From an uncultured Selenomonadales bacterium (GTDB lineage Bacteria; Bacillota; Negativicutes; Selenomonadales; Selenomonadaceae): 64,000 nt of DNA. The position numbers were made by a program, and so were the translations under genes. How positions within the stretch are numbered: the first letter of the stretch is position 1; the number at the start of each line of letters is the position of its first letter. This document shows positions 1 through 64,000 of the stretch, piece after piece. Under the pieces are notes generated by a model. That model did no database searches, was not told the origin of the DNA, and saw nothing but the letters and a program-made list of their open reading frames with translations. The stretch is from the NCBI GenBank assembly GCA_946408355.1, contig CAMJRX010000001.1:1-64000 (forward strand), read 5' to 3'.

Positions 1-168
1 TCGTCTCTTTTTCCTCGCGCGAATTGGGTTCGTAGCCAAGATAACTTTCCATTTCGCCATTAAGCATAGCCTCAAACATCGGTCCGAAGACTTCTTTTAG
101 AGCCGCTTGCATTTCGGCGACACTTTGGGGCTTGTACTGGGCGATAATGGCTTGAGCAATTCTCCGAC
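1..168 (-). pseudogene. N-terminal part of an IS256-family (mutator) transposase, cut by the window edge; 5' end apparently lacks a normal start
   Basis: The minus strand reads RRIAQAIIAQYKPQSVAEMQAALKEVFGPMFEAMLNGEMESYLGYEPNSREEKET, typical of the IS256-family N-terminus. An in-frame TGA lies just upstream and no ATG precedes the conserved segment. Confidence 0.6.
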
Positions 169-512
169 TGTGTCAGCGATTTTGTGTAAATAGCAAACCG
201 CCTAGAAACACCAACTTTTTCTAAGATTATGAAAGATGAAATTCGTCGTCGGAGAAACGCTCTGTTACGCGTTGTCTCTTCTTTCAAGTCACTCGAAAGA
301 TTGTTCTTTGAAAGAATGGCGTCAAATCAACGATTCTAATTACACAAAACTCCTGACACTGCCGATAAAACAGTATTTTTTCTCGCTCGTTTATGCTAAG
401 ATGTTTGTAATTCATTGTTCATCCTGCCTTTTTTGGTATGGTTACAAACATTTTAGCAGGAAACTATGAGTTTTTTATTTGTTGCACTTGGATTGTATAT
501 TCACGAAAATAA

Positions 513-550
513 AAAGCCGAGAGCGATTAAGCCCTCGACTTTTTTTGTTG
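513..550 (-). terminator. Intrinsic terminator downstream of glpF (hairpin symmetric, possibly bidirectional)
   Basis: GTCGAGGGC-TTAATC-GCTCTCGGC hairpin flanked by T/A runs. Confidence 0.75.
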
Positions 551-564
551 CTAAGAAAATATTT

Positions 565-1290
565 TCAGATTGCGCCACCTGCAGACGCGACAATATAAGC
601 TACCGCTGCACCGACAAACGGACCAGCAATCGGAACCCAAGCATAGCCCCAATCGGAACCGCCTTTACCGGCAATCGGTAGAATAGCATGAGCAATACGC
701 GGACCTAAATCACGAGCAGGATTCATTGCATAGCCCGTAGGACCACCGAGCGACAAGCCCAAAGCAACAATCAAAATGCCAACCATATAAGGACCGTAGC
801 CAGGAACGAGTTGACCAACAGGTTTGCCGAAAATCATCCAGATAACAAACATAAGGAAGAAAGTCGCAATAGCTTCGCACAAGAAGTTAGCAATAGGGCT
901 ACGAATAGCAGGACCCGTTGCAAAGACGCCGAGTTTAGCGGCAGGGTCTTCCGTCTTTTCCCAGTGCGGAAGGTATGCTAACCAAACGATAGCTGCTCCG
1001 AGAATTGCCCCGACGAGTTGCGCGGCAGAAGTCGCTAAAAATTGTGTAGGAGTATAAATGCCGACCATAGTTTTGGCGAGCGTGACGGCAGGATTTAAAT
1101 CGCCTTGAGGAGCACCGAGCGTAATCGCAGTGAAAACGCCCAACGTAACTGCAAATCCCCAGCCTAAAGCTATGCAAACCCAGCCGGCACCTTGTCCTTT
1201 GGAGTTCGTCAACGTCATATTCGCGCAGACGCCGCAACCAAAGACGATAAGCACCATTGTTCCCATAAATTCGCCGAATAAATTATCCAT
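565..1290 (-). CDS. glpF: Glycerol uptake facilitator (MIP/aquaporin family)
   Basis: NPAVT and NPARD NPA boxes; adjacent to glpK. Confidence 0.95.
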   Translation of the reverse strand: MDNLFGEFMGTMVLIVFGCGVCANMTLTNSKGQGAGWVCIALGWGFAVTLGVFTAITLGAPQGDLNPAVTLAKTMVGIYTPTQFLATSAAQLVGAILGAAIVWLAYLPHWEKTEDPAAKLGVFATGPAIRSPIANFLCEAIATFFLMFVIWMIFGKPVGQLVPGYGPYMVGILIVALGLSLGGPTGYAMNPARDLGPRIAHAILPIAGKGGSDWGYAWVPIAGPFVGAAVAYIVASAGGAI

Positions 1291-1358
1291 GAATAATACC
1301 TCCTTAAGGGACGGGAGGCGAAAATTTCCCGTCCCAAAATGTTTCAGGCAAATAAATT

Positions 1359-2876
<1,518 letters not shown>

Positions 2877-2910
2877 TTAAAACAAATTAACCGGAAAAAT
2901 TTTCACCTCC

Positions 2911-4116
2911 TTAAGCATACGCCTTAGCAAGAATTTCAATCGGGTGGACAGGCTTAATATCGGTGCCGTGATGAATTTGCATTCGACAAGTACCGCAATC
3001 GCTGATAACTTTGTCGAAGTCTTTTTTCTTAATGCGCTCAAAAAGTTTTGCGCCAATCTTCATAGAAATTTCGTATTTATCTTTGCGGAAACCGTAATTG
3101 CCGGAAATGCCACAACAGCCTGCGTCAGCGAGATTAACTTTTGCTCCGGCTTCCTCTAAAATGTCCTGCGCGGGAAGTCCGATTGCTTGCGACTTTAAGT
3201 GGCAAGGTACGTGATACAAAAGTTTTTGACTAAGCGGCTTAAAGTTGTCGTTGAATTCGCCGCGCTCCTGCAAAATCTCCAAAAACTCAAAAGCGTCGTA
3301 AACATTCGTAGCCGCCTCGTGGAATTGTTCTTCGCCAAAAAGTTCGTGATATTCTTCTTTAAGCATAAGCGAACAGCTCGTACACGGCGTAACGACGGGA
3401 ATACCTTTTTTCTTCCAGTCAAGAATTCGGGCAACGTTATTATCTGCGTGCTGTCTAGCCTCGTCAAGAAAGCCCATGACGACCAACGGCGAACCACAAC
3501 AGTTAAAGCCCTTGTCGATTAAAACTTCGTAGCCGTTAGCGTTCATGACTTTAACAAAAGCCTCGCCGACTTGCGGTTCGTTGTCGTTAATAAAACAGCC
3601 CGTGAACATGACAATTTTTTTGCCGCTTGCAGTTTGTTTGATTCGCGGAAAATAATCTTTAAACGAAGTCGACGCATAAGCGGGCATATTGCGTTCACCG
3701 GCAATCCCCAACGCGCTAAATACACCTAAAGTTTTACCAAGCCCCATGCCAATATTAGAGAACGTCGCACCAAAAGGAATTTTGCGAATCAATTTAGCCA
3801 TGCGCTCGCCGTGCGCTAACATATCTTCTGAGCGCAGGTGTCCATGCTTTTTGTAATATTCGGCGCGTTGCAACATGTTAAGCGTAGAAACTGCCACGCC
3901 CGAAGGACAAGCACGGTCGCAACTTTTGCAGTTGGAGCAGTAATTCAAACTTTCCTCAATGTCCTCTTGCGAAAAATGCATGCGTCCATGCGCCGGACCG
4001 ACGAGCTTAGGACCGCGATATTCTTTGACAGCCGCCATGACGGGACAATTCGCCATGCAGGACGTACACGAAAGACAGCGGTCACCCGTGAAAATTGCTT
4101 GAGTTTTGTCGCTCAT
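2911..4116 (-). CDS. glpC: Anaerobic glycerol-3-phosphate dehydrogenase subunit C (Fe-S, CCG domains)
   Basis: CLSCTSCMANCP and CSNCKSCDRACP ferredoxin motifs; C-terminal CCG motifs; gene order. Confidence 0.93.
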   Translation of the reverse strand: MSDKTQAIFTGDRCLSCTSCMANCPVMAAVKEYRGPKLVGPAHGRMHFSQEDIEESLNYCSNCKSCDRACPSGVAVSTLNMLQRAEYYKKHGHLRSEDMLAHGERMAKLIRKIPFGATFSNIGMGLGKTLGVFSALGIAGERNMPAYASTSFKDYFPRIKQTASGKKIVMFTGCFINDNEPQVGEAFVKVMNANGYEVLIDKGFNCCGSPLVVMGFLDEARQHADNNVARILDWKKKGIPVVTPCTSCSLMLKEEYHELFGEEQFHEAATNVYDAFEFLEILQERGEFNDNFKPLSQKLLYHVPCHLKSQAIGLPAQDILEEAGAKVNLADAGCCGISGNYGFRKDKYEISMKIGAKLFERIKKKDFDKVISDCGTCRMQIHHGTDIKPVHPIEILAKAYA

Positions 4117-4131
4117 TTCGTAAACCTCCCT

Positions 4132-5346
4132 TTAAATCGTCGCGGCTTTATACGCCGAAGAAATTGCAATGCCGCCCGCTGAACGTTCAAAAATTTTATC
4201 GCAACCGCCTAGATTCGCGCCGACCACATGCAGATTGTCATAAAGGATTTTGCCGTTCTCGTCAGCGGGGTTTAAATTATCGTTCGTAAGAATTCCCGTC
4301 ATCGAAAAGCCCTGCGGTTTATCGCTGAAAAGATTTTTATTGCTCCAATTTTCCGCGCCCGTCGGGAAGAAAACCGGAATGTCAAAAATCGGTTCGACGG
4401 GATTATCAAAGTCGCGCATAGTTATTCCGCCGCTGTAAAAACCTCCCGTCGCCAGAATAACTTTTTTAGCACGGAAAATTTTTTCGCGGACAACATTTGC
4501 TACAACGACGCCCGTAACTTTTTTCCCTTCGACGACGCCACGCACAACTTTTGAGTTCTCGAAAACACGGACGCCGGATTTTTGTAGATATTTTATAAAA
4601 GCGCGTTGCAAACGAATTCCAGGTGGCGAGGGCGGTAAACAAGTCGTCTCGATAACTTCTGCGCGGATTTGAGTTGTAATAACGGAGCGCGAAAAATTCC
4701 CCATAACGCCCAAAATCGGCGGAATTATAATCGCGTCGTCGTCAGCGGCTTTTAATGATTTTAATTCATTAGCAAGCTGTTGCTCGTTGTCAGTCAGAAG
4801 TTGCGCGGCATCCATACAAGTAATATCGCGCCCGCCCAAAAGTTTCAGGTCAATTTTGGCAACGTCGAAAGTTTTATCGGGGAAATATTTCTTAAGATTA
4901 TTGGCAATCATCGCCGCGTAAAAATCTTTCAAGCCCTTAATCTCGACGACGAAAATTTTTTTCTTATTAACAAGATTGCTGGCGTCCATAGATTCGGGAA
5001 CGAGGCAAGAATATTTCAGCGTGCCAACAGCCGTAACGACGGGAATTTGAGCACTTAATCTGCCAACGTAGGGAAGATTGGCCTGCGCGGCAACGTCGCA
5101 GAAAAATTTCGCCGCTGAATCAATAGCTTTAAGCCCGATTTTTTTATAGGGGTGATGAGCGGGCAAATTTTTAATCGCGGCATCGGGAGCTTTAGCGTTT
5201 ATAATATCAATCGTGCCACTCATCAACGGCAGAGAACCAGAGCCATAAGTCAGCAACATAACTTTTTGTTGGTGATTAGCCGCAACAGCCGCCGCCATAA
5301 ATCCTGCAAGCCCGCCGCCAATTACAATAACATCAGAAATTTTCAT
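4132..5346 (-). CDS. glpB: Anaerobic glycerol-3-phosphate dehydrogenase subunit B
   Basis: MKISDVIVIGGGLAGFMAA FAD-binding start; located between glpA and glpC. Confidence 0.92.
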   Translation of the reverse strand: MKISDVIVIGGGLAGFMAAAVAANHQQKVMLLTYGSGSLPLMSGTIDIINAKAPDAAIKNLPAHHPYKKIGLKAIDSAAKFFCDVAAQANLPYVGRLSAQIPVVTAVGTLKYSCLVPESMDASNLVNKKKIFVVEIKGLKDFYAAMIANNLKKYFPDKTFDVAKIDLKLLGGRDITCMDAAQLLTDNEQQLANELKSLKAADDDAIIIPPILGVMGNFSRSVITTQIRAEVIETTCLPPSPPGIRLQRAFIKYLQKSGVRVFENSKVVRGVVEGKKVTGVVVANVVREKIFRAKKVILATGGFYSGGITMRDFDNPVEPIFDIPVFFPTGAENWSNKNLFSDKPQGFSMTGILTNDNLNPADENGKILYDNLHVVGANLGGCDKIFERSAGGIAISSAYKAATI

Positions 5347-6956
5347 TGCGGCGCACCTCCTCCAACGTTCATTGAAAGTTCGTAGATTGAGCGCGTCATT
5401 TCCGTTTCGCGTAATGTCCTGCCCAAAAGCACGGGGCGAATTCCTTTCCAACGTCCTTGCAAAAATTCTTTCATGCGAGTTAAGGAATCTTTAGCAGTTG
5501 ATTCGACGCCCATATCAGCGAAGACAGCCGCCGCCCTCAATGCGCAGAAATTACCTTGACAAGTGCCCATACCAATTCGCGTCCGGCGTCTAACGTCGTT
5601 GACAATAAAGCTGGTGTCGTCTTTGCAAATTTCCTCGACTTCAGCGCGTGTAACGTTTTCGCATTCGCAAACTAATTCGCGGCTTTCGGGGTCACCTTCC
5701 AGACGCTCAACGACTTTTTTAAATCTGTCGACGCCTAAACGAGTTGCCGCAAGGTTGACGCCGTAAGACGGGAAAAACTTTTTAGCGCGGTCTTTATCGT
5801 TTTGTGAAACTTCCTCGACAAGCGGTTCTTCAGCCGTACGACAAGCAGTTTTATTGTTAAGCTTAGCGCAGATTTGGTCGCACATTTTTTCCGCCATAAG
5901 CCGATAAGTAGTGAACTTGCCGCCGACGATTGTAAAGAAACCTTTTAAGCCGTCATTAGCATGGTCAACGATTGCAAAGCCACGCGAGGCACTACGTCCA
6001 ACTGCGCCGCCCGGCGGAATGTAAAGCGGTCTGGAGCCTGCAAACGTCCTTAAAATTCTAAAGTCGCGCAAGTCCTCAAAAGTTTCCTCGCCGATTTTTA
6101 AAAGGCTCTCAACTTCCTCGCGTGAAGTGCTCGTATCTTCAGGGTCGGGCACGCTCATTGACGACGTACCTAAAATTGTTATCGAACCGTGCGGAACAAA
6201 AATATCGCCGTCGGAAGATTTATGCAAACGATTGACGACATGATTAACTATTCGCTGATTGAAGGCAATCAAAGTTCCCTTGTCCGGTTGAACGCCGATT
6301 TCGACGCCCGCCAATTTGCCGACAAAGCCAGCCCAGCCGCCCGCCGCATTAACCGCAATATCACAGCCAATTTCGTATTCTTCGCCGGTAAATTGGTCGC
6401 GAACTTTAACGCCGCGCAGTTCTCCGTTCACCGTATCAAAGCCGATAACTTCCGTGTAAGTTTTGAGTTGCCCGCCGTAACGTTTCGACGAATCAATAAG
6501 TTGCCACGCCATACGAAAACCATCGACTGCCGCGTCGGGAACAAGATACGCGCTTTTAACGTGTTTGCGCGAAAGTCTCGGCTCCAATTTAAAAGCTTCT
6601 TCCAAAGTTATGGGCGTCGCCTCAATTCCACTGTCAGCGCAACCTTTAACCCAAAGTTCCTCGTAAGCCTCATCGTCAATATCAAGGCGTGTGAACATAC
6701 CGCCGCAAGGCTCGACGCACGACTTACCGATTTTGCGCATGATTTGGTTTTCGATAATGCACTCTTTAGCCGCTTCCTGGTCTTTAACGGCATAACGTCC
6801 GCCGCTGTGTAAAAGTCCATGATAGCGCGAGCTTGCACCGTTAACCAAATCATTTTTCTCGACGAGCAGAGCTTTGACGCCGCGCATAGATAAATCGCGC
6901 AAAATTCCCAGCCCCGTTGCTCCGCCGCCGATTACAACGACCGTAGTTTTTTCCAT
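5343..6956 (-). CDS. glpA: Anaerobic glycerol-3-phosphate dehydrogenase subunit A
   Basis: MEKTTVVVIGGGATGLGILRDLSMRG; DAO domain and C-terminal [2Fe-2S] BFD-like CECE...GTCQGNFC; overlaps glpB by 4 bp. Confidence 0.95.
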   Translation of the reverse strand: MEKTTVVVIGGGATGLGILRDLSMRGVKALLVEKNDLVNGASSRYHGLLHSGGRYAVKDQEAAKECIIENQIMRKIGKSCVEPCGGMFTRLDIDDEAYEELWVKGCADSGIEATPITLEEAFKLEPRLSRKHVKSAYLVPDAAVDGFRMAWQLIDSSKRYGGQLKTYTEVIGFDTVNGELRGVKVRDQFTGEEYEIGCDIAVNAAGGWAGFVGKLAGVEIGVQPDKGTLIAFNQRIVNHVVNRLHKSSDGDIFVPHGSITILGTSSMSVPDPEDTSTSREEVESLLKIGEETFEDLRDFRILRTFAGSRPLYIPPGGAVGRSASRGFAIVDHANDGLKGFFTIVGGKFTTYRLMAEKMCDQICAKLNNKTACRTAEEPLVEEVSQNDKDRAKKFFPSYGVNLAATRLGVDRFKKVVERLEGDPESRELVCECENVTRAEVEEICKDDTSFIVNDVRRRTRIGMGTCQGNFCALRAAAVFADMGVESTAKDSLTRMKEFLQGRWKGIRPVLLGRTLRETEMTRSIYELSMNVGGGAPQ

Positions 6957-7103
6957 ACTGCTCACCTGCTTTGCTGTAACTCTCCTGAAAATTTTATGTA
7001 AAATTTTATACCACATTTGAATTTAGGTCAACCATTTGCGGAAAATTTTTCTGAAAATTTTTCGGCGCATAAAAAATCCCCGCTGATTGCAGGGAAAAAT
7101 TTT

Positions 7104-7292
7104 TCAGTCTTTAAATATCTTGCTTGAAATGAGTTGCCCTACCACGACGCCAGCCAACGCCGCCACTAATGAACTCCAACCGCCGCGATAAAAACACCAA
7201 ATTACAATCGGCAAACAGATTATCGTAGAAAATATAATTCGGAACTTTCGCCTGCCAACTCTGTCGCGAATTCGCCTTAAAAACTTCTTCAT
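7104..7292 (-). CDS. Small basic membrane protein of unknown function
   Basis: MKKFLRRIRDRVGRRKFRIIFSTIICLPIVIW... with two hydrophobic segments; AGGAG upstream of ATG. Confidence 0.55.
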   Translation of the reverse strand: MKKFLRRIRDRVGRRKFRIIFSTIICLPIVIWCFYRGGWSSLVAALAGVVVGQLISSKIFKD

Positions 7293-7373
7293 GCTAAACT
7301 CCTTTATACGTCGCAAAAACTTTATCGTCGAACAAAGTATAACAAATTATGCGTTAAACGTCGATAAAAATTT

Positions 7374-7402
7374 TTGACAATTAGGCGTAGGGAAAATATA
7401 AT
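7374..7402 (+). promoter_or_regulatory. Consensus sigma-70/sigma-A promoter for the substrate-binding protein array
   Basis: TTGACA-17 nt-TATAAT, about 45 nt upstream of the ATG at 7447. Confidence 0.85.
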
Positions 7403-7446
7403 GCGATTGGTTAGACGGCTACTTTTTAATAAGAGAGGTTTTGCGT

Positions 7447-8250
7447 ATGAAAAAAGTTTTATTGCCGTTTCTGCTGATGATTTTTTTTATTAGTTGTTGT
7501 GGTTGCGGGCAAAATTCACATGACATTAACAATCCCAAATATGCAGGTAAACTTATAATCGGAATAGATGACGAATACGCGCCCTTTGGTTTCAGAGATA
7601 AAAACGGCGAACTCGTCGGCTTTGATATTGATTTGGCTAAAGAGGCGGCAAAACGTATGGGCGTTAAACTGGAATTCAAACCTATTGGCTGGAATAACAA
7701 GGAAAATGAATTGGATTCCGGCAATGTCGATATGATTTGGAACGGAATGGATATTACGCCCGAACGTCAAGCGCGTATCCTCTACACCAAGCCTTACATG
7801 AGCAACCGCCAAATTCTTCTGGCTAAAAAAAGTGCTGGTTTTAAACTTAACTCCGAAAACGACTTGGCGAATAAAATCGTCGGGACGCAAGCCGGCTCCA
7901 CCGCCGAAACTTACATTGACGGAAATAAAACTCTCCTAAATAGTTTCAAGGACTTTAAAACTTATCCTACGTTTAAGCAGGCATTTACCGCTTTGACGGA
8001 CGAAAAAGTTGACGTGCTGATTATTGACGAATTGGTTGGACGTTACGAGCTTAGCATAATTCCGCGCAAGTTTGAAGTAATTGATATTACAATCGGTCCT
8101 GTTACGCAACTGGGAATTGGTTTTCGCAAAAGCGATGTTGAGTTGCGCGATAGAGTTCAAAAAGTTTTCGACGAAATGATTGCTGACGGCACGACCAAAA
8201 AAATTTCCGAGCATTGGTTCCAAGCCGACTTGATTACTCATAAAAAATAA
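7447..8250 (+). CDS. Amino-acid ABC transporter substrate-binding lipoprotein (family 3), copy 1
   Basis: Signal/lipobox-like ISCCGCG, DDEYAPFGFRDKNGELVGFDIDLAKEAAKRMG SBP_bac_3 signature. Confidence 0.92.
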   Translation: MKKVLLPFLLMIFFISCCGCGQNSHDINNPKYAGKLIIGIDDEYAPFGFRDKNGELVGFDIDLAKEAAKRMGVKLEFKPIGWNNKENELDSGNVDMIWNGMDITPERQARILYTKPYMSNRQILLAKKSAGFKLNSENDLANKIVGTQAGSTAETYIDGNKTLLNSFKDFKTYPTFKQAFTALTDEKVDVLIIDELVGRYELSIIPRKFEVIDITIGPVTQLGIGFRKSDVELRDRVQKVFDEMIADGTTKKISEHWFQADLITHKK

Positions 8251-8273
8251 TTTTTAATAGGAGGATTTGGGGC

Positions 8274-9068
8274 ATGAAAAAATTTTTTCTGCTATTGCTG
8301 GTGATTTTTTTGATTAGCGGCTGTGGACAGGATTCAAACAATGTCAACAATCCGAAATATAAAGGCACACTTGTAATTGGGCTTGATGACGAATACGCGC
8401 CCTTTGGTTTCAGGGATAAAAACGGCGAACTCGTCGGCTTTGACATTGACCTTGCTAAAGAAGCGGCAAAACGTATGGGCGTTAAATTTGACTTCAAACC
8501 CATTGACTGGAATAATAAAGAAAATGAATTGGATTCCGGCAAAATCGATATTATCTGGAATGGGCTAGACATTACGCCCGAACGTCAAGAACGTATTCTC
8601 TACAGCAAGCCTTACATGGACAATCGCCAAATTCTTCTCGCCAAAAAGAGCGCGGACTTTAATTTTACTTCCGAAAACGATTTGGCGGGAAAAATCGTCG
8701 GGACGCAAGCCGGCTCAAATTCCGAAACTTACGTTGACGAAAATAAAACTCTCCTGAACAGCTTTAAGGATTTTAAAACTTATGCCACGTTTAAGCAGGC
8801 ATTTGCTGACTTGTCGGACGGGAAAGTTGACGTGCTGATTGTCGACGAGTTGGCGGCGCATTACGAGCTTAGCAAAATCCCGCGCAAGTTCGAGATAAGC
8901 GAGGTGACAATCGGACCCGTTACGCAACTGGGAATTGGTTTTCGCAAGAGTGATGTTGAGTTGCGCGACAGAGTTCAAAAAGTTTTCGACGAAATGATTG
9001 CTGACGGTACGACTAAAAAAATTTCCGAGCAATGGTTTCAAGCTGATTTGATTACGCATAAGAAGTAA
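8274..9068 (+). CDS. Amino-acid ABC transporter substrate-binding lipoprotein, copy 2
   Basis: Lipobox LISGCG; near-identical to copy 1. Confidence 0.92.
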   Translation: MKKFFLLLLVIFLISGCGQDSNNVNNPKYKGTLVIGLDDEYAPFGFRDKNGELVGFDIDLAKEAAKRMGVKFDFKPIDWNNKENELDSGKIDIIWNGLDITPERQERILYSKPYMDNRQILLAKKSADFNFTSENDLAGKIVGTQAGSNSETYVDENKTLLNSFKDFKTYATFKQAFADLSDGKVDVLIVDELAAHYELSKIPRKFEISEVTIGPVTQLGIGFRKSDVELRDRVQKVFDEMIADGTTKKISEQWFQADLITHKK

Positions 9069-9092
9069 ATTTTTATTAAGAGGATTTTAGTT

Positions 9093-9887
9093 ATGAAAAA
9101 GATTTTTTTTCTACTTATAATAATTTTTCTGATGACCGGTTGCGGCGGTGAAAAGAATTCTAACGACGCCAAAAGCCCTAAGCATAGCCGCATAATTACA
9201 GTTGGTTTCGACGAATTCGCGCCAATGGGATTCACAGAAAACGGCGAAGTTGTTGGTTTTGACATTGACCTCGCTAAAGAGGCGGCAAAACGTATGGGGG
9301 TGACGTTTGAATTCAAGCCTATTGATTGGGGCAACAAAGAAAGCGAATTAGATTCTGGTAATGTCGATATGATTTGGAACGGGCTTAGCATGCTTGAAGA
9401 TCGCAAAGAGCACATGACTTTCAGCAAGCCTTACATGGACAACCGCCAAATTATTTTAGTTGCAAAAGACAATCCGCAAGAAATTCATTCTGTGGGCGAC
9501 TTAACAGGAAAAATCGTAGCCGCGCAGGCCGGTTCCACTTCCGAAAATTATATCAACGAAGACGAATACTTAAGAAATAGTTTTGCTAAGTTCAAGACTT
9601 ATCGCAGTATCAACGAGGGATTCAAGAGTTTAAGCAAAGGAGAAATTGACGCGCTGATTACCGACGAGATTGCGGCGCGCTACGAAATAAATAAAAATCC
9701 CGACGCATTTAAAATTGTAGAGGATACGATAGGTCCCGTTGCTCAATTTGGTATTGGTTTTCGCAAAGGCAATACCGAGTTGCGCGATAAAGTTCAACAA
9801 GTTTTCGACAGTATGGTTAAAGACGGTACCGCCAAAAAAATTTCCGAGCAATGGTTCGGTGCCGACTTAATTAAATCAAGCAGGTAA
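9093..9887 (+). CDS. Amino-acid ABC transporter substrate-binding lipoprotein, copy 3
   Basis: Lipobox LMTGCG; FDIDLAKEAAKRMG motif. Confidence 0.92.
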   Translation: MKKIFFLLIIIFLMTGCGGEKNSNDAKSPKHSRIITVGFDEFAPMGFTENGEVVGFDIDLAKEAAKRMGVTFEFKPIDWGNKESELDSGNVDMIWNGLSMLEDRKEHMTFSKPYMDNRQIILVAKDNPQEIHSVGDLTGKIVAAQAGSTSENYINEDEYLRNSFAKFKTYRSINEGFKSLSKGEIDALITDEIAARYEINKNPDAFKIVEDTIGPVAQFGIGFRKGNTELRDKVQQVFDSMVKDGTAKKISEQWFGADLIKSSR

Positions 9888-9910
9888 ATCTTATAGAAAG
9901 GAAATTAATT

Positions 9911-10690
9911 GTGAGGAACATTTTAATTGCAACTCTGCTTTTGTTGACGATGATATTCACGAGTTGCGGCGGCGACCCCAATAAAATAACAAAAATTACA
10001 ATCGGTGTTGACGACGAATTCGCGCCAATATGTTTCTACAATGAGCGGAATAAACTTGTAGGTTTTGATGTCGACCTCGCCAAAGAGGCGGCGAATCGCA
10101 TGGGCGTTGATGTAGAATTCAAGTCCATTGATTGGGATAACAAAAAAACGGAAATTATATCTGGCAACATTGATATGATTTGGAACGGGCTAGACATAAC
10201 CGAAGAGCGCAAAGAGTATATGATTTTTACTAAGCCTTACATGATTGACCGTCAAGTTCTTTTGGTTAGGCGGGGCGAGGGTCTTGATATTCATTCTGAA
10301 GTTGACCTCGCGGGAAAAATTGTTGGCGTACAAGCCGGCTCCACTTCGGACGATTATCTTAGTCAAGATGAAAAACTTATCAACAGCTTTAAAGAGTACA
10401 AGACTTACGGAAATTTTATAGAGGTTACTTCAGCTTTACGAAACAAGGAAATTGATGTGCTTGTCTGCGACGAACTTATCGCCCGCTATGAGGCAAATAA
10501 AACTCCCAAACAACTTGAATTGCTCAACGTAAAAATCGGTTCTGTTGCTGAAATGGCAGTTGGTTTCCGCAAAGATAATGTTGAGTTGCGCGATAAAGTT
10601 CAAGCGACCTTCGACGAAATGGTTAAGGATGGCACCGCAAGAAAAATTTCCGAGAAATGGTTTCAAGCCGACGTTATCGAAAAGAGATGA
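9911..10690 (+). CDS. Amino-acid ABC transporter substrate-binding lipoprotein, copy 4 (GTG start)
   Basis: Lipobox IFTSCG; FDVDLAKEAANRMG motif. Confidence 0.9.
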   Translation: MRNILIATLLLLTMIFTSCGGDPNKITKITIGVDDEFAPICFYNERNKLVGFDVDLAKEAANRMGVDVEFKSIDWDNKKTEIISGNIDMIWNGLDITEERKEYMIFTKPYMIDRQVLLVRRGEGLDIHSEVDLAGKIVGVQAGSTSDDYLSQDEKLINSFKEYKTYGNFIEVTSALRNKEIDVLVCDELIARYEANKTPKQLELLNVKIGSVAEMAVGFRKDNVELRDKVQATFDEMVKDGTARKISEKWFQADVIEKR

Positions 10691-10735
10691 CGCTTCGGCT
10701 TTTCATTTAGTTTTCAAAAAAATTTAATGCCGCGC

Positions 10736-10764
10736 TTGCAATGCAATTATTAGTAAAGTATAAT
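10736..10764 (+). promoter_or_regulatory. Sigma-A-type promoter for copy 5 and the permease
   Basis: TTGCAA-17 nt-TATAAT about 45 nt before the ATG at 10809. Confidence 0.7.
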
Positions 10765-10808
10765 GCAACGCGGCTATTAATTTTTTAGCGAAAGGAAGTT
10801 TTGGAAGT

Positions 10809-11618
10809 ATGAAAAAAATTTTTATGGCGGCATTGCTCCTAGTGACGATGGTATTTGCTGGTTGCGGCGGCGGTGGAAATGAGCCTGCTAAGTCGGACGG
10901 CGACGCTAAGAAAATGGAAAAAATCGTAATCGGGCTTGACGACGAATACGCGCCGATGGGATTCAAGGACGAGCAAAATAAAATTATCGGTTTCGACGTT
11001 GACTTGGCAAAAGAGGCGGCAAAACGTCTTGGCTCTGAGGTTGAGTTCAAAGCAATCGACTGGAACAGCAAAGAAGCGGAGCTTAAATCGGGACGAATTG
11101 ACATTATCTGGAATGGACTCGACATTACGCCCGAACGCCAACAAAATATGCTTTTCAGCGATCCTTACATGGACAATCGCCAAATCGTTTTCGTGAAGAA
11201 GAGCAACGATCAGGGCATTAAGGCAGAGACTGACCTCGCGGGTAAAGTTGTTGGTACGCAAGCCGGCTCCACTGCCGAAACTTACATTGACGGCAACGTG
11301 GCACTCAAAGATAGCTTTAAAGAGTTTAAAACTTACGGCGACTATGTTAGCGCGTTTATGGACTTAGAGAACGGCAGAATTGACGCGCTTGTCTGCGACG
11401 AAATTGTCGGGCGTTATGCTATGAGTAAACAAGACGGCAAATTCGACGCGCTTGACGTGGCTGTTGGTCCTATTACTCAATTTGGCATTGCCTTCCGCAA
11501 AGAAGATAACGAACTGCGCGATAAAGTGCAGAAAGTTTTCGATGAAATGGTTAAGGACGGCGCGGCTAAGAAAATTTCCGAGCAATGGTTCCAAGCTGAT
11601 TTGGTTAAGAAAAAATAA
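10809..11618 (+). CDS. Amino-acid ABC transporter substrate-binding lipoprotein, copy 5
   Basis: Lipobox VFAGCG; FDVDLAKEAAKRLG motif. Confidence 0.92.
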   Translation: MKKIFMAALLLVTMVFAGCGGGGNEPAKSDGDAKKMEKIVIGLDDEYAPMGFKDEQNKIIGFDVDLAKEAAKRLGSEVEFKAIDWNSKEAELKSGRIDIIWNGLDITPERQQNMLFSDPYMDNRQIVFVKKSNDQGIKAETDLAGKVVGTQAGSTAETYIDGNVALKDSFKEFKTYGDYVSAFMDLENGRIDALVCDEIVGRYAMSKQDGKFDALDVAVGPITQFGIAFRKEDNELRDKVQKVFDEMVKDGAAKKISEQWFQADLVKKK

Positions 11619-11685
11619 TCGGCAGTTGCTGCTGAATTAAAAACAGTGACCGCCGTCGCGAGACGGGAGTTAGGGAATATCTGTT

Positions 11686-12330
11686 ATGGAAAAATTTTTG
11701 GATATGACAGTCCTCATATTGGAGGGCGCACAAGTCACGCTGGAAATTTTCTTCGTGACTTTAATTTTAAGCTTGCCGATAGGGGCATTGGCGGCGTTAG
11801 GGAGGATTTCGAGTTTCGCGCCGCTAAGGTATTTAATGGAATTCTACGTCTGGATAATGCGCGGTACGCCGTTGATGTTGCAACTTTTGTTCGTGTACTT
11901 CGCGTTGCCAATGGTCGGAATAATGTTGCCTGACGTAGCGGCGGCTCTGCTGGCGTTCACGCTCAACTACGCGGCGTATTTTGCAGAAATTTTTCGCGCA
12001 GGCATTCAAGCGATACCAAAGGGACAATACGAGGCGGCAAAAGCATTGGGACTTAAGCATTGGCAAATGATGCGCTATATAATTTTCCCACAAGTTTTGC
12101 GTGTAGTGTTGCCGCCAATCTCCAACGAAACGATAAACCTCGTCAAGGACACGTCGCTGATTTATATATTAGCAATGAACGACTTGTTAAGGGTGGCGCG
12201 GACAATCGTACAACGCGAATTCGACATGACGCCGTTTGTTATCGCCGGCGCATTTTATCTGGTAATGACGGCGGTGTTGACGTGGATTTTTAAGAAACTC
12301 GAACAACGTTACGGCTCATACGAAACTTAA
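11686..12330 (+). CDS. Amino-acid ABC transporter permease (HisM/GlnP family)
   Basis: EFYVWIMRGTPLMLQLLFVYFALP and EAAKALGLKHWQMMRYIIFPQVLRVVLPP EAA-loop motif. Confidence 0.93.
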   Translation: MEKFLDMTVLILEGAQVTLEIFFVTLILSLPIGALAALGRISSFAPLRYLMEFYVWIMRGTPLMLQLLFVYFALPMVGIMLPDVAAALLAFTLNYAAYFAEIFRAGIQAIPKGQYEAAKALGLKHWQMMRYIIFPQVLRVVLPPISNETINLVKDTSLIYILAMNDLLRVARTIVQREFDMTPFVIAGAFYLVMTAVLTWIFKKLEQRYGSYET

Positions 12331-12378
12331 GTGGTTAGTGGCTAGTGGCTAGTAATTAGAGAAAGAGGAGGCTTTGAA

Positions 12379-14190
12379 TTGTTGATTAGGAAAATATTGC
12401 TGAGTCTCCTCATTTTAATTGCGGCGACTTCAGCGGCTCAAGCGGCAGAGCAAAAAGCCGAACCGAGTTTTTCCGAGCGAAAAGCTAATCTTGCCGAAGT
12501 TAGCGCGATTCGTGTTGGTTACGGCGCGGGCACTATTCGGATTGTCGTCGACATGACAAAAAAAGTTGACTTCACCGAATCTTACGTAGAAAATCCCTCG
12601 CGAATTATTATCGACCTTAAAAACTCGTGGCTAAGTCCGACCACCCAGCGCGAAATTGAATTGAAATCTTTAGCGGCTAAAAAAATTCGCGTCGCGCAAT
12701 TCGACCCGTCGACTGTCCGATTAGTTATCGAGAGCATGGCGGAGATTAAAACGTTTCATCTTGACGGCGGTCCTAAAGGACATCGATTTATCATTGACGT
12801 AGGCAACGCCGACTTCAAACCAAATCAAGAAGTCAATTCGTCTAAGCCTACCGACAACGCAGAACTCAAAGCTCAACAAGAGGCAGAACTCAAAGCTCAA
12901 CAAGAGGCAGAACTTAAAGCTAGACAAGACGCCGAACTTAGAACTCAACAAGAGGCAGAACTTAGAGCTAGACAAGAGGCCGAACTTAAAGCTAGACAAG
13001 AGGTCGAACTTAAAGCTAGACAAGACGCTGAACTCAAAGCTAGACAAGACGCCGAACTTAAAGCTAGACAGGACGCTGAACTTAAAGCTCAACGAGACGC
13101 CGAACTTAAAGCTAGACAGGACGCCGAACTCAAAGCTAGACAGGACGCCGAACTCAAAGCTCAACAGGAACGAGAACGCGAATTAGAACGGCGCGAACGT
13201 GAACTTGAGCAACGTGAATGCGAACTTAAAGAACAACAAGAACGCGAACTTAAGGAACAACAAGAACGCGAGCTTAAAGAAAAACGCGAACGCGAACTCA
13301 AAGCACGACAGGAACGCGAACGCGAGCTTGAAAAACGCGAAAAGGAACTTGAAAAGCGCGAAAAGGAACTTAAGGAAAAACAAGAGCGCGAACTCAAAAA
13401 GCAACAGGAACGCGAGAAAAAAGAAAAACTCGAACGCGAAATTAAAGAACAGCGCGAACGCGAAAAGGCACTCAAGGAAAAAGAAAAGCAAGAACGTCGC
13501 GACAAAAAGAATAAGGATAAACAAGAAAAACAAGACGATAGCGACGATAAATCCAAAGAGACTAACGAGCAGTTCAAAGAGCTGGATGAGGAACTGGATA
13601 CAATCACCGCGCTCGAAGGCAAAAAAATTGTAATTGATCCCGGTCACGGCGGCAACGACGCGGGCGCAATCGGTCCTACTGGCGTTATGGAGAAAAATGT
13701 TACCCTCAACGTTGCTTTGGAGCTTAAAAGAATGCTTGAGGCGGAGGGCGCAGAAGTTATCTTGACTCGTGAAACTGATAGAACCGTTTCTCCCAAAGGC
13801 GCGGCTGCTTCCGATATAGAAGAACTCGGCGCAAGATGTGATGTTGCAAATCAAAACAGAGCAGACATTTTCATTTCGATTCATGCAGACGCTTTCACAC
13901 GCCCAGAGGCACGCGGCACGACCGGTTATTACTACAGCAAAAGCACGAGCGGCAGAGGTCAAAAACTTGCCGATAGCATTCGTCGCAACTTAGTCGAACA
14001 ACTCGGAACGCCCAGTCGCGGAACTCAACCTTGCAATTTCTACGTTGTTAAACATACCGATATGCCAGCTACGCTAATTGAATTAGGTTTTATCTCGAAT
14101 AAGGAAGAGGAAAAACTTTTGGATTCTAAAGAAGGTGTCAAAAAGGCGGCACAAGGTATTCTCGACGGCATTGAAGATTATTTCGGATAA
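12379..14190 (+). CDS. N-acetylmuramoyl-L-alanine amidase with N-terminal AMIN domain, long charged repeat linker and C-terminal Amidase_3 domain
   Basis: C-terminal KKIVIDPGHGGNDAGAIGPTGVMEKNVTLNVALELKRMLE... and IFISIHADAF Amidase_3 motifs; AMIN-like region after the signal peptide. Confidence 0.92.
   Translation: MLIRKILLSLLILIAATSAAQAAEQKAEPSFSERKANLAEVSAIRVGYGAGTIRIVVDMTKKVDFTESYVENPSRIIIDLKNSWLSPTTQREIELKSLAAKKIRVAQFDPSTVRLVIESMAEIKTFHLDGGPKGHRFIIDVGNADFKPNQEVNSSKPTDNAELKAQQEAELKAQQEAELKARQDAELRTQQEAELRARQEAELKARQEVELKARQDAELKARQDAELKARQDAELKAQRDAELKARQDAELKARQDAELKAQQERERELERRERELEQRECELKEQQERELKEQQERELKEKRERELKARQERERELEKREKELEKREKELKEKQERELKKQQEREKKEKLEREIKEQREREKALKEKEKQERRDKKNKDKQEKQDDSDDKSKETNEQFKELDEELDTITALEGKKIVIDPGHGGNDAGAIGPTGVMEKNVTLNVALELKRMLEAEGAEVILTRETDRTVSPKGAAASDIEELGARCDVANQNRADIFISIHADAFTRPEARGTTGYYYSKSTSGRGQKLADSIRRNLVEQLGTPSRGTQPCNFYVVKHTDMPATLIELGFISNKEEEKLLDSKEGVKKAAQGILDGIEDYFG
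12859..13170 (+). repeat. 13 tandem copies of a 24-bp / 8-aa (AELKARQD-type) in-frame repeat
   Basis: Units AELKAQQE/AELKARQD/AELRTQQE etc., contiguous, 13 x 24 bp = 312 bp. Confidence 0.95.
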
Positions 14191-14208
14191 AATTTTCTAC
14201 ATAAAAAA

Positions 14209-14238
14209 ACACCTTCCAAAATCTGGAGGGTGTTTTAA
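14209..14238. terminator. Hairpin terminator between convergent genes
   Basis: ACACCTTCC-AAAATCT-GGAGGGTGTTTT. Confidence 0.8.
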
Positions 14239-14242
14239 ATTT

Positions 14243-16456
14243 TTATAACTTACCTTTGAACCTCAACGCGAACATTGTAATATCGTCGGATTGTTCAGCC
14301 TCTCCAACGTGGTCCGCTAAATCGCCACGAACATTTTTTAACAGCGTCTTCAAGTCGGCTCGGCAATCAGTCGAATTCATGAACGCTATCAATCTGTCGG
14401 GTAAATATTCTTCCTCTGCTACGTTTAAAGCCTCTGTTACGCCGTCAGTGTAGAGGAACAGTAAATCGCCGCGCTTTAGGAAAATTTTCTGCTCAATAAA
14501 TGGTATGCCGTCCATAGGTCCGAGAACAAAATTTTTCTTGACGTCTAGGAAGTCGCAATGATTTTCTTCCGCATGATAAATTACCGGCGGATTATGCCCC
14601 GCGTTGACAAAAGTAAATTCGCCCGTTTCCAAGTCAAGCACGCCGATAAAAGCCGTCACGAACATCATCGCCTCGTTATTGGCGCAAAGTTGCTCATTGG
14701 CGGCGGCAACCACAGGAGCCAATCCATTTTGCTTGTAAAAACTCGTAGCAAAGTTGTCTAAAATATTTTTGCTGATAACCATAAACAGCGCGGCGGGAAT
14801 GCCCTTGCCTGAAACGTCAGCAACAGTTATCGCCAAATGCGTATCGTCTAAGAAATAAAAATCGTAAAAGTCGCCGCCAACTTCTTTAGCGGGCGTCATT
14901 GTCGCATAAAGTTCAAAATCTGCGCGGTCTGGAAAATTTTTAGGCAACATGCCGCGTTGAATCTCTGTAGCAACGTCGAGTTCTGTGGCAAGGCGTTCTT
15001 TGTCGGCAGTTTCTTTAGCCAAATTCGACATGTAATTTTTAAGTGCGCCCGTCATTTCATTAAAGCAAATTGCAAGGTGTTCAATCTCGTCGCCGGTGTG
15101 TATGTTAAGCTTTTTATCCAAGTTACCGCTTGCAATTTCGCGCACGCCGTTTGAAAGCTCATGAATCGGCTTGACGAAACGCCGCGAAAGATTTGTTCCC
15201 ATTAAAAACAAAATTATCAGCAACGCAACGGGAATTATTATAACGAGATTATTGACGTAAGAATATTGTTGGAGCATTTGATTTTGGAGCTTGCTGACTT
15301 GCATTAAAAAATATTCTTGAGTGCCCTCCGTCGCTTGCAGAATTTCCGTTTCGGAAATAAGCATTCCAAAACTCCAGCCCGTCTCCGGCATCGGCGCAAA
15401 AGCAAGGAAAAAAGTTTCTTCGTCTAATTTAATCGGAATAACATCTTGCTCGCCGTTAATCATTCTTTTTGCTACCGTCGCTAAATCTTCTTCGGGATTG
15501 TTCCTTAAATCACTCCCGCCCGATCGCGAAACGAGATCATCGCCATAATCATTCACGGCAAGGATACCCTTTTTTTGCGTCGAGAAAATAATTTTGCCTT
15601 GATTATTCAACACGAAATTGATAACGCCCTGGCTCTCGGTGAATTCGTTAATCCAGCCGTAAAGGTCGGTGTTTGAAGAGTCCAAACCCGCAACGCCAAG
15701 CAGATTGCCTTCCGCGTCGTAGAAAGGAGCAGACGCACCGATTTGTTGATAGCCGCCAATTTCAATCGTGGAATAAAGGTCAGAAACAATCGGCTTGTTG
15801 GCATTTTTAGCGGCGATATACCAGGGACGTTTGCGCGGGTCGAATTCGTAAATTCTTTCGTAGGAAAAATGAACGGTATCTTCAAGATTTGTATTGCCAT
15901 TTTTATCGACGACAAGGCGGGCGCAAATGTACCAACCTTTTTCGCCGCCAACAAAAGCTGTAGCGTTAAAGCCCATATAACTTTTCAAAAGTTCGGGCAA
16001 AATATCTTTAACGTTGGCTGCCAAATCCTGTTCCAGCTGAATTTCGGGAGTAATGTGGTCGCGTATATCGGGCGCGTAAATCCGGTAAAGTTCGGCATTG
16101 TGAATTTGGTCGGTGCGCGGGTCGGGTAAAGTTTTCGGCGAATAATCTTCGGGGTGCGACATTATTTCTGTAACCGCATTTGCCAAAATCGTGGCGTCTT
16201 CGCGTGTGACGGTCATTTTTCTATCAATGAATTCTGCTTTAGCCTCCGCCAATTCGCCAAGTGTATGCTTGAGCTGGTCAATTAAAAGTTCGTCGGTATA
16301 ATTCGCGCTCTTTTCGCCAAGCTCGACGCTCATCGCCGCCATATCACGTTGCACGGCGTTTTTGCCAAAGTAGGAAAAAATACTTAGCACAATTAATGTC
16401 GCAAGCCCCGTACCCAAGACGAGTATTAAAACTTTTTTGTGTATGTTAAGCCTCAT
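14243..16456 (-). CDS. Membrane sensor PP2C phosphatase (Cache-like sensor, HAMP, SpoIIE/RsbU), copy A
   Basis: TM segments, HAMP region RRFVKPIHELSNGVREIASGNLDKKLNIHTGDEIEHL, SpoIIE phosphatase GGDFYDFYFLDDTHLAITVADVSGKGIPAALFM. Confidence 0.9.
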   Translation of the reverse strand: MRLNIHKKVLILVLGTGLATLIVLSIFSYFGKNAVQRDMAAMSVELGEKSANYTDELLIDQLKHTLGELAEAKAEFIDRKMTVTREDATILANAVTEIMSHPEDYSPKTLPDPRTDQIHNAELYRIYAPDIRDHITPEIQLEQDLAANVKDILPELLKSYMGFNATAFVGGEKGWYICARLVVDKNGNTNLEDTVHFSYERIYEFDPRKRPWYIAAKNANKPIVSDLYSTIEIGGYQQIGASAPFYDAEGNLLGVAGLDSSNTDLYGWINEFTESQGVINFVLNNQGKIIFSTQKKGILAVNDYGDDLVSRSGGSDLRNNPEEDLATVAKRMINGEQDVIPIKLDEETFFLAFAPMPETGWSFGMLISETEILQATEGTQEYFLMQVSKLQNQMLQQYSYVNNLVIIIPVALLIILFLMGTNLSRRFVKPIHELSNGVREIASGNLDKKLNIHTGDEIEHLAICFNEMTGALKNYMSNLAKETADKERLATELDVATEIQRGMLPKNFPDRADFELYATMTPAKEVGGDFYDFYFLDDTHLAITVADVSGKGIPAALFMVISKNILDNFATSFYKQNGLAPVVAAANEQLCANNEAMMFVTAFIGVLDLETGEFTFVNAGHNPPVIYHAEENHCDFLDVKKNFVLGPMDGIPFIEQKIFLKRGDLLFLYTDGVTEALNVAEEEYLPDRLIAFMNSTDCRADLKTLLKNVRGDLADHVGEAEQSDDITMFALRFKGKL

Positions 16457-18618
16457 TTTTTGAACCTCAACGCGAACATTGTAATATCGTCGGATTGTTC
16501 AGCCTCTCCAACATGTTTAGATAAATCGCCGCGAATATTTTTAAGCAAAGTTTGCAAGTCAACTTTACAGTCCGTCGAATTCATGAACGCTATCAATCGG
16601 TCGGGCAAATATTCTTCCTCTGCCACGTTCAAAGCCTCCGTTACGCCGTCTGTGTACAAGAACAGTAAATCGCCGTGCTTGAGGAAAATTTTTTGCTCAA
16701 CAAACGGTATGCCGTCCATAGGTCCCATAACAAAATTTTTCTTAACGTCGAGGAAGTCGCAATGATTTTCTTCTGCGTGATAAATTACCGGCGGATTATG
16801 CCCCGCGTTGACGAAAGTAAATTCGCCTGTTTCCAAGTCAAGCACGCCGATAAAAGCCGTCACGAACATCATCGCCTCGTTGTTAGCGCAAAGTTTATCA
16901 TTGGCTTTGGCGACGACTTCAGCAAGTCCCTCGCGATTGAGCGTCGACACGGCAAAATTTTTCAAAACATTTTTGCTGATAACCATAAACAACGCGGCGG
17001 GTATTCCTTTACCGGAAACGTCTGCAACAGTTATAACTAAATGCGTTTCGTCAAGCATATAAAAATCGTAAAAGTCGCCGCCAACTTCTTTAGCAGGCGT
17101 CATCGTTGCAAAGAGTTCAAAATCTGCGCGGGTCGGGAAATCTTTAGGCAACATGCCGCGCTGAATTTCTGTAGCAACGTCAAGTTCAGTGGCAAGGCGT
17201 TCTCTTTCGGCAGTTACTTTCGTCAAGTTTGCCATTTGAGTTTTAAGCTCGTCAGTCATTGCGTTAAAACAAGCCGCAAGGTGTTCAATCTCGTCGCCGG
17301 TGTGTATATCAAGTTTTTTGTCGAGATTGCCGCTAGAAATTTCGCGCACGCCGTCTGAAAGTTCATAAATCGGCTTTACTAATTTAGCAGAAAGTTTTTT
17401 GCTTGCCGTAAACTGAATGTAAAGCAAACCCATAACCAACTGCGCGGCAAAAAACGCCATAAAAATATATTCGTCTTGCAAACGTCTGCTGAAACCTTCG
17501 ACTTGCGAAAAAAAATAATCTTTGCTTGATACGGCAACGGCGGCAATATCTTTGCGCAAAGTCAACGTGGCAAAACTCCAGCCGACAGTTTCCATAGGTG
17601 CGAACGCCAAAAAATATTCCTCGCCGCCAATCGTAACTGGAAGAATTCCGCTGTCGCCTTTAACCATTTGCTCTGCCGCATGAGATAAACTTGCGCCGGC
17701 ATTTTTCCTTAAATCGCCTCCGCCCGACTTCGCAAGCAAAATGCCATTGTCACGCGAGGAAAAAATTACTTCGCCTCTATTGTTTAAAACAAAGCTGAAA
17801 CCGTTTTCGCCGATAATTGTTTCATCAATCGTCCGGTAAATGTCATGAGTTGAAACGTCAATTCCGACAACGCCCGCCACATTGCCCGCCGCGTCATAAT
17901 AGGGCGCAGAGCAAGCAATAAGCTGATAATTATTCATGTTGAAATGCGAATATACGTCAGAGAACACGGGCATTCTTGCCGCAATCGCTGCTTTATACCA
18001 AGGACGCTCACGAGGATCATAGTCAAAAAACTCACTTTCCTCGAACGGCAAAGCCCCTTCAACATCGGGAAAAACGCTACTGCAAATAAACCAGCCGTCT
18101 TTGGAGGCGACATAACAAGAAGATTTATAGCTTTCAAAAGATTTTGCGAGCGGTTCAAGGAGCGTGCGAATATTGCTGGCAAGTTCAATCTCACGTTGCA
18201 TTTCGGGCGATAAACCGTTGCGCTTAACGTCGGGTCCATAAGTCAGATAAGCTTGCGTATTCAAAACCGGTTCAAATTGCGGATTGAGGAGCTTGACGGG
18301 CTTATAATTGTTGGGATTGGAAACAATTTTTGTCATAGTATTCGCCAAAATGTGTACGTCCGAACTAATCAGCGCGGTTTCGTGGTCAATGTATTCTGCG
18401 CGCGCCTTAGCCAATTCGCCGAGCGTATGTTTCATATGATACATCACTAAATCTTGAGTGAAGGTCGCGCCCGCCCTGCCGAGATCGTAGCCCATTTCCC
18501 CCATTTCGTCGCGCACTGTTGATAAGCCGTAAAAAGAAAGACCGCTCATAGCCAGGAATGACAATATCCCCGCTGCCAAGACGAGGACGAGCAGTCTTTT
18601 TTGTATGTTCCACTTCAT
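16453..18618 (-). CDS. Membrane sensor PP2C phosphatase (Cache-like sensor, HAMP, SpoIIE/RsbU), copy B
   Basis: Same architecture as the neighbouring gene; overlaps it by 4 bp. Confidence 0.9.
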   Translation of the reverse strand: MKWNIQKRLLVLVLAAGILSFLAMSGLSFYGLSTVRDEMGEMGYDLGRAGATFTQDLVMYHMKHTLGELAKARAEYIDHETALISSDVHILANTMTKIVSNPNNYKPVKLLNPQFEPVLNTQAYLTYGPDVKRNGLSPEMQREIELASNIRTLLEPLAKSFESYKSSCYVASKDGWFICSSVFPDVEGALPFEESEFFDYDPRERPWYKAAIAARMPVFSDVYSHFNMNNYQLIACSAPYYDAAGNVAGVVGIDVSTHDIYRTIDETIIGENGFSFVLNNRGEVIFSSRDNGILLAKSGGGDLRKNAGASLSHAAEQMVKGDSGILPVTIGGEEYFLAFAPMETVGWSFATLTLRKDIAAVAVSSKDYFFSQVEGFSRRLQDEYIFMAFFAAQLVMGLLYIQFTASKKLSAKLVKPIYELSDGVREISSGNLDKKLDIHTGDEIEHLAACFNAMTDELKTQMANLTKVTAERERLATELDVATEIQRGMLPKDFPTRADFELFATMTPAKEVGGDFYDFYMLDETHLVITVADVSGKGIPAALFMVISKNVLKNFAVSTLNREGLAEVVAKANDKLCANNEAMMFVTAFIGVLDLETGEFTFVNAGHNPPVIYHAEENHCDFLDVKKNFVMGPMDGIPFVEQKIFLKHGDLLFLYTDGVTEALNVAEEEYLPDRLIAFMNSTDCKVDLQTLLKNIRGDLSKHVGEAEQSDDITMFALRFKK

Positions 18619-18627
18619 CGAACAACC

Positions 18628-19035
18628 TCAGAAAAACTTTTTCATGTGCAGAATATTTTTTCCGTCCGCATATTCGTAGGAAATTTCATCGACATTTTTT
18701 TTAACGAGGAAAATTCCAAGTCCGCCAACGTTGCGTTCCTCAAGGGCAAGCGTCGTGTCGGGTGCTTCCTGTTCGAGCGGATTGTAAGGTTTACCTTCGT
18801 CAATAAAAGTCATTAACAAGGCGTGGGGATTTTCCTCAAACTCCATGCAAAAAGTTGCGGGACCAATTTCGGGGTGATAAGCGTAGCTGGCAATGTTGAC
18901 AAAAATCTCCTCGATAACAAGTTCCGTTTGCATAACAACTTTCATTGAGCAATCGCGCTCTTCGAGTTTTTCCGTTGCGAAGTCGATAACCGTTTGAAGA
19001 TTTTCGAGCACAGCATCAACTGTAATCTTTTCCAT
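18628..19035 (-). CDS. Anti-sigma-factor-type serine kinase (RsbW/HATPase_c_2)
   Basis: VIEEIFVNIASYAYHPE ... GGLGIFLVKKNVDEISYEY (N-box and G-box). Confidence 0.85.
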   Translation of the reverse strand: MEKITVDAVLENLQTVIDFATEKLEERDCSMKVVMQTELVIEEIFVNIASYAYHPEIGPATFCMEFEENPHALLMTFIDEGKPYNPLEQEAPDTTLALEERNVGGLGIFLVKKNVDEISYEYADGKNILHMKKFF

Positions 19036-19048
19036 AAAACATTCCTCA

Positions 19049-19345
19049 TTAAGCAATCGTCATCAAGCTGGCAAAGCCGGTCATGTCCAAAACTTCCAAG
19101 ACTGCCTCGCTAACGTTGATGAGTTTCATTGAGCCTTGCTTATTCATGCGCTTTTGAGCGACGAGCAAAACCCTAAGCCCCGCCGACGCGATATACTTCA
19201 GCTCTGCGAAATCGAACGTCAAATCCGTCACGCCGTCGAGCGCGGTCGTCAATTCTTTGGACAGTTCCGGCGCACTTCCCGCGTCCAGACGTCCGATAAC
19301 CTTGATTGTCAATGCACTACCGTTTTGTTCCTTTTTGATTTCCAT
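19049..19345 (-). CDS. STAS-domain anti-anti-sigma factor
   Basis: LTFDFAELKYIASAGLRVLLVAQKRM conserved STAS phosphoserine site. Confidence 0.9.
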   Translation of the reverse strand: MEIKKEQNGSALTIKVIGRLDAGSAPELSKELTTALDGVTDLTFDFAELKYIASAGLRVLLVAQKRMNKQGSMKLINVSEAVLEVLDMTGFASLMTIA

Positions 19346-19376
19346 TTTTAAATCTCCTTTTCTTATAGTCGCAAGT

Positions 19377-21011
19377 TTAAATTTCTTTTCTTGCGGCGAT
19401 ATATTTGTTGACGGCTGCAATAAGTTGCACCACGTCAAACGGTTTAGCAATATGATAATTCATGCCGCTTTCCATGCTCATGCGTTTATCCTCGTCGCGA
19501 GAATTGGCACTGAGCGCGATAATCGGCAAAACTTTTGCGTCGGGGCGGTCGAGCGCACGTATTGCCCTCGTCGCCTCGTAGCCGTTCATTATCGGCATTT
19601 GTATATCCATTAAAACTAAATCGTAATAGCCTGGCGGGTGCTTAACAAAAACTTCAACCGCCTCTACGCCGTCGGCAACAGTTTCCACTGAAAAACCCGA
19701 CTCCTCTAAAATTGTTTCGGCAAGCATTCGATTTAGTTCAATATCGTCAACCAAAAGAATTCTATGTCCGTAATTATCTTCGGCGTTAATTTTCTCAATG
19801 GGCGCGTCCTTAGTTTCTTCGTTTTCTTCGCGATAAATTTTAAATGGCAAGCCGACGGTAAAAGTTGTGCCCTTGCCCTTTTCGCTGATGGCTTCGATTG
19901 AACCGCCCATTGCGTCGAGAAGTTTTTTAGTTATAGCAAGTCCAAGCCCCGCGCTGATATGTCCGGTTTTTGTCGAAGTTTCTTCGCGCTCAAAAGTTTC
20001 ATACATGCGACGCATAAATTCCGGAGTCATGCCCGATCCGTCATCAGAAACAATGAACTCGCAACGCAGGTAGCCCGCGTCGGAAACTTTTTTCTTTTTA
20101 GCAGTAAGTTTCACGTGCCCGCCCGGCGGCGTAAATTTTATCGCATTATCAACCAAACTGGAAAGAATTTTGCGGAAGTTCACGTCGTCGGTATAAACCA
20201 TTTCGCGCGGCAAATTTATTACGCTTTCAAACGAAATATTTTTTTCCGCCGCCCGTTGTTTAAACGCATGAACGACAACCAAAACTTGCTCTTCCAAGTC
20301 GCAAATTTCGTTGCGCAGTTGTGTTCTGCCGTAAGTTATCTTGCTCATGTCAAGTAAGTCGTTAACGAGATTTAGCATTTGTCTGCTACTTTCGTCGACT
20401 TTGGCAAGATAATTTCTTAAAAGTTCCGGCTCGTTGAGGTGCCGCCGTGCTAAGTCTGTAAAGCCCATAATCGCATTGAGCGGCGTTAAAATGTCGTGCG
20501 ATATGTTAAACAGAAATGCCGCTTTGATTTCGTTTGCTTGTCGTTCTTTTTCTAGTTCCATTTCCATTCGCAGCTTCTCCTCCTGAATCTGCCGCCTTTC
20601 TGTGATGTCGCTGATAAAAACATAAAATGCGTCGCCGTGTTCGGGGAAGGTCGCGAAGTGCCCGTAATCGTCAATCCAACGAATTTCGCCGTCTTTGCGC
20701 GTGATTCGATATTCCACGTGGTCGAGGTGATTATTTTCGGGGTCGGCGATTTGTTCCTCGATTGACTCTTGAATTGCGGCGAAGTCGTCGGGGTGCACCA
20801 TGCCTTTGAAAGTGTAGCCTGTCAGCTCTTTGAATTCGTCAAGATTTTCGCAAGCGTAAATGTCTAGGACTTCGCTGTTGGCGTAGAAAAGTTCATACGG
20901 CTCTTTAGCGGAATAAACAAAGAATCCGCCTGGAACCTGCTCGGCAACCCATTTCAACATTGGCAAAACCTCATACAAATATTTCTTGCCTAGAAAATTA
21001 TTTCTCCCCAT
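19377..21011 (-). CDS. PAS-domain hybrid sensor histidine kinase/response regulator
   Basis: PAS region, HisKA AAFLFNISHDILTPLNAIMGF, HATPase, C-terminal receiver ILLVDDIELNRM...LVLMDIQMPIMNGYEATRAIR; GAGGGAAA before ATG at 21011. Confidence 0.9.
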   Translation of the reverse strand: MGRNNFLGKKYLYEVLPMLKWVAEQVPGGFFVYSAKEPYELFYANSEVLDIYACENLDEFKELTGYTFKGMVHPDDFAAIQESIEEQIADPENNHLDHVEYRITRKDGEIRWIDDYGHFATFPEHGDAFYVFISDITERRQIQEEKLRMEMELEKERQANEIKAAFLFNISHDILTPLNAIMGFTDLARRHLNEPELLRNYLAKVDESSRQMLNLVNDLLDMSKITYGRTQLRNEICDLEEQVLVVVHAFKQRAAEKNISFESVINLPREMVYTDDVNFRKILSSLVDNAIKFTPPGGHVKLTAKKKKVSDAGYLRCEFIVSDDGSGMTPEFMRRMYETFEREETSTKTGHISAGLGLAITKKLLDAMGGSIEAISEKGKGTTFTVGLPFKIYREENEETKDAPIEKINAEDNYGHRILLVDDIELNRMLAETILEESGFSVETVADGVEAVEVFVKHPPGYYDLVLMDIQMPIMNGYEATRAIRALDRPDAKVLPIIALSANSRDEDKRMSMESGMNYHIAKPFDVVQLIAAVNKYIAARKEI

Positions 21012-21116
21012 TTTCCCTCCGATTAAACTTACAAAAAGTTTTCTGCAATAATAACACAGCTTGCCGATTTTGTACAAAGAAATTTTTGCCAACGCAAAAA
21101 ATTTTTTTGGCCTATG

Positions 21117-21147
21117 GAAAAAAATAATCCCCGACAAGTCATCGAGG
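21117..21147 (-). terminator. Intrinsic terminator at the end of the tandem RNA element, upstream of the hybrid kinase gene
   Basis: Minus strand CCTCGA-TGACTTG-TCGGGG followed by ATTATTTTTTTT. Confidence 0.75.
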
Positions 21148-21376
21148 TTTTAACTGTGTGTAGGATTTCATTGGCGAAGACTCGCGGGTTCATTTCGAGC
21201 CTCCGTTTGACCTGCTTAAAATTTGGGGAAAATCTTAAGCAAAATTTTTCTCTAAACTGTGTGTAGGTTTTTGCAATGAGCCTCGCGGGTTCGTTTCAAG
21301 CCCCATTGCTGACGTACCGCAGGATAAGGGCACCGCTAAAATTTGGGGATAATCTTAAGCGGAATTCTTATCCTGT
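21148..21376 (-). ncRNA. Candidate structured non-coding RNA or 5' leader built from two tandem ~100-nt copies
   Basis: Two related units about 102 bp apart share (minus strand) CUUAAGAUU(A/U)UCCCCAAAUUUUA, GAA(A)YGAACCCGCGAG and CCUACACACAG. Each has a GCUUAA/UUAAGC-type stem, and the first-transcribed unit has an outer CAGGATAAG/CTTATCCTG stem. An intrinsic terminator follows. Confidence 0.65.
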
Positions 21377-21981
21377 AAAAGTTACATAATCGGGAAAACA
21401 TTCCCAACCGCCGAGCTTTTTGACGACAATTCGCGTCATTTGCCCGAAACCCGCCTGTGCGGTTATTGTCGTCGGAAATAACATTTACGTTTTTACTTGC
21501 CGACGCGCCTGCCGTGCCACATTTGCCGACAGAGTCCGCGAATTTGTCGCCACCTTTCTAAGTTCCAAAAATAATTTTCAACATTTGTTGCAGTCCAGTT
21601 GACCGCCGTGTTTAACGACGCCGCTTTAAAACTTCGAAAAAAAGAAACGAAACCGGCTGATCAAGCCTTAACGGATTCACTTAATTTTTCCGAATGGTTC
21701 AAAATTCTGGGCGTCGAAATATTTTAACTCCACATTAGCAGAGATTATATATAGTCAGCGAACTCAAACTTTGAGTTCTTTAACGAACGAGTGATCAATT
21801 CGTCGTTTTTCAAAGAGCAAAGGCGATACTGCCATAAGCTATGATGATTTTATAACTAAATTCCCTTTTGTGTCAATAGTTTTAAAAAGGAGTCAAGGGT
21901 CAATGGTAAATTCTTTTGCTGCCCTTATGTTTAAGCGAAATTTTGACTTTTTGTGTAATATTTTTTGTAATGCTACAGTTT

Positions 21982-22932
21982 TTATTGTAAAGCCTTAGCA
22001 AGTGTCAAAGTATTTGCTAACATTCTGTCGACGTAATCAAGTAAATTTTCCGGCTTAGCCTCGCCCGTGACAATCGGGTCTAAGGTAAAAATTTGTGCGC
22101 CGGTTTCGCGTACTATTGTCTCTGCCGCTTTCGGCGAATATTGCGGCTCCGTGAAAATTATTTTGACAGGCAGAGAATTTATTTTTTCTATCGTCTCTGC
22201 AAGCTCCTGCGGCGTCGGATCGGTACCTGGTTCGCGTTCAATGACTGCCGCTATTTTTAAACCGAATTCCGCTGCAAAATACGGGAACGCTTCGTGGAAC
22301 GTCACAATTTCTTTATTCGGCAACATAGTCAGCGAAATGTGTATTTCATCGCGCAAAGTTGTCAGCTCGTCGACATAGTCTAGCGTGTATCGTTTATACT
22401 TATCAGCGCGTTCAGGGTCAAGTTCGCAAAGCTTAGACGAAATATTTTTCACCTGCTGAATCGCGTATGTTATGCTCAACCATACATGCGGATTTGGTAC
22501 GCCGTCCTCTATAATCGGGATAATTTCCGGCGAATCGCTCGCGTTTATAATTTTTAAATTGGGTTGCGTCTCAATTACTTTATCTAAAAAACTTTCCATG
22601 CCCAGCCCGTTCACGACAAAAATATCTGCCGTCTCCAAAGTTTTCATGTCTTCGGGCGTAAGTTGGTAATCGTGTAGGCAACCAGTTTGCGGCGGCGTTA
22701 AGTTCACGACTTCGACGCCTTCAACGCCACGTGTAATATTTATAGTTTCAAGATATATCGGATAAAACGACGTGACAATTTTTAATTTGCCGTCGTCTTT
22801 TTTCTCGGAAGCGCAACCGCCTGTAAGCACCGTAAGCATTATAAAAATAAATATCACAAAGCCGCTGACACCCATAAACGCGACAAGGAGTTGAAAATGT
22901 TCTTTGAACGTTTGAAAATATTTTTTTGACAT
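21982..22932 (-). CDS. Metal (zinc/manganese-type) ABC transporter substrate-binding protein, cluster A-I (ZnuA-like)
   Basis: KLKIVTSFYPIYLETINITRG..., NPHVWLSITYA, VTFHEAFPYFAAEFGL, IIFTEPQYSPKAAETIVRETGA motifs. Confidence 0.88.
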   Translation of the reverse strand: MSKKYFQTFKEHFQLLVAFMGVSGFVIFIFIMLTVLTGGCASEKKDDGKLKIVTSFYPIYLETINITRGVEGVEVVNLTPPQTGCLHDYQLTPEDMKTLETADIFVVNGLGMESFLDKVIETQPNLKIINASDSPEIIPIIEDGVPNPHVWLSITYAIQQVKNISSKLCELDPERADKYKRYTLDYVDELTTLRDEIHISLTMLPNKEIVTFHEAFPYFAAEFGLKIAAVIEREPGTDPTPQELAETIEKINSLPVKIIFTEPQYSPKAAETIVRETGAQIFTLDPIVTGEAKPENLLDYVDRMLANTLTLAKALQ

Positions 22933-22935
22933 GGC

Positions 22936-24108
22936 TTAACCTCGATATTCTGCCGCCAATTTTTTAAACAACGACAGGGAACGTTCAATCGTCTCCGTTT
23001 TTATACAGTAAGCGGCGCGGAAATATCCTGGTGCTCCGAAATCTGCGCCAGGCACGAGGAGCAAATCGTATTTTTTAGCTCGTTCGCAAAATGCATAGTC
23101 GTCCGTTTCCAACGCCTTAGGAAACAGATAAAACGCGCCTTGAGGCTTGACGCACTCGAAACCCGCCGCTATCAGTCCGTCATATAAAAGTTTGCCGTTG
23201 CGTTCATAGGGCATAATTTCGACAGCTTTACCCGCGCACTTTGCAACGACTAACTGCCACAAACTCGGCGCGTTTACGTGAGTTAAAACTCTTGCCGCAC
23301 CTGCGACCGCTCCGAAAATTTTATCAAAGTCGGCAACTTCATCAGGCACGACGATATAACCAATGCGCTCACCGGGCAGGGAAAAACTTTTGCTGTAGGA
23401 GTAGCAAACCAGCGTATTTTTATAATAATCAGTGACCCATGGGACCTCGACGCCATAAGCCAATTCGCGATAGGGTTCGTCGCAAATCAAGAAAATTTCC
23501 TGCCCATAATCTTTAAGAATATCAGTCAGTTGCTTTATCGTTTCAGCAGAATAAACTGCACCGCTCGGATTGTTCGGAGAATTTATTATAACTGCCTTCG
23601 TTTTGGGCGATAAAAGTTTTTTGAAGTCGTCGAAATCAATCTGCCAATCTCCAGGACGTGGCTTGACAACTTTAAGTTTCGCGCCGACTGATTCGACGAA
23701 AACTTTATATTCGGGGAAGTAAGGCGCAAAAGTTATGAACTCGTCGCCAGGTTCGGCAAGGGCTTTGAAACAAATTGTAATTGCCGCCGCCGCGCCGCTA
23801 GTAATAAAAATATTTTTCCCCGAAAAATTCGTGCCGAATCGCTCGTTGATACTTTTTGCTAGCGTATCGCGAACATTCGGGTTGCCGGGCGCGACCGTGT
23901 AACCGTGAACAGCAGAAGGCTCATAGGTTTTTAAAATCTCAATTGCCGCATCGCGCACAAAATCCGGCGTCGGCACATTCGGATTGCCTAAGCTGAAGTC
24001 GAAAATATTTTCATCTCCGACCTCAGCCGCCCGCTTGCGCCCGAATTCAAATATAGTGCGGATTGTCGATTTCTTCGTTCCCAATTCATACATTTTTGCT
24101 GATACCAT
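22936..24108 (-). CDS. Pyridoxal-phosphate-dependent aminotransferase (class I/II)
   Basis: SPNNPSGAVYS, SYSKSFSLPGERIGY PLP-lysine motif; RBS GGAGTGG. Confidence 0.93.
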   Translation of the reverse strand: MVSAKMYELGTKKSTIRTIFEFGRKRAAEVGDENIFDFSLGNPNVPTPDFVRDAAIEILKTYEPSAVHGYTVAPGNPNVRDTLAKSINERFGTNFSGKNIFITSGAAAAITICFKALAEPGDEFITFAPYFPEYKVFVESVGAKLKVVKPRPGDWQIDFDDFKKLLSPKTKAVIINSPNNPSGAVYSAETIKQLTDILKDYGQEIFLICDEPYRELAYGVEVPWVTDYYKNTLVCYSYSKSFSLPGERIGYIVVPDEVADFDKIFGAVAGAARVLTHVNAPSLWQLVVAKCAGKAVEIMPYERNGKLLYDGLIAAGFECVKPQGAFYLFPKALETDDYAFCERAKKYDLLLVPGADFGAPGYFRAAYCIKTETIERSLSLFKKLAAEYRG

Positions 24109-24299
24109 TAAAACCACTCCTTATTTATGCCTGTAAAAAACTTTTATAGAACTTTTCCTTGTATAAGGCGGCTAATAATTAACCCGTTGCGAGGGTAAAA
24201 ATAAAAGAAACAATCGGCAATTAATGTCGAAGTTTCAATAAGAATACATCATAGCTCATTTATCCTTTGACGATTTCAATTAACTTTTTATACACACAG

Positions 24300-24341
24300 A
24301 TTCTTAGAGACCCTCGAACGTATCCGAGAGTCTCTAAGAAT
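24300..24341. terminator. Long perfect-arm hairpin (bidirectional terminator or regulatory inverted repeat)
   Basis: ATTCTTAGAGAC ... GTCTCTAAGAAT arms plus inner CTCG/CGAG. Confidence 0.7.
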
Positions 24342-24363
24342 TTATCTAAGTCTTAATACTCAA

Positions 24364-25521
24364 TCACACGTTGACGCCATAATTCCTGCCGAGAGCCGCC
24401 AAACCGCCGCTCCAGCCTGCGCCGATTGCATTAAATTTCCATTCTCCCTTGTTGCGATAAATTTCACCGACAACAACAGCAGTTTCGACGGAAAAATCTT
24501 CGCCCAAATCGTAACGAATAATTTCTTTGCCGTTGGTATCGTCGACGACGCGAATATAAGCGTTGGAAACCTGCCCGAAAGTTTGCCGGCGGGATTCGGC
24601 GTCGTAAATCGTTACGGTGAAGTCAATTTTCTCGACATTAGCAGGAACTTTGGTGAGGTCGACTTTAATTTCCTCGTCATCGCCCTCGCCCTCGCCGGTG
24701 AGATTGTCGCCCATGTGCTCAACCGAGCCGCTTTTATGCTTGAGGTTGTTGTAGAAAACAAAATCTTCGTCGGAATTAACTTTACCGTTAGCACCGAGCA
24801 AAAAAGCCGCCGCGTCAAGGTCGAAATCGTGCCCACCGTCATATTTGTTGACGTCCCAGCCGAGACCGATTAAAAGTTTCTTCAAACTCGGATTGCCTTT
24901 CGTCAAATCAACTTTTTGACCCTTTTGCAAACTAATAGCCATAGATGATCCTCTCCTCTTTTTATTCTTGGTATTTGGCGGAAGTTTTTCCTGCGAACTG
25001 GCGGTGGAAAAATTTCCGTTTCTTTTTATGTTTACAAGACTTGAGCCTCCGACATTGCTTTGAACTCTTTCACTCAATATATCTCGCAACTTGTTGACTT
25101 TTTCGTCGTCAAGCTTTTCGCAAAGAAGCAACATTGTATCGAGTGCTCGCGTCGTATAACGTTCGTCAAAATTTTTCCAATGAGTGTGCGCCCATTCGTT
25201 GCGAACATTCTTCAATTCCCTGACCCAATCCAAATATTTTCTCGGTTGTTTCTTGCCGAAAATTTTTCGCCAATGAATTTCTATCAAAAGCAAACAACGA
25301 TGTATGTCAAGCGATTCGACAAGCTCCGCGTAGTCTCCGCCCGGTGGCAAATCTGTCTTCTGATACTCGCGCAGAACATTCAAAACGCCTTCAGTCCACC
25401 AACTGTCTTTGCCGTAATTGTCGAAAAGCTCTTTGGCAACATAGGGTGCCAATATTTCCCGCAAAGTCACATTCATTGCCCTGCCGACAAGTTCATGATT
25501 CGACCAATAATCAACGTCCAT
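24364..25521 (-). CDS. HEPN (Swt1-like) - TerD domain protein; internal start at about 24942 for TerD alone is plausible
   Basis: N-terminus [22 protein letters not shown]...[37 protein letters not shown] (HEPN RxxxxH-like RNEWAH). C-terminus [49 protein letters not shown] (TerD). Confidence 0.85.
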
Positions 25522-25524
25522 GAT

Positions 25525-26754
25525 TTAATCCTTTCTGCCGACAGTCCAACGCAGACCCCAATCGAAAGCCCTATCCATTTGTTCGGAGTCATCAAAAAAT
25601 TCGACAATTTTTTCAACGCTGAAAGTTCCTCCGACATTTTCAAGCAACGCAATGGCGCAAGTATGTTTTTTTGAGCCGTATTCGTCCATTTTTACGATTA
25701 ATTCGGGGCTTCCGGGACAATTTACGGTAACAATGCCTTTAGCCTCTTCCCAGTTTGCCGCTCCCTCGTAAATAAAAGTATAAATTAAAATTCTGCGGAT
25801 CTTATCGGTGAATTTTCCATTAACGCGAATAGTTTCGCCCGAGGCAATGGCTCCGGTGCGGTCGTCGCCGTCGAGCGCGATATAAGGCGGATAATCGAGT
25901 CTTCCGAAATGATTTCCGAGAGCTTGAATAGCACCTATATTGCCATCTTTAAGTTCAAAGAGGCACGCGAGATCTAAATCAATACCTTTGCTGGTAAATC
26001 TGCTAAAAAATCCGGAACTTTTTTGTTGAGGTTGGCTCCAGTTGAGATTAATGACGATTTCGCCGAGTTGGGAGCCTTTTTTTACGAGATTAACCTTTTG
26101 CCCCTTGCGAAGTTCGACTTTTTTAGGTTGAGGAGGTTCTTCGCGTCTTGGCGGCGGCGGAATTTTAATTTTTTCGCGTCGAGTATTAATTTTGGTACGT
26201 TCTGTATTAATTTTAGGCTTTTCTGGTTCGATTTGTGGCGGCGGAGGCGAATCTTTGACTTCGATACCGAAATTATTACAAAGAGCGGCTAAACCTCCGC
26301 TAAAACCTGCGCCGGTTGCGTTAAATTTCCACGAGCCTTTATAACGATAGATTTCACCGAGAACAATAGCGGTCTCAACGGTAAAATTTTCGAGTGGAAA
26401 GGTTGCAATTTCGCCGCGAGTACCGAAAATTTTTAAAATCGCGCCGCGAATCATGCTAAAATTTTGTTTACGATTATCAGCGTCGTAAATTGTGGCAGTC
26501 AGAGCAATTCTTTCGACGTGACGGGGAATTCTAGACAAATCAACGTCAATAGAGTCGTCATCGTTATGATTTACGGCTCCGGAAACGTGTTTAGGGTTGC
26601 CATAGAAGACAAAATCGTCGTCATCAGCAACTTTTCCGTTCGATTGCGTTAAAAATGCCGCCATATCAATGTCGAGAGCTGAATCGGGGCGTTGAAACTT
26701 GATTGTCAAGAAATTTTCGTTGAGTGGGACCTTTTGCCCCTTGCCAAGTTGCAT
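25525..26754 (-). CDS. Two-domain TerD / TerA-like protein with proline-rich charged linker
   Basis: First half MQLGKGQKVPL...ALDIDMAAFL...GEIYRYKGSWKFNATGAGFSGGLAAL; second half VELRKGQKVNLVKKG...GIDLDLACLFEL...VTVNCPGSPELIVKMDE; GGGAGG before ATG. Confidence 0.88.
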   Translation of the reverse strand: MQLGKGQKVPLNENFLTIKFQRPDSALDIDMAAFLTQSNGKVADDDDFVFYGNPKHVSGAVNHNDDDSIDVDLSRIPRHVERIALTATIYDADNRKQNFSMIRGAILKIFGTRGEIATFPLENFTVETAIVLGEIYRYKGSWKFNATGAGFSGGLAALCNNFGIEVKDSPPPPQIEPEKPKINTERTKINTRREKIKIPPPPRREEPPQPKKVELRKGQKVNLVKKGSQLGEIVINLNWSQPQQKSSGFFSRFTSKGIDLDLACLFELKDGNIGAIQALGNHFGRLDYPPYIALDGDDRTGAIASGETIRVNGKFTDKIRRILIYTFIYEGAANWEEAKGIVTVNCPGSPELIVKMDEYGSKKHTCAIALLENVGGTFSVEKIVEFFDDSEQMDRAFDWGLRWTVGRKD

Positions 26755-26802
26755 TTTCTTACCTCCCAAAAGTTATCAAACATATTTTATCAAAAAAGTT
26801 GC

Positions 26803-27810
26803 TTATGTCAAAGGGCGCAATTCATTTCTGTAAAGATTATTCATTAGTAGCAGGTAAGATAGCAATGCAGGTTGGGAATTTTTTATTTTAGAGACTTCGC
26901 GCAGAAAAATTTCGTAAATTTGGGTTGAATCTAAAGAGTTAAGAGCTTCCGACATGTTATCTAGTTGCATTAGGGCGAAAAAATTTAATATTTGCAAGCG
27001 AACGACGGGATTTTTTTTAAAAAAGTCTAATGTGCTCATGAAATTATCTAAAAAATCGATTCCGGTTAAGAGCGGATTAATTCTGAACTGTATAATTTGT
27101 TCTGGAGAGCGTTTTTTTCTGTAATGGGAAGAATAATTGGTTCGCCAAACGTAAAGTGGGGTAGGAATACGCAAAATTTTTTTAGCGAGGCAAATAATTT
27201 CAAAAGTGTGGATAACATCATCGGCGATTGACATTTGCGGCAGAAAAATTTTGTTATCGACGAGAAAATTTCTTTTTAAAAGTTTAGCCCACGGTGCCCA
27301 ATAAAATTTATGGTTTAAAAATCGTTCAATGCGCACATTCAAGGCGTCGGATTCAAAAATTGGCGCGTCAACTAAGTCGACATCATGCCAAACAGAAGTT
27401 GTAAGCGATTTAGGGACAATTTCCTCATCGCAAGTAAAAAATTTTTCCATATATACGACATCAGCTTGATATTCTTCCGCGAAATTGTAAAGAGTTTCGA
27501 GCGCAGTATCAATAATCAAATCGTCGTTATCCACGAAGAAAATATATTTACCGACGGCGTATTTCAAACCGACATTGCGAGGAACGGCACCAGAGCCGGT
27601 ATTCCCCGGAAGAGAAATAATTTTCAGACGTCCGCCGAATTTTTCGAGATAATTTTCTGCAATGGCGGCGGAATTATCGGTTGAGCAGTCATCAACAACG
27701 ATAACTTCAAAATCCCGCAAAGTTTGAATTAAAATACTTTCTAAGCACACGCTCAAATATTTTTCGGCATTAAAAACGGGTACAATCACAGAAATTTTAA
27801 CGTTTTCCAT
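26803..27810 (-). CDS. Family 2 glycosyltransferase
   Basis: KISVIVPVFNAEKYLSVCLESILIQTLRDFEVIVVDDCSTDNSAAI. Confidence 0.93.
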   Translation of the reverse strand: MENVKISVIVPVFNAEKYLSVCLESILIQTLRDFEVIVVDDCSTDNSAAIAENYLEKFGGRLKIISLPGNTGSGAVPRNVGLKYAVGKYIFFVDNDDLIIDTALETLYNFAEEYQADVVYMEKFFTCDEEIVPKSLTTSVWHDVDLVDAPIFESDALNVRIERFLNHKFYWAPWAKLLKRNFLVDNKIFLPQMSIADDVIHTFEIICLAKKILRIPTPLYVWRTNYSSHYRKKRSPEQIIQFRINPLLTGIDFLDNFMSTLDFFKKNPVVRLQILNFFALMQLDNMSEALNSLDSTQIYEIFLREVSKIKNSQPALLSYLLLMNNLYRNELRPLT

Positions 27811-27867
27811 AAATCCTCCTTAAAATTTAGCTACACACTGTGAAATTTAATTTTGTTGATTAAAATT

Positions 27868-27897
27868 AGCCCTCTCCATAACGGAGGGGGCTTTTTT
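27868..27897. terminator. Hairpin between cobJ and the glycosyltransferase gene; the clear T-run follows on the + strand
   Basis: AGCCCTCTCC-ATAA-CGGAGGGGGCTTTTTT. Confidence 0.6.
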
Positions 27898-27909
27898 ATC
27901 CGTGTAGCG

Positions 27910-28647
27910 TTAAATTTGGTAGCCGCGTGGCGTTATCATAAAATTTTCCTTGATAAAAGTTTGAGAGTTGCCGATTATCACCAACGAGAACATGTTAACT
28001 TCCTCTTGAATAAAATTTTCCAGCGTCGAGATAATTTTAGATTGTCCGTTGCGTCCCGCGTTCGTCACAATGCCGACGGGCGTATTTTTTTCGCGGAACT
28101 CAAGCAAAATCTGTTGAACTTCGGCGAGTTGACTGACGCGGCGTTTACTTTTTGGATTATATAGAGCGATGACAAAATCGCCCTCCGCCGCAGAGCTCAC
28201 GCGCCTCTTGATAAGCTCCCACGGCGTCATTAAATCACTTAAACTTATAATTGCAAAATCATTCATGAGAGGCGCACCTAAAATCGCCGCCGCCGCATTG
28301 ACAGCCGAAACGCCCGCGATAATTTCAAACTGCGGACGATTTTTTTCGGGCAAGTCCAAAATCATTTCTAAGACAAGCCCCGCCATACCGTAAACACCCG
28401 CGTCGCCACTCGATACAACTGCCACGTTGCGCCCCGCTAAAGTTTCATCAATGGCAAGTTTGCAACGTTCGACTTCCTGCATCATAGCGCGACCAATAAT
28501 TTTTTTCTCGCCGATAATTTTTTCAATGAGTTTTATGTAAGTGTTATAACCTGCGACGACTTGAGAAGATTCAATCGCCTGACGAGCTTTTGGCGTCATT
28601 TCATTCAAGCCGCCCGGACCTATCCCGACGACAGAAATTTTACTCAT
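27910..28647 (-). CDS. cobJ: Precorrin-3B C17-methyltransferase
   Basis: KISVVGIGPGGLNEMTPKARQAIESSQVVAGYNTYI; SSGDAGVYGMAGL; ALYNPKSKRR. Confidence 0.92.
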   Translation of the reverse strand: MSKISVVGIGPGGLNEMTPKARQAIESSQVVAGYNTYIKLIEKIIGEKKIIGRAMMQEVERCKLAIDETLAGRNVAVVSSGDAGVYGMAGLVLEMILDLPEKNRPQFEIIAGVSAVNAAAAILGAPLMNDFAIISLSDLMTPWELIKRRVSSAAEGDFVIALYNPKSKRRVSQLAEVQQILLEFREKNTPVGIVTNAGRNGQSKIISTLENFIQEEVNMFSLVIIGNSQTFIKENFMITPRGYQI

Positions 28648-29397
28648 TTAATCGCTAACCACCTTCCTAGCCCCGACAAATCGCGCCTTCCAATATTCAT
28701 TGTCGAGACTGTCGATATTGACGCCCTTGCTTGACGACGCATGAAGAAATTTTCCGTCGCCAATGTAAATACCGCAATGTGAAACGCCTGCCGTATAAGT
28801 CGTAAAGAAAACCAAATCGCCAACCGTCAACTGATTGCGCTTTGCTGATTTGCCTAAGTTATATTGCTCGTCGGCTAAACGCGGAATTGTAACTCCGTGC
28901 ATTTTGAAGACGTATTGCACTAAACCCGAACAATCAAAGCCAGAAGTCGTCGTGCCGCCGAATACGTAGGGAATTCCCATAAGCGTTTGCGCCGTTGCAA
29001 CAATCTGCTTGCCTTGTGTACTCGTAATAAAACTTCGTCCGTAAGGTGCAAGTGTCGTCGATTTAGTAGTATCAACGTCTGCGGCAGTAACTTTGATTTC
29101 TGGAAGGCGGCGTCCCTTTTTTTCTTTAGCCTTCCGAAGAGCGCGCCACGTGACATTTGTTACTATGCCCGTAACGCTGATTTTGTGGTCGTGTTGAAAG
29201 GCGGCAACTGCCCGCTCAGTTTCCTTACCGTAAACCCCGTCAAGCTCGGTTATGTCGTAGCCTATCAGATAAAGTTTTTTCTGCAAGGTCAAAACGTCGT
29301 CACCACGAGAATTACGCGATAAAGTTGGCGAGGCAAAAGCCGTATTGCTCAACAAAGTTATTATTGCGGCGGCGGTTATTGCAACTTTAAAATTCAT
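28648..29397 (-). CDS. Peptidoglycan-binding domain + NlpC/P60 endopeptidase, secreted
   Basis: Signal peptide; PG_binding_1 region DVLTLQKKLYLIGYDITELDGVYGKETERAVAAFQ; GFDCSGLVQYVFKMHG ... GVSHCGIYIGDGKFLHASSSKG. Confidence 0.93.
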   Translation of the reverse strand: MNFKVAITAAAIITLLSNTAFASPTLSRNSRGDDVLTLQKKLYLIGYDITELDGVYGKETERAVAAFQHDHKISVTGIVTNVTWRALRKAKEKKGRRLPEIKVTAADVDTTKSTTLAPYGRSFITSTQGKQIVATAQTLMGIPYVFGGTTTSGFDCSGLVQYVFKMHGVTIPRLADEQYNLGKSAKRNQLTVGDLVFFTTYTAGVSHCGIYIGDGKFLHASSSKGVNIDSLDNEYWKARFVGARKVVSD

Positions 29398-29428
29398 CGC
29401 ATCAACCTCCAAAAGTTATTCAACCAGT

Positions 29429-30475
29429 TTAAACAAACTTAAATGAAAACTTTCGGCGTGGCTTTAAGTAGCCCATTAAAAAAATTTCCTCGTTCAAAAT
29501 GTGCGCCGCGATATTAACTCGCCCGTCGGCAGGCAACACATCTTGAATTATTTGCACTTCGCCCGCGTACCGACCGAAGTTTTCATTGTCAATCGTCACG
29601 TCACCAAAACCGCGCTCAATGGCAGGTTCTTCCGCAGGAATTGTGCCGCCAAGTTCTTTAAGATATTGTCGACCCTCAATCGCCCGAATCACGGACTTTG
29701 CAACGTCTGCGCGGCGAGTGAATTTTCTGCTTAAAATTTCTGCCGTGTTTAAATCATTGCTTAAAAGTTGAGCGCGAAAAATAATTTCGTCGTCGACAAT
29801 CGCCGACACAGCTTGGAGTTCCTCTTGAGTTGGTGCGCCGTCGCCAATTATTATAAAGTCCACTCCTAAAGTTGCCAAAAATCTCGCTGATAAATCCGTC
29901 GTGAAATTCCTGCAGTCTTCAAGAGTGGGCAATCCTTCGCGCAATGGGAGCCGTCGTTTACCGTCCTTACTTGGCACGAACGCCCCAACTTCAATTCCGA
30001 AATCGTGGAGAATTTGATTTTGATTGTCGAAAAAATAAGTATCAAGTCCCGTCCACGGGTGCGGATAAAAATTATGGAGCGCGGCGATATTATCAAAATT
30101 GGCTTTGAGTTCGAGCAGGTCATCTAAAAATTTTTCTGTAACAGTTGACGCATTGAGCTGAATTTTTCTGCTGTGACTAATTTCAGCAATTTGTTCAGCC
30201 GTAAAGCCGTCGTCAAGCCTTAAAGTTATACCTTCAATGTCGTATTGCGAAAAATTTTCTGCGTTCACGTCGAGGATAATTTCAAAGCCATAAGTTACAG
30301 CGGTCGTCATAATGTCCGTTAACTCGTCGAAAAAAGTTTCGGCGTTTGCGGCTTCGGGAATCTGCGCGGAAGTAAACAGGCGTTTAAATCCCAAATCTGC
30401 CGCCGACTTAATAAGCGAAAGATTTTCCGCGTTATCGTAGTCAAGCCCCGCATAAATCGATATTCCGTTTTGCAT
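29429..30475 (-). CDS. mupG: DUF871/MupG-type 6-phospho-N-acetylmuramidase
   Basis: Whole-protein pattern ISIYAGLDYDNAENLSLIKSAADLGFKRLFTSAQIPE...; sits next to murQ. Confidence 0.82.
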   Translation of the reverse strand: MQNGISIYAGLDYDNAENLSLIKSAADLGFKRLFTSAQIPEAANAETFFDELTDIMTTAVTYGFEIILDVNAENFSQYDIEGITLRLDDGFTAEQIAEISHSRKIQLNASTVTEKFLDDLLELKANFDNIAALHNFYPHPWTGLDTYFFDNQNQILHDFGIEVGAFVPSKDGKRRLPLREGLPTLEDCRNFTTDLSARFLATLGVDFIIIGDGAPTQEELQAVSAIVDDEIIFRAQLLSNDLNTAEILSRKFTRRADVAKSVIRAIEGRQYLKELGGTIPAEEPAIERGFGDVTIDNENFGRYAGEVQIIQDVLPADGRVNIAAHILNEEIFLMGYLKPRRKFSFKFV

Positions 30476-30498
30476 AGCAAAATCTCCTTTGGCAATTA

Positions 30499-31248
30499 TC
30501 AGCTGTCAGTTATCAGTTTATTGATTCGTTTAATTCTGTCACGAAGTTTATCGTTGGTTGCCTGAACGCAAACCATTAAATTGCCGCGCACTTTACCGAT
30601 TTTAATCATGGCGGCAGTCGTCAACATGTTAAGTACCATTTTAGTAGCAGTGCCGGCTTTCATGCGCGTTGAGCCGGTCAAAGCCTCTGCGCCCGTCACG
30701 GGAGTTATAGCAATGTCGACGACTTTAGCAAGCGCGGAATTTTCAACGCACGAAATGCCAACGGTTATCGCACCGATTTTTTTTGCGAAGTCAACGCCGC
30801 CTAAAACGTAAGGTGTACGCCCCGACGCTGTGATACCAACTAAAATATCCGCCGCGCAGAAATTTTTATCCGTCAAGTCTTTAGCGGCTAAGTTTAAATT
30901 ATCTTCCGCGCCCTCGACAGCTTTAATCAACGCGCCCGCGCCGCCAGCAATTAATCCTTGAACCATTTCCGGATTAACGCCAAAAGTTGGCGGACATTCC
31001 GAAGCGTCCAAAACTCCAAGCCGCCCCGACGTTCCTGCGCCGATATAAAACAATCTTCCGCCGCGTGAAAAACTTTCTGCAATCGCGTCGACAGCTTTAG
31101 CAACTTCAGGTAAAACTTTCTCAACAGCTGTCGCAACTTTTTTATCTTCGTCGTTAATTAACTTAACCATTTCAAGCGTCGTGCACTCGTCAATATGCGC
31201 CGTCGCAGGATTTATTTTCTCCGTAGTCAGTTCAGAAAAATTTTCCAT
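30499..31248 (-). CDS. murQ: N-acetylmuramic acid 6-phosphate etherase
   Basis: [40 protein letters not shown]. Somewhat short, ending near the usual SIS end. Confidence 0.92.
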
Positions 31249-31258
31249 AGTGTTTACC

Positions 31259-32086
31259 TCAAGGAATAAAAATTAAGTCGGCAACTTCAGGATTACCTTC
31301 GGCAATATCCATTTTAAATCGGTGGAGCGGCGCGAAAATCGGCGAACCCTTTAACCTAAGCTGAAATCTTAACAACGTATGCGAATTGCTCCCCAGCACG
31401 GGAATTCTAGTTAAAACGTAATTGTCGGAATCATTAACAGCAAGCCCATAATCCTCGATAAAACCTGCGCGGAATCCGCATTCCTTAGAAGTTTCCTCAG
31501 CGTCGACAGTATATTTTCCGTCGGGATAAGCGATAAACTTCGCGGGCTTTTGTAGAGACCACTCAATCGCCTGTTTGGAGCCGTAAATTTCATTCCAAAG
31601 CTTGTCGCCCTTTAGCATCGTTAAATCCTTATAACTCATCGTGTGGCTTTCAAAGTCCATAAAGCCGCCCGCTTGCAACGCACGCACTAAATCCCACGTC
31701 AGATAATCTTTCATGCCGATATGGTCAGTCACGATAAAAACCGTCGCCCGCATGTTGTACTTTTGCAAAATCGGAAAAACATTTTTGTAAATGTCCTCGT
31801 GCCCGTCATCGAAAGTCAGCACAATCGGTTTGCTCGGCAAAGTTTTTCCACTGGCCCAAGCGTCAAGTAAATCATCGGGCGCAATGACATGATAGCCGTT
31901 GTCGACTAAAAATTTTAACTGCGCGTCGAAGTCTGCAACCGTCAACGTCGTAGGATTTTTATCCGTGTCGCTCACTCGGTGATAAACCAAAATCGGCACG
32001 CCGTCCGCCGCCCGCTCAAATAACCAGAAAATAAATCCCGCCGCCGCAATCAGGAGCACAACTATCACCAGCAAAAATTTCTTCAT
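31259..32086 (-). CDS. Polysaccharide deacetylase family protein
   Basis: [51 protein letters not shown]. Confidence 0.93.
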
Positions 32087-32237
32087 AAGCTCGCGCTCCT
32101 TTCAGTGAAATTTCATTTTGGTAAATATATATCAAGCGGCGGGCAGTGTCAAGATAATAAAAGTAAAAAGGCTTGCTTTTAGCAAACTTCTCCGTTAAAC
32201 TTTTTTGTAAATTAAAATTGAAAGGCTGTGAATTTTT

Positions 32238-33335
32238 ATGAACGAAGAAATTTATTCCGAACGAATAGCGCAATGTTTTACGATTGAGGATTTGACGCGC
32301 ATGTTTAGCTTGGCTGAACTGTTGGACATTGTGCGGGCGGGACTTTTGCAAGATTGGCTTGCCGATAATTTTTCCGAAGAGGCAGCAGAAATTTTGTCGC
32401 TTGAGGAAATTGCTAATTGGAATGATGACGAATTGCGGCTTGCCCTCTGCGAGCTGTTAAGAATTGATTCCGCTGATTTGTCGGATTATGACGCGCAGTC
32501 GATTGAGCGTGCACTTAATAAACGCCGCTTGAAAGAAATTTTTACTACAGAAGACAAAGGCGGCACCGTCGTAACTAATCAGCGCGAACTTATCGACGCA
32601 CTCGACAACGGCGATTTAATTATTTACTTAGTCGGCGGCGTCTTCCAAATTCCGCGTAGATACGGCGGTGTCACTTACTACGGTCGCGAAAATTCTATCG
32701 TCGAAATTCCCAACCGTCGCAACGTGGACTTTGACAGCGCGGAAATTTCCTTGAACGACTTGCAAGTTTTTGTTCGCAATTCGATTACCGTTAAATATGC
32801 CAACTCGACGAATCTGATTTTCCTGCGCGGCGATAAAATTGCCCTCGATGACGCCGTTAAAAAAATTGATGTCTATAAACTTCTGCGCGGGCGGCGTGCC
32901 TTTGAAACGCCCGAAAACTTTTCACAACGTGCAGAAAATATGCGCGGAATTGTCGTTGGCAAAACTTTCCTCGACGAAAAAAATTACAATATTAATCTGC
33001 AAACTTTTGACTTGAAAATTGATTGGTACATAGATTTTTTGTCCGTCGCGAGGAGTTTTACCGAAAAATTTTTCCATTGCAATATTCCCGCCGAATTCGC
33101 CCAAAAAATTTACGAAACTGAACGCGCTCAACTCGTCTACGCTGATTTTTGCGCTAATGGCGACCGTCCCGCTATCAAGCAACTTTATCTGATTACCGCC
33201 GACGGAACGCGCATTGATATTGTTGTCACCGATAAGCCCACGCTCGAATATTTTGCCGAACAAAATCAAAGCGGCGGTTCGGGCGGCAGAGGTTACGGCT
33301 TGAATATTATTATGGACTTCAATTTAGATGGCTAA
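32238..33335 (+). CDS. Hypothetical protein, first gene of the dual Hsp70-like operon
   Basis: Intact 365-aa ORF; stop overlaps the start of the next gene (ATGGCTAA). Confidence 0.75.
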   Translation: MNEEIYSERIAQCFTIEDLTRMFSLAELLDIVRAGLLQDWLADNFSEEAAEILSLEEIANWNDDELRLALCELLRIDSADLSDYDAQSIERALNKRRLKEIFTTEDKGGTVVTNQRELIDALDNGDLIIYLVGGVFQIPRRYGGVTYYGRENSIVEIPNRRNVDFDSAEISLNDLQVFVRNSITVKYANSTNLIFLRGDKIALDDAVKKIDVYKLLRGRRAFETPENFSQRAENMRGIVVGKTFLDEKNYNINLQTFDLKIDWYIDFLSVARSFTEKFFHCNIPAEFAQKIYETERAQLVYADFCANGDRPAIKQLYLITADGTRIDIVVTDKPTLEYFAEQNQSGGSGGRGYGLNIIMDFNLDG

Positions 33336-34164
33336 TATGAAAGCATTTCACACACTGCGGACGCGGGAAAATTTTTCGGCGGCGGACTTTGAAATTTTTA
33401 CGATGATATTATCCGCGTTGAAGTGGCGCGAGAAAAACGGCGAAATAAAACTCGTGACGGATTCACGCGGCGCGGAATATTTTGAGCGGCTCGGCTTGTC
33501 GGCGGCGTGGAATAAAATTGACACGTCGCTTGACCAAATGGATTCGTTCGGCTGGAATGAAAAAATTTTTTGGGCGGGTGCGAAACTTTTTGCCCTATCG
33601 AAACAAGCCGCGCCCGTCGTCATGATTGATTTGGATTTTATCGCGTGGCAACGGCTCGACTTCGCGCCCTTCGCAACAAATATCGCCGTAATTCACCGCG
33701 AGCAAGTCAACAACAGAATTTATCCCGATAAAAATTTTTTCCGGCTCAAGAACGGGCAAAATTTACCGGCGGCTCTCGATTGGTCGGTTGAGGCTTGCAA
33801 TACGGCTTTTGCTTACTTCGGCGCGAACGATTTTATCAAACGCTACACCGATTTTGCCTTTGAGCTGATGACTTCGCTGGACACAACCGACGACGTTTTA
33901 TCGTACATGGTTTTTGTCGAACAGCGTTGGGCGGCAATGTGCGCCGCGCTTATGCATAGAGAAATTTTTTCGCTGTCGTCGCTGGAAAATTTATTCGGGC
34001 GGCAAAAATATTTCACGCACCTTTGGGGCAGTAAGCAAAAATTTCGTGACAATTTAAAGGCTTCCGAAAACTTTTGTCGAAATTGTGCAAGAAGAATTCA
34101 AAACGACTTCCCGCGCTGGGCTGAAAAGTTGCGGGCAAGTCAATGGGCTGGAAAATATTTTTAA
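33328..34164 (+). CDS. Hypothetical protein, possibly GT-A-fold-like (DUF6734-like)
   Basis: VTDSRGAEYFERLGL ... APVVMIDLDFIAWQRLDFAP has a DxD-like motif after a hydrophobic strand; translationally coupled to the upstream gene. Confidence 0.65.
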   Translation: MANMKAFHTLRTRENFSAADFEIFTMILSALKWREKNGEIKLVTDSRGAEYFERLGLSAAWNKIDTSLDQMDSFGWNEKIFWAGAKLFALSKQAAPVVMIDLDFIAWQRLDFAPFATNIAVIHREQVNNRIYPDKNFFRLKNGQNLPAALDWSVEACNTAFAYFGANDFIKRYTDFAFELMTSLDTTDDVLSYMVFVEQRWAAMCAALMHREIFSLSSLENLFGRQKYFTHLWGSKQKFRDNLKASENFCRNCARRIQNDFPRWAEKLRASQWAGKYF

Positions 34165-34176
34165 GGGGGCGCGTCA

Positions 34177-34881
34177 ATGTTCGGAAGATATGACGACAAA
34201 TCTTTTAGAGAACAGTTGGAAAAAAATTTGACGTGGTTGCGGCAGGCGATTTTAAATCTTGATGATTATGTTCCGCGTGAAGATTATGATTCTTTGCGGG
34301 AGCGGGAAAGAACTTTATCGCGCAATGTCGATTCACTTCAAATAGAACTTGTGACTTCGACGCGGCGATTGGAGGCGGCGGAAAAAAATTGTCGCGACTT
34401 GGAGCGGAGCTTAGAAAAAATTTCTGCCGAGTATGATTATTATCGTGAGGCTTATGCGAAATTGGACGCGGCGTATAAAAATTATCTTTCGCTCAACGAG
34501 AAAATTCGCTATCAACTGGCGGGGATTTTCGGCGACGCGCAGACCGTGCAAGGATTTTTAATCGGCGCGGCGAACGAAAAGCATATCAATGACTTTTGGG
34601 ATTATCTGCGCTACTCTCTGAACGACAACCGACTTTCCGCCGATGATGCCAAAATTTTGACGGGGCTGTTTGATTTTTGTTTCGACGCGCTCAATCGCAG
34701 TTCTCGCGAGCCAATTTTTTCGCGGCTCCACACCGAACGCGGCAGTCGTTTTAATAGCTTGACTATGACTCGCACTTCTAACAGCCGCCAACTCGGACGT
34801 GTTCAATCGGTTTTGCTTGAGGGCTACGCCGACCGCGTCGGAAATATTATCCGCACGAGTTTGGTTTTTATCGCAGATTGA
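34177..34881 (+). CDS. Coiled-coil protein with GrpE-like C-terminal pattern (GrpE-like 1)
   Basis: N-terminal coiled coil; C-terminus GSRFNSLTMTRTSNSRQLGRVQSVLLEGYADRVGNIIRTSLVFIAD resembles the GrpE beta-domain; AGGGGGC RBS. Confidence 0.7.
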   Translation: MFGRYDDKSFREQLEKNLTWLRQAILNLDDYVPREDYDSLRERERTLSRNVDSLQIELVTSTRRLEAAEKNCRDLERSLEKISAEYDYYREAYAKLDAAYKNYLSLNEKIRYQLAGIFGDAQTVQGFLIGAANEKHINDFWDYLRYSLNDNRLSADDAKILTGLFDFCFDALNRSSREPIFSRLHTERGSRFNSLTMTRTSNSRQLGRVQSVLLEGYADRVGNIIRTSLVFIAD

Positions 34882-34894
34882 GGAGGAAATTTTC

Positions 34895-37800
34895 ATGGCA
34901 ACAAAACCGCTTAAAGTCTTGCCAATTTCAACGGAGCAATTCAAAAAATTTCGCGAGCAAAAATTATTGCGGCTGATTGACGAATCGGCGACCGAGCTTG
35001 AGAAAAAATTTTCCGCGCTGTGCGAAGAGTTCGGACAAAAATTTAATGCCGACCAATGGATTTTAATGAAACGCAAAAATCAAGAACCCGAAGTTTATTA
35101 CATTCACGCGATAGCCGGCGTCATGCCCGATTTAAATAAATTTTCCTGCGCAGTGCAAAATGAATATGAAAACTATAAATTCTCATCTGATAATTGGAAG
35201 TTTGCAAATTTTCAAGGCGATTTACCGTCCGAAACTGAAATGAATCGTTGTTTCAACGACAAGTTAAATTATTTTAGACGTGGTGACGGTAGCATTGGGA
35301 CTGAAGTCAAATACTACGCTGGCGGATTTAGTTTCAAGAAGAATAACCAGTTCTGGTACAAATATTTTGCCAACGACTACAAGGGCACTACCAACCTGCA
35401 TGGCAACAAAACCTCTGGCGGTAGAAATATGTTAAGCGTTCCGATTTACCGATTTAACGGGATTAACAGCGACAAACTTCCGGCGGCGTCGGCTCTTTTA
35501 TTTTGGTTGGAATATGACCTTGAGCCGCTTGAAGAACAATTCAACAACAAAGCCGGGCGCGAGGCTTTTAAGGCACTGCAGAAACTTTACAGCGAGCACG
35601 GCGAATTTTTGCTTGGCACGGAGGCGGGCATTTCCCTCGACAGGCAAAAAGTTTTGAAGGCGGCACTTGCCGGAACGAAGATTGATTTTGTCCCGAAAAT
35701 AAAAGCCGTCCTCGACAGCAAAAAAATTGAGGGCGACGAAGATTTTATCAAACAGCTCGAAAAGGATTTATTGGAGTGCGACACGCGCCGCGCAGACCTC
35801 AGCCCTTACGGGAAAAATTTGCTTTACGGTCCTAACGAGGGGCATTGGGAGCTTTGGGATTATGGCGACGAATTCGACAGCGAAAACGAAGTTATTTTAA
35901 AGGAAAGTTTCACGGCGCGAGACCCTGCCGGCGATATTAGTCGCGGGATTGTCGGGATTGACTTCGGCACAAAATCAACCGTCGTCGTCTGCGAAAACGC
36001 CAATCATCAGCAGTTGCCCGTTCAAGTTGGCAGCGGCGACTACACAAAGGGCATTAACGCCGCCAATTACGAAAATCCGACCGTCATGCAGTTCATTGAC
36101 TTTGAAAAATTTTTGACCGACTACAACGCCCGCGCAGGTCGACCATACACCAGTTGGAATGATTTAACGGTTTCGCACACGGCTTTTGACAACTTGAAAG
36201 CAACCGACAGCAAAAATTATTACTCGTTTTTCGACGGGCTTAAACATTGGTGCGGCACGCCCGAAGAGGAAATTAAAATTCGCGACGCCAAAGGCAAGGA
36301 ATGGAATTTGCCCGCGTTCCTAAAGCTCGGCGACGACATGCCCAATCCGATTGAGCTTTACGCTTATTTTCTCGGACTTTATATCAACAACATGATTCGC
36401 GGCGAAATTATTCTTAGTTATTTGATGTCGTTCCCCGTGACTTATGATTTTGACGTTCGCGAAAAAATTCGTGCGAGTTTTGAGCGCGGGATTAAAAAAT
36501 CGTTGCCAACGGCTTTGCTAAATAACGAAGCGGCAATGAAAAATTTTTACGTAGTGCACGGCGCGAGCGAGCCGGCGGCTTATGCGATTAGCGCGTTGCT
36601 TGGTTACAACTTCGACCCGGAAGGTGCCAACGAAAATTATTATGGCGTGTTTGACTTTGGCGGCGGCACGACGGATTTTGATTTTGGCGTCTTGAAAGAA
36701 TCAGAGCGGCAACGCTACGATTACGAGCTTAAACATTTCGGCGCGAACGGTGATAAAACTTTGGGCGGCGAAAATCTTTTGCGGCTTTTGGCGTTTGAAG
36801 TTTTCAAGGCTAATGTTAACAAACTTTTGCGTCCCGACCCGAATAATCCCGACGCGGCGTTGATACCGTTCACATATGCCGCCGAGCGCGAAAAATTTTT
36901 GAACAGCGAGAGCGTCATCAATGAGACTTCGCAGGAAGCGCGCAAGAATATGCATGATTTAATGGAGGCGTTGCGCGTTGTCTGGGAAAATCCGACTTCG
37001 GACGCCGCTAAGAAAATTTGCGATACGGGTATCACGCTCAATCTTTTCGACGAAAGCGGCAATCCCGTCACGAATTTTACTTTGGACATTGGCGGCAATA
37101 AATCTGACGTTAAACCGCCCGCGTCCGTTCAAACTTCAAACGACGAGTTAATTACTTTGGAAAAATTGACAACGAGCGACCCCAGATTAGCGGAGTTTTT
37201 GTCATCCCTTTACCAACTCGGATTTGGAAATAAAGCTCTTACTTTCAAACAATGGAAAAAAACTTTTGAGAATGTATTAAAAGATTATAAAGAAGTTTTA
37301 ACGTGGCAACCGATTATCGCTCATATCTGCGAAGTTGGCAATTTTGATGAATTTATTCCGCGCGAATACAACCAGCCGACGCAAGAGCCGACAAAAAATT
37401 TGGTTGACTTGAAAAAAATTCTTCGCAATCGTATAGAAAAGGGCGTGCGGAATTTTTTCTATTCGCTAAAGCAGGCGTTTGACAGCGACGCGGCGAAAAG
37501 AAATTTCATCAAGGAGTTCGACGAGGTTGGGGAGTTCGCGATATTTTTGGCGGGCAATTCGTCTAAGTCGGAGCTTGTTAAGGAAATTTTCGAGGATTAC
37601 ATAGGCGAAAACTTCAAGGCGGGCGAAATATTGGGCGTCGAGAAAGATTCTGTGACGTTTAAGTTATTCCCGCCATTGGGCACGCCGGAGGCAATCGAAA
37701 TTCAAAAGTCACGCGGCGTAGAAATTAGCGATGACCCGTTCGAGGCGATGAAACAACCGACGGGCAAAACGGGCGTGGCGTTCGGATTGTTGCGTTGTAG

Positions 37801-38188
37801 GGAGAGCGGGCGAATCGAAGTTAGCGACATTCAACCCGACGAAGTGACCGGCGAGGCATTCCAACTTTATATCGGGCGGCAGAAGAAAGGCAAGTTTAAA
37901 ACGCTGATTGACCGCACGACGAAAATGAACGTTTGGTACGAATTTTTAGACGATGCGGGCGCATCATTCGACATTTTATATACCGACGTGCCGGAGGCGG
38001 CGACAAATAACGCGCCGATAACAATTTCCAAGCAATATCCCGTTCGATTGGAGCAAACCGACGCCGAAGCGCAAATTTATATCCGTCCGGTGGCGTCGCA
38101 CGCGATAGAATATGCCGTAGCTTATAGCCGCGAGGATTTGGCGGAAAATAATTTCTTAGTCGAGCCGACGCGGATAGATTTAAAATAG
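34895..38188 (+). CDS. Large divergent Hsp70/actin-fold ATPase with ~385-aa N-terminal extension (Hsp70-like 1)
   Basis: GIVGIDFGTKSTVVVCE (phosphate-1), YYGVFDFGGGTTDFDFGVL (phosphate-2), FAIFLAGNSSKSELVKEIF (adenosine motif), GVAFGLL; GAGGAGG RBS. Confidence 0.88.
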   Translation: MATKPLKVLPISTEQFKKFREQKLLRLIDESATELEKKFSALCEEFGQKFNADQWILMKRKNQEPEVYYIHAIAGVMPDLNKFSCAVQNEYENYKFSSDNWKFANFQGDLPSETEMNRCFNDKLNYFRRGDGSIGTEVKYYAGGFSFKKNNQFWYKYFANDYKGTTNLHGNKTSGGRNMLSVPIYRFNGINSDKLPAASALLFWLEYDLEPLEEQFNNKAGREAFKALQKLYSEHGEFLLGTEAGISLDRQKVLKAALAGTKIDFVPKIKAVLDSKKIEGDEDFIKQLEKDLLECDTRRADLSPYGKNLLYGPNEGHWELWDYGDEFDSENEVILKESFTARDPAGDISRGIVGIDFGTKSTVVVCENANHQQLPVQVGSGDYTKGINAANYENPTVMQFIDFEKFLTDYNARAGRPYTSWNDLTVSHTAFDNLKATDSKNYYSFFDGLKHWCGTPEEEIKIRDAKGKEWNLPAFLKLGDDMPNPIELYAYFLGLYINNMIRGEIILSYLMSFPVTYDFDVREKIRASFERGIKKSLPTALLNNEAAMKNFYVVHGASEPAAYAISALLGYNFDPEGANENYYGVFDFGGGTTDFDFGVLKESERQRYDYELKHFGANGDKTLGGENLLRLLAFEVFKANVNKLLRPDPNNPDAALIPFTYAAEREKFLNSESVINETSQEARKNMHDLMEALRVVWENPTSDAAKKICDTGITLNLFDESGNPVTNFTLDIGGNKSDVKPPASVQTSNDELITLEKLTTSDPRLAEFLSSLYQLGFGNKALTFKQWKKTFENVLKDYKEVLTWQPIIAHICEVGNFDEFIPREYNQPTQEPTKNLVDLKKILRNRIEKGVRNFFYSLKQAFDSDAAKRNFIKEFDEVGEFAIFLAGNSSKSELVKEIFEDYIGENFKAGEILGVEKDSVTFKLFPPLGTPEAIEIQKSRGVEISDDPFEAMKQPTGKTGVAFGLLRCRESGRIEVSDIQPDEVTGEAFQLYIGRQKKGKFKTLIDRTTKMNVWYEFLDDAGASFDILYTDVPEAATNNAPITISKQYPVRLEQTDAEAQIYIRPVASHAIEYAVAYSREDLAENNFLVEPTRIDLK

Positions 38189-38200
38189 AGGTGATAACTT

Positions 38201-39511
38201 ATGAGCAGAGAGGAAATTAAGCGAATTTTTTTCGAGCTTTTGACTGAAGACGAAGAATTTAAGCAAAGATTGACGGAATTTATTGTAAGCGCGGTTGCAG
38301 AAAAATTTGACGAGCGCGTTGTACAAGAGACGGAGCCGCCTAAATCGGAAGAGGTCGCGCAAGAAAAATATTCCTCCGAATTTATACAAAAAGTTGCTGA
38401 ACATTCCGGTTTTGATAAACTGCGCGGCGAGAAAATTGCCGTCGAAAATCAATGCAAAGAATTGCAAGCCAAATGCGATAAACTTGCCGACGATAAAAAG
38501 TTTGTCGAAAGTCAGCGCGACGAATTGCAAGACAAATTCGATAAACTTGCCGACGATAAAAAGTTTGTCGAAAGTCAACGTGACGACTTGCAAGCCAAAT
38601 GCGATAAACTTAGCAACGATAAAAAGTTTGTCGAAAGTCAACGCGACGACTTGCAAACCAAATTCGATAAACTTAGCAACGATAAAAAGTTTGTCGAAAG
38701 TCAGCGCGACGAGTTGCAAACCAAATTCGATAAACTTGCCGACGATAAAATAATTGTCGAAAATCAGCGTGACGAGTTGCAAACCAAATTCGATAAACTT
38801 AGCGACGATAAAAAAGTTGTCGAAAGTCAACTTGCCGACTTGCAAGACAAATTTGATAAGCTTGCCGCCGATAAAAAAATTGTCGAAAATCAGCGCGACG
38901 AATTGCAAGACAAATTCGATAAACTTAGCAACGATAAAAAGTTTGTCGAAAGTCAGCGCGACGAATTGCAAACCAAATTCGATAAACTTCTCGGCGATAA
39001 AAGAATTGTCGAAGGCAAGCGCGACGAATTAAACCGCCAATTAGAAATCTTATTAAAAGAAAAGGAATCCGCCGAAAAACAACTTGCCGAGCGATTCGCT
39101 AAGGGTTGGGAAGTGTACCAAACTTTTTTGAAACTCAATGCGGAAGTCCGCGAAAATTCTGGGTTTTATGCTGAAAGATTTGAGACGTTCATTTGCAAAG
39201 GCGCACAATATAAAAGTCTTGACGGGATATGGGAAGCCGCGCTGGGTTGTAAACGCGACGGAAAAATAGATGACGCAGAAATTTTTTGGAATGTTTTTGA
39301 ATATTTTGTTCAGCTGGTGAACTTTGCATTTGGCGATAACTTTATCGAAATTCTTAATACGCAAACCGGCGAACGCTACAACACCGATATACATTCCACG
39401 AGCGGAACAAATAGCTCAACTCAAGGCGTCGTCCGCGAAGTAATTCTTGCCGGCTATAAAAATAACAACAATCGCAAAATCGTCAAAAAAAGCAACGTTC
39501 GAGTGGGGTAA
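38201..39511 (+). CDS. Long coiled-coil repeat protein with GrpE-like C-terminal pattern (GrpE-like 2)
   Basis: Nine 21-aa heptad-based repeats, then GERYNTDIHSTSGTNSSTQGVVREVILAGYKNNNNRKIVKKSNVRVG. Confidence 0.75.
   Translation: MSREEIKRIFFELLTEDEEFKQRLTEFIVSAVAEKFDERVVQETEPPKSEEVAQEKYSSEFIQKVAEHSGFDKLRGEKIAVENQCKELQAKCDKLADDKKFVESQRDELQDKFDKLADDKKFVESQRDDLQAKCDKLSNDKKFVESQRDDLQTKFDKLSNDKKFVESQRDELQTKFDKLADDKIIVENQRDELQTKFDKLSDDKKVVESQLADLQDKFDKLAADKKIVENQRDELQDKFDKLSNDKKFVESQRDELQTKFDKLLGDKRIVEGKRDELNRQLEILLKEKESAEKQLAERFAKGWEVYQTFLKLNAEVRENSGFYAERFETFICKGAQYKSLDGIWEAALGCKRDGKIDDAEIFWNVFEYFVQLVNFAFGDNFIEILNTQTGERYNTDIHSTSGTNSSTQGVVREVILAGYKNNNNRKIVKKSNVRVG
38477..39043 (+). repeat. Nine tandem 63-bp / 21-aa repeats (DKLADDKKFVESQRDELQDKF type)
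   Basis: Units begin DKLADDKKF, DKLSNDKKF, DKLADDKII, DKLSDDKKV, DKLAADKKI, DKLLGDKRI; 21 aa = three heptads. Confidence 0.95.
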
Positions 39512-39515
39512 ATCA

Positions 39516-42440
39516 ATGGCATTTTCAAAAACAAAATTAATCCGCGAGGTCAATCTTTCGCGAAGTCGGCTAGTCAAGGGCAATGCACAAGAAATAATCA
39601 GCGCGGCAGAAGAATCAATGACCGAATTCAAAAATTGCATACAACAACTTTGCAAACTGCTTGACGAGAGATTTTTAATTTTCCGGCAAGATGTCTGGTA
39701 CGATTCACTGACGAATTTATTGTTGCCTAAGTTCGATAAAAATTTTTGTCGGCTGTTGACGTTGGAAGAGTTCGCCGCGCAGATTGACGGCACGCACAAC
39801 GAGGATTTATTTTTGACGTTCGCGGGTTTCAAAGGTCGTTGCATTTCGGCTGAAGAGTGCAGAGAAATTTTTTCGGGCAATGCCAATCATTATCCACACG
39901 CGCCGGGCAATCGTCGCCCGCGTTTTTTTATTGACGGCAGGGAAATTACCGCGAGTTGTCTTTATACGCAACTTTCGTGGACGGAGAAAACTTTTAACTC
40001 AAGCGCGGCGCGAAGTGTTTTTGCCGTTGCCGCCCATAAAAATTATTTTTGCCTTGAAACTACCGGACAGCTTGTTGACAATATCGGCGCGGCGATTCGA
40101 GTTTGCGGTTCCAATCCGTCGAAAAGCGCGGTGCTGATTCCCGTTTGCAATTTGCCGCTTGAAGATAAATTTGGCGATAAAAAAATTGCGGCGGCTTGTG
40201 CAATTCTTGAGGCGGGACTGGTGCCGATTAATTTTGAACTTGGCGACGTGGAAAATCTTCGCAAGCGTTATTTGCAGATGAAAAAATATCTTTCGTTCGA
40301 TGAAGATTTCCGGCTTGATGTGGAGGCGTGGCAAGCGGTTGCGGAGCATGATGAACACATTCAAGAAAATATCGCGACGAGTGCGCTGAAGAAAATTTTT
40401 TTGGAATGCGACATGCGCCGCGCCAATCTTACGCCTTATCCTGAAAGATTTTTGACTGATTCGGAGGCTGGGCATTGGGAGCTTTATGAGGAAAATTTTT
40501 CGCCGGCAGAGGACAGCATAACCATTGCCATTGACGAAGATTGGTATATGAAAAATCCAAAATTCGACGTGAAGGCAAGCGGCGTTTGTGCGATTGATTT
40601 TGGCACGAAAAGTACGGTTGCAGTTTGTCTCGACGACGGGAAAAAACTTTTGCGAATTGGGCGCGGCGAACTTGAAAGGGCACCTTCGCCAAATGATTAC
40701 GAAAATCCGACAGTTATAGAGTTGCGCGATTACGTTGCATTTTTAGAGGCGTATCAGACAAAAGACGGACGACCGTTCACGGAGTGGGAGCAGTTAACGG
40801 TTTCGCACGAGGCGTTGAATCGGCTTTTGGAGAGCGAGGACAGGCAAGTTGCGCAAAGTATTTTCGGCGAGTTAAAGCAATGGGCTAATCGTCGGCAAGG
40901 CTTGATTCGGTTGCGCGACCGTTGCGGCAAAGATATTTTGTTGTATCCTTACGACGAGTTGAGCAAGGGCGATTTTGACCCTGTGGAGCTTTACGCTTAT
41001 TATGTCGGGCTTTATATCAACAGCATGTACAACGGGATTTATCTTGAGTATATTTTTTCGTTCCCCGTCAACTACAAGAAAAATATTCGCGAGCATTTGT
41101 TAGAAAGTTTTCGGCGCGGGATTAAACATTCGTTGCCCGAATCGATTTTGAATGACGAAGCGTTGATGAAAAATTTTTCAGTCTACGCTGGAGCAAGCGA
41201 GCCGGCGGCTTATGCGGTGTGTGCACTTCGCGAATTGGAGCGAGAAAAAAATATTCCGCGTCCGACGGAAAGGGAGCCGATTTATTTTGGCGTATTCGAC
41301 TTTGGCGGCGGTACGACGGATTTTGACTTTGGAATTTGGCGTTTACCGACGGCGGAAGATAAGCGCGGTTTTAATGACGTAATCGAACATTTTGCCGCCG
41401 AAAGTGACAGCGGGCTTGGCGGAGAAAAATTGTTGAATCTCATTGCCTACGAAGTTTATAAAAATAATTTGGAGTTAATGCGCGAAAACTCGATACCGTT
41501 TGCATTGCCAGAAGGTTGCAAGCCATTTGACGGCGCGGAATTTTTGTTAAGTGATTCGTTGAGTGCAAATCTTAATCGACGCCGCTTGAGTGATAAACTT
41601 CGCCCGATTTGGGAGGAGTGGGACGACTTTGAATCGTTGGACGACGAGCCGTTGACGGTTACACTTTTCACGGAGCGCGGTAAAAAAACTCTTAACCTGA
41701 TAATTTTAGTTGAGGATTTGCGAAATTTTTTAGGCAAGAGGATTCTGCGCGGCGTGGAAAATTTTTTTTGCGCACTTCGCGAGGCATTTATTAATCGACC
41801 GCTTAGGAGCTATCACATTTTATTGGCGGGCAATTCTTGTAAATCTAATTTATTGCAAGAAATTTTTCGCGCGGAAATGGAGTGTCAACGGCAAATTTTT
41901 TCCGACGAAATTTTAAGAAAGACTGGTCACGCGCCCGATGCGGTAGAATTTATTTTGCACATGCCGCTTGGACAGGAAAATATTTCGATGAATTACGAGC
42001 GCATGCCGACCGGTAAAAGCGGAGTGGCTTTTGGCTTGTTGGATTGTCGACGCGGCGGAAATGACGTTTTGATTATCGACAAGAATTTTTCCGACGAAAC
42101 GAAATTTTATTTCCACTTGGGCACCAGCGATGGGCAAGGCAATTTTAAAACGTTAATTCCTCGCGAGGACAACGACGGAACTTGGAAAAAATTTTTATAC
42201 GTGACTGAAGATAAATTTGACATTTTCTTTACAGACGAGCCGCGAGCAATCGGTGGAAAAATTCCAGTCGACGAAACCGAGCGAATTTCTTGCCGTATTA
42301 ATTTTTTGCGGAACGCTAGCGAGGGACAAATTTATATTCGTAGCACTTCACCTAACGAAATTGAATATGTCGTTGCTGACGGCACGGACACGCCGAAAAT
42401 ATTTTTGTCCAAAGTCGCGAAGATTGAATTTAGCAATTAA
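39516..42440 (+). CDS. Large divergent Hsp70/actin-fold ATPase (Hsp70-like 2), paralog of 34895-38188
   Basis: GVCAIDFGTKSTVAVCL, YFGVFDFGGGTTDFDFGIW, HILLAGNSCKSNLLQEIF, PTGKSGVAFGLLDCRRGG; shares NLTPYPERFLTDSEAGHWELYE with paralog DLSPYGKNLLYGPNEGHWELWD. Confidence 0.88.
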   Translation: MAFSKTKLIREVNLSRSRLVKGNAQEIISAAEESMTEFKNCIQQLCKLLDERFLIFRQDVWYDSLTNLLLPKFDKNFCRLLTLEEFAAQIDGTHNEDLFLTFAGFKGRCISAEECREIFSGNANHYPHAPGNRRPRFFIDGREITASCLYTQLSWTEKTFNSSAARSVFAVAAHKNYFCLETTGQLVDNIGAAIRVCGSNPSKSAVLIPVCNLPLEDKFGDKKIAAACAILEAGLVPINFELGDVENLRKRYLQMKKYLSFDEDFRLDVEAWQAVAEHDEHIQENIATSALKKIFLECDMRRANLTPYPERFLTDSEAGHWELYEENFSPAEDSITIAIDEDWYMKNPKFDVKASGVCAIDFGTKSTVAVCLDDGKKLLRIGRGELERAPSPNDYENPTVIELRDYVAFLEAYQTKDGRPFTEWEQLTVSHEALNRLLESEDRQVAQSIFGELKQWANRRQGLIRLRDRCGKDILLYPYDELSKGDFDPVELYAYYVGLYINSMYNGIYLEYIFSFPVNYKKNIREHLLESFRRGIKHSLPESILNDEALMKNFSVYAGASEPAAYAVCALRELEREKNIPRPTEREPIYFGVFDFGGGTTDFDFGIWRLPTAEDKRGFNDVIEHFAAESDSGLGGEKLLNLIAYEVYKNNLELMRENSIPFALPEGCKPFDGAEFLLSDSLSANLNRRRLSDKLRPIWEEWDDFESLDDEPLTVTLFTERGKKTLNLIILVEDLRNFLGKRILRGVENFFCALREAFINRPLRSYHILLAGNSCKSNLLQEIFRAEMECQRQIFSDEILRKTGHAPDAVEFILHMPLGQENISMNYERMPTGKSGVAFGLLDCRRGGNDVLIIDKNFSDETKFYFHLGTSDGQGNFKTLIPREDNDGTWKKFLYVTEDKFDIFFTDEPRAIGGKIPVDETERISCRINFLRNASEGQIYIRSTSPNEIEYVVADGTDTPKIFLSKVAKIEFSN

Positions 42441-42472
42441 AATTCTAATGATTGCAACGTTGCCTGCTGAAA

Positions 42473-42501
42473 TTGACAACCTCCGAGCGCAACGCTAAAA
42501 T
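42473..42501 (+). promoter_or_regulatory. Sigma-A-type promoter for argG
   Basis: TTGACA-17 nt-TAAAAT, about 40 nt before the argG ATG. Confidence 0.7.
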
Positions 42502-42542
42502 ATTTTCGTCAACAGACAAAAACTTTTAAAGGAGATATTTAA

Positions 42543-43745
42543 ATGAAAGACACAGTAAAAAAAGTTGCACTTGCTTACAGCGGCGGGCTTGATACTTCGG
42601 TTATCATTCCGTGGCTTAAGGAAAATTATGGTTGCGAAGTCATTGCCGTTTGCGCAGACGTGGGACAAGGCGACGAACTTAACGTTGTTCACGATAAGGC
42701 GTTGAAGTCCGGCGCGTCGAAAGTTTTTATCGCCGACCTCACGAAAGATTTTATTGAGAATTACATTTTCCCGACGCTCAAAGCTGGAGCGACTTACGAG
42801 GAAAAATATTTGCTCGGTACAAGTTTTGCCCGCCCGATTATCGCTAAAAAGCTCGTGGAAGTTGCGCTTGCTGAAGGTTGCGACGCAGTTGCTCATGGCG
42901 CGACGGGTAAAGGCAACGACCAAGTTCGCTTTGAGTTGACGGTTAAGGCTTTGGCTCCCGAACTCAAAATTATTGCTCCGTGGCGCGAATGGGAACTTGA
43001 CAGCCGCGAAGCCGAAATCGAATACGCTAAAGCACACGACATACCGATTGCCACCGCGAATAAAACTTACAGCATGGACAGAAATATTTGGCACTTGTCG
43101 CACGAAGGTTCTGACCTCGAAGACCCTTGGAACGCGCCGCAAAATAAAATGTTCTTAATCAGCGTCGCTCCCGAAGATGCGCCCGATAAGCCCGAAGAAA
43201 TTACCGTTGACTTTGAAGCGGGAATTCCCGTTGCCGTCAATGGCGAAAAACTCGGTGCAGTTGAACTTGTCACGAAACTCAACGAAATTGGCGCGCGTAA
43301 TGGCGTTGGTATCGTCGACATTTGCGAAAATCGTTTAGTCGGCATGAAAAGTCGCGGCGTTTACGAAAATCCTGCCGGCTCAATTCTCTACTACGCGCAC
43401 CGCGAACTTGAATATCTTTGCCTCGACCGCGCAACTTTCCACTTTAAACAGCACGTTGCTATTAAATATGGCGAATTAGTTTATGACGGCATGTGGTTCT
43501 GCGCGTTGCGTGAGGCTCTTGCCGCGTTCGTCGACGAAACTCAAAAGACAGTTACCGGTACCGTTAAGTTGAAACTTTACAAGGGCAATATAATTTCGGC
43601 AGGCAGTAAATCTCCGTATTCGCTGTACAGTCAAGAGTTTGTGACATTTGAACACGACGACGTTTATAATCAAGCCGACGCGACGGGTTTTATAAATTTG
43701 TTCGGCTTGCCGCTTAAAGTTCGCGCTCTTGTCAATAAAAAGTAA
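42543..43745 (+). CDS. argG: Argininosuccinate synthase
   Basis: [41 protein letters not shown]. Confidence 0.97.
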
Positions 43746-43773
43746 TAAAGTATGGATTTAGGAGAGCTTTACA

Positions 43774-44580
43774 ATGATTAAGAGCATCACAGTAGACAAG
43801 AGCAAATGTATTCATTGCGGCATGTGTATTCGCGATTGCATATTACAATGCATTAATTTTGACTCTGAAAAAATTCCCTGTTATATCGAAAACGGCGATA
43901 AAATTTGCGTCGGTTGTCAACATTGCATGGCAATTTGTCCTAAAGGTGCGCTGTCATTCGGCGGAAAAAATCCTGATGAATCTGACGCTACAGGTTATGG
44001 TGATAGCGAAGATTTATTGCGCTTGATAAAATCGCGGCGCAGTGTTCGATTTTTCCAAAAACAAGATATTCCACGCGAAAAACTTTCCGAAATTATAGAC
44101 ATGCTGGCGTTTCCTCCTAAGGGCGGTAATGTTGATTCTCTGCATTTCAGTATCGTTGGCACGGTAGAAAAAATGCGTGCTATCGAAAAATTTACTTACG
44201 AGACGATACAAGCCATAAGCGCGGCTTCTCCGGTAATTGAATTCTGTCGTGATAATTACAACAAAGGCGTGGACTTTATCTATCGCGGTGCGCCGTCAAT
44301 GGTTGCCGTGTCTGTTAATAAGGAAAAAGCTATCGCTGGTTGTGAAAATGTCGACCCGATTATCGCGCTGTCTTATTTGGAACTTTACGCGCAAAGCTTA
44401 GGTTTGGGAACGCTTTGGAGCGACGTTGCATTGTCGGTGGCTAACGAGCTTCCCGAAGTCAAAGCCTTACTGAAAATTCCCGAAGGCTACGAACTGAATT
44501 TTATTATGCTACTTGGCGTGCCCGCGATAAAATACAAACGAACAGTTCAGCGCGAACCTGCCAACGTAAGAATAGTTTAG
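43774..44580 (+). CDS. Nitroreductase with N-terminal 2x[4Fe-4S] ferredoxin domain
   Basis: [11 protein letters not shown] ... [44 protein letters not shown]. Confidence 0.92.
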
Positions 44581-44590
44581 GTGTATAATT

Positions 44591-45976
44591 ATGAGTGAAA
44601 AACTTTGGGGCGGACGCTTTGAAAAATCAACCGACGAAATGATTAATGAGTTCCAAGCGTCGATTAATTTTGATAAGCGCATGTACCGCGAGGATATAGC
44701 AGGTTCGATTGCTCATGCGAAAATGTTGGCGGCGCAAAAAATTATTTCCGACGACGACGCTAAAAAAATCTGCGCGGGGCTTGAAAAAATTTTGGCGCAG
44801 ATTGACGCGGGCGAATTTGAATTTAGCGTTGCGCTGGAAGATATTCACATGAACATTGAGGCGGCATTGACGGAGGAAATCGGCTCGGCGGGCGGTAGAC
44901 TTCACACGGCACGCAGTCGCAATGATCAAGTCGCGCTTGATACTCATCTTTATATTCGCCGTCAAGTTCGCGAGATTCAAAAGTTAATTCTCGAATTGCA
45001 AACTGAACTCGTTAAAGCTGCTGAAAAAAATCGTGACGTAATTTTTCCCGGCTATACACATTTGCAACGCGCTCAACCGATTTTATTTGCTCATCACTTG
45101 CTGGCGTATTTTTCCATGTTGCAAAGGGATTTTGCCCGCTTTGAAGGAGTTCACGCCCGCGCAGATATTATGCCGCTCGGAGCCGGTGCATTAGCCGGTA
45201 CAACTTTTAATATCGATAGAAATTTTGTCGCTAAGGAATTAGATTTCGGCGCGATTTATTCAAATAGTTTGGACGCAGTAAGCGACAGGGATTATCTATT
45301 AGAATTTTTATCAGCGGCGTCAATTTTAATGGTGCACTTGTCGCGATTCAGCGAGGAAATAATTTTGTGGTGCAGTCGCGAATTTTCATTTATCGAATTA
45401 GACGACGCGCATTGTACAGGCTCCTCGATGATGCCGCAGAAAAAAAATCCCGACGTACCGGAATTAGTGCGCGGGAAGGCTGGACGAGTTTTTGGACATT
45501 TAATGGCATTGTTGACGACGGTTAAGGCATTGCCGCTCGCTTACAACAAAGACTTGCAGGAAGATAAGGAAGGCGTATTCGACGCGCTCGACACAGTAAA
45601 ATTTTCGCTGGCAGTTTTCGCGCAAATTGTCGCGGGAATGAAAGTTCGCAAAGAAAATATGCGCCGCGCAGTCGAAGAGGATTTTTCTAACGCAACCGAC
45701 GCTGCAGATTATTTGGTTAAGAAAAATTTGCCGTTCCGTCAAGCGCACGAAGTCGCCGGTAAACTTGTTCACTATTGCATTGAGAAAAATATTTATCTTA
45801 AAGATTTGACGCTCGACGAATTTAAAAATTTCTCGCCGCTGTTCGACGCCGATATTCACGACGCGATTAAGCCTGAAACTTGCGTTGCCGCTCGGAATTC
45901 TCAAGGCGGAACGTCGCCTAAACAAGTTGAAATTCAAATTGAACTTGCGCGTAAATGGCTTGAAAAACATTCGTGA
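44591..45976 (+). CDS. argH: Argininosuccinate lyase
   Basis: [45 protein letters not shown]. Confidence 0.97.
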
Positions 45977-45988
45977 CATAAAAAATTT

Positions 45989-46017
45989 TCCTCCGTTTAT
46001 AGCGGGGGATTTTTTTG
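45989..46017 (+). terminator. Intrinsic terminator after argH
   Basis: TCCTCCG-TTTATAG-CGGGGGATTTTTTT. Confidence 0.85.
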
Positions 46018-46069
46018 TACAAAATTTTATAATTCGCCGCTGAAAAATTCTGATAATCAACTTAAAATT

Positions 46070-46090
46070 TATCAAGATTATAATAACGCC
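46070..46090 (+). promoter_or_regulatory. Shared 21-bp candidate regulator-binding site, copy 1 (upstream of araC-type gene)
   Basis: TATCAAGATTATAATAACGCC; 18/21 identical to 47018-47038. Confidence 0.6.
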
Positions 46091-46132
46091 TTCCACGTCG
46101 ACAAGTTAAAATGTAGGTGGGAGGGGAGGCTC

Positions 46133-46960
46133 ATGGATAATCAAATTCAGTTGACGGATGTAATTTTTGTCGATAATGAGTGCAGCTTAAAGCATCCGCA
46201 CATGATTCACCGGCACGAAAATTTTTTGGAGCTTTTGTACATTGCCGAAGAGAGCGGGCGTTATATCGTCGGCAATTACGAATACGCGGTAACGGCGGGC
46301 GATTTTGTCGTTTGCAATGCTAACGTACCGCACGGCGAGGATCCTTTTCAGCAACACTGCATACAAACTTATTGCCTGGTGCTTTCGGGTGTGAAGTTAA
46401 AAAATTTGCCCGCTGGACATATGGTTGCAGAAAATCAGCGTCCGGTTTTGTCGCTCGGCAAAGATAATTTTGTTGCAAATTTGTTGCCAAATATTTATAA
46501 AATGTTTCATGGGACGAAAAATTATTACAAAGTCTGTCGTCATTTGGCGATGGGAATTTTTTTTATGCTTCAAGAGAAAATTTCAGAGCGCGACGAAAAT
46601 CTTACGCCGACGAAACAAAAACGCGAGCGATTGACTTATCGGATTATGGATTATATTAACGAACACTACGCCGAGCCGCTCACGTTGAAGAAAATCAGCG
46701 AGGCGGTTTATATCAGCGAGGTGCATTTGTCGCATTGCTTTAAAAAGGACGCGGGCTTATCACCAATGCAATACATGATGCAACGGCGAATCGGCGAGTC
46801 TCAAAGCAAACTTATAGAAACTTCGCAACCAATTCAGGACATTGGCGAGGAATTGGGTTTTGCAAGAAGTGCACATTTCTCCAAAATGTTTAAAAAATAC
46901 GTGGGCATTACTCCAAAAGAATACCGCAATCATTTTTCCGAACGTCGCGAGAAAACCTAA
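46133..46960 (+). CDS. AraC-family transcriptional regulator with cupin-type N-terminus
   Basis: C-terminal ISEVHLSHCFKKDAGLSPMQYMMQRRIGESQSKLIETSQPIQDIGEELGFARSAHFSKMFKKYVGITPKEYR. Confidence 0.94.
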   Translation: MDNQIQLTDVIFVDNECSLKHPHMIHRHENFLELLYIAEESGRYIVGNYEYAVTAGDFVVCNANVPHGEDPFQQHCIQTYCLVLSGVKLKNLPAGHMVAENQRPVLSLGKDNFVANLLPNIYKMFHGTKNYYKVCRHLAMGIFFMLQEKISERDENLTPTKQKRERLTYRIMDYINEHYAEPLTLKKISEAVYISEVHLSHCFKKDAGLSPMQYMMQRRIGESQSKLIETSQPIQDIGEELGFARSAHFSKMFKKYVGITPKEYRNHFSERREKT

Positions 46961-47017
46961 TCTCGTTCAAGATTGTATAAAAAATTTTCTCAAGTCAATG
47001 CTTTAAGCCCGAATCAT

Positions 47018-47038
47018 TATCAAGATTGCGATAACGCC
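47018..47038 (+). promoter_or_regulatory. Shared 21-bp candidate regulator-binding site, copy 2 (upstream of the dehydrogenase gene)
   Basis: TATCAAGATTGCGATAACGCC. Confidence 0.6.
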
Positions 47039-47107
47039 TACGCGGAAAATTCTATACAATTCAGTCACGGTAAAAAATTTTTCGGTACTTGAAAGGAGCA
47101 AAAGGTT

Positions 47108-48112
47108 ATGTCGGAACTCAAAATCGGATTGGTCGGAACTGGTATGATTGGGCGCACGCATATTGAGCGCATTAATCAGAAATTGCAGGGCGGCAAGGTT
47201 GTCGCATGCGCGGATTACAATCTGGACTTCGCAAAATCGGTTGCGGATAAGTTCGGAATTCAAGCTTGCGCTTCGGGCGAAGAAATGATTCAGTCGGACG
47301 CGATTGAGGCAGTTATCGTGACGACGGCGGATCCTTTCCATGAACAATACGTTATGGCGGCGATTAAGGCGGGTAAATACGTTTTCTGCGAAAAACCGCT
47401 TGCTCCCGATGCTGACGCTTGCAAGAGAATCGTTGAGGCTGAAATTGCCGGCGGTAAACAACTCGTTCAAGTCGGATTTATGCGCCGCTATGATCCTGGC
47501 TATCGTCAACTTAAAGCACATATTGATTCGGGTAAATTTGGCTTGCCGCTCGCTTTGCACTGCGTCCACAGAAATTACGACGCGCCAGGCTGGAAAACTT
47601 CTATGTCCGTTGAAAATTCTTTAATACACGAGATCGACGTTCTGCGCTGGCTTTTGGGCGAAAATTATGCGACTGTCGAAGTTAAATTCCCCAAAACTAC
47701 CCGCAATGCTGAATACGGCGTTCTGGATCCCCAGATTATTTACTTAACTACAGTTTCGGGCGTGCTCATTGACGTTGAATCTTTTGTTAATTGCCGCTAT
47801 GGTTATGATGTTCGTTGCGAAGTCGTTTGCGAGGAAGGTTGCTTGAATTTGCCCGAATCCGCCAACGCAATGATTCGCACGAATGATTCCCGCGTTTATC
47901 CGATTTGCCACGACTGGAGCGAACGTTTCCCAATCGCCTATGATATAGAATTTCAATCTTGGATTAACGCTATTAAAGAAGGTCGCGTCGACGGTCCGAA
48001 CGCTTGGGACGGCTATCTCGGTCAAGTTACGGCAAGTGCGGCGTCCAAAGCTCGCGATACTCAAACGGTCGTTGAAATTAAATATGATGACATGCCCGAT
48101 TTCTACAAATGA
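47108..48112 (+). CDS. Gfo/Idh/MocA oxidoreductase, inositol 2-dehydrogenase-like
   Basis: LKIGLVGTGMIGRTHIERIN; VFCEKPLAPD; LVQVGFMRRYDPGYRQLK; SLIHEIDVLRWLLGE. Confidence 0.9.
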   Translation: MSELKIGLVGTGMIGRTHIERINQKLQGGKVVACADYNLDFAKSVADKFGIQACASGEEMIQSDAIEAVIVTTADPFHEQYVMAAIKAGKYVFCEKPLAPDADACKRIVEAEIAGGKQLVQVGFMRRYDPGYRQLKAHIDSGKFGLPLALHCVHRNYDAPGWKTSMSVENSLIHEIDVLRWLLGENYATVEVKFPKTTRNAEYGVLDPQIIYLTTVSGVLIDVESFVNCRYGYDVRCEVVCEEGCLNLPESANAMIRTNDSRVYPICHDWSERFPIAYDIEFQSWINAIKEGRVDGPNAWDGYLGQVTASAASKARDTQTVVEIKYDDMPDFYK

Positions 48113-48115
48113 ATT

Positions 48116-48886
48116 TCAGCCGATGTTTTTATAAGTTACATAATGAATTATATCGCTAATAGTTGTCTTGTGTACTTTAAATGTCTTAGCCATTGCCTTT
48201 ATTCCAAATTTTGGATGACGTGGAATATAATTTTTACGAATATACATAACTTCTTTGGGCGTAAATTTTCTATTATAATTTACACATTTTATTTTACCTG
48301 CTCTATGAGCTAATTTAGTATTTTCGCTGTAAGTCACCCATGCAAGATTCCAAATACAGCTGTTGCTTTTTGTATCGTCGATGTGATGAACGACAGGAAG
48401 ATTTTTAGGATTAGGAATAAAAGCTTCGGCGACAATAATATGAACACTACGAGATTTCATTTCACCATTTTTGGACAGAGCAACTGTAGCATAGCCGCTT
48501 TTGTTTGGATTAATTCGGAGAAGCTGTGGTAAATCATTATTATGAAAACTTTTGACGCGGCCGTAGTTGCTTACTTGATAAAGCCCTTCGTAGCCGATAA
48601 CGTCGCGCCACTGTTCGTGCGGCAAATTTTCAAGGCTCAACCAAACGGCGGGGGAATCGCGCAGAATTTTAGCCATCTCGTTAAGTTTAGTGGCAAAAAT
48701 TAAATCGATTTCATTTGTCGGCAGTGCGGGCAGGCTCGCGAAAAAATTTATCGCAACGTCGGAGGGGCGGGATTCGCGATTGATTTTGTGCCAATTCGCA
48801 AGCGTGAATTCAACTGCCGATTTAAGAGGCTCGGACAATTCAGGTAGAGCTTGCAAGAATATTTTCTTCGCGTTGTCTTGATTCAT
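48116..48886 (-). CDS. NUMOD4/HNH-type (homing-like) endonuclease with unknown N-terminal ~90-aa region
   Basis: EQWRDVIGYEGLYQVSNYGRVKSF (NUMOD4), VHIIVAEAFIPNPKNLPVVHHIDDTKSNSCIWNLAWVTYSEN (HNH), C-terminal HTH-like KAMAKTFKVHKTTISDIIH. Confidence 0.88.
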   Translation of the reverse strand: MNQDNAKKIFLQALPELSEPLKSAVEFTLANWHKINRESRPSDVAINFFASLPALPTNEIDLIFATKLNEMAKILRDSPAVWLSLENLPHEQWRDVIGYEGLYQVSNYGRVKSFHNNDLPQLLRINPNKSGYATVALSKNGEMKSRSVHIIVAEAFIPNPKNLPVVHHIDDTKSNSCIWNLAWVTYSENTKLAHRAGKIKCVNYNRKFTPKEVMYIRKNYIPRHPKFGIKAMAKTFKVHKTTISDIIHYVTYKNIG

Positions 48887-48905
48887 AAAAATCGCTCCTT
48901 TGTGC

Positions 48906-48934
48906 TTGACGTAGCACACCGAAACGCTTAGAAT
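48906..48934 (+). promoter_or_regulatory. Sigma-A-type promoter driving the MFS transporter, overlapping an inverted repeat
   Basis: TTGACG-17 nt-TAGAAT. Confidence 0.65.
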
Positions 48935-48968
48935 CAGAAAAACAATTTGACTTGGCGTTTCGTGTGCT
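48913..48968. repeat. Inverted repeat AGCACACCGAAACGC / GCGTTTCGTGTGCT (operator-like)
   Basis: Arms 48913-48927 and 48955-48968, complementary apart from a 1-nt bulge. Confidence 0.7.
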
Positions 48969-50454
48969 GGTTAATTTCTTAAGCGAAACTAATTTAGCAC
49001 AAAGCGGGCGTTGGGTCAATTTTTTCTCGACAAAAATAGCGAATGAATTCTTGACTTTCCGCTCTAACTTAAGAAAGATTATGATAATCTCGACATTCGG
49101 CGGACTTTTATTCGGTTACGATACCGGTGTTGTCAACGGCGCGTTGCCCTTTATGGCGGCTCCCGACCAACTTAACCTTAATCCTCTGGAAGAAGGCATG
49201 GTTGTCAGTGCGTTGCTCGTCGGTGCGACAATCGGTTCAATCGGCGGCGGCAAGCTCGCTGATATTAAAGGGCGCAGAACAAATATCTCAATGCTCTCGG
49301 TAATTTTCTTTGTCGCGACGCTTGGTTGCGCACTGGCTCCCACTTTTGAAATAATGCTTGTATCTCGTTTTGCGCTTGGTTTGGCTGTTGGCGGTGCGTC
49401 CGTTACAGTTCCTGCTTATCTTGCAGAAATTTCTCCCGCTGAAACTCGTGGACGCATGGTTACACAAAACGAATTAATGATTGTCAGCGGTCAATTTCTC
49501 GCGTTCGTCGTCAATGCGATAATCGCCGTTGCTATGGACGGTAGCAATCATGTTTGGCGGTACATGTTAGTTGTTGCCGCGTTGCCCGCCGTAATTTTAT
49601 TCTTTGGAATTCGTCTTTGTCCGGAAAGTCCGCGCTGGCTCGTATCTAAAGGTCGTCCCGATGATTCACTCGGCATTTTAAAGACAATTCGCGAAACCGA
49701 AGAAAAAGCTATCAAGGAATTGAAAGAAATTCAACATACATTTGAGACTGCCGCTAAAGAAAATGCCGCGGCGCTTAGCGAAATTAATGTTCCTTGGGTT
49801 CGCAGGATAATTTATATCGGTATCGGAATTGCCTGCTTTACACAATTAACCGGTGTCAACTCGATTATGTATTATGGCTCGCAAGTTTTGACGGAGGCGG
49901 GTTTCAGTCGTCAAGCGGCGATTATCGCCAATACGCTCAATGGTTTTGCCTCAGTCGTCGGTACATTAATCGGTATTCATTTAATGAAAACTATGCCGCG
50001 CAGAAAAATGTTGACGGTTGGTTTCTGCGGAACAACTGCATCGCTGTTGCTTATCGCAGTCACGGCTACGCTTTTTGAAGGGCTTGCATTCTTCCCGTAT
50101 CTTGTCCTGTGCTTAACTGTCAGTTTCCTGTTCTCCATGCAAACTTTCTTGAGACCGATTCTCTGGCTCAGCATTTCAGAAATTATCCCGCTTAGATTTA
50201 GAGGATTCGGCATGGGTTGTTGCGTTATCTTCTTGTGGATTACCAACTTTGTTATCGGGTTAGTCTTCCCGTCGTTGCTCGCTAATCTCGGTTTGCAAAT
50301 GACATTCATAATCTTTGCGGCAATCGGATTCATTTCAATTACGTTTACCCGCTTGTGCGTTCCTGAAACTATGGGCAAGACACTTGAGCAAATCGAACAC
50401 CAATTCCGCAACTACAATCGCAAAGAAATTCAATCCGTTGGACACAGCCTATAA
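48952..50454 (+). CDS. Sugar (inositol/xylose-type) MFS transporter; true start uncertain
   Basis: STFGGLLFGYDTGVVNGALPFM, GGKLADIKGRR, YLAEISPAETRGRMV, PESPRWLVSKGR. Confidence 0.92.
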   Translation: MAFRVLVNFLSETNLAQSGRWVNFFSTKIANEFLTFRSNLRKIMIISTFGGLLFGYDTGVVNGALPFMAAPDQLNLNPLEEGMVVSALLVGATIGSIGGGKLADIKGRRTNISMLSVIFFVATLGCALAPTFEIMLVSRFALGLAVGGASVTVPAYLAEISPAETRGRMVTQNELMIVSGQFLAFVVNAIIAVAMDGSNHVWRYMLVVAALPAVILFFGIRLCPESPRWLVSKGRPDDSLGILKTIRETEEKAIKELKEIQHTFETAAKENAAALSEINVPWVRRIIYIGIGIACFTQLTGVNSIMYYGSQVLTEAGFSRQAAIIANTLNGFASVVGTLIGIHLMKTMPRRKMLTVGFCGTTASLLLIAVTATLFEGLAFFPYLVLCLTVSFLFSMQTFLRPILWLSISEIIPLRFRGFGMGCCVIFLWITNFVIGLVFPSLLANLGLQMTFIIFAAIGFISITFTRLCVPETMGKTLEQIEHQFRNYNRKEIQSVGHSL

Positions 50455-50472
50455 CCTCTTACATAAAATTTT

Positions 50473-50503
50473 ATCCCCGTGAGAAATTTCGCGGGGATTT
50501 TTT
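50473..50503 (+). terminator. Intrinsic terminator after the MFS gene
   Basis: ATCCCCGTGAGAAATTTCGCGGGGATTTTTT. Confidence 0.85.
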
Positions 50504-50578
50504 ATAGCTAAATATCGGCAGGAAAATCGCGGCGGCAATAGAATAATTCTTGCGAAAAAATTTTACGGAGGTTTAAAC

Positions 50579-52666
50579 ATGAAAGATTATAAAAGCGAAA
50601 GTATCAGAAATGTAGCGTTCTGCGGTCATGGCCGCTCAGGCAAAACCAGTTTGCTTGAAGCGGCACTTTTCGACAGCGGTGCGACCACTCGTCTCGGCAA
50701 CGTCGATCAAGGTACCGGCGTCCTCGATTTTGAACCGGAAGAAACTAAGCGTAAGATGTCAATCAGTGCGTCGCTTGCGGCTCTTGAGTGGAAGAATTTT
50801 AAAATCAACGCTATTGACGTTCCCGGTTTCCCCGATTTTGTCGCGGAAATGCACGGAGCTTTGGCGGCGGCAGATTCGGCGGTTATCGTCGTTAGTGCCA
50901 GCGCGGGTGTCGAAGTTGAGACCGAAAAGGCTTGGAGCCTCGCCGAAAAGCTCAACTTGCCGCGTGCGTTCTTCGTTACCAAAATGGATCGTGAACACGC
51001 CGATTTTGAGAAAGTTCTTGCTGACCTTAAAAATAAATTCGGCAATAGTGTCGTGCCCGTTCAAGTTCCCGTCGGCAAAGAGGATAGCTTTAAGGGAGTC
51101 GTCGATTTGATTAAGGCGTTCAGCAAAGTTAACAATAACGACGAGGCGATTGACGCGGCGGCAGTTGCTGACGAAGTGGAAGATAAACGCTTGGAAATGC
51201 TCGACATTGTCGCCGAATTCAACGATGACTTAATGGAAAAATATCTTGAGGGCGACGTTGAGGACTTGGACGAAAAAGAAATTTCCGAAGCTTTAGCGCA
51301 AGGCATTCGCGAGGCTAAAGTTTTCCCCGTGTTTGTTGGCTCTGCGCTTAAAAATATCGGCGTAAAAAAATTCCTCAACAGCATTGTCGAATTCTTCCCT
51401 GCGCCTGATTCCAAAGACTACAGCGGCATTAATCCTAAAACTGATGAACTTGTCGAGCGCAAAGTTTCCGAGCCGTTCAGCGGACAAATTTTTAAAACTA
51501 TGGTTGACCCGTTCGTCGGGCGTATGTCTTATGTGCGCGTGATTAGTGGCGACATGAAGGGCGACGCGACTTATCAACTTATCGGCGCGGAAAATGAAGG
51601 TCAAGAACGTTTGAGCGGATTGTTCACCATGCAAGGCAAGAAACAAATTCCCGTTGACGTGGCGCACGCGGGCGATATTGTCGTAACTAGCAAACTTGCC
51701 AACGCGAAAACCGGCGACACTCTCTGCGATAAAGCCGCCCCGATTAAATACGAACGCATTCAATATCCCGAACCGATGCTTGCTATGGCTGTTACCTCCG
51801 AGAAAAAAGGCGAGGAAGATAAAGTTTTCGGCGCGATTACCCGTCAACAAGACGAAGACCCGACAATTTGGCTCGAAAAGAAAGCTGAAACTAAACAAAC
51901 TATTCTGCGCGGTATCGGTGAAGTTCACCTCGATATTTTAAGCGATAAAATCCAGCGCAAGTTCGGCGTCAAAATGGTTTTGGGCGAACCGCGTGTTGCT
52001 TACCGTGAAACTATTCGCAAACAAGTTGAAGTTCAAGGCAAGCATAAGAAACAATCCGGCGGGCACGGGCAATACGGCGATGTTTGGCTTAGAATTGGTC
52101 CGAACAAAGAAGCCAATACCGAAGTTAACAACGGAAATGTCTGGTCTGAAAGCATTTTCGGCGGCAGTGTTCCGCGTCAATATTTCCCAGCCGTAGAGAA
52201 GGGCACGCAAGAAACTTTAGCTGACGGCGTTATTGCGGGCTATCCCGTCGTTAATGTTAGTGTCAACCTTTTTGACGGTTCTTATCACGCTGTCGACTCC
52301 AGCGAGGCGGCGTTCAAAATGGCAACGTCGATTGCGATTAAGAAAGGTATTCTCTCTGCTGATCCGATTTTACTTGAGCCGTTTGACGAGATAACCGTTC
52401 TTACGCCCGAAAATTACATGGGCGATATTATCGGCAAGCTCAATTCAAAGCGCGGCAGTATTTTGGGCATGAATCCTGTTGGCAATGGCATGACTGAAGT
52501 TAAAGCGTTTATTCCGGAAAGTGAACTTTATAAGTATGCAACCGACCTCCGCTCACAAACTCAAGGGCGCGCTTCTTATTCGTTAAAGTTTGCGGATTAT
52601 AGACCTATGCCCGATAAACTCGCCGAAAAGATTATCGAAGAGCACAAAGCCGCTCAAGAGAAGTGA
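50579..52666 (+). CDS. Elongation factor G-like translational GTPase (EF-G paralog)
   Basis: NVAFCGHGRSGKTSLLEAALFDSGATTRLG, DVPGFPDF, TKMD; C-terminal EF-G domains IV/V. Confidence 0.9.
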   Translation: MKDYKSESIRNVAFCGHGRSGKTSLLEAALFDSGATTRLGNVDQGTGVLDFEPEETKRKMSISASLAALEWKNFKINAIDVPGFPDFVAEMHGALAAADSAVIVVSASAGVEVETEKAWSLAEKLNLPRAFFVTKMDREHADFEKVLADLKNKFGNSVVPVQVPVGKEDSFKGVVDLIKAFSKVNNNDEAIDAAAVADEVEDKRLEMLDIVAEFNDDLMEKYLEGDVEDLDEKEISEALAQGIREAKVFPVFVGSALKNIGVKKFLNSIVEFFPAPDSKDYSGINPKTDELVERKVSEPFSGQIFKTMVDPFVGRMSYVRVISGDMKGDATYQLIGAENEGQERLSGLFTMQGKKQIPVDVAHAGDIVVTSKLANAKTGDTLCDKAAPIKYERIQYPEPMLAMAVTSEKKGEEDKVFGAITRQQDEDPTIWLEKKAETKQTILRGIGEVHLDILSDKIQRKFGVKMVLGEPRVAYRETIRKQVEVQGKHKKQSGGHGQYGDVWLRIGPNKEANTEVNNGNVWSESIFGGSVPRQYFPAVEKGTQETLADGVIAGYPVVNVSVNLFDGSYHAVDSSEAAFKMATSIAIKKGILSADPILLEPFDEITVLTPENYMGDIIGKLNSKRGSILGMNPVGNGMTEVKAFIPESELYKYATDLRSQTQGRASYSLKFADYRPMPDKLAEKIIEEHKAAQEK

Positions 52667-53271
52667 TTAGAAAAAAATTTTTTACGGGCTTTGCGCAAAT
52701 CATTGCTGAAACGTTCTTCTTCGCTGAAAATGCAACCGCAATAATTTTGCCGATAAAGTCCCAACTCTAAACTTAAATCTATGCCTTCCTGCCAACCTGC
52801 GCGGAAGTCTTCATAAAAAAATTTAACGCCGAACTTTTTAGCAAAGTGCTCGGCGATTTTTTTTATCAACTCGTGATTTTGATGACGACTGTATAAAAGC
52901 GTCGACGTAAAGATTTCAAAATTATTTTCTGCCGCAAATCGCGCCGTCTCACTCAATCGCCACGAATAACAAATTCCGCAACGCTTATGAAAGCCGTCGC
53001 CAAATTGAATTGTATCCTGCTCATCAACGACGCCCAAAACTTTTGACAGATACTCGCGCAAGCCATAATGATTGTAAGCGAAAAATTTTATTCCGACCTT
53101 TTCGGCAAATTCCCGCGCAGTTCTAAGACGTTGCCTCCATTCTTGATACGGGTGAATATTCGGATTAAAAAAATAGCCGACCGGCTCAAAATTTTCCTCG
53201 CGTAATTTTTTAGTCGGATAACATGAACACGGTCCGCAACACATGTGCAACAAAATTTTTTCCATAAACAA
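52654..53271 (-). CDS. queH: Epoxyqueuosine reductase QueH (DUF208)
   Basis: KILLHMCCGPCSCYPTKKLREENFEPVGYFFNPNIHPYQEWRQRLRTA; FYEDFRAGWQEGIDLSLELGLYRQNYCGCIFS. Confidence 0.93.
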   Translation of the reverse strand: MFMEKILLHMCCGPCSCYPTKKLREENFEPVGYFFNPNIHPYQEWRQRLRTAREFAEKVGIKFFAYNHYGLREYLSKVLGVVDEQDTIQFGDGFHKRCGICYSWRLSETARFAAENNFEIFTSTLLYSRHQNHELIKKIAEHFAKKFGVKFFYEDFRAGWQEGIDLSLELGLYRQNYCGCIFSEEERFSNDLRKARKKFFSNHFS

Positions 53272-53325
53272 CCTCCAACTAATTTTTAAACTAAATCATA
53301 AGCAAGTGATTCGTTGTGCTTTGTA

Positions 53326-54174
53326 TCATAATAATTTCCTGCGTTGCTCAACGTAGAGGGCACGAACGCTTATATCGACTGCGTGAACAATCATTCCCGT
53401 TGTAAATTCGACCGCGTCGCGAACATGACTTTGCGTCTGGCGAATCAGCGTAGGAATATGGTTACCGTAGCTCAAGACGACTTCGCAGGAAATTGTTAAG
53501 CCTCTGTCTTCGTTATCCTTAAAGACGTGCTTGACGGTGACATTTTTCAAGCTCTTAACGAATTCGCGAGCCTTGATAATTTTCTCGGCGATAACTTGAA
53601 TAACTTTGTCGTCGATGATTAATTTTCCGTAGTAGCTGAAAACGGGACGCACGATTGATTTTTCGCCAAGCTTGCGACGACGGACGGAAGATTGTTTAAA
53701 AATAGATTGCAACGGATTGACTAAAAAGCCCGAAAAGTGCGGCTTGAGTTCAATCGTCGGAACGGGGATAATGTGCTTGCCTTCCTTTAATCTGTGGAAT
53801 TGCGCCGTTTCAATTTCCGAACGCGACGCAATGTCTTCAATCCTAACGATTAGTTGAATCGACGGGAGGTTGAGAGTTTTGGCGATTTTTTGCACCATAT
53901 TTTCCGACGTGCCAATAACTAAAATTCTATGCGGCTGAATCTCTTGGATTGCCTCGCGAACGTCGTCAGCATGTCCAGGTAAAACGAAAATCGCCCGCCT
54001 TACCGCCATAATTTTACTTTTCTCCGTTTTAGCCGATTCGCCCGCGACAATGTGCCCGTCCTTAATTAAAATTCCGTCGTCAATAATTGCGTCGGCATTG
54101 TGTTCGCGGGCAACTTGTAAAGCGCGATGACTTTTGCCCGTACCGCTCGGTCCAACAAGTGCAATCACGTCCAT
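53326..54174 (-). CDS. P-loop NTPase with C-terminal Asp23/Gls24-like domain
   Basis: MDVIALVGPSGTGKSHRALQVA Walker A; C-terminal region with VIAEKIIKAREFVKSLKNVTVKHVF...VVLSYGNHIPTLIRQTQSHVRDAVEFTTGMIVHAVDISVRAL. Confidence 0.8.
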   Translation of the reverse strand: MDVIALVGPSGTGKSHRALQVAREHNADAIIDDGILIKDGHIVAGESAKTEKSKIMAVRRAIFVLPGHADDVREAIQEIQPHRILVIGTSENMVQKIAKTLNLPSIQLIVRIEDIASRSEIETAQFHRLKEGKHIIPVPTIELKPHFSGFLVNPLQSIFKQSSVRRRKLGEKSIVRPVFSYYGKLIIDDKVIQVIAEKIIKAREFVKSLKNVTVKHVFKDNEDRGLTISCEVVLSYGNHIPTLIRQTQSHVRDAVEFTTGMIVHAVDISVRALYVEQRRKLL

Positions 54175-54306
54175 TTTAAATCCTCCCCTCGCGAAATATT
54201 TTGCCATAAAATTATGATAAAATCAATGCAAAGTTGCGCCCTTGACGGGTTGATTGACGGCAAATATAATTTGATAAAGTTTACTTAGCAAGGATGAGGT
54301 ATTGAC

Positions 54307-54651
54307 ATGGAAGAAAGAACCGCTCCGACAAACGTAGCTCCTCAACGAAAAGCAGTTGCGCTTAAATACGAGGCAGAACGCGACCTTGCGCCGAAAGTCA
54401 TTGCAAAGGGGCGCGGGCATGTCGCCGAACACATCTTGGAGACCGCGCAGAAAAACGCCGTGCCCGTCTATCAAGATAAAACGCTCGTCAATATGCTTAT
54501 GGCTTTGGAGATTGACCGCGAAATTCCGCCCGAACTTTATAAGGCTATCGCTGAGGTTATGGCTTACGTTTATAAAATGGACAAATCGCACGGACAAGCC
54601 GCTGAAGCTCGTCGCCTCGCTGCTCAACGCCGCCGCAATAGTTTGTTCTAA
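54307..54651 (+). CDS. FlhB-like C-terminal-domain protein (EscU/YscU/FlhB family fragment, FlhX-like)
   Basis: PQRKAVALKYEAERDLAPKVIAKGRGHVAEHILETAQKNAVPVYQDKTLVNMLMALEIDREIPPELYKAIAEVMAYVY. Confidence 0.88.
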   Translation: MEERTAPTNVAPQRKAVALKYEAERDLAPKVIAKGRGHVAEHILETAQKNAVPVYQDKTLVNMLMALEIDREIPPELYKAIAEVMAYVYKMDKSHGQAAEARRLAAQRRRNSLF

Positions 54652-54658
54652 AAAAATT

Positions 54659-54685
54659 TAAGTCAACGCCGTTAACTGCCGATAT
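54659..54685 (+). promoter_or_regulatory. Candidate sigma-28 (FliA/SigD) flagellar promoter for flgE
   Basis: TAAG-15 nt-GCCGATAT, close to consensus TAAA-N15-GCCGATAA. Confidence 0.7.
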
Positions 54686-54811
54686 AGTTAGCGAAGTTAG
54701 GCAAAAGCTTAACAGAAACTTGAAAATATCGGGTCAGACAGTTAGGAAATTTTGTAGACAAGGAACAGTCGAAGTAATCTGACCGCCAATTAAAAAGGAG
54801 AAGTGATTAAA

Positions 54812-56503
54812 ATGATGCGTTCCCTGTTCTCCGGAGTTTCCGGTTTAAAAGTTCATCAGACGCGCATGGACGTTATCGGCAACAACATAGCCAACATTAA
54901 TACAATCGGCTTTAAATCCAGCCGTACAACTTTTTCCGATATGCTCTCACAAATCCAGAGTAGTGCTGCTGCTCCGACGGACAATCTCGGCGGTGTCAAC
55001 GCAAAACAAATCGGTCTCGGCGTTAATGTTGAGAGTATTGATATTATCTTTACTGATTCTTCGCCGCAACAGACCGGTAAAAATACAGACCTCGCGCTTT
55101 CAGGCAACGGACTTTTCGTTCTGCGCGACGGTGCTCAATCTTTTTACACCCGTAACGGCGCATTTGCATTCGATGAGGCAGGTTATTATGTTCTGCCTGG
55201 TAGTGGTCTTCGCGTGCAAGGTTGGAATGCAGGTGATGACGGCGCAATAAACACTAACGGCACAGCAACTGATATTATTGTTCCCGTCGGCAAAACTATG
55301 GAAGCAACTGCCACAACTGCGATTGACTACAGCGGCAACCTCAACAAAGAGGAACTTGCGATTGAGAGTATTAGTTATGTTACTGCATCAGGCATTGCGG
55401 CTGCAGACGTAGTTGAAGGTTCTGCTGGCACCACTGCCAAAGTTGTAACGGGAACTGCAAACGACCCCACAAGTGTTAACGTCGACGGTGTAAATGTCAT
55501 TGCCGCAACCCTTACCTTGAGAGACGGCACAACAAGACACGTCACCAGCGGCTATTACGAAGTCGGCAATACCATTCCGATTACGACGCTCGCTACAGTT
55601 TATGATTCGCTCGGCGGCAGACATGAAGTCACCGTTCTCATTGATAAAGATTCCACAACCGCAGACCCCGACGCCAATGAAGAGGCACTAGAAACAGGCA
55701 AAATTTGTGATGCCAATGGAGATCCAGTTGACGGTGCAACTTTTGTAAGCATTGATACAACAACTGGAGCTGTTACTTATACCGACGCAAACGGAACACA
55801 ACATACTGATGGTACAATGGTTTATGATAATCGTTGGAGAGCATATCTCGCACCTGGAGTCGGAGAGCTCGGTCCTAAAAGTGACAATTTCAGCAATGTG
55901 ATTAACTCTACTGAATCCGACGGCTCCACAATGACGGCTACTATGAACAGCGGCACAGAATTTTCTTACCTCTACTTTGACACCAACGGGAAATTCGTCA
56001 CTAACGGCAGAGCTCAAGACGCGGAAATTACTTTCACCTATGGTAACGGCAACGGCGCGGGCGATAACACGGGCATTGTCAGTTTTGTCGGCTTGACGCA
56101 ATACGCTAACTCGACAACTTCTTTCCCGATAACCAACGGCAACACGGCGGGCATTCTCCAAAGTCTCGCCATTGACGGAAACGGCGTTATCAGCGGCACT
56201 TACACCAACGGCTTAGTTCGTTCCGAAGCTCAAATTGCTGTTGCGCAATTCAACAACTCCAGCGGCTTAACTAAAGTCGGCACAACGATTTATACGGAAT
56301 CTAACAACTCCGGCGCGGCTAACATTAAGACTATTGCGGACTTCGGCTTGAATGTCGTTTCTTCCGCCCTCGAAATGTCTAACGTCGACCTCGCAACCGA
56401 ATTTTCCGATATGATTATTACGCAACGCGGTTTCCAAGCCAATTCAAAGATGACGACCGTCTCCGATGAAATGCTTGAAACTCTCGTTAACATGAAGAGA
56501 TAA
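54812..56503 (+). CDS. flgE: Flagellar hook protein FlgE
   Basis: MMRSLFSGVSGLKVHQTRMDVIGNNIANINTIGFKSSRTTFSDML; C-terminal EMSNVDLATEFSDMIITQRGFQANSKMTTVSDEMLETLVNMKR; AGGAG RBS. Confidence 0.95.
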   Translation: MMRSLFSGVSGLKVHQTRMDVIGNNIANINTIGFKSSRTTFSDMLSQIQSSAAAPTDNLGGVNAKQIGLGVNVESIDIIFTDSSPQQTGKNTDLALSGNGLFVLRDGAQSFYTRNGAFAFDEAGYYVLPGSGLRVQGWNAGDDGAINTNGTATDIIVPVGKTMEATATTAIDYSGNLNKEELAIESISYVTASGIAAADVVEGSAGTTAKVVTGTANDPTSVNVDGVNVIAATLTLRDGTTRHVTSGYYEVGNTIPITTLATVYDSLGGRHEVTVLIDKDSTTADPDANEEALETGKICDANGDPVDGATFVSIDTTTGAVTYTDANGTQHTDGTMVYDNRWRAYLAPGVGELGPKSDNFSNVINSTESDGSTMTATMNSGTEFSYLYFDTNGKFVTNGRAQDAEITFTYGNGNGAGDNTGIVSFVGLTQYANSTTSFPITNGNTAGILQSLAIDGNGVISGTYTNGLVRSEAQIAVAQFNNSSGLTKVGTTIYTESNNSGAANIKTIADFGLNVVSSALEMSNVDLATEFSDMIITQRGFQANSKMTTVSDEMLETLVNMKR

Positions 56504-56523
56504 TTTAACAACTTGAAATAAAA

Positions 56524-56558
56524 AAGGCGCGGCTCGCAAATGGGTCGCGTCTTTTGTT
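56524..56558. terminator. Hairpin terminator between convergent genes
   Basis: GGCGCGGCTCGCAAATGGGTCGCGTCTTTTG. Confidence 0.6.
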
Positions 56559-56570
56559 TTGCGTATAGTT

Positions 56571-56987
56571 TTAACGTTGCTTGTGCTCTTCAATCGCACG
56601 TTCAAGCAAAACTTTTAATTCGTCGGTGTCAATTTCGGCTGTGACAAAAGCTTTAACAGTAATTCCGGCGTCGTCAGGTTTCATAGAAAATTTAGTATCA
56701 GTTACGTGCAAAATTCCCGCGCCTATAGCTATAATTTCGTCTTTTTCAAGGACATTAGTATTTACTTCTGTTTGCGAATCTATATACACGCAAACTTTTT
56801 CGATAATGTTGCGTTGCGCGTCGAGTTCCGCCTTACTTTTAGCAAAATCAATAGTTTCGTCAGTCATGAAGTATTGACCAGAGCCGGAATAAGTTTGAAT
56901 TTCGGCGTGCGCGGTTGCAGTAATTAACATTGCGCCGATAATCAACGACAGAAAGATTTTCCTAACAAACATAGTAAATCCCTCCAA
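56571..56987 (-). CDS. Secreted LPP20-like domain protein
   Basis: Signal peptide; AEIQTYSGSGQYFMTDETIDFAKSKAELDAQRNIIEKVCVYIDSQTEV... matches the N-domain of 62670-63851. Confidence 0.7.
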   Translation of the reverse strand: MEGFTMFVRKIFLSLIIGAMLITATAHAEIQTYSGSGQYFMTDETIDFAKSKAELDAQRNIIEKVCVYIDSQTEVNTNVLEKDEIIAIGAGILHVTDTKFSMKPDDAGITVKAFVTAEIDTDELKVLLERAIEEHKQR

Positions 56988-56992
56988 AACTT

Positions 56993-57619
56993 TTAAAGCA
57001 GAATATTTACTATCCCTTGAAAAATCCCAAATATAAATCTCTGAAGCGGCACGAAAACATAATCCAAAATAGGCGTTGCGATAATTAAAATCAGAAAAAC
57101 AAAACTGTAGCGTTCTAATTGCTCATAAGCCCGCGCCATTTCGTAGGGTAAAATATTTCGTAAAATGTGCGAACCGTCGAGCGGCGGAATCGGCAACATG
57201 TTAAATATCGCAAAGTTAATGTTGTAAATAATTATCAGCTTGAAAACGACGAGTAGCCCTTCTGAAAACGGAATATGGAATTTTACCATTAAGACGAGCA
57301 TAATCGTAAAAACAAACGCCGTAACTAAATTCGACGCGGGACCGGCAAGCGAAACTAAAATATCATCGCGGCGCGGATTAGAAAAATTCATCGGGTTAAT
57401 TTGGACGGGCTTAGCCCAACCGAAATGGACGATAAAAAGCATTAAAAGACCAATCGGGTCGACGTGAGCAACGGGATTGAGCGTTAAACGCCCTTGAAGT
57501 TGCGGAGTATAATCGCCGAGCGCGTAGGCAACGCGAGCGTGTGAATATTCGTGAACAACCATTGCAATGATAATAGCGGGAATTCCGGCAATCAGAATGC
57601 CAATATCATCAAACATCAA
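56993..57619 (-). CDS. Site-2 protease family (M50) membrane metalloprotease
   Basis: AMVVHEYSHARVAYALGD (HExxH) and NMLPIPPLDGSHILRNIL. Confidence 0.93.
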   Translation of the reverse strand: MMFDDIGILIAGIPAIIIAMVVHEYSHARVAYALGDYTPQLQGRLTLNPVAHVDPIGLLMLFIVHFGWAKPVQINPMNFSNPRRDDILVSLAGPASNLVTAFVFTIMLVLMVKFHIPFSEGLLVVFKLIIIYNINFAIFNMLPIPPLDGSHILRNILPYEMARAYEQLERYSFVFLILIIATPILDYVFVPLQRFIFGIFQGIVNILL

Positions 57620-57630
57620 AGCACCTCCAA

Positions 57631-58206
57631 TTATTTCTTGAGAAAAACTTGCTTAGCCAAAAGTAAAATCGAAACGGCTGATTTTGCGTCGTAAATTTTT
57701 CCCGACTCAACCATTTGCAAGGCGGCAGTCAGCGGAACTTTTACAACGTTAATAAATTCGTCGGAATCGGGGTGAATTTTGCCGGGCGTCAAGTCGCTTG
57801 CCGCGTAAAGATGAATATATTCGTTCGTAAAGCCAACAGTCGTGGCAATCGTCGTGAGTTTCCAAATTTTGCCCGCCGTATAGCCCGTTTCCTCTGAAAG
57901 TTCACGTTTAGCACATTCAATCGGATCCTCGCCAGTTTTATCGAGTTTGCCGGCTGGAACTTCCAACGTAACTTTGCCGACGGGATAGCGAAATTGTCGC
58001 ACAAGGATAATTTGATTGTCGGGCAGAAGAGGAATAATCGACGACGCGCCTGGGTGTTCAATCCACTCGCGAATTGCTTTATGACCGTTGGGAAGTTCGA
58101 CTTCGTCTTTGTTTACGTGGAGGAGAACGCCGTCAAAAACTCGTTCGCCGGAAATTTTTTTCTCGACTAAATTTTTATCTTCGTTATCAATCAACATTTT
58201 AATCAC
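57631..58206 (-). CDS. NUDIX hydrolase (ADP-ribose pyrophosphatase-type)
   Basis: PAGKLDKTGEDPIECAKRELSEETGYTAGK Nudix box. Confidence 0.94.
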   Translation of the reverse strand: MIKMLIDNEDKNLVEKKISGERVFDGVLLHVNKDEVELPNGHKAIREWIEHPGASSIIPLLPDNQIILVRQFRYPVGKVTLEVPAGKLDKTGEDPIECAKRELSEETGYTAGKIWKLTTIATTVGFTNEYIHLYAASDLTPGKIHPDSDEFINVVKVPLTAALQMVESGKIYDAKSAVSILLLAKQVFLKK

Positions 58207-58257
58207 TCCATGAAATTATTTGCTTGATTTTATGCGGGAATTCGGCGCAAGTCAACA

Positions 58258-59358
58258 TTAGCGGACATAAATTGTTAGTGTGTTATAAGCAAGTGATTGC
58301 AAAGTTAAATTAGCATTCGTGACGGCGCATAACTCGTTGAAAAGCGTTTGCGGGGAGCCGCCGTACATGACGGTAAAAACTGCGCGCCCGCCGTCGTAGC
58401 TGGAAAGATTGACGTTTTTGACGCGATTGACTTTGCCGAGCGCGTTTTGAACGATATTAATCTTAGAAAAATCCGCGCCGTAAACAATGACTTCGACGCC
58501 TTGACGGCTGGTGTACATGCCGGTTATCTGCTCGACGAAATAATTGCCCATTTGTTCGCCCGCTGAGGCAAGAGCTTTTTTAGCGGCAATCGCCTCCGAA
58601 TTGTCATAAGCCGAGCCGTATTTGCCGTCAGCCGCGATAACTTGTCCCGTCCGCACGATAAACATTTTAGCCTCGACGCGGGCGCGACAAGCTTGCATAT
58701 TTGTACGCTGATTGCCAGGCAGATAATTTCCCATATCGCCGACGCCCTCCGAAAAACTTTCTCCGACAATCATAATGTCCACGCCGAATTTTTCAGCCGC
58801 CGCTTTCATCTGCGCAACGTTCATTGACATTGGACTTTGATAATTTAAACCAGTGCCAACTTCGGTTACGAAATTAAAACCCGCATTGAGCAAAGTTTTA
58901 ACAATGGCAGTTTCACCACCCGCGCCGCCGACGTTGTAATTTAAATGCTGTTCGGGGACGTAAACGGCGATTTTCGGATTGCGCAGTTGCACGTTGATAA
59001 TCCCAAGCCGCGTCAATTCGTTCATGAGCTTGGAATTGGGCTGATCGTCGACAGTTGCATTAATCGTTACGCGCCAACCGTTTGCAATTTGTTCGCGACT
59101 TACTACGGAATATTCATTAACGAAGCCGCGAGATTGCGTATAAATTTGGTCGTTAATCAACATGCTGTTCTGTACGAGCGTTTCCGAATCAACGAGAATT
59201 CCAACAGTATTTTCAACCGCCGCACGCAATGCATCATTTTCCGCCTCCGAAGGCGTCGTGCCCGTGCCCGTGACTGTTACATTTTTAGCAAACGCCGTCG
59301 CACTCAAAATTATCAGCAACGACAAAACTATAATCGCAAATCTTTTCATGACGTTCAA
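58258..59358 (-). CDS. Secreted FlgT-N-like domain protein
   Basis: NVTVTGTGTTPSEAENDALRAAVENTVGILVDSETLVQNSMLINDQIYTQSRGFVNEYSVVSREQIANGWRVTINATVDD. Confidence 0.7.
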   Translation of the reverse strand: MNVMKRFAIIVLSLLIILSATAFAKNVTVTGTGTTPSEAENDALRAAVENTVGILVDSETLVQNSMLINDQIYTQSRGFVNEYSVVSREQIANGWRVTINATVDDQPNSKLMNELTRLGIINVQLRNPKIAVYVPEQHLNYNVGGAGGETAIVKTLLNAGFNFVTEVGTGLNYQSPMSMNVAQMKAAAEKFGVDIMIVGESFSEGVGDMGNYLPGNQRTNMQACRARVEAKMFIVRTGQVIAADGKYGSAYDNSEAIAAKKALASAGEQMGNYFVEQITGMYTSRQGVEVIVYGADFSKINIVQNALGKVNRVKNVNLSSYDGGRAVFTVMYGGSPQTLFNELCAVTNANLTLQSLAYNTLTIYVR

Positions 59359-60224
59359 CCTCTCTTAACAATGTCGCCTCTGTGAATCGTACCTGACATG
59401 CCCTCTGCGCGGCAAATGGCGTAATCCGAATTGACTTCAACGACTTTAACCCTGCAAACTTCATTTTGTTTCATGCCGACTGTCCTACCGTTAACTATAA
59501 TCGGCGTACTTTCACGGGCAACAATCAAAGTTTCTCCCAGTCTAAGCCCAGCCTCCGAGCCTTGATCAATGTAAATATCTGCGCCGTTAATTTCGGCAAT
59601 GCGGGCGCGGAATGGATTTAAGTTGTCCAGTTGCTTAAGAAAATTTTCCGCCGCGTTTTTGCAAGCATTGTTGAAGGCGTCGCTTATACTTGAGCCGCTC
59701 TTGTTGCCCTCAACAGTGCCTGCAATAATAATTTCGCCCGTTGTGTTGTCGACGAATCGGAACTCCAACGCGATTTTCCCTTTGAATTTGTGAACGTATT
59801 GCCCAGCCATTGCTCCAATATCTTCAAGCCCAAAAAGACTACTAAGTTGCGCCACTGCACTGGCAGTAGGATTATTTTCGATAACTGCCATTGTGACTTT
59901 GCCGACCAAAGAATAATTTGCGCCGCTCAACTTGCCCAATTCAACGGCTTGGCTTGGGTCAACGGCGATATTTTGAAAACCTTGCTCGCGAAGAATCGCG
60001 CCCATTTGCAACCGCTCAACTACTGTATAATTTCCGCTCGAATGAATTGCTACGATTAATTGCTCCGTCATTATTTCGGCAATTTTTTCTTCTTCGTAGC
60101 CTGAAACATTTTCTAGCGGCATAACGGCAACAACTTTTTTTGCCGCCTCACAAAAATTTAGCGAACAAATAATTATCACTGCGCTCATCACGGCAAAAAG
60201 TTTTTTTATGAGATTTATATACAC
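59355..60224 (-). CDS. CsgG-like outer-membrane/periplasmic protein
   Basis: KKVVAVMPLENVSGYEEEKIAEIMTEQLIVAIHSSGNYTVVERLQMGAILREQGFQNIAVDPSQAVELGKLSGANYSLVGKVT. Confidence 0.82.
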   Translation of the reverse strand: MYINLIKKLFAVMSAVIIICSLNFCEAAKKVVAVMPLENVSGYEEEKIAEIMTEQLIVAIHSSGNYTVVERLQMGAILREQGFQNIAVDPSQAVELGKLSGANYSLVGKVTMAVIENNPTASAVAQLSSLFGLEDIGAMAGQYVHKFKGKIALEFRFVDNTTGEIIIAGTVEGNKSGSSISDAFNNACKNAAENFLKQLDNLNPFRARIAEINGADIYIDQGSEAGLRLGETLIVARESTPIIVNGRTVGMKQNEVCRVKVVEVNSDYAICRAEGMSGTIHRGDIVKRG

Positions 60225-60292
60225 GATAGCTCGCCTCCTGATATTTTTTTTTACTATATCAGATAGATATTAAAATCTCAATAAAAAGTCGC

Positions 60293-61261
60293 TTAAAGTG
60301 CATTTAACAATTCGTCGCGATTTAAGGCATAAGTTCCGACTTTAGCCACAACGACGCCCGCAGCAACATTCGCAAGATAAGCCGCCGCCGCTGAATCCAA
60401 TTTACCCGCCAAAGCAAGCGCAAAAACCGCAATCACAGTATCGCCCGCGCCTGATACGTCGAAAACTTCCTGCGCCCGCGCCTTTATGTGTGAAAATTTT
60501 TCGCCGTCAATCAAACTCAAGCCCTCTGCCGAACGTGTAACGACTAAGCCGCGCAAATTAAATTCGTCGATAACTTTTTGAGCTGCCTCCTCAATCTGCG
60601 CGTCGACGTTTGCAATTTTTTTCGGAAGAATAGCGTTGAGTTCTTTTAAGTTCGGCGTGATAAAAGTCGCGTCAAAATATTTTTGCCAATTATCGCCTTT
60701 CGGGTCGACGACGACAAATTTTTTCTGTGCACGACACGCGCCGATAATTTCGCGGCAAATTTTTTTCGTACAAACGCCCTTTCCATAATCCGAAATAATT
60801 ACGCCGTCGACGTTCGTTAACTGCGCGGAAAAATTTTTCAAAAGTTTATCAGTCGCCGCACTGTTAAGTTCGCTAGCGTCTTCAAAGTCAAGGCGAATCA
60901 TTTGCTGATGACCGCTTATCACGCGAATTTTCGTCGTAGTTGGCTTTGAAGTTTCAATCACACCCGAATAGTCGACGCCCAAAGATTTTAATTTATCAAG
61001 AAAAATTTCGCCGTGATTATCCGCGCCGATTTGCCCGATTATCGACGTTTGACAGCCCAGCAACGCCAAATTATGTAAGACATTAGCCGCACCGCCTAAA
61101 GTTTCTTTAACTTCCATGACGCGAGCAATCGGAACGGGGGCTTCGGGCGAAATACGCGTGACTTCACCGAAATAATATTTATCCAACATAACGTCGCCGA
61201 TTACCAGAACTTTACACGCGCCGATTCCGTTTTCTACAAAATTTTTAAGTTCGTCAATCAT
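60293..61261 (-). CDS. rfaE1: D-glycero-beta-D-manno-heptose-7-phosphate kinase (HldE kinase domain)
   Basis: [48 protein letters not shown]. Confidence 0.93.
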
Positions 61262-62544
61262 TTTAATGCTCCAAATGCAACTTCTGCCGCGTTAATAGTT
61301 TTTGCAATATCCTCGTCGCTGTGAACTGCTGACATAAACAACGTCTCGAATTGCGACGGCGCAAGATAAATTCCCTGCTCCAACATCGCGCCGAAAAATT
61401 TCTTAAACATTTCTTGATTGGCGGCGGCTGATTCGTCATAGTTTGTAACGGGTTTATCGCTGAAAAATATTCCGAACATGGAGCCGGCTTGCGGTGTTTG
61501 AATTTTTATATTGGACATCTGCGCGGCATTTTTTATTCCTGCAACGAGCTTTGAAGTTTTCGCGGAAATTTTATCCGTCAAATTATCCTCAAGTAAAATC
61601 GTAAGCGTTTCAATGCCAGCCGTCATAGCTAAGGGATTGCCGCTCAAGGTTCCCGCTTGATAAATTCTGCCGTCGGGTGAAACGTTGCGCATAATTTTTT
61701 CCGCTCCGCCATAAGCCGCGCAGGGCAAGCCGCCGCCGATAATTTTTCCTAAGCAAGTTAAATCGGGCGTAATTTTATATTTTTCCTGCGCCCCGCCAAT
61801 CGAAACTCTAAAACCGCACATGACTTCATCGAAAATCAGCAACGCGCCGTATTTTTTCGTAATATCTCTCAAACCGCGCAGATAATTTTCTTTAGGCAAA
61901 ACCAAGCCCATATTCCCCGCGATAGGCTCAACGATTATCGCCGCAATTTGTTCGCCGCATTGAGCGAAAATATTTTCGACGGCTTCAAGGTCATTGTAAG
62001 GCAAAGTAATCGTATCTTGCGCGGTGCCACGAGTAACACCAGGACTTGACGGTTCACCGAAAGTTGCCGCGCCGCTCCCCGCCTTAACGAGCAATGAATC
62101 GCTGTGCCCGTGATAGCAGCCGATAAATTTAACAATTTTTTCGCGCCCCGTGTAGCCGCGAGCAACTCTTAACGCACTCATCGTCGATTCGGTGCCGGAA
62201 TTGACCATGCGCATAACTTCCATTGACGGATAAATTTTATTTACGAGCTTAGCAAGTTTAGTTTCAAGTTCGGTTGGTGCGCCGTAGCTGGTGCCACGTT
62301 CGACTGCATTTTTCAGCGCGGTAACAATTTTGGGGTGCGCATGACCTAAAATCAACGGTCCCCAAGAATTTACGTAATCGATATAAGAATTGCCGTCAAT
62401 GTCGAAGATATACGAGCCTGCGCCGTGCGAAATAAACGGCGGATTGGAATTGACGCTACTGAACGAACGCACAGGGCTGTTGACCCCACCCGGCATAAAT
62501 TTTTTAGCCTCGTTGAAAGCGTTAAAAGATTTTGTTAAGTTCAC
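61258..62544 (-). CDS. hemL: Glutamate-1-semialdehyde 2,1-aminomutase (GTG start)
   Basis: [56 protein letters not shown] before GTG at 62544. Confidence 0.96.
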
Positions 62545-62669
62545 AGTTAAGACCTCCAAAAAATTTTTGATTACTTGCAGTTTAAGCATTGAGTTTTTAA
62601 TTGTCAATCGCGAAAATATCGGCTGTTGTTGTTAAATTTTTATGTTATAATGCCGTCGAGGTGATAATT

Positions 62670-63851
62670 ATGCGGAAAAAATTTTTAAAAGCCTTTTTGG
62701 CTACGCTGACGGTTTCCGCTCTGCTTTTACCGGCAAATTTTTCTTCAGCGGAAATTATGAACTATGACGGTGTCGGCGAATACATTATGAGCGATTTTGA
62801 AACGCCCGATGTCGCTAAACAACGCGCTAAACTTTACGCTGAACGCAACGCGCAAGAACAAGCCGGTATCTACATTAAAAGTTATTCGCGAATGGAAAAT
62901 TTCAAGTTGGTTGAGGACGAAATCATTGCCATGACGAGCGGCATTTTAAAAATTGTCAACGTCGATTATGAAATAGTTCCGATTGAACACGGCGGAATAA
63001 TGTATCGCGCAAAAATTTTGGCGAGCATTGATACCGATAAAGTCAACGAATGGATTAATCAAGGCGTCGGCGAGCGTGAATCTTTGGTAGAAAAAAATCG
63101 TGAACTTCAACGCCAACTTGACGAGCAGGAGAAATTAATTGCTGAGCTGAAACTTAAGGCGGAGAATTCTAAAAATCCTTCCGCAGACGAAAAACTCAAG
63201 CAAGAATTCGCAGATGCCGATAAAGCTTTCCTATCGAATATCAAGCTTGAGGAGGGCAATCGTTTAGTTCTGCTGAATGTCGATTGGTCTTATGAACTTG
63301 CGTTGAAGGATTGGACGGAGGCTATTGAACTCAATCCGCAAAACGCTTTGGCTTATGAGGCTCGCGGCTATTATTATCTTTACTACACGAAAGATTATTC
63401 CGCCAGCTTGAACGATTTTAACCAGGCGATAAATCTTCGACCGTCGATAGCGGATAATTATTTTTATCGCGGAACATGTTACTTGAATTTGAGTGAGATT
63501 GAACTTGCTAAAAAAGATTTTGAGCAGGCGATAAATTTAAATCCGCAAATGTCTGGAGCTTATGGGGAGTTGGCGTATATCTACACAATGAGTGACCCGT
63601 TAAAAGCGATTGAATATGCAGACCGTGCGCTTGAGTTTAACGAGCGAAATTGGCGGGCGTATTACAGTCGCGGGCTTGCGCTGTACACCATGCACAATTA
63701 CGAGGCGGCTCTTGAAGACGGACAACGGGCTTTAGAGTGGGGTTGCGGCGACGCTTATCAATTAATTGGCGATTGCTATGGAATGTTAGGACTTCGTGAC
63801 GAGGCGGAAAAATATTGGGAGCTTGCAAAAGAGCGACCAGCTTTTGGTTAA
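62670..63851 (+). CDS. Secreted LPP20-like domain + tetratricopeptide repeat protein
   Basis: Signal peptide; N-domain MNYDGVGEYIMSDFETPDVAKQRAKLYAERNAQEQAGIYIKSYSRM; TPR units such as DWTEAIELNPQNALAYEARGYYYLYYTKDYSASLNDFNQAINL. Confidence 0.85.
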   Translation: MRKKFLKAFLATLTVSALLLPANFSSAEIMNYDGVGEYIMSDFETPDVAKQRAKLYAERNAQEQAGIYIKSYSRMENFKLVEDEIIAMTSGILKIVNVDYEIVPIEHGGIMYRAKILASIDTDKVNEWINQGVGERESLVEKNRELQRQLDEQEKLIAELKLKAENSKNPSADEKLKQEFADADKAFLSNIKLEEGNRLVLLNVDWSYELALKDWTEAIELNPQNALAYEARGYYYLYYTKDYSASLNDFNQAINLRPSIADNYFYRGTCYLNLSEIELAKKDFEQAINLNPQMSGAYGELAYIYTMSDPLKAIEYADRALEFNERNWRAYYSRGLALYTMHNYEAALEDGQRALEWGCGDAYQLIGDCYGMLGLRDEAEKYWELAKERPAFG

Positions 63852-63864
63852 TGGAGGAAATTTT

Positions 63865-64000
63865 TTGATTAGCAAAATAGAAATTGGAAGTATTGCCGAA
63901 GAATTGGAGCTTAAAGTTGGCGACAAAATTTTAAAAGTCAACGGCAAAACGCCACTCGACATAATCGATTTAAGTTTTTTAATGGCGGAAGAGGAAATCG
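63865..64000 (+). CDS. N-terminus of a PDZ/DUF512-type protein, truncated by window end
   Basis: TTG start after GGAGG; LISKIEIGSIAEELELKVGDKILKVNGKTPLDIIDLSFLMAEEEI. Confidence 0.6.
   Translation, partial: MISKIEIGSIAEELELKVGDKILKVNGKTPLDIIDLSFLMAEEEI

Follow-up and report, generated by a model that had tools for sequence, protein, structure and literature searches.

We consider it quite probable that C and E, two coiled-coil proteins encoded in a six-gene operon, are divergent homologues of GrpE, that the products of the genes following them, D and F, are enlarged and divergent Hsp70-type ATPases, and that C-D and E-F form old, co-evolving paralogous exchange-factor/ATPase units with a GrpE-type mechanism. 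The homology, predicted fold, pairing, co-variation and neighbourhoods of C to F are computational results, set out below.

The operon lies in what we call the window, the whole stretch of 64,000 nucleotides that was analysed. Its source is a draft genome (2.45 Mb, 85 contigs) whose relatives are Selenomonadaceae metagenome assemblies. The genes run in the order A-B-C-D-E-F, all on the plus strand (Table 1). An earlier note on this DNA had placed C and E each directly 5' of its own Hsp70-like gene, and the stop and start positions agree: C stops at 34881 and the ATG of D, with AGGAGG ahead of it, is at 34895, while E stops at 39511 and F begins with the ATG at 39516. The interval discussed there, 34177-39511, covers C, D and E and leaves out F (39516-42440). 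Gene A belongs to no Pfam family and has a chance-level match only in NCBIfam. Its homologues lie upstream of B-C-D in seven loci of relatives, which include several toxin-type islands, and the adjacency of B to C is likewise kept in relatives.

Table 1. Genes of the operon and features assigned within them (window positions)
Feature	Start	End	Strand	Description and basis
Gene A	32238	33335	+	365 aa; ORF, no family
Gene B	33328	34164	+	278 aa; DUF6734 (PF20508), Pfam E=2.2e-16
Gene C	34177	34881	+	234 aa; GrpE-like protein, partner D
C long helix	34276	34488	+	Residues 34-104, 71 residues; AlphaFold/DSSP, pLDDT mostly ~90-96
C short-helix bundle	34498	34698	+	Residues 108-174; AlphaFold/DSSP
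C GrpE-type beta wing	34717	34875	+	Residues 181-233, six predicted strands, pLDDT ~94-96; hhalign to GrpE wing
Gene D	34895	38188	+	1097 aa; divergent Hsp70 with extra N-terminal region
D Hsp70-type nucleotide-binding region	35948	37801	+	Ends approximate; motifs, DnaK alignment, model
D low-confidence insertion	37097	37390	+	After predicted IIB hairpin; shorter in F
Gene E	38201	39511	+	436 aa; GrpE-like protein, partner F
E tandem repeat	38441	39030	+	9.4 copies of a 63-bp (21-aa) coiled-coil unit; Tandem Repeats Finder
E GrpE-type wing	39368	39508	+	E-subfamily profile against GrpE
Gene F	39516	42440	+	974 aa; divergent Hsp70, paralogue of D

C and E share a C-terminal domain

A C-terminal domain common to C and E had been proposed from an alignment by eye. 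The C-terminal sequences quoted for the two proteins were both found in frame, and the domain is borne out by BLASTP (C residues 103-219 against the C-terminus of E, 26% identity, E=1e-10 in one comparison) and by comparison of the C-family with the E-family profile (99.8%, score 160). When the C domain and the E domain were each searched against the whole genome, the second match was only the other of the two, with E=1.7e-6 and 3.5e-7, respectively. Across most wing-bearing members of the family the pattern FD...H, G.V..V.L.GY, I.K.S.V is well conserved and lines up with the corresponding elements of GrpE; the wings of gammaproteobacterial members are degenerate.

Relationship of the shared domain to GrpE

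Against Pfam GrpE (PF01025), C scores 13.0 bits (cut-off 25.8, E=0.081) through its coiled coil only, and GrpE is absent among the best 25 families listed for E. The Pfam and NCBIfam GrpE cut-offs are reached by no single sequence, and single-protein searches of Pfam, NCBIfam and PADLOC return nothing beyond coiled-coil noise for either C or E. We therefore built a family profile, from an alignment of relatives present in 26 of 100 genomes, and compared it using hhalign with a GrpE reference alignment, for which 25 proteins were taken from elsewhere in the phylum. The profiles match with a probability of 94.3% and a score of 52.2, and in both families the aligned region takes in the final helix and the entire wing as far as the C-terminus. 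The GrpE likeness that the earlier note had read from the letters is thus missed by a single-sequence Pfam search and recovered by profile-profile comparison.

The score of 52.2 compares with a maximum of 21.3 for 200 column-shuffled GrpE profiles, 13.1 for the reversed GrpE profile and 19.2 or less for twelve unrelated neighbour families. Three disjoint subsets match the same GrpE region: the C subfamily alone (score 44.1, 121 columns aligned), the E subfamily alone (88.6%, score 43.2, 46 columns) and the distant relatives alone, from other phyla and other Bacillota (score 43.9). The accompanying hhalign E-values of 1e-7 to 3e-6 refer to a single comparison and are to be read together with the shuffled and unrelated controls.

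We also searched 300 whole genomes of the phylum with a profile built from the C-terminal 105 residues of 46 members. Outside clear family members it gave only four weak matches. Three of them are confirmed as GrpE genes, with dnaK directly downstream. The fourth occupies the usual grpE position, with dnaK on one side and an hrcA-like ORF on the other; it is assigned by this position and not by a GrpE model. A search of PDB sequences with the domain profile found no GrpE, which speaks to the limited reach of sequence comparison.

The AlphaFold model of C (31 sequences, mean pLDDT 89.6) has the layout of the GrpE fold, with a long helix, a short-helix bundle and a beta wing; the earlier note had anticipated the long helix and the wing. 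The top three Foldseek matches of the model in the PDB are two Thermus GrpE chains and human GrpEL1 (probability 0.99, 0.97 and 0.60), and the fourth match has a probability of 0.11. TM-scores to GrpE are 0.23-0.32 and the best Foldseek E-value is 1.4e-3, the long helix dominating; the low TM-scores probably reflect a long helix that is bent differently.

Three approaches, namely the comparison of profiles, the search across genomes and the comparison of structures, lead to GrpE, and the homology of C and E to GrpE in the C-terminal wing is, at the level of profiles and models, well supported. Low identity, the non-significant single-sequence match to Pfam GrpE and the modest TM-scores are what one would also expect of convergence, in which a coiled-coil protein carries a small beta domain that looks like GrpE without being related to it. 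We regard this as highly improbable: the scores of the shuffled, reversed and unrelated profiles are far lower, the three disjoint subsets agree on one region, the unbiased search of genomes leads to grpE positions and the neighbouring gene is an Hsp70.

D and F as divergent Hsp70-type ATPases

Neither D nor F matches Hsp70 (PF00012) in Pfam, and the best NCBIfam DnaK match for D has E=0.0011 and 17.4 bits. At the profile level D matches the DnaK nucleotide-binding domain (NBD) with 95% and E=3e-8 (hhalign), and with the AlphaFold model of D (32 sequences, pLDDT 82.6) the best 50 Foldseek matches listed from the PDB are all Hsp70-type, with E=3e-16 to DnaK. Profile alignment and Foldseek place in D an actin-like NBD with phosphate and adenosine motifs: phosphate-1 GIVGIDFGTKST, phosphate-2 FDFGGGTTDF and adenosine IFLAGNSSKS. 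F is 42% identical to D over D residues 287-730, and in the family alignment the nucleotide motifs of D and F are well conserved. That both are homologous to Hsp70, if divergent, is well supported. SrfB (PF07520), likewise a family of large proteins, is not supported as their identity, neither having a SrfB match in Pfam; an island neighbour protein in a relative (L123:4733-7888) gives E=0.031 against SrfB, below the cut-off.

The Foldseek alignments of D run to ~780 columns against near-full-length DnaK, a figure that describes alignment length alone and not residue-by-residue agreement. In the model, whose numbering is shifted by one by an extra leading residue in the modelled chain, the C-terminal end of D is beta-rich (975-1096), which may or may not correspond to the peptide-binding beta domain that follows the NBD in Hsp70, and pLDDT falls below 50 at 736-760, 782-784 and 816-833. 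The IIB beta-hairpin of DnaK was recently reported to contact GrpE (PMC10825016). In the DnaK alignment D residues ~714-731 fall near this hairpin, and a comparable stretch is seen by eye in F; the position is suggestive only.

Pairing, co-variation and ancestry

Pairing was scored over 41 genes with the domain in loci of relatives, 37 of which have an assignable downstream D/F-type gene; the four left out are two wingless loci, one contig end and one neighbour below threshold. C-type precedes D-type in 20 of 20 cases and E-type precedes F-type in 14 of 14, the domain gene adjoining an Hsp70-like gene in all 34 assignable pairs of these types. In the remaining three cases a wingless C-type gene lies ahead of an ordinary HSP70-family gene with a weak match to F. 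The C-D and E-F pairing put forward earlier is thus subtype-specific and well supported. The distances of the partners correlate with r=0.95, against at most 0.24 in 5000 permutations (0.91 and 0.95 within subtypes). This value includes shared species history, for which the pairing by subtype within a single genome controls better.

The domain and ATPase trees agree in outline, CD and EF each being monophyletic. CD joins pairs of other Bacillota before EF, with a support of 0.94 in the domain tree and 0.64 in the ATPase tree, and the two units are therefore old paralogues. The duplication of an exchange-factor/ATPase unit that had been suggested from the sequence holds in this deep sense; as a recent tandem event it has the trees against it, CD being nearer to other Bacillota pairs than to EF.

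Among distant D/F loci, 18 of 34 have a GrpE-like domain gene, nearly always adjacent, and the pair occurs in Bacillota, Gammaproteobacteria, Bacteroidales and Campylobacterota. Some D/F relatives have no GrpE-like neighbour (six loci, for example), which implies that the ATPase can work without one.

Comparison with GrpE/DnaK and proposed mechanism

GrpE and DnaK are the canonical bacterial Hsp70 exchange-factor pair, and GrpE is usually viewed as a housekeeping cofactor. C resembles GrpE in its predicted long helix, helix bundle and C-terminal beta wing with the conserved pattern, and the C and E genes share with it a place directly upstream of an Hsp70-like gene. However, C and E fall below the Pfam and NCBIfam cut-offs, their N-terminus is variable or repeat-bearing, their partners are ~1000 aa long with an extra N-terminal region, and the genome has, besides them, a grpE of its own (G000:C8:42182-42667). 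Since its distribution in the 300-genome search is sparse, the family is not a general housekeeping one.

Given the established GrpE mechanism, C and E are most naturally read as exchange factors. We infer dimerisation of C and E, a contact between wing and NBD, exchange activity and, from neighbourhoods, the identity of the client. C (or E) would dimerise through the long helix and helix bundle, and its wing would engage the NBD of its own partner and open the cleft; ADP would then leave D or F, ATP would rebind and the bound client would be released. The helical N-terminus, with its 21-aa repeats in E, may set reach or geometry.

Proteins derived from GrpE could also have ceased to exchange nucleotide and instead dock or scaffold their Hsp70-like partner to the membrane, an injection spike or a HerA-like pump. 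The strong divergence of wing residues, notably in Gammaproteobacteria, the long repeat array in E and the wingless homologues at L067-L072, which still precede an HSP70-family gene, would suit such a role. We think it unlikely, given that in most wing-bearing members the wing keeps the elements aligned with GrpE and that D and F keep their nucleotide motifs.

Genomic neighbourhoods and possible clients

Downstream in the islands of the genus lie a DUF4280 gene with or without an AHH nuclease, and an Imm11 immunity protein; DUF4280 is a PAAR-like domain (PMC5349215). The islands also encode a 750-aa protein, a VgrG-like baseplate protein, further HSP70-family genes and a protein of 140-170 aa with a weak Hcp match in one case; some Selenomonad islands carry four Hsp70-family ATPases. 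Outside the genus the neighbour is often a HerA/FtsK-like ATPase. On a Helicobacter plasmid the pair is found with a WHH/colicin-type DNase, an SMI1/KNR4 protein and an FtsK-like ATPase. The window operon shares A-B-C-D with the toxin-type islands and has none of the other neighbours described here for relatives: in its flanks no J-domain protein, toxin, Hcp/VgrG or injector gene was recognised, nor any VgrG-type domain in its genome (84% complete). Phage records contain no D homologue.

In relatives the pair often has such genes as neighbours, and the client may therefore be a toxin, an effector or a part of an injection apparatus. The occurrence of pairs in several phyla near DUF4280, VgrG, nuclease-toxin and immunity genes or HerA/FtsK-like genes suggests a dedicated Hsp70/GrpE machine for conflict systems. 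More tentatively, these proteins could form an unannotated, conflict-specialised branch of GrpE and Hsp70, in which matched pairs supply the power to load, hold or export toxins via DUF4280/VgrG-like or HerA/FtsK-like apparatus. Accessory proteins of Type VI spikes and effectors (e.g. DUF2169 TvpA, PMC13373197) similarly have VgrG, PAAR and effector genes beside them, a setting like that in the Selenomonad relatives, but in the descriptions consulted (PMC13373197 and part of PMC3482391) they are not presented as based on Hsp70 or GrpE. A further difference is that VipB and Phage_sheath_1 models found no sheath in the relatives' genomes; their VgrG-type islands may carry a divergent one. With four Hsp70-family ATPases and no sheath by two models, some Selenomonad islands might even draw their energy from Hsp70 cycling in place of sheath contraction.

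The main rival for the biology is that the operon serves in defence, against phage or through abortive infection, and not as a chaperone of secreted toxins, which is compatible with C to F being GrpE and Hsp70 relatives. An Acinetobacter plasmid locus points this way, with a WYL regulator, a HerA-like ATPase, a GrpE-like gene, two Hsp70-like genes and a HEPN gene adjoining an integrase and HipA toxins, as does a Pseudomonas relative beside type I restriction genes. Kaur et al. (2020, PMC7159879) moreover report HSP70 with GrpE as a theme of GAP1-N2 GTPase conflict systems, which likewise have dedicated HSP70 and GrpE genes and a conflict-type neighbourhood; they are centred on a GTPase, whereas the proteins of the window operon match no GTPase family in Pfam or NCBIfam. 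Against defence, no PADLOC model matches the Hsp70-like proteins, C and E are hit only through their coiled coil, and relatives from the genus to which the window belongs have effector, immunity and spike genes as neighbours. We see a defence role as possible but somewhat doubtful, a judgement that does not exclude the other readings. In the limited collection of literature searched the family is undescribed, the Hsp70 and GrpE genes of GAP1-N2 systems (PMC7159879) being the nearest precedent.

If conflict specialisation is correct, bacteria have evolved dedicated Hsp70 cycles for conflict systems. Hidden GrpE-like partners would allow 'hypothetical' coiled-coil and 1000-aa proteins to be named; the GrpE-like and Hsp70-like proteins of the Acinetobacter and Helicobacter plasmids are annotated as hypothetical. 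C with D and E with F provide testable partner sets. The genome also has a third F-type gene (on C5), which stands without a coiled-coil partner alongside and adjoins a HerA-like ATPase.

Repeat array and domain variation in the GrpE-like genes

Within the coding sequence of E, one of the two GrpE-like coiled-coil genes, a 63-bp unit occurs in 9.4 tandem copies (86% matches); each unit corresponds to 21 aa, that is, three heptads. Because the size of the E protein varies among relatives, its coiled coil probably undergoes rapid length change. In five loci of relatives (L067-L069, L071 and L072), the counterpart of the domain of C, the other GrpE-like gene, lacks the C-terminal beta wing and lies 5' of a recognisable HSP70-family gene (525 aa), which suggests that the wing is lost where the Hsp70 partner is different.

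Genomic surroundings of the pair and its relatives

The window's own genome encodes a third F-type Hsp70-like paralogue (L006), which adjoins a 1093-aa HerA-like ATPase and has no GrpE-like neighbour beside it. A Ureibacillus fusion lies upstream of a GrpE-like/Hsp70-like pair. Long operons of relatives (L120-L123, L046 and L050) encode a DUF4280/nuclease toxin, Imm11, a VgrG-like protein, coiled-coil proteins and up to four Hsp70-family proteins, one with a VWA-like stretch at its C-terminus; searches for VipB and phage-sheath proteins in relatives with such operons gave no match in the genomes tested. Pairs are also carried by plasmids of Acinetobacter (L216; with WYL/HEPN genes) and Helicobacter (L217; with a DNase toxin, an SMI1/KNR4 protein and an FtsK-like ATPase), and both may encode a system for defence or for the delivery of toxins. 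Two TerD-domain genes stand side by side in the window.

Coordinates of the features described
Feature	Location	Strand
E repeat array	window 38441-39030	
Third F-type paralogue	G000:C5:49024-51483	
Fusion of von Willebrand A and HSP70 domains, Ureibacillus	L138:1424-3523	
Both TerD-domain genes	window 24364-26769	minus
TerD gene with fused N-terminal Swt1-like HEPN domain	window 24364-25521	minus
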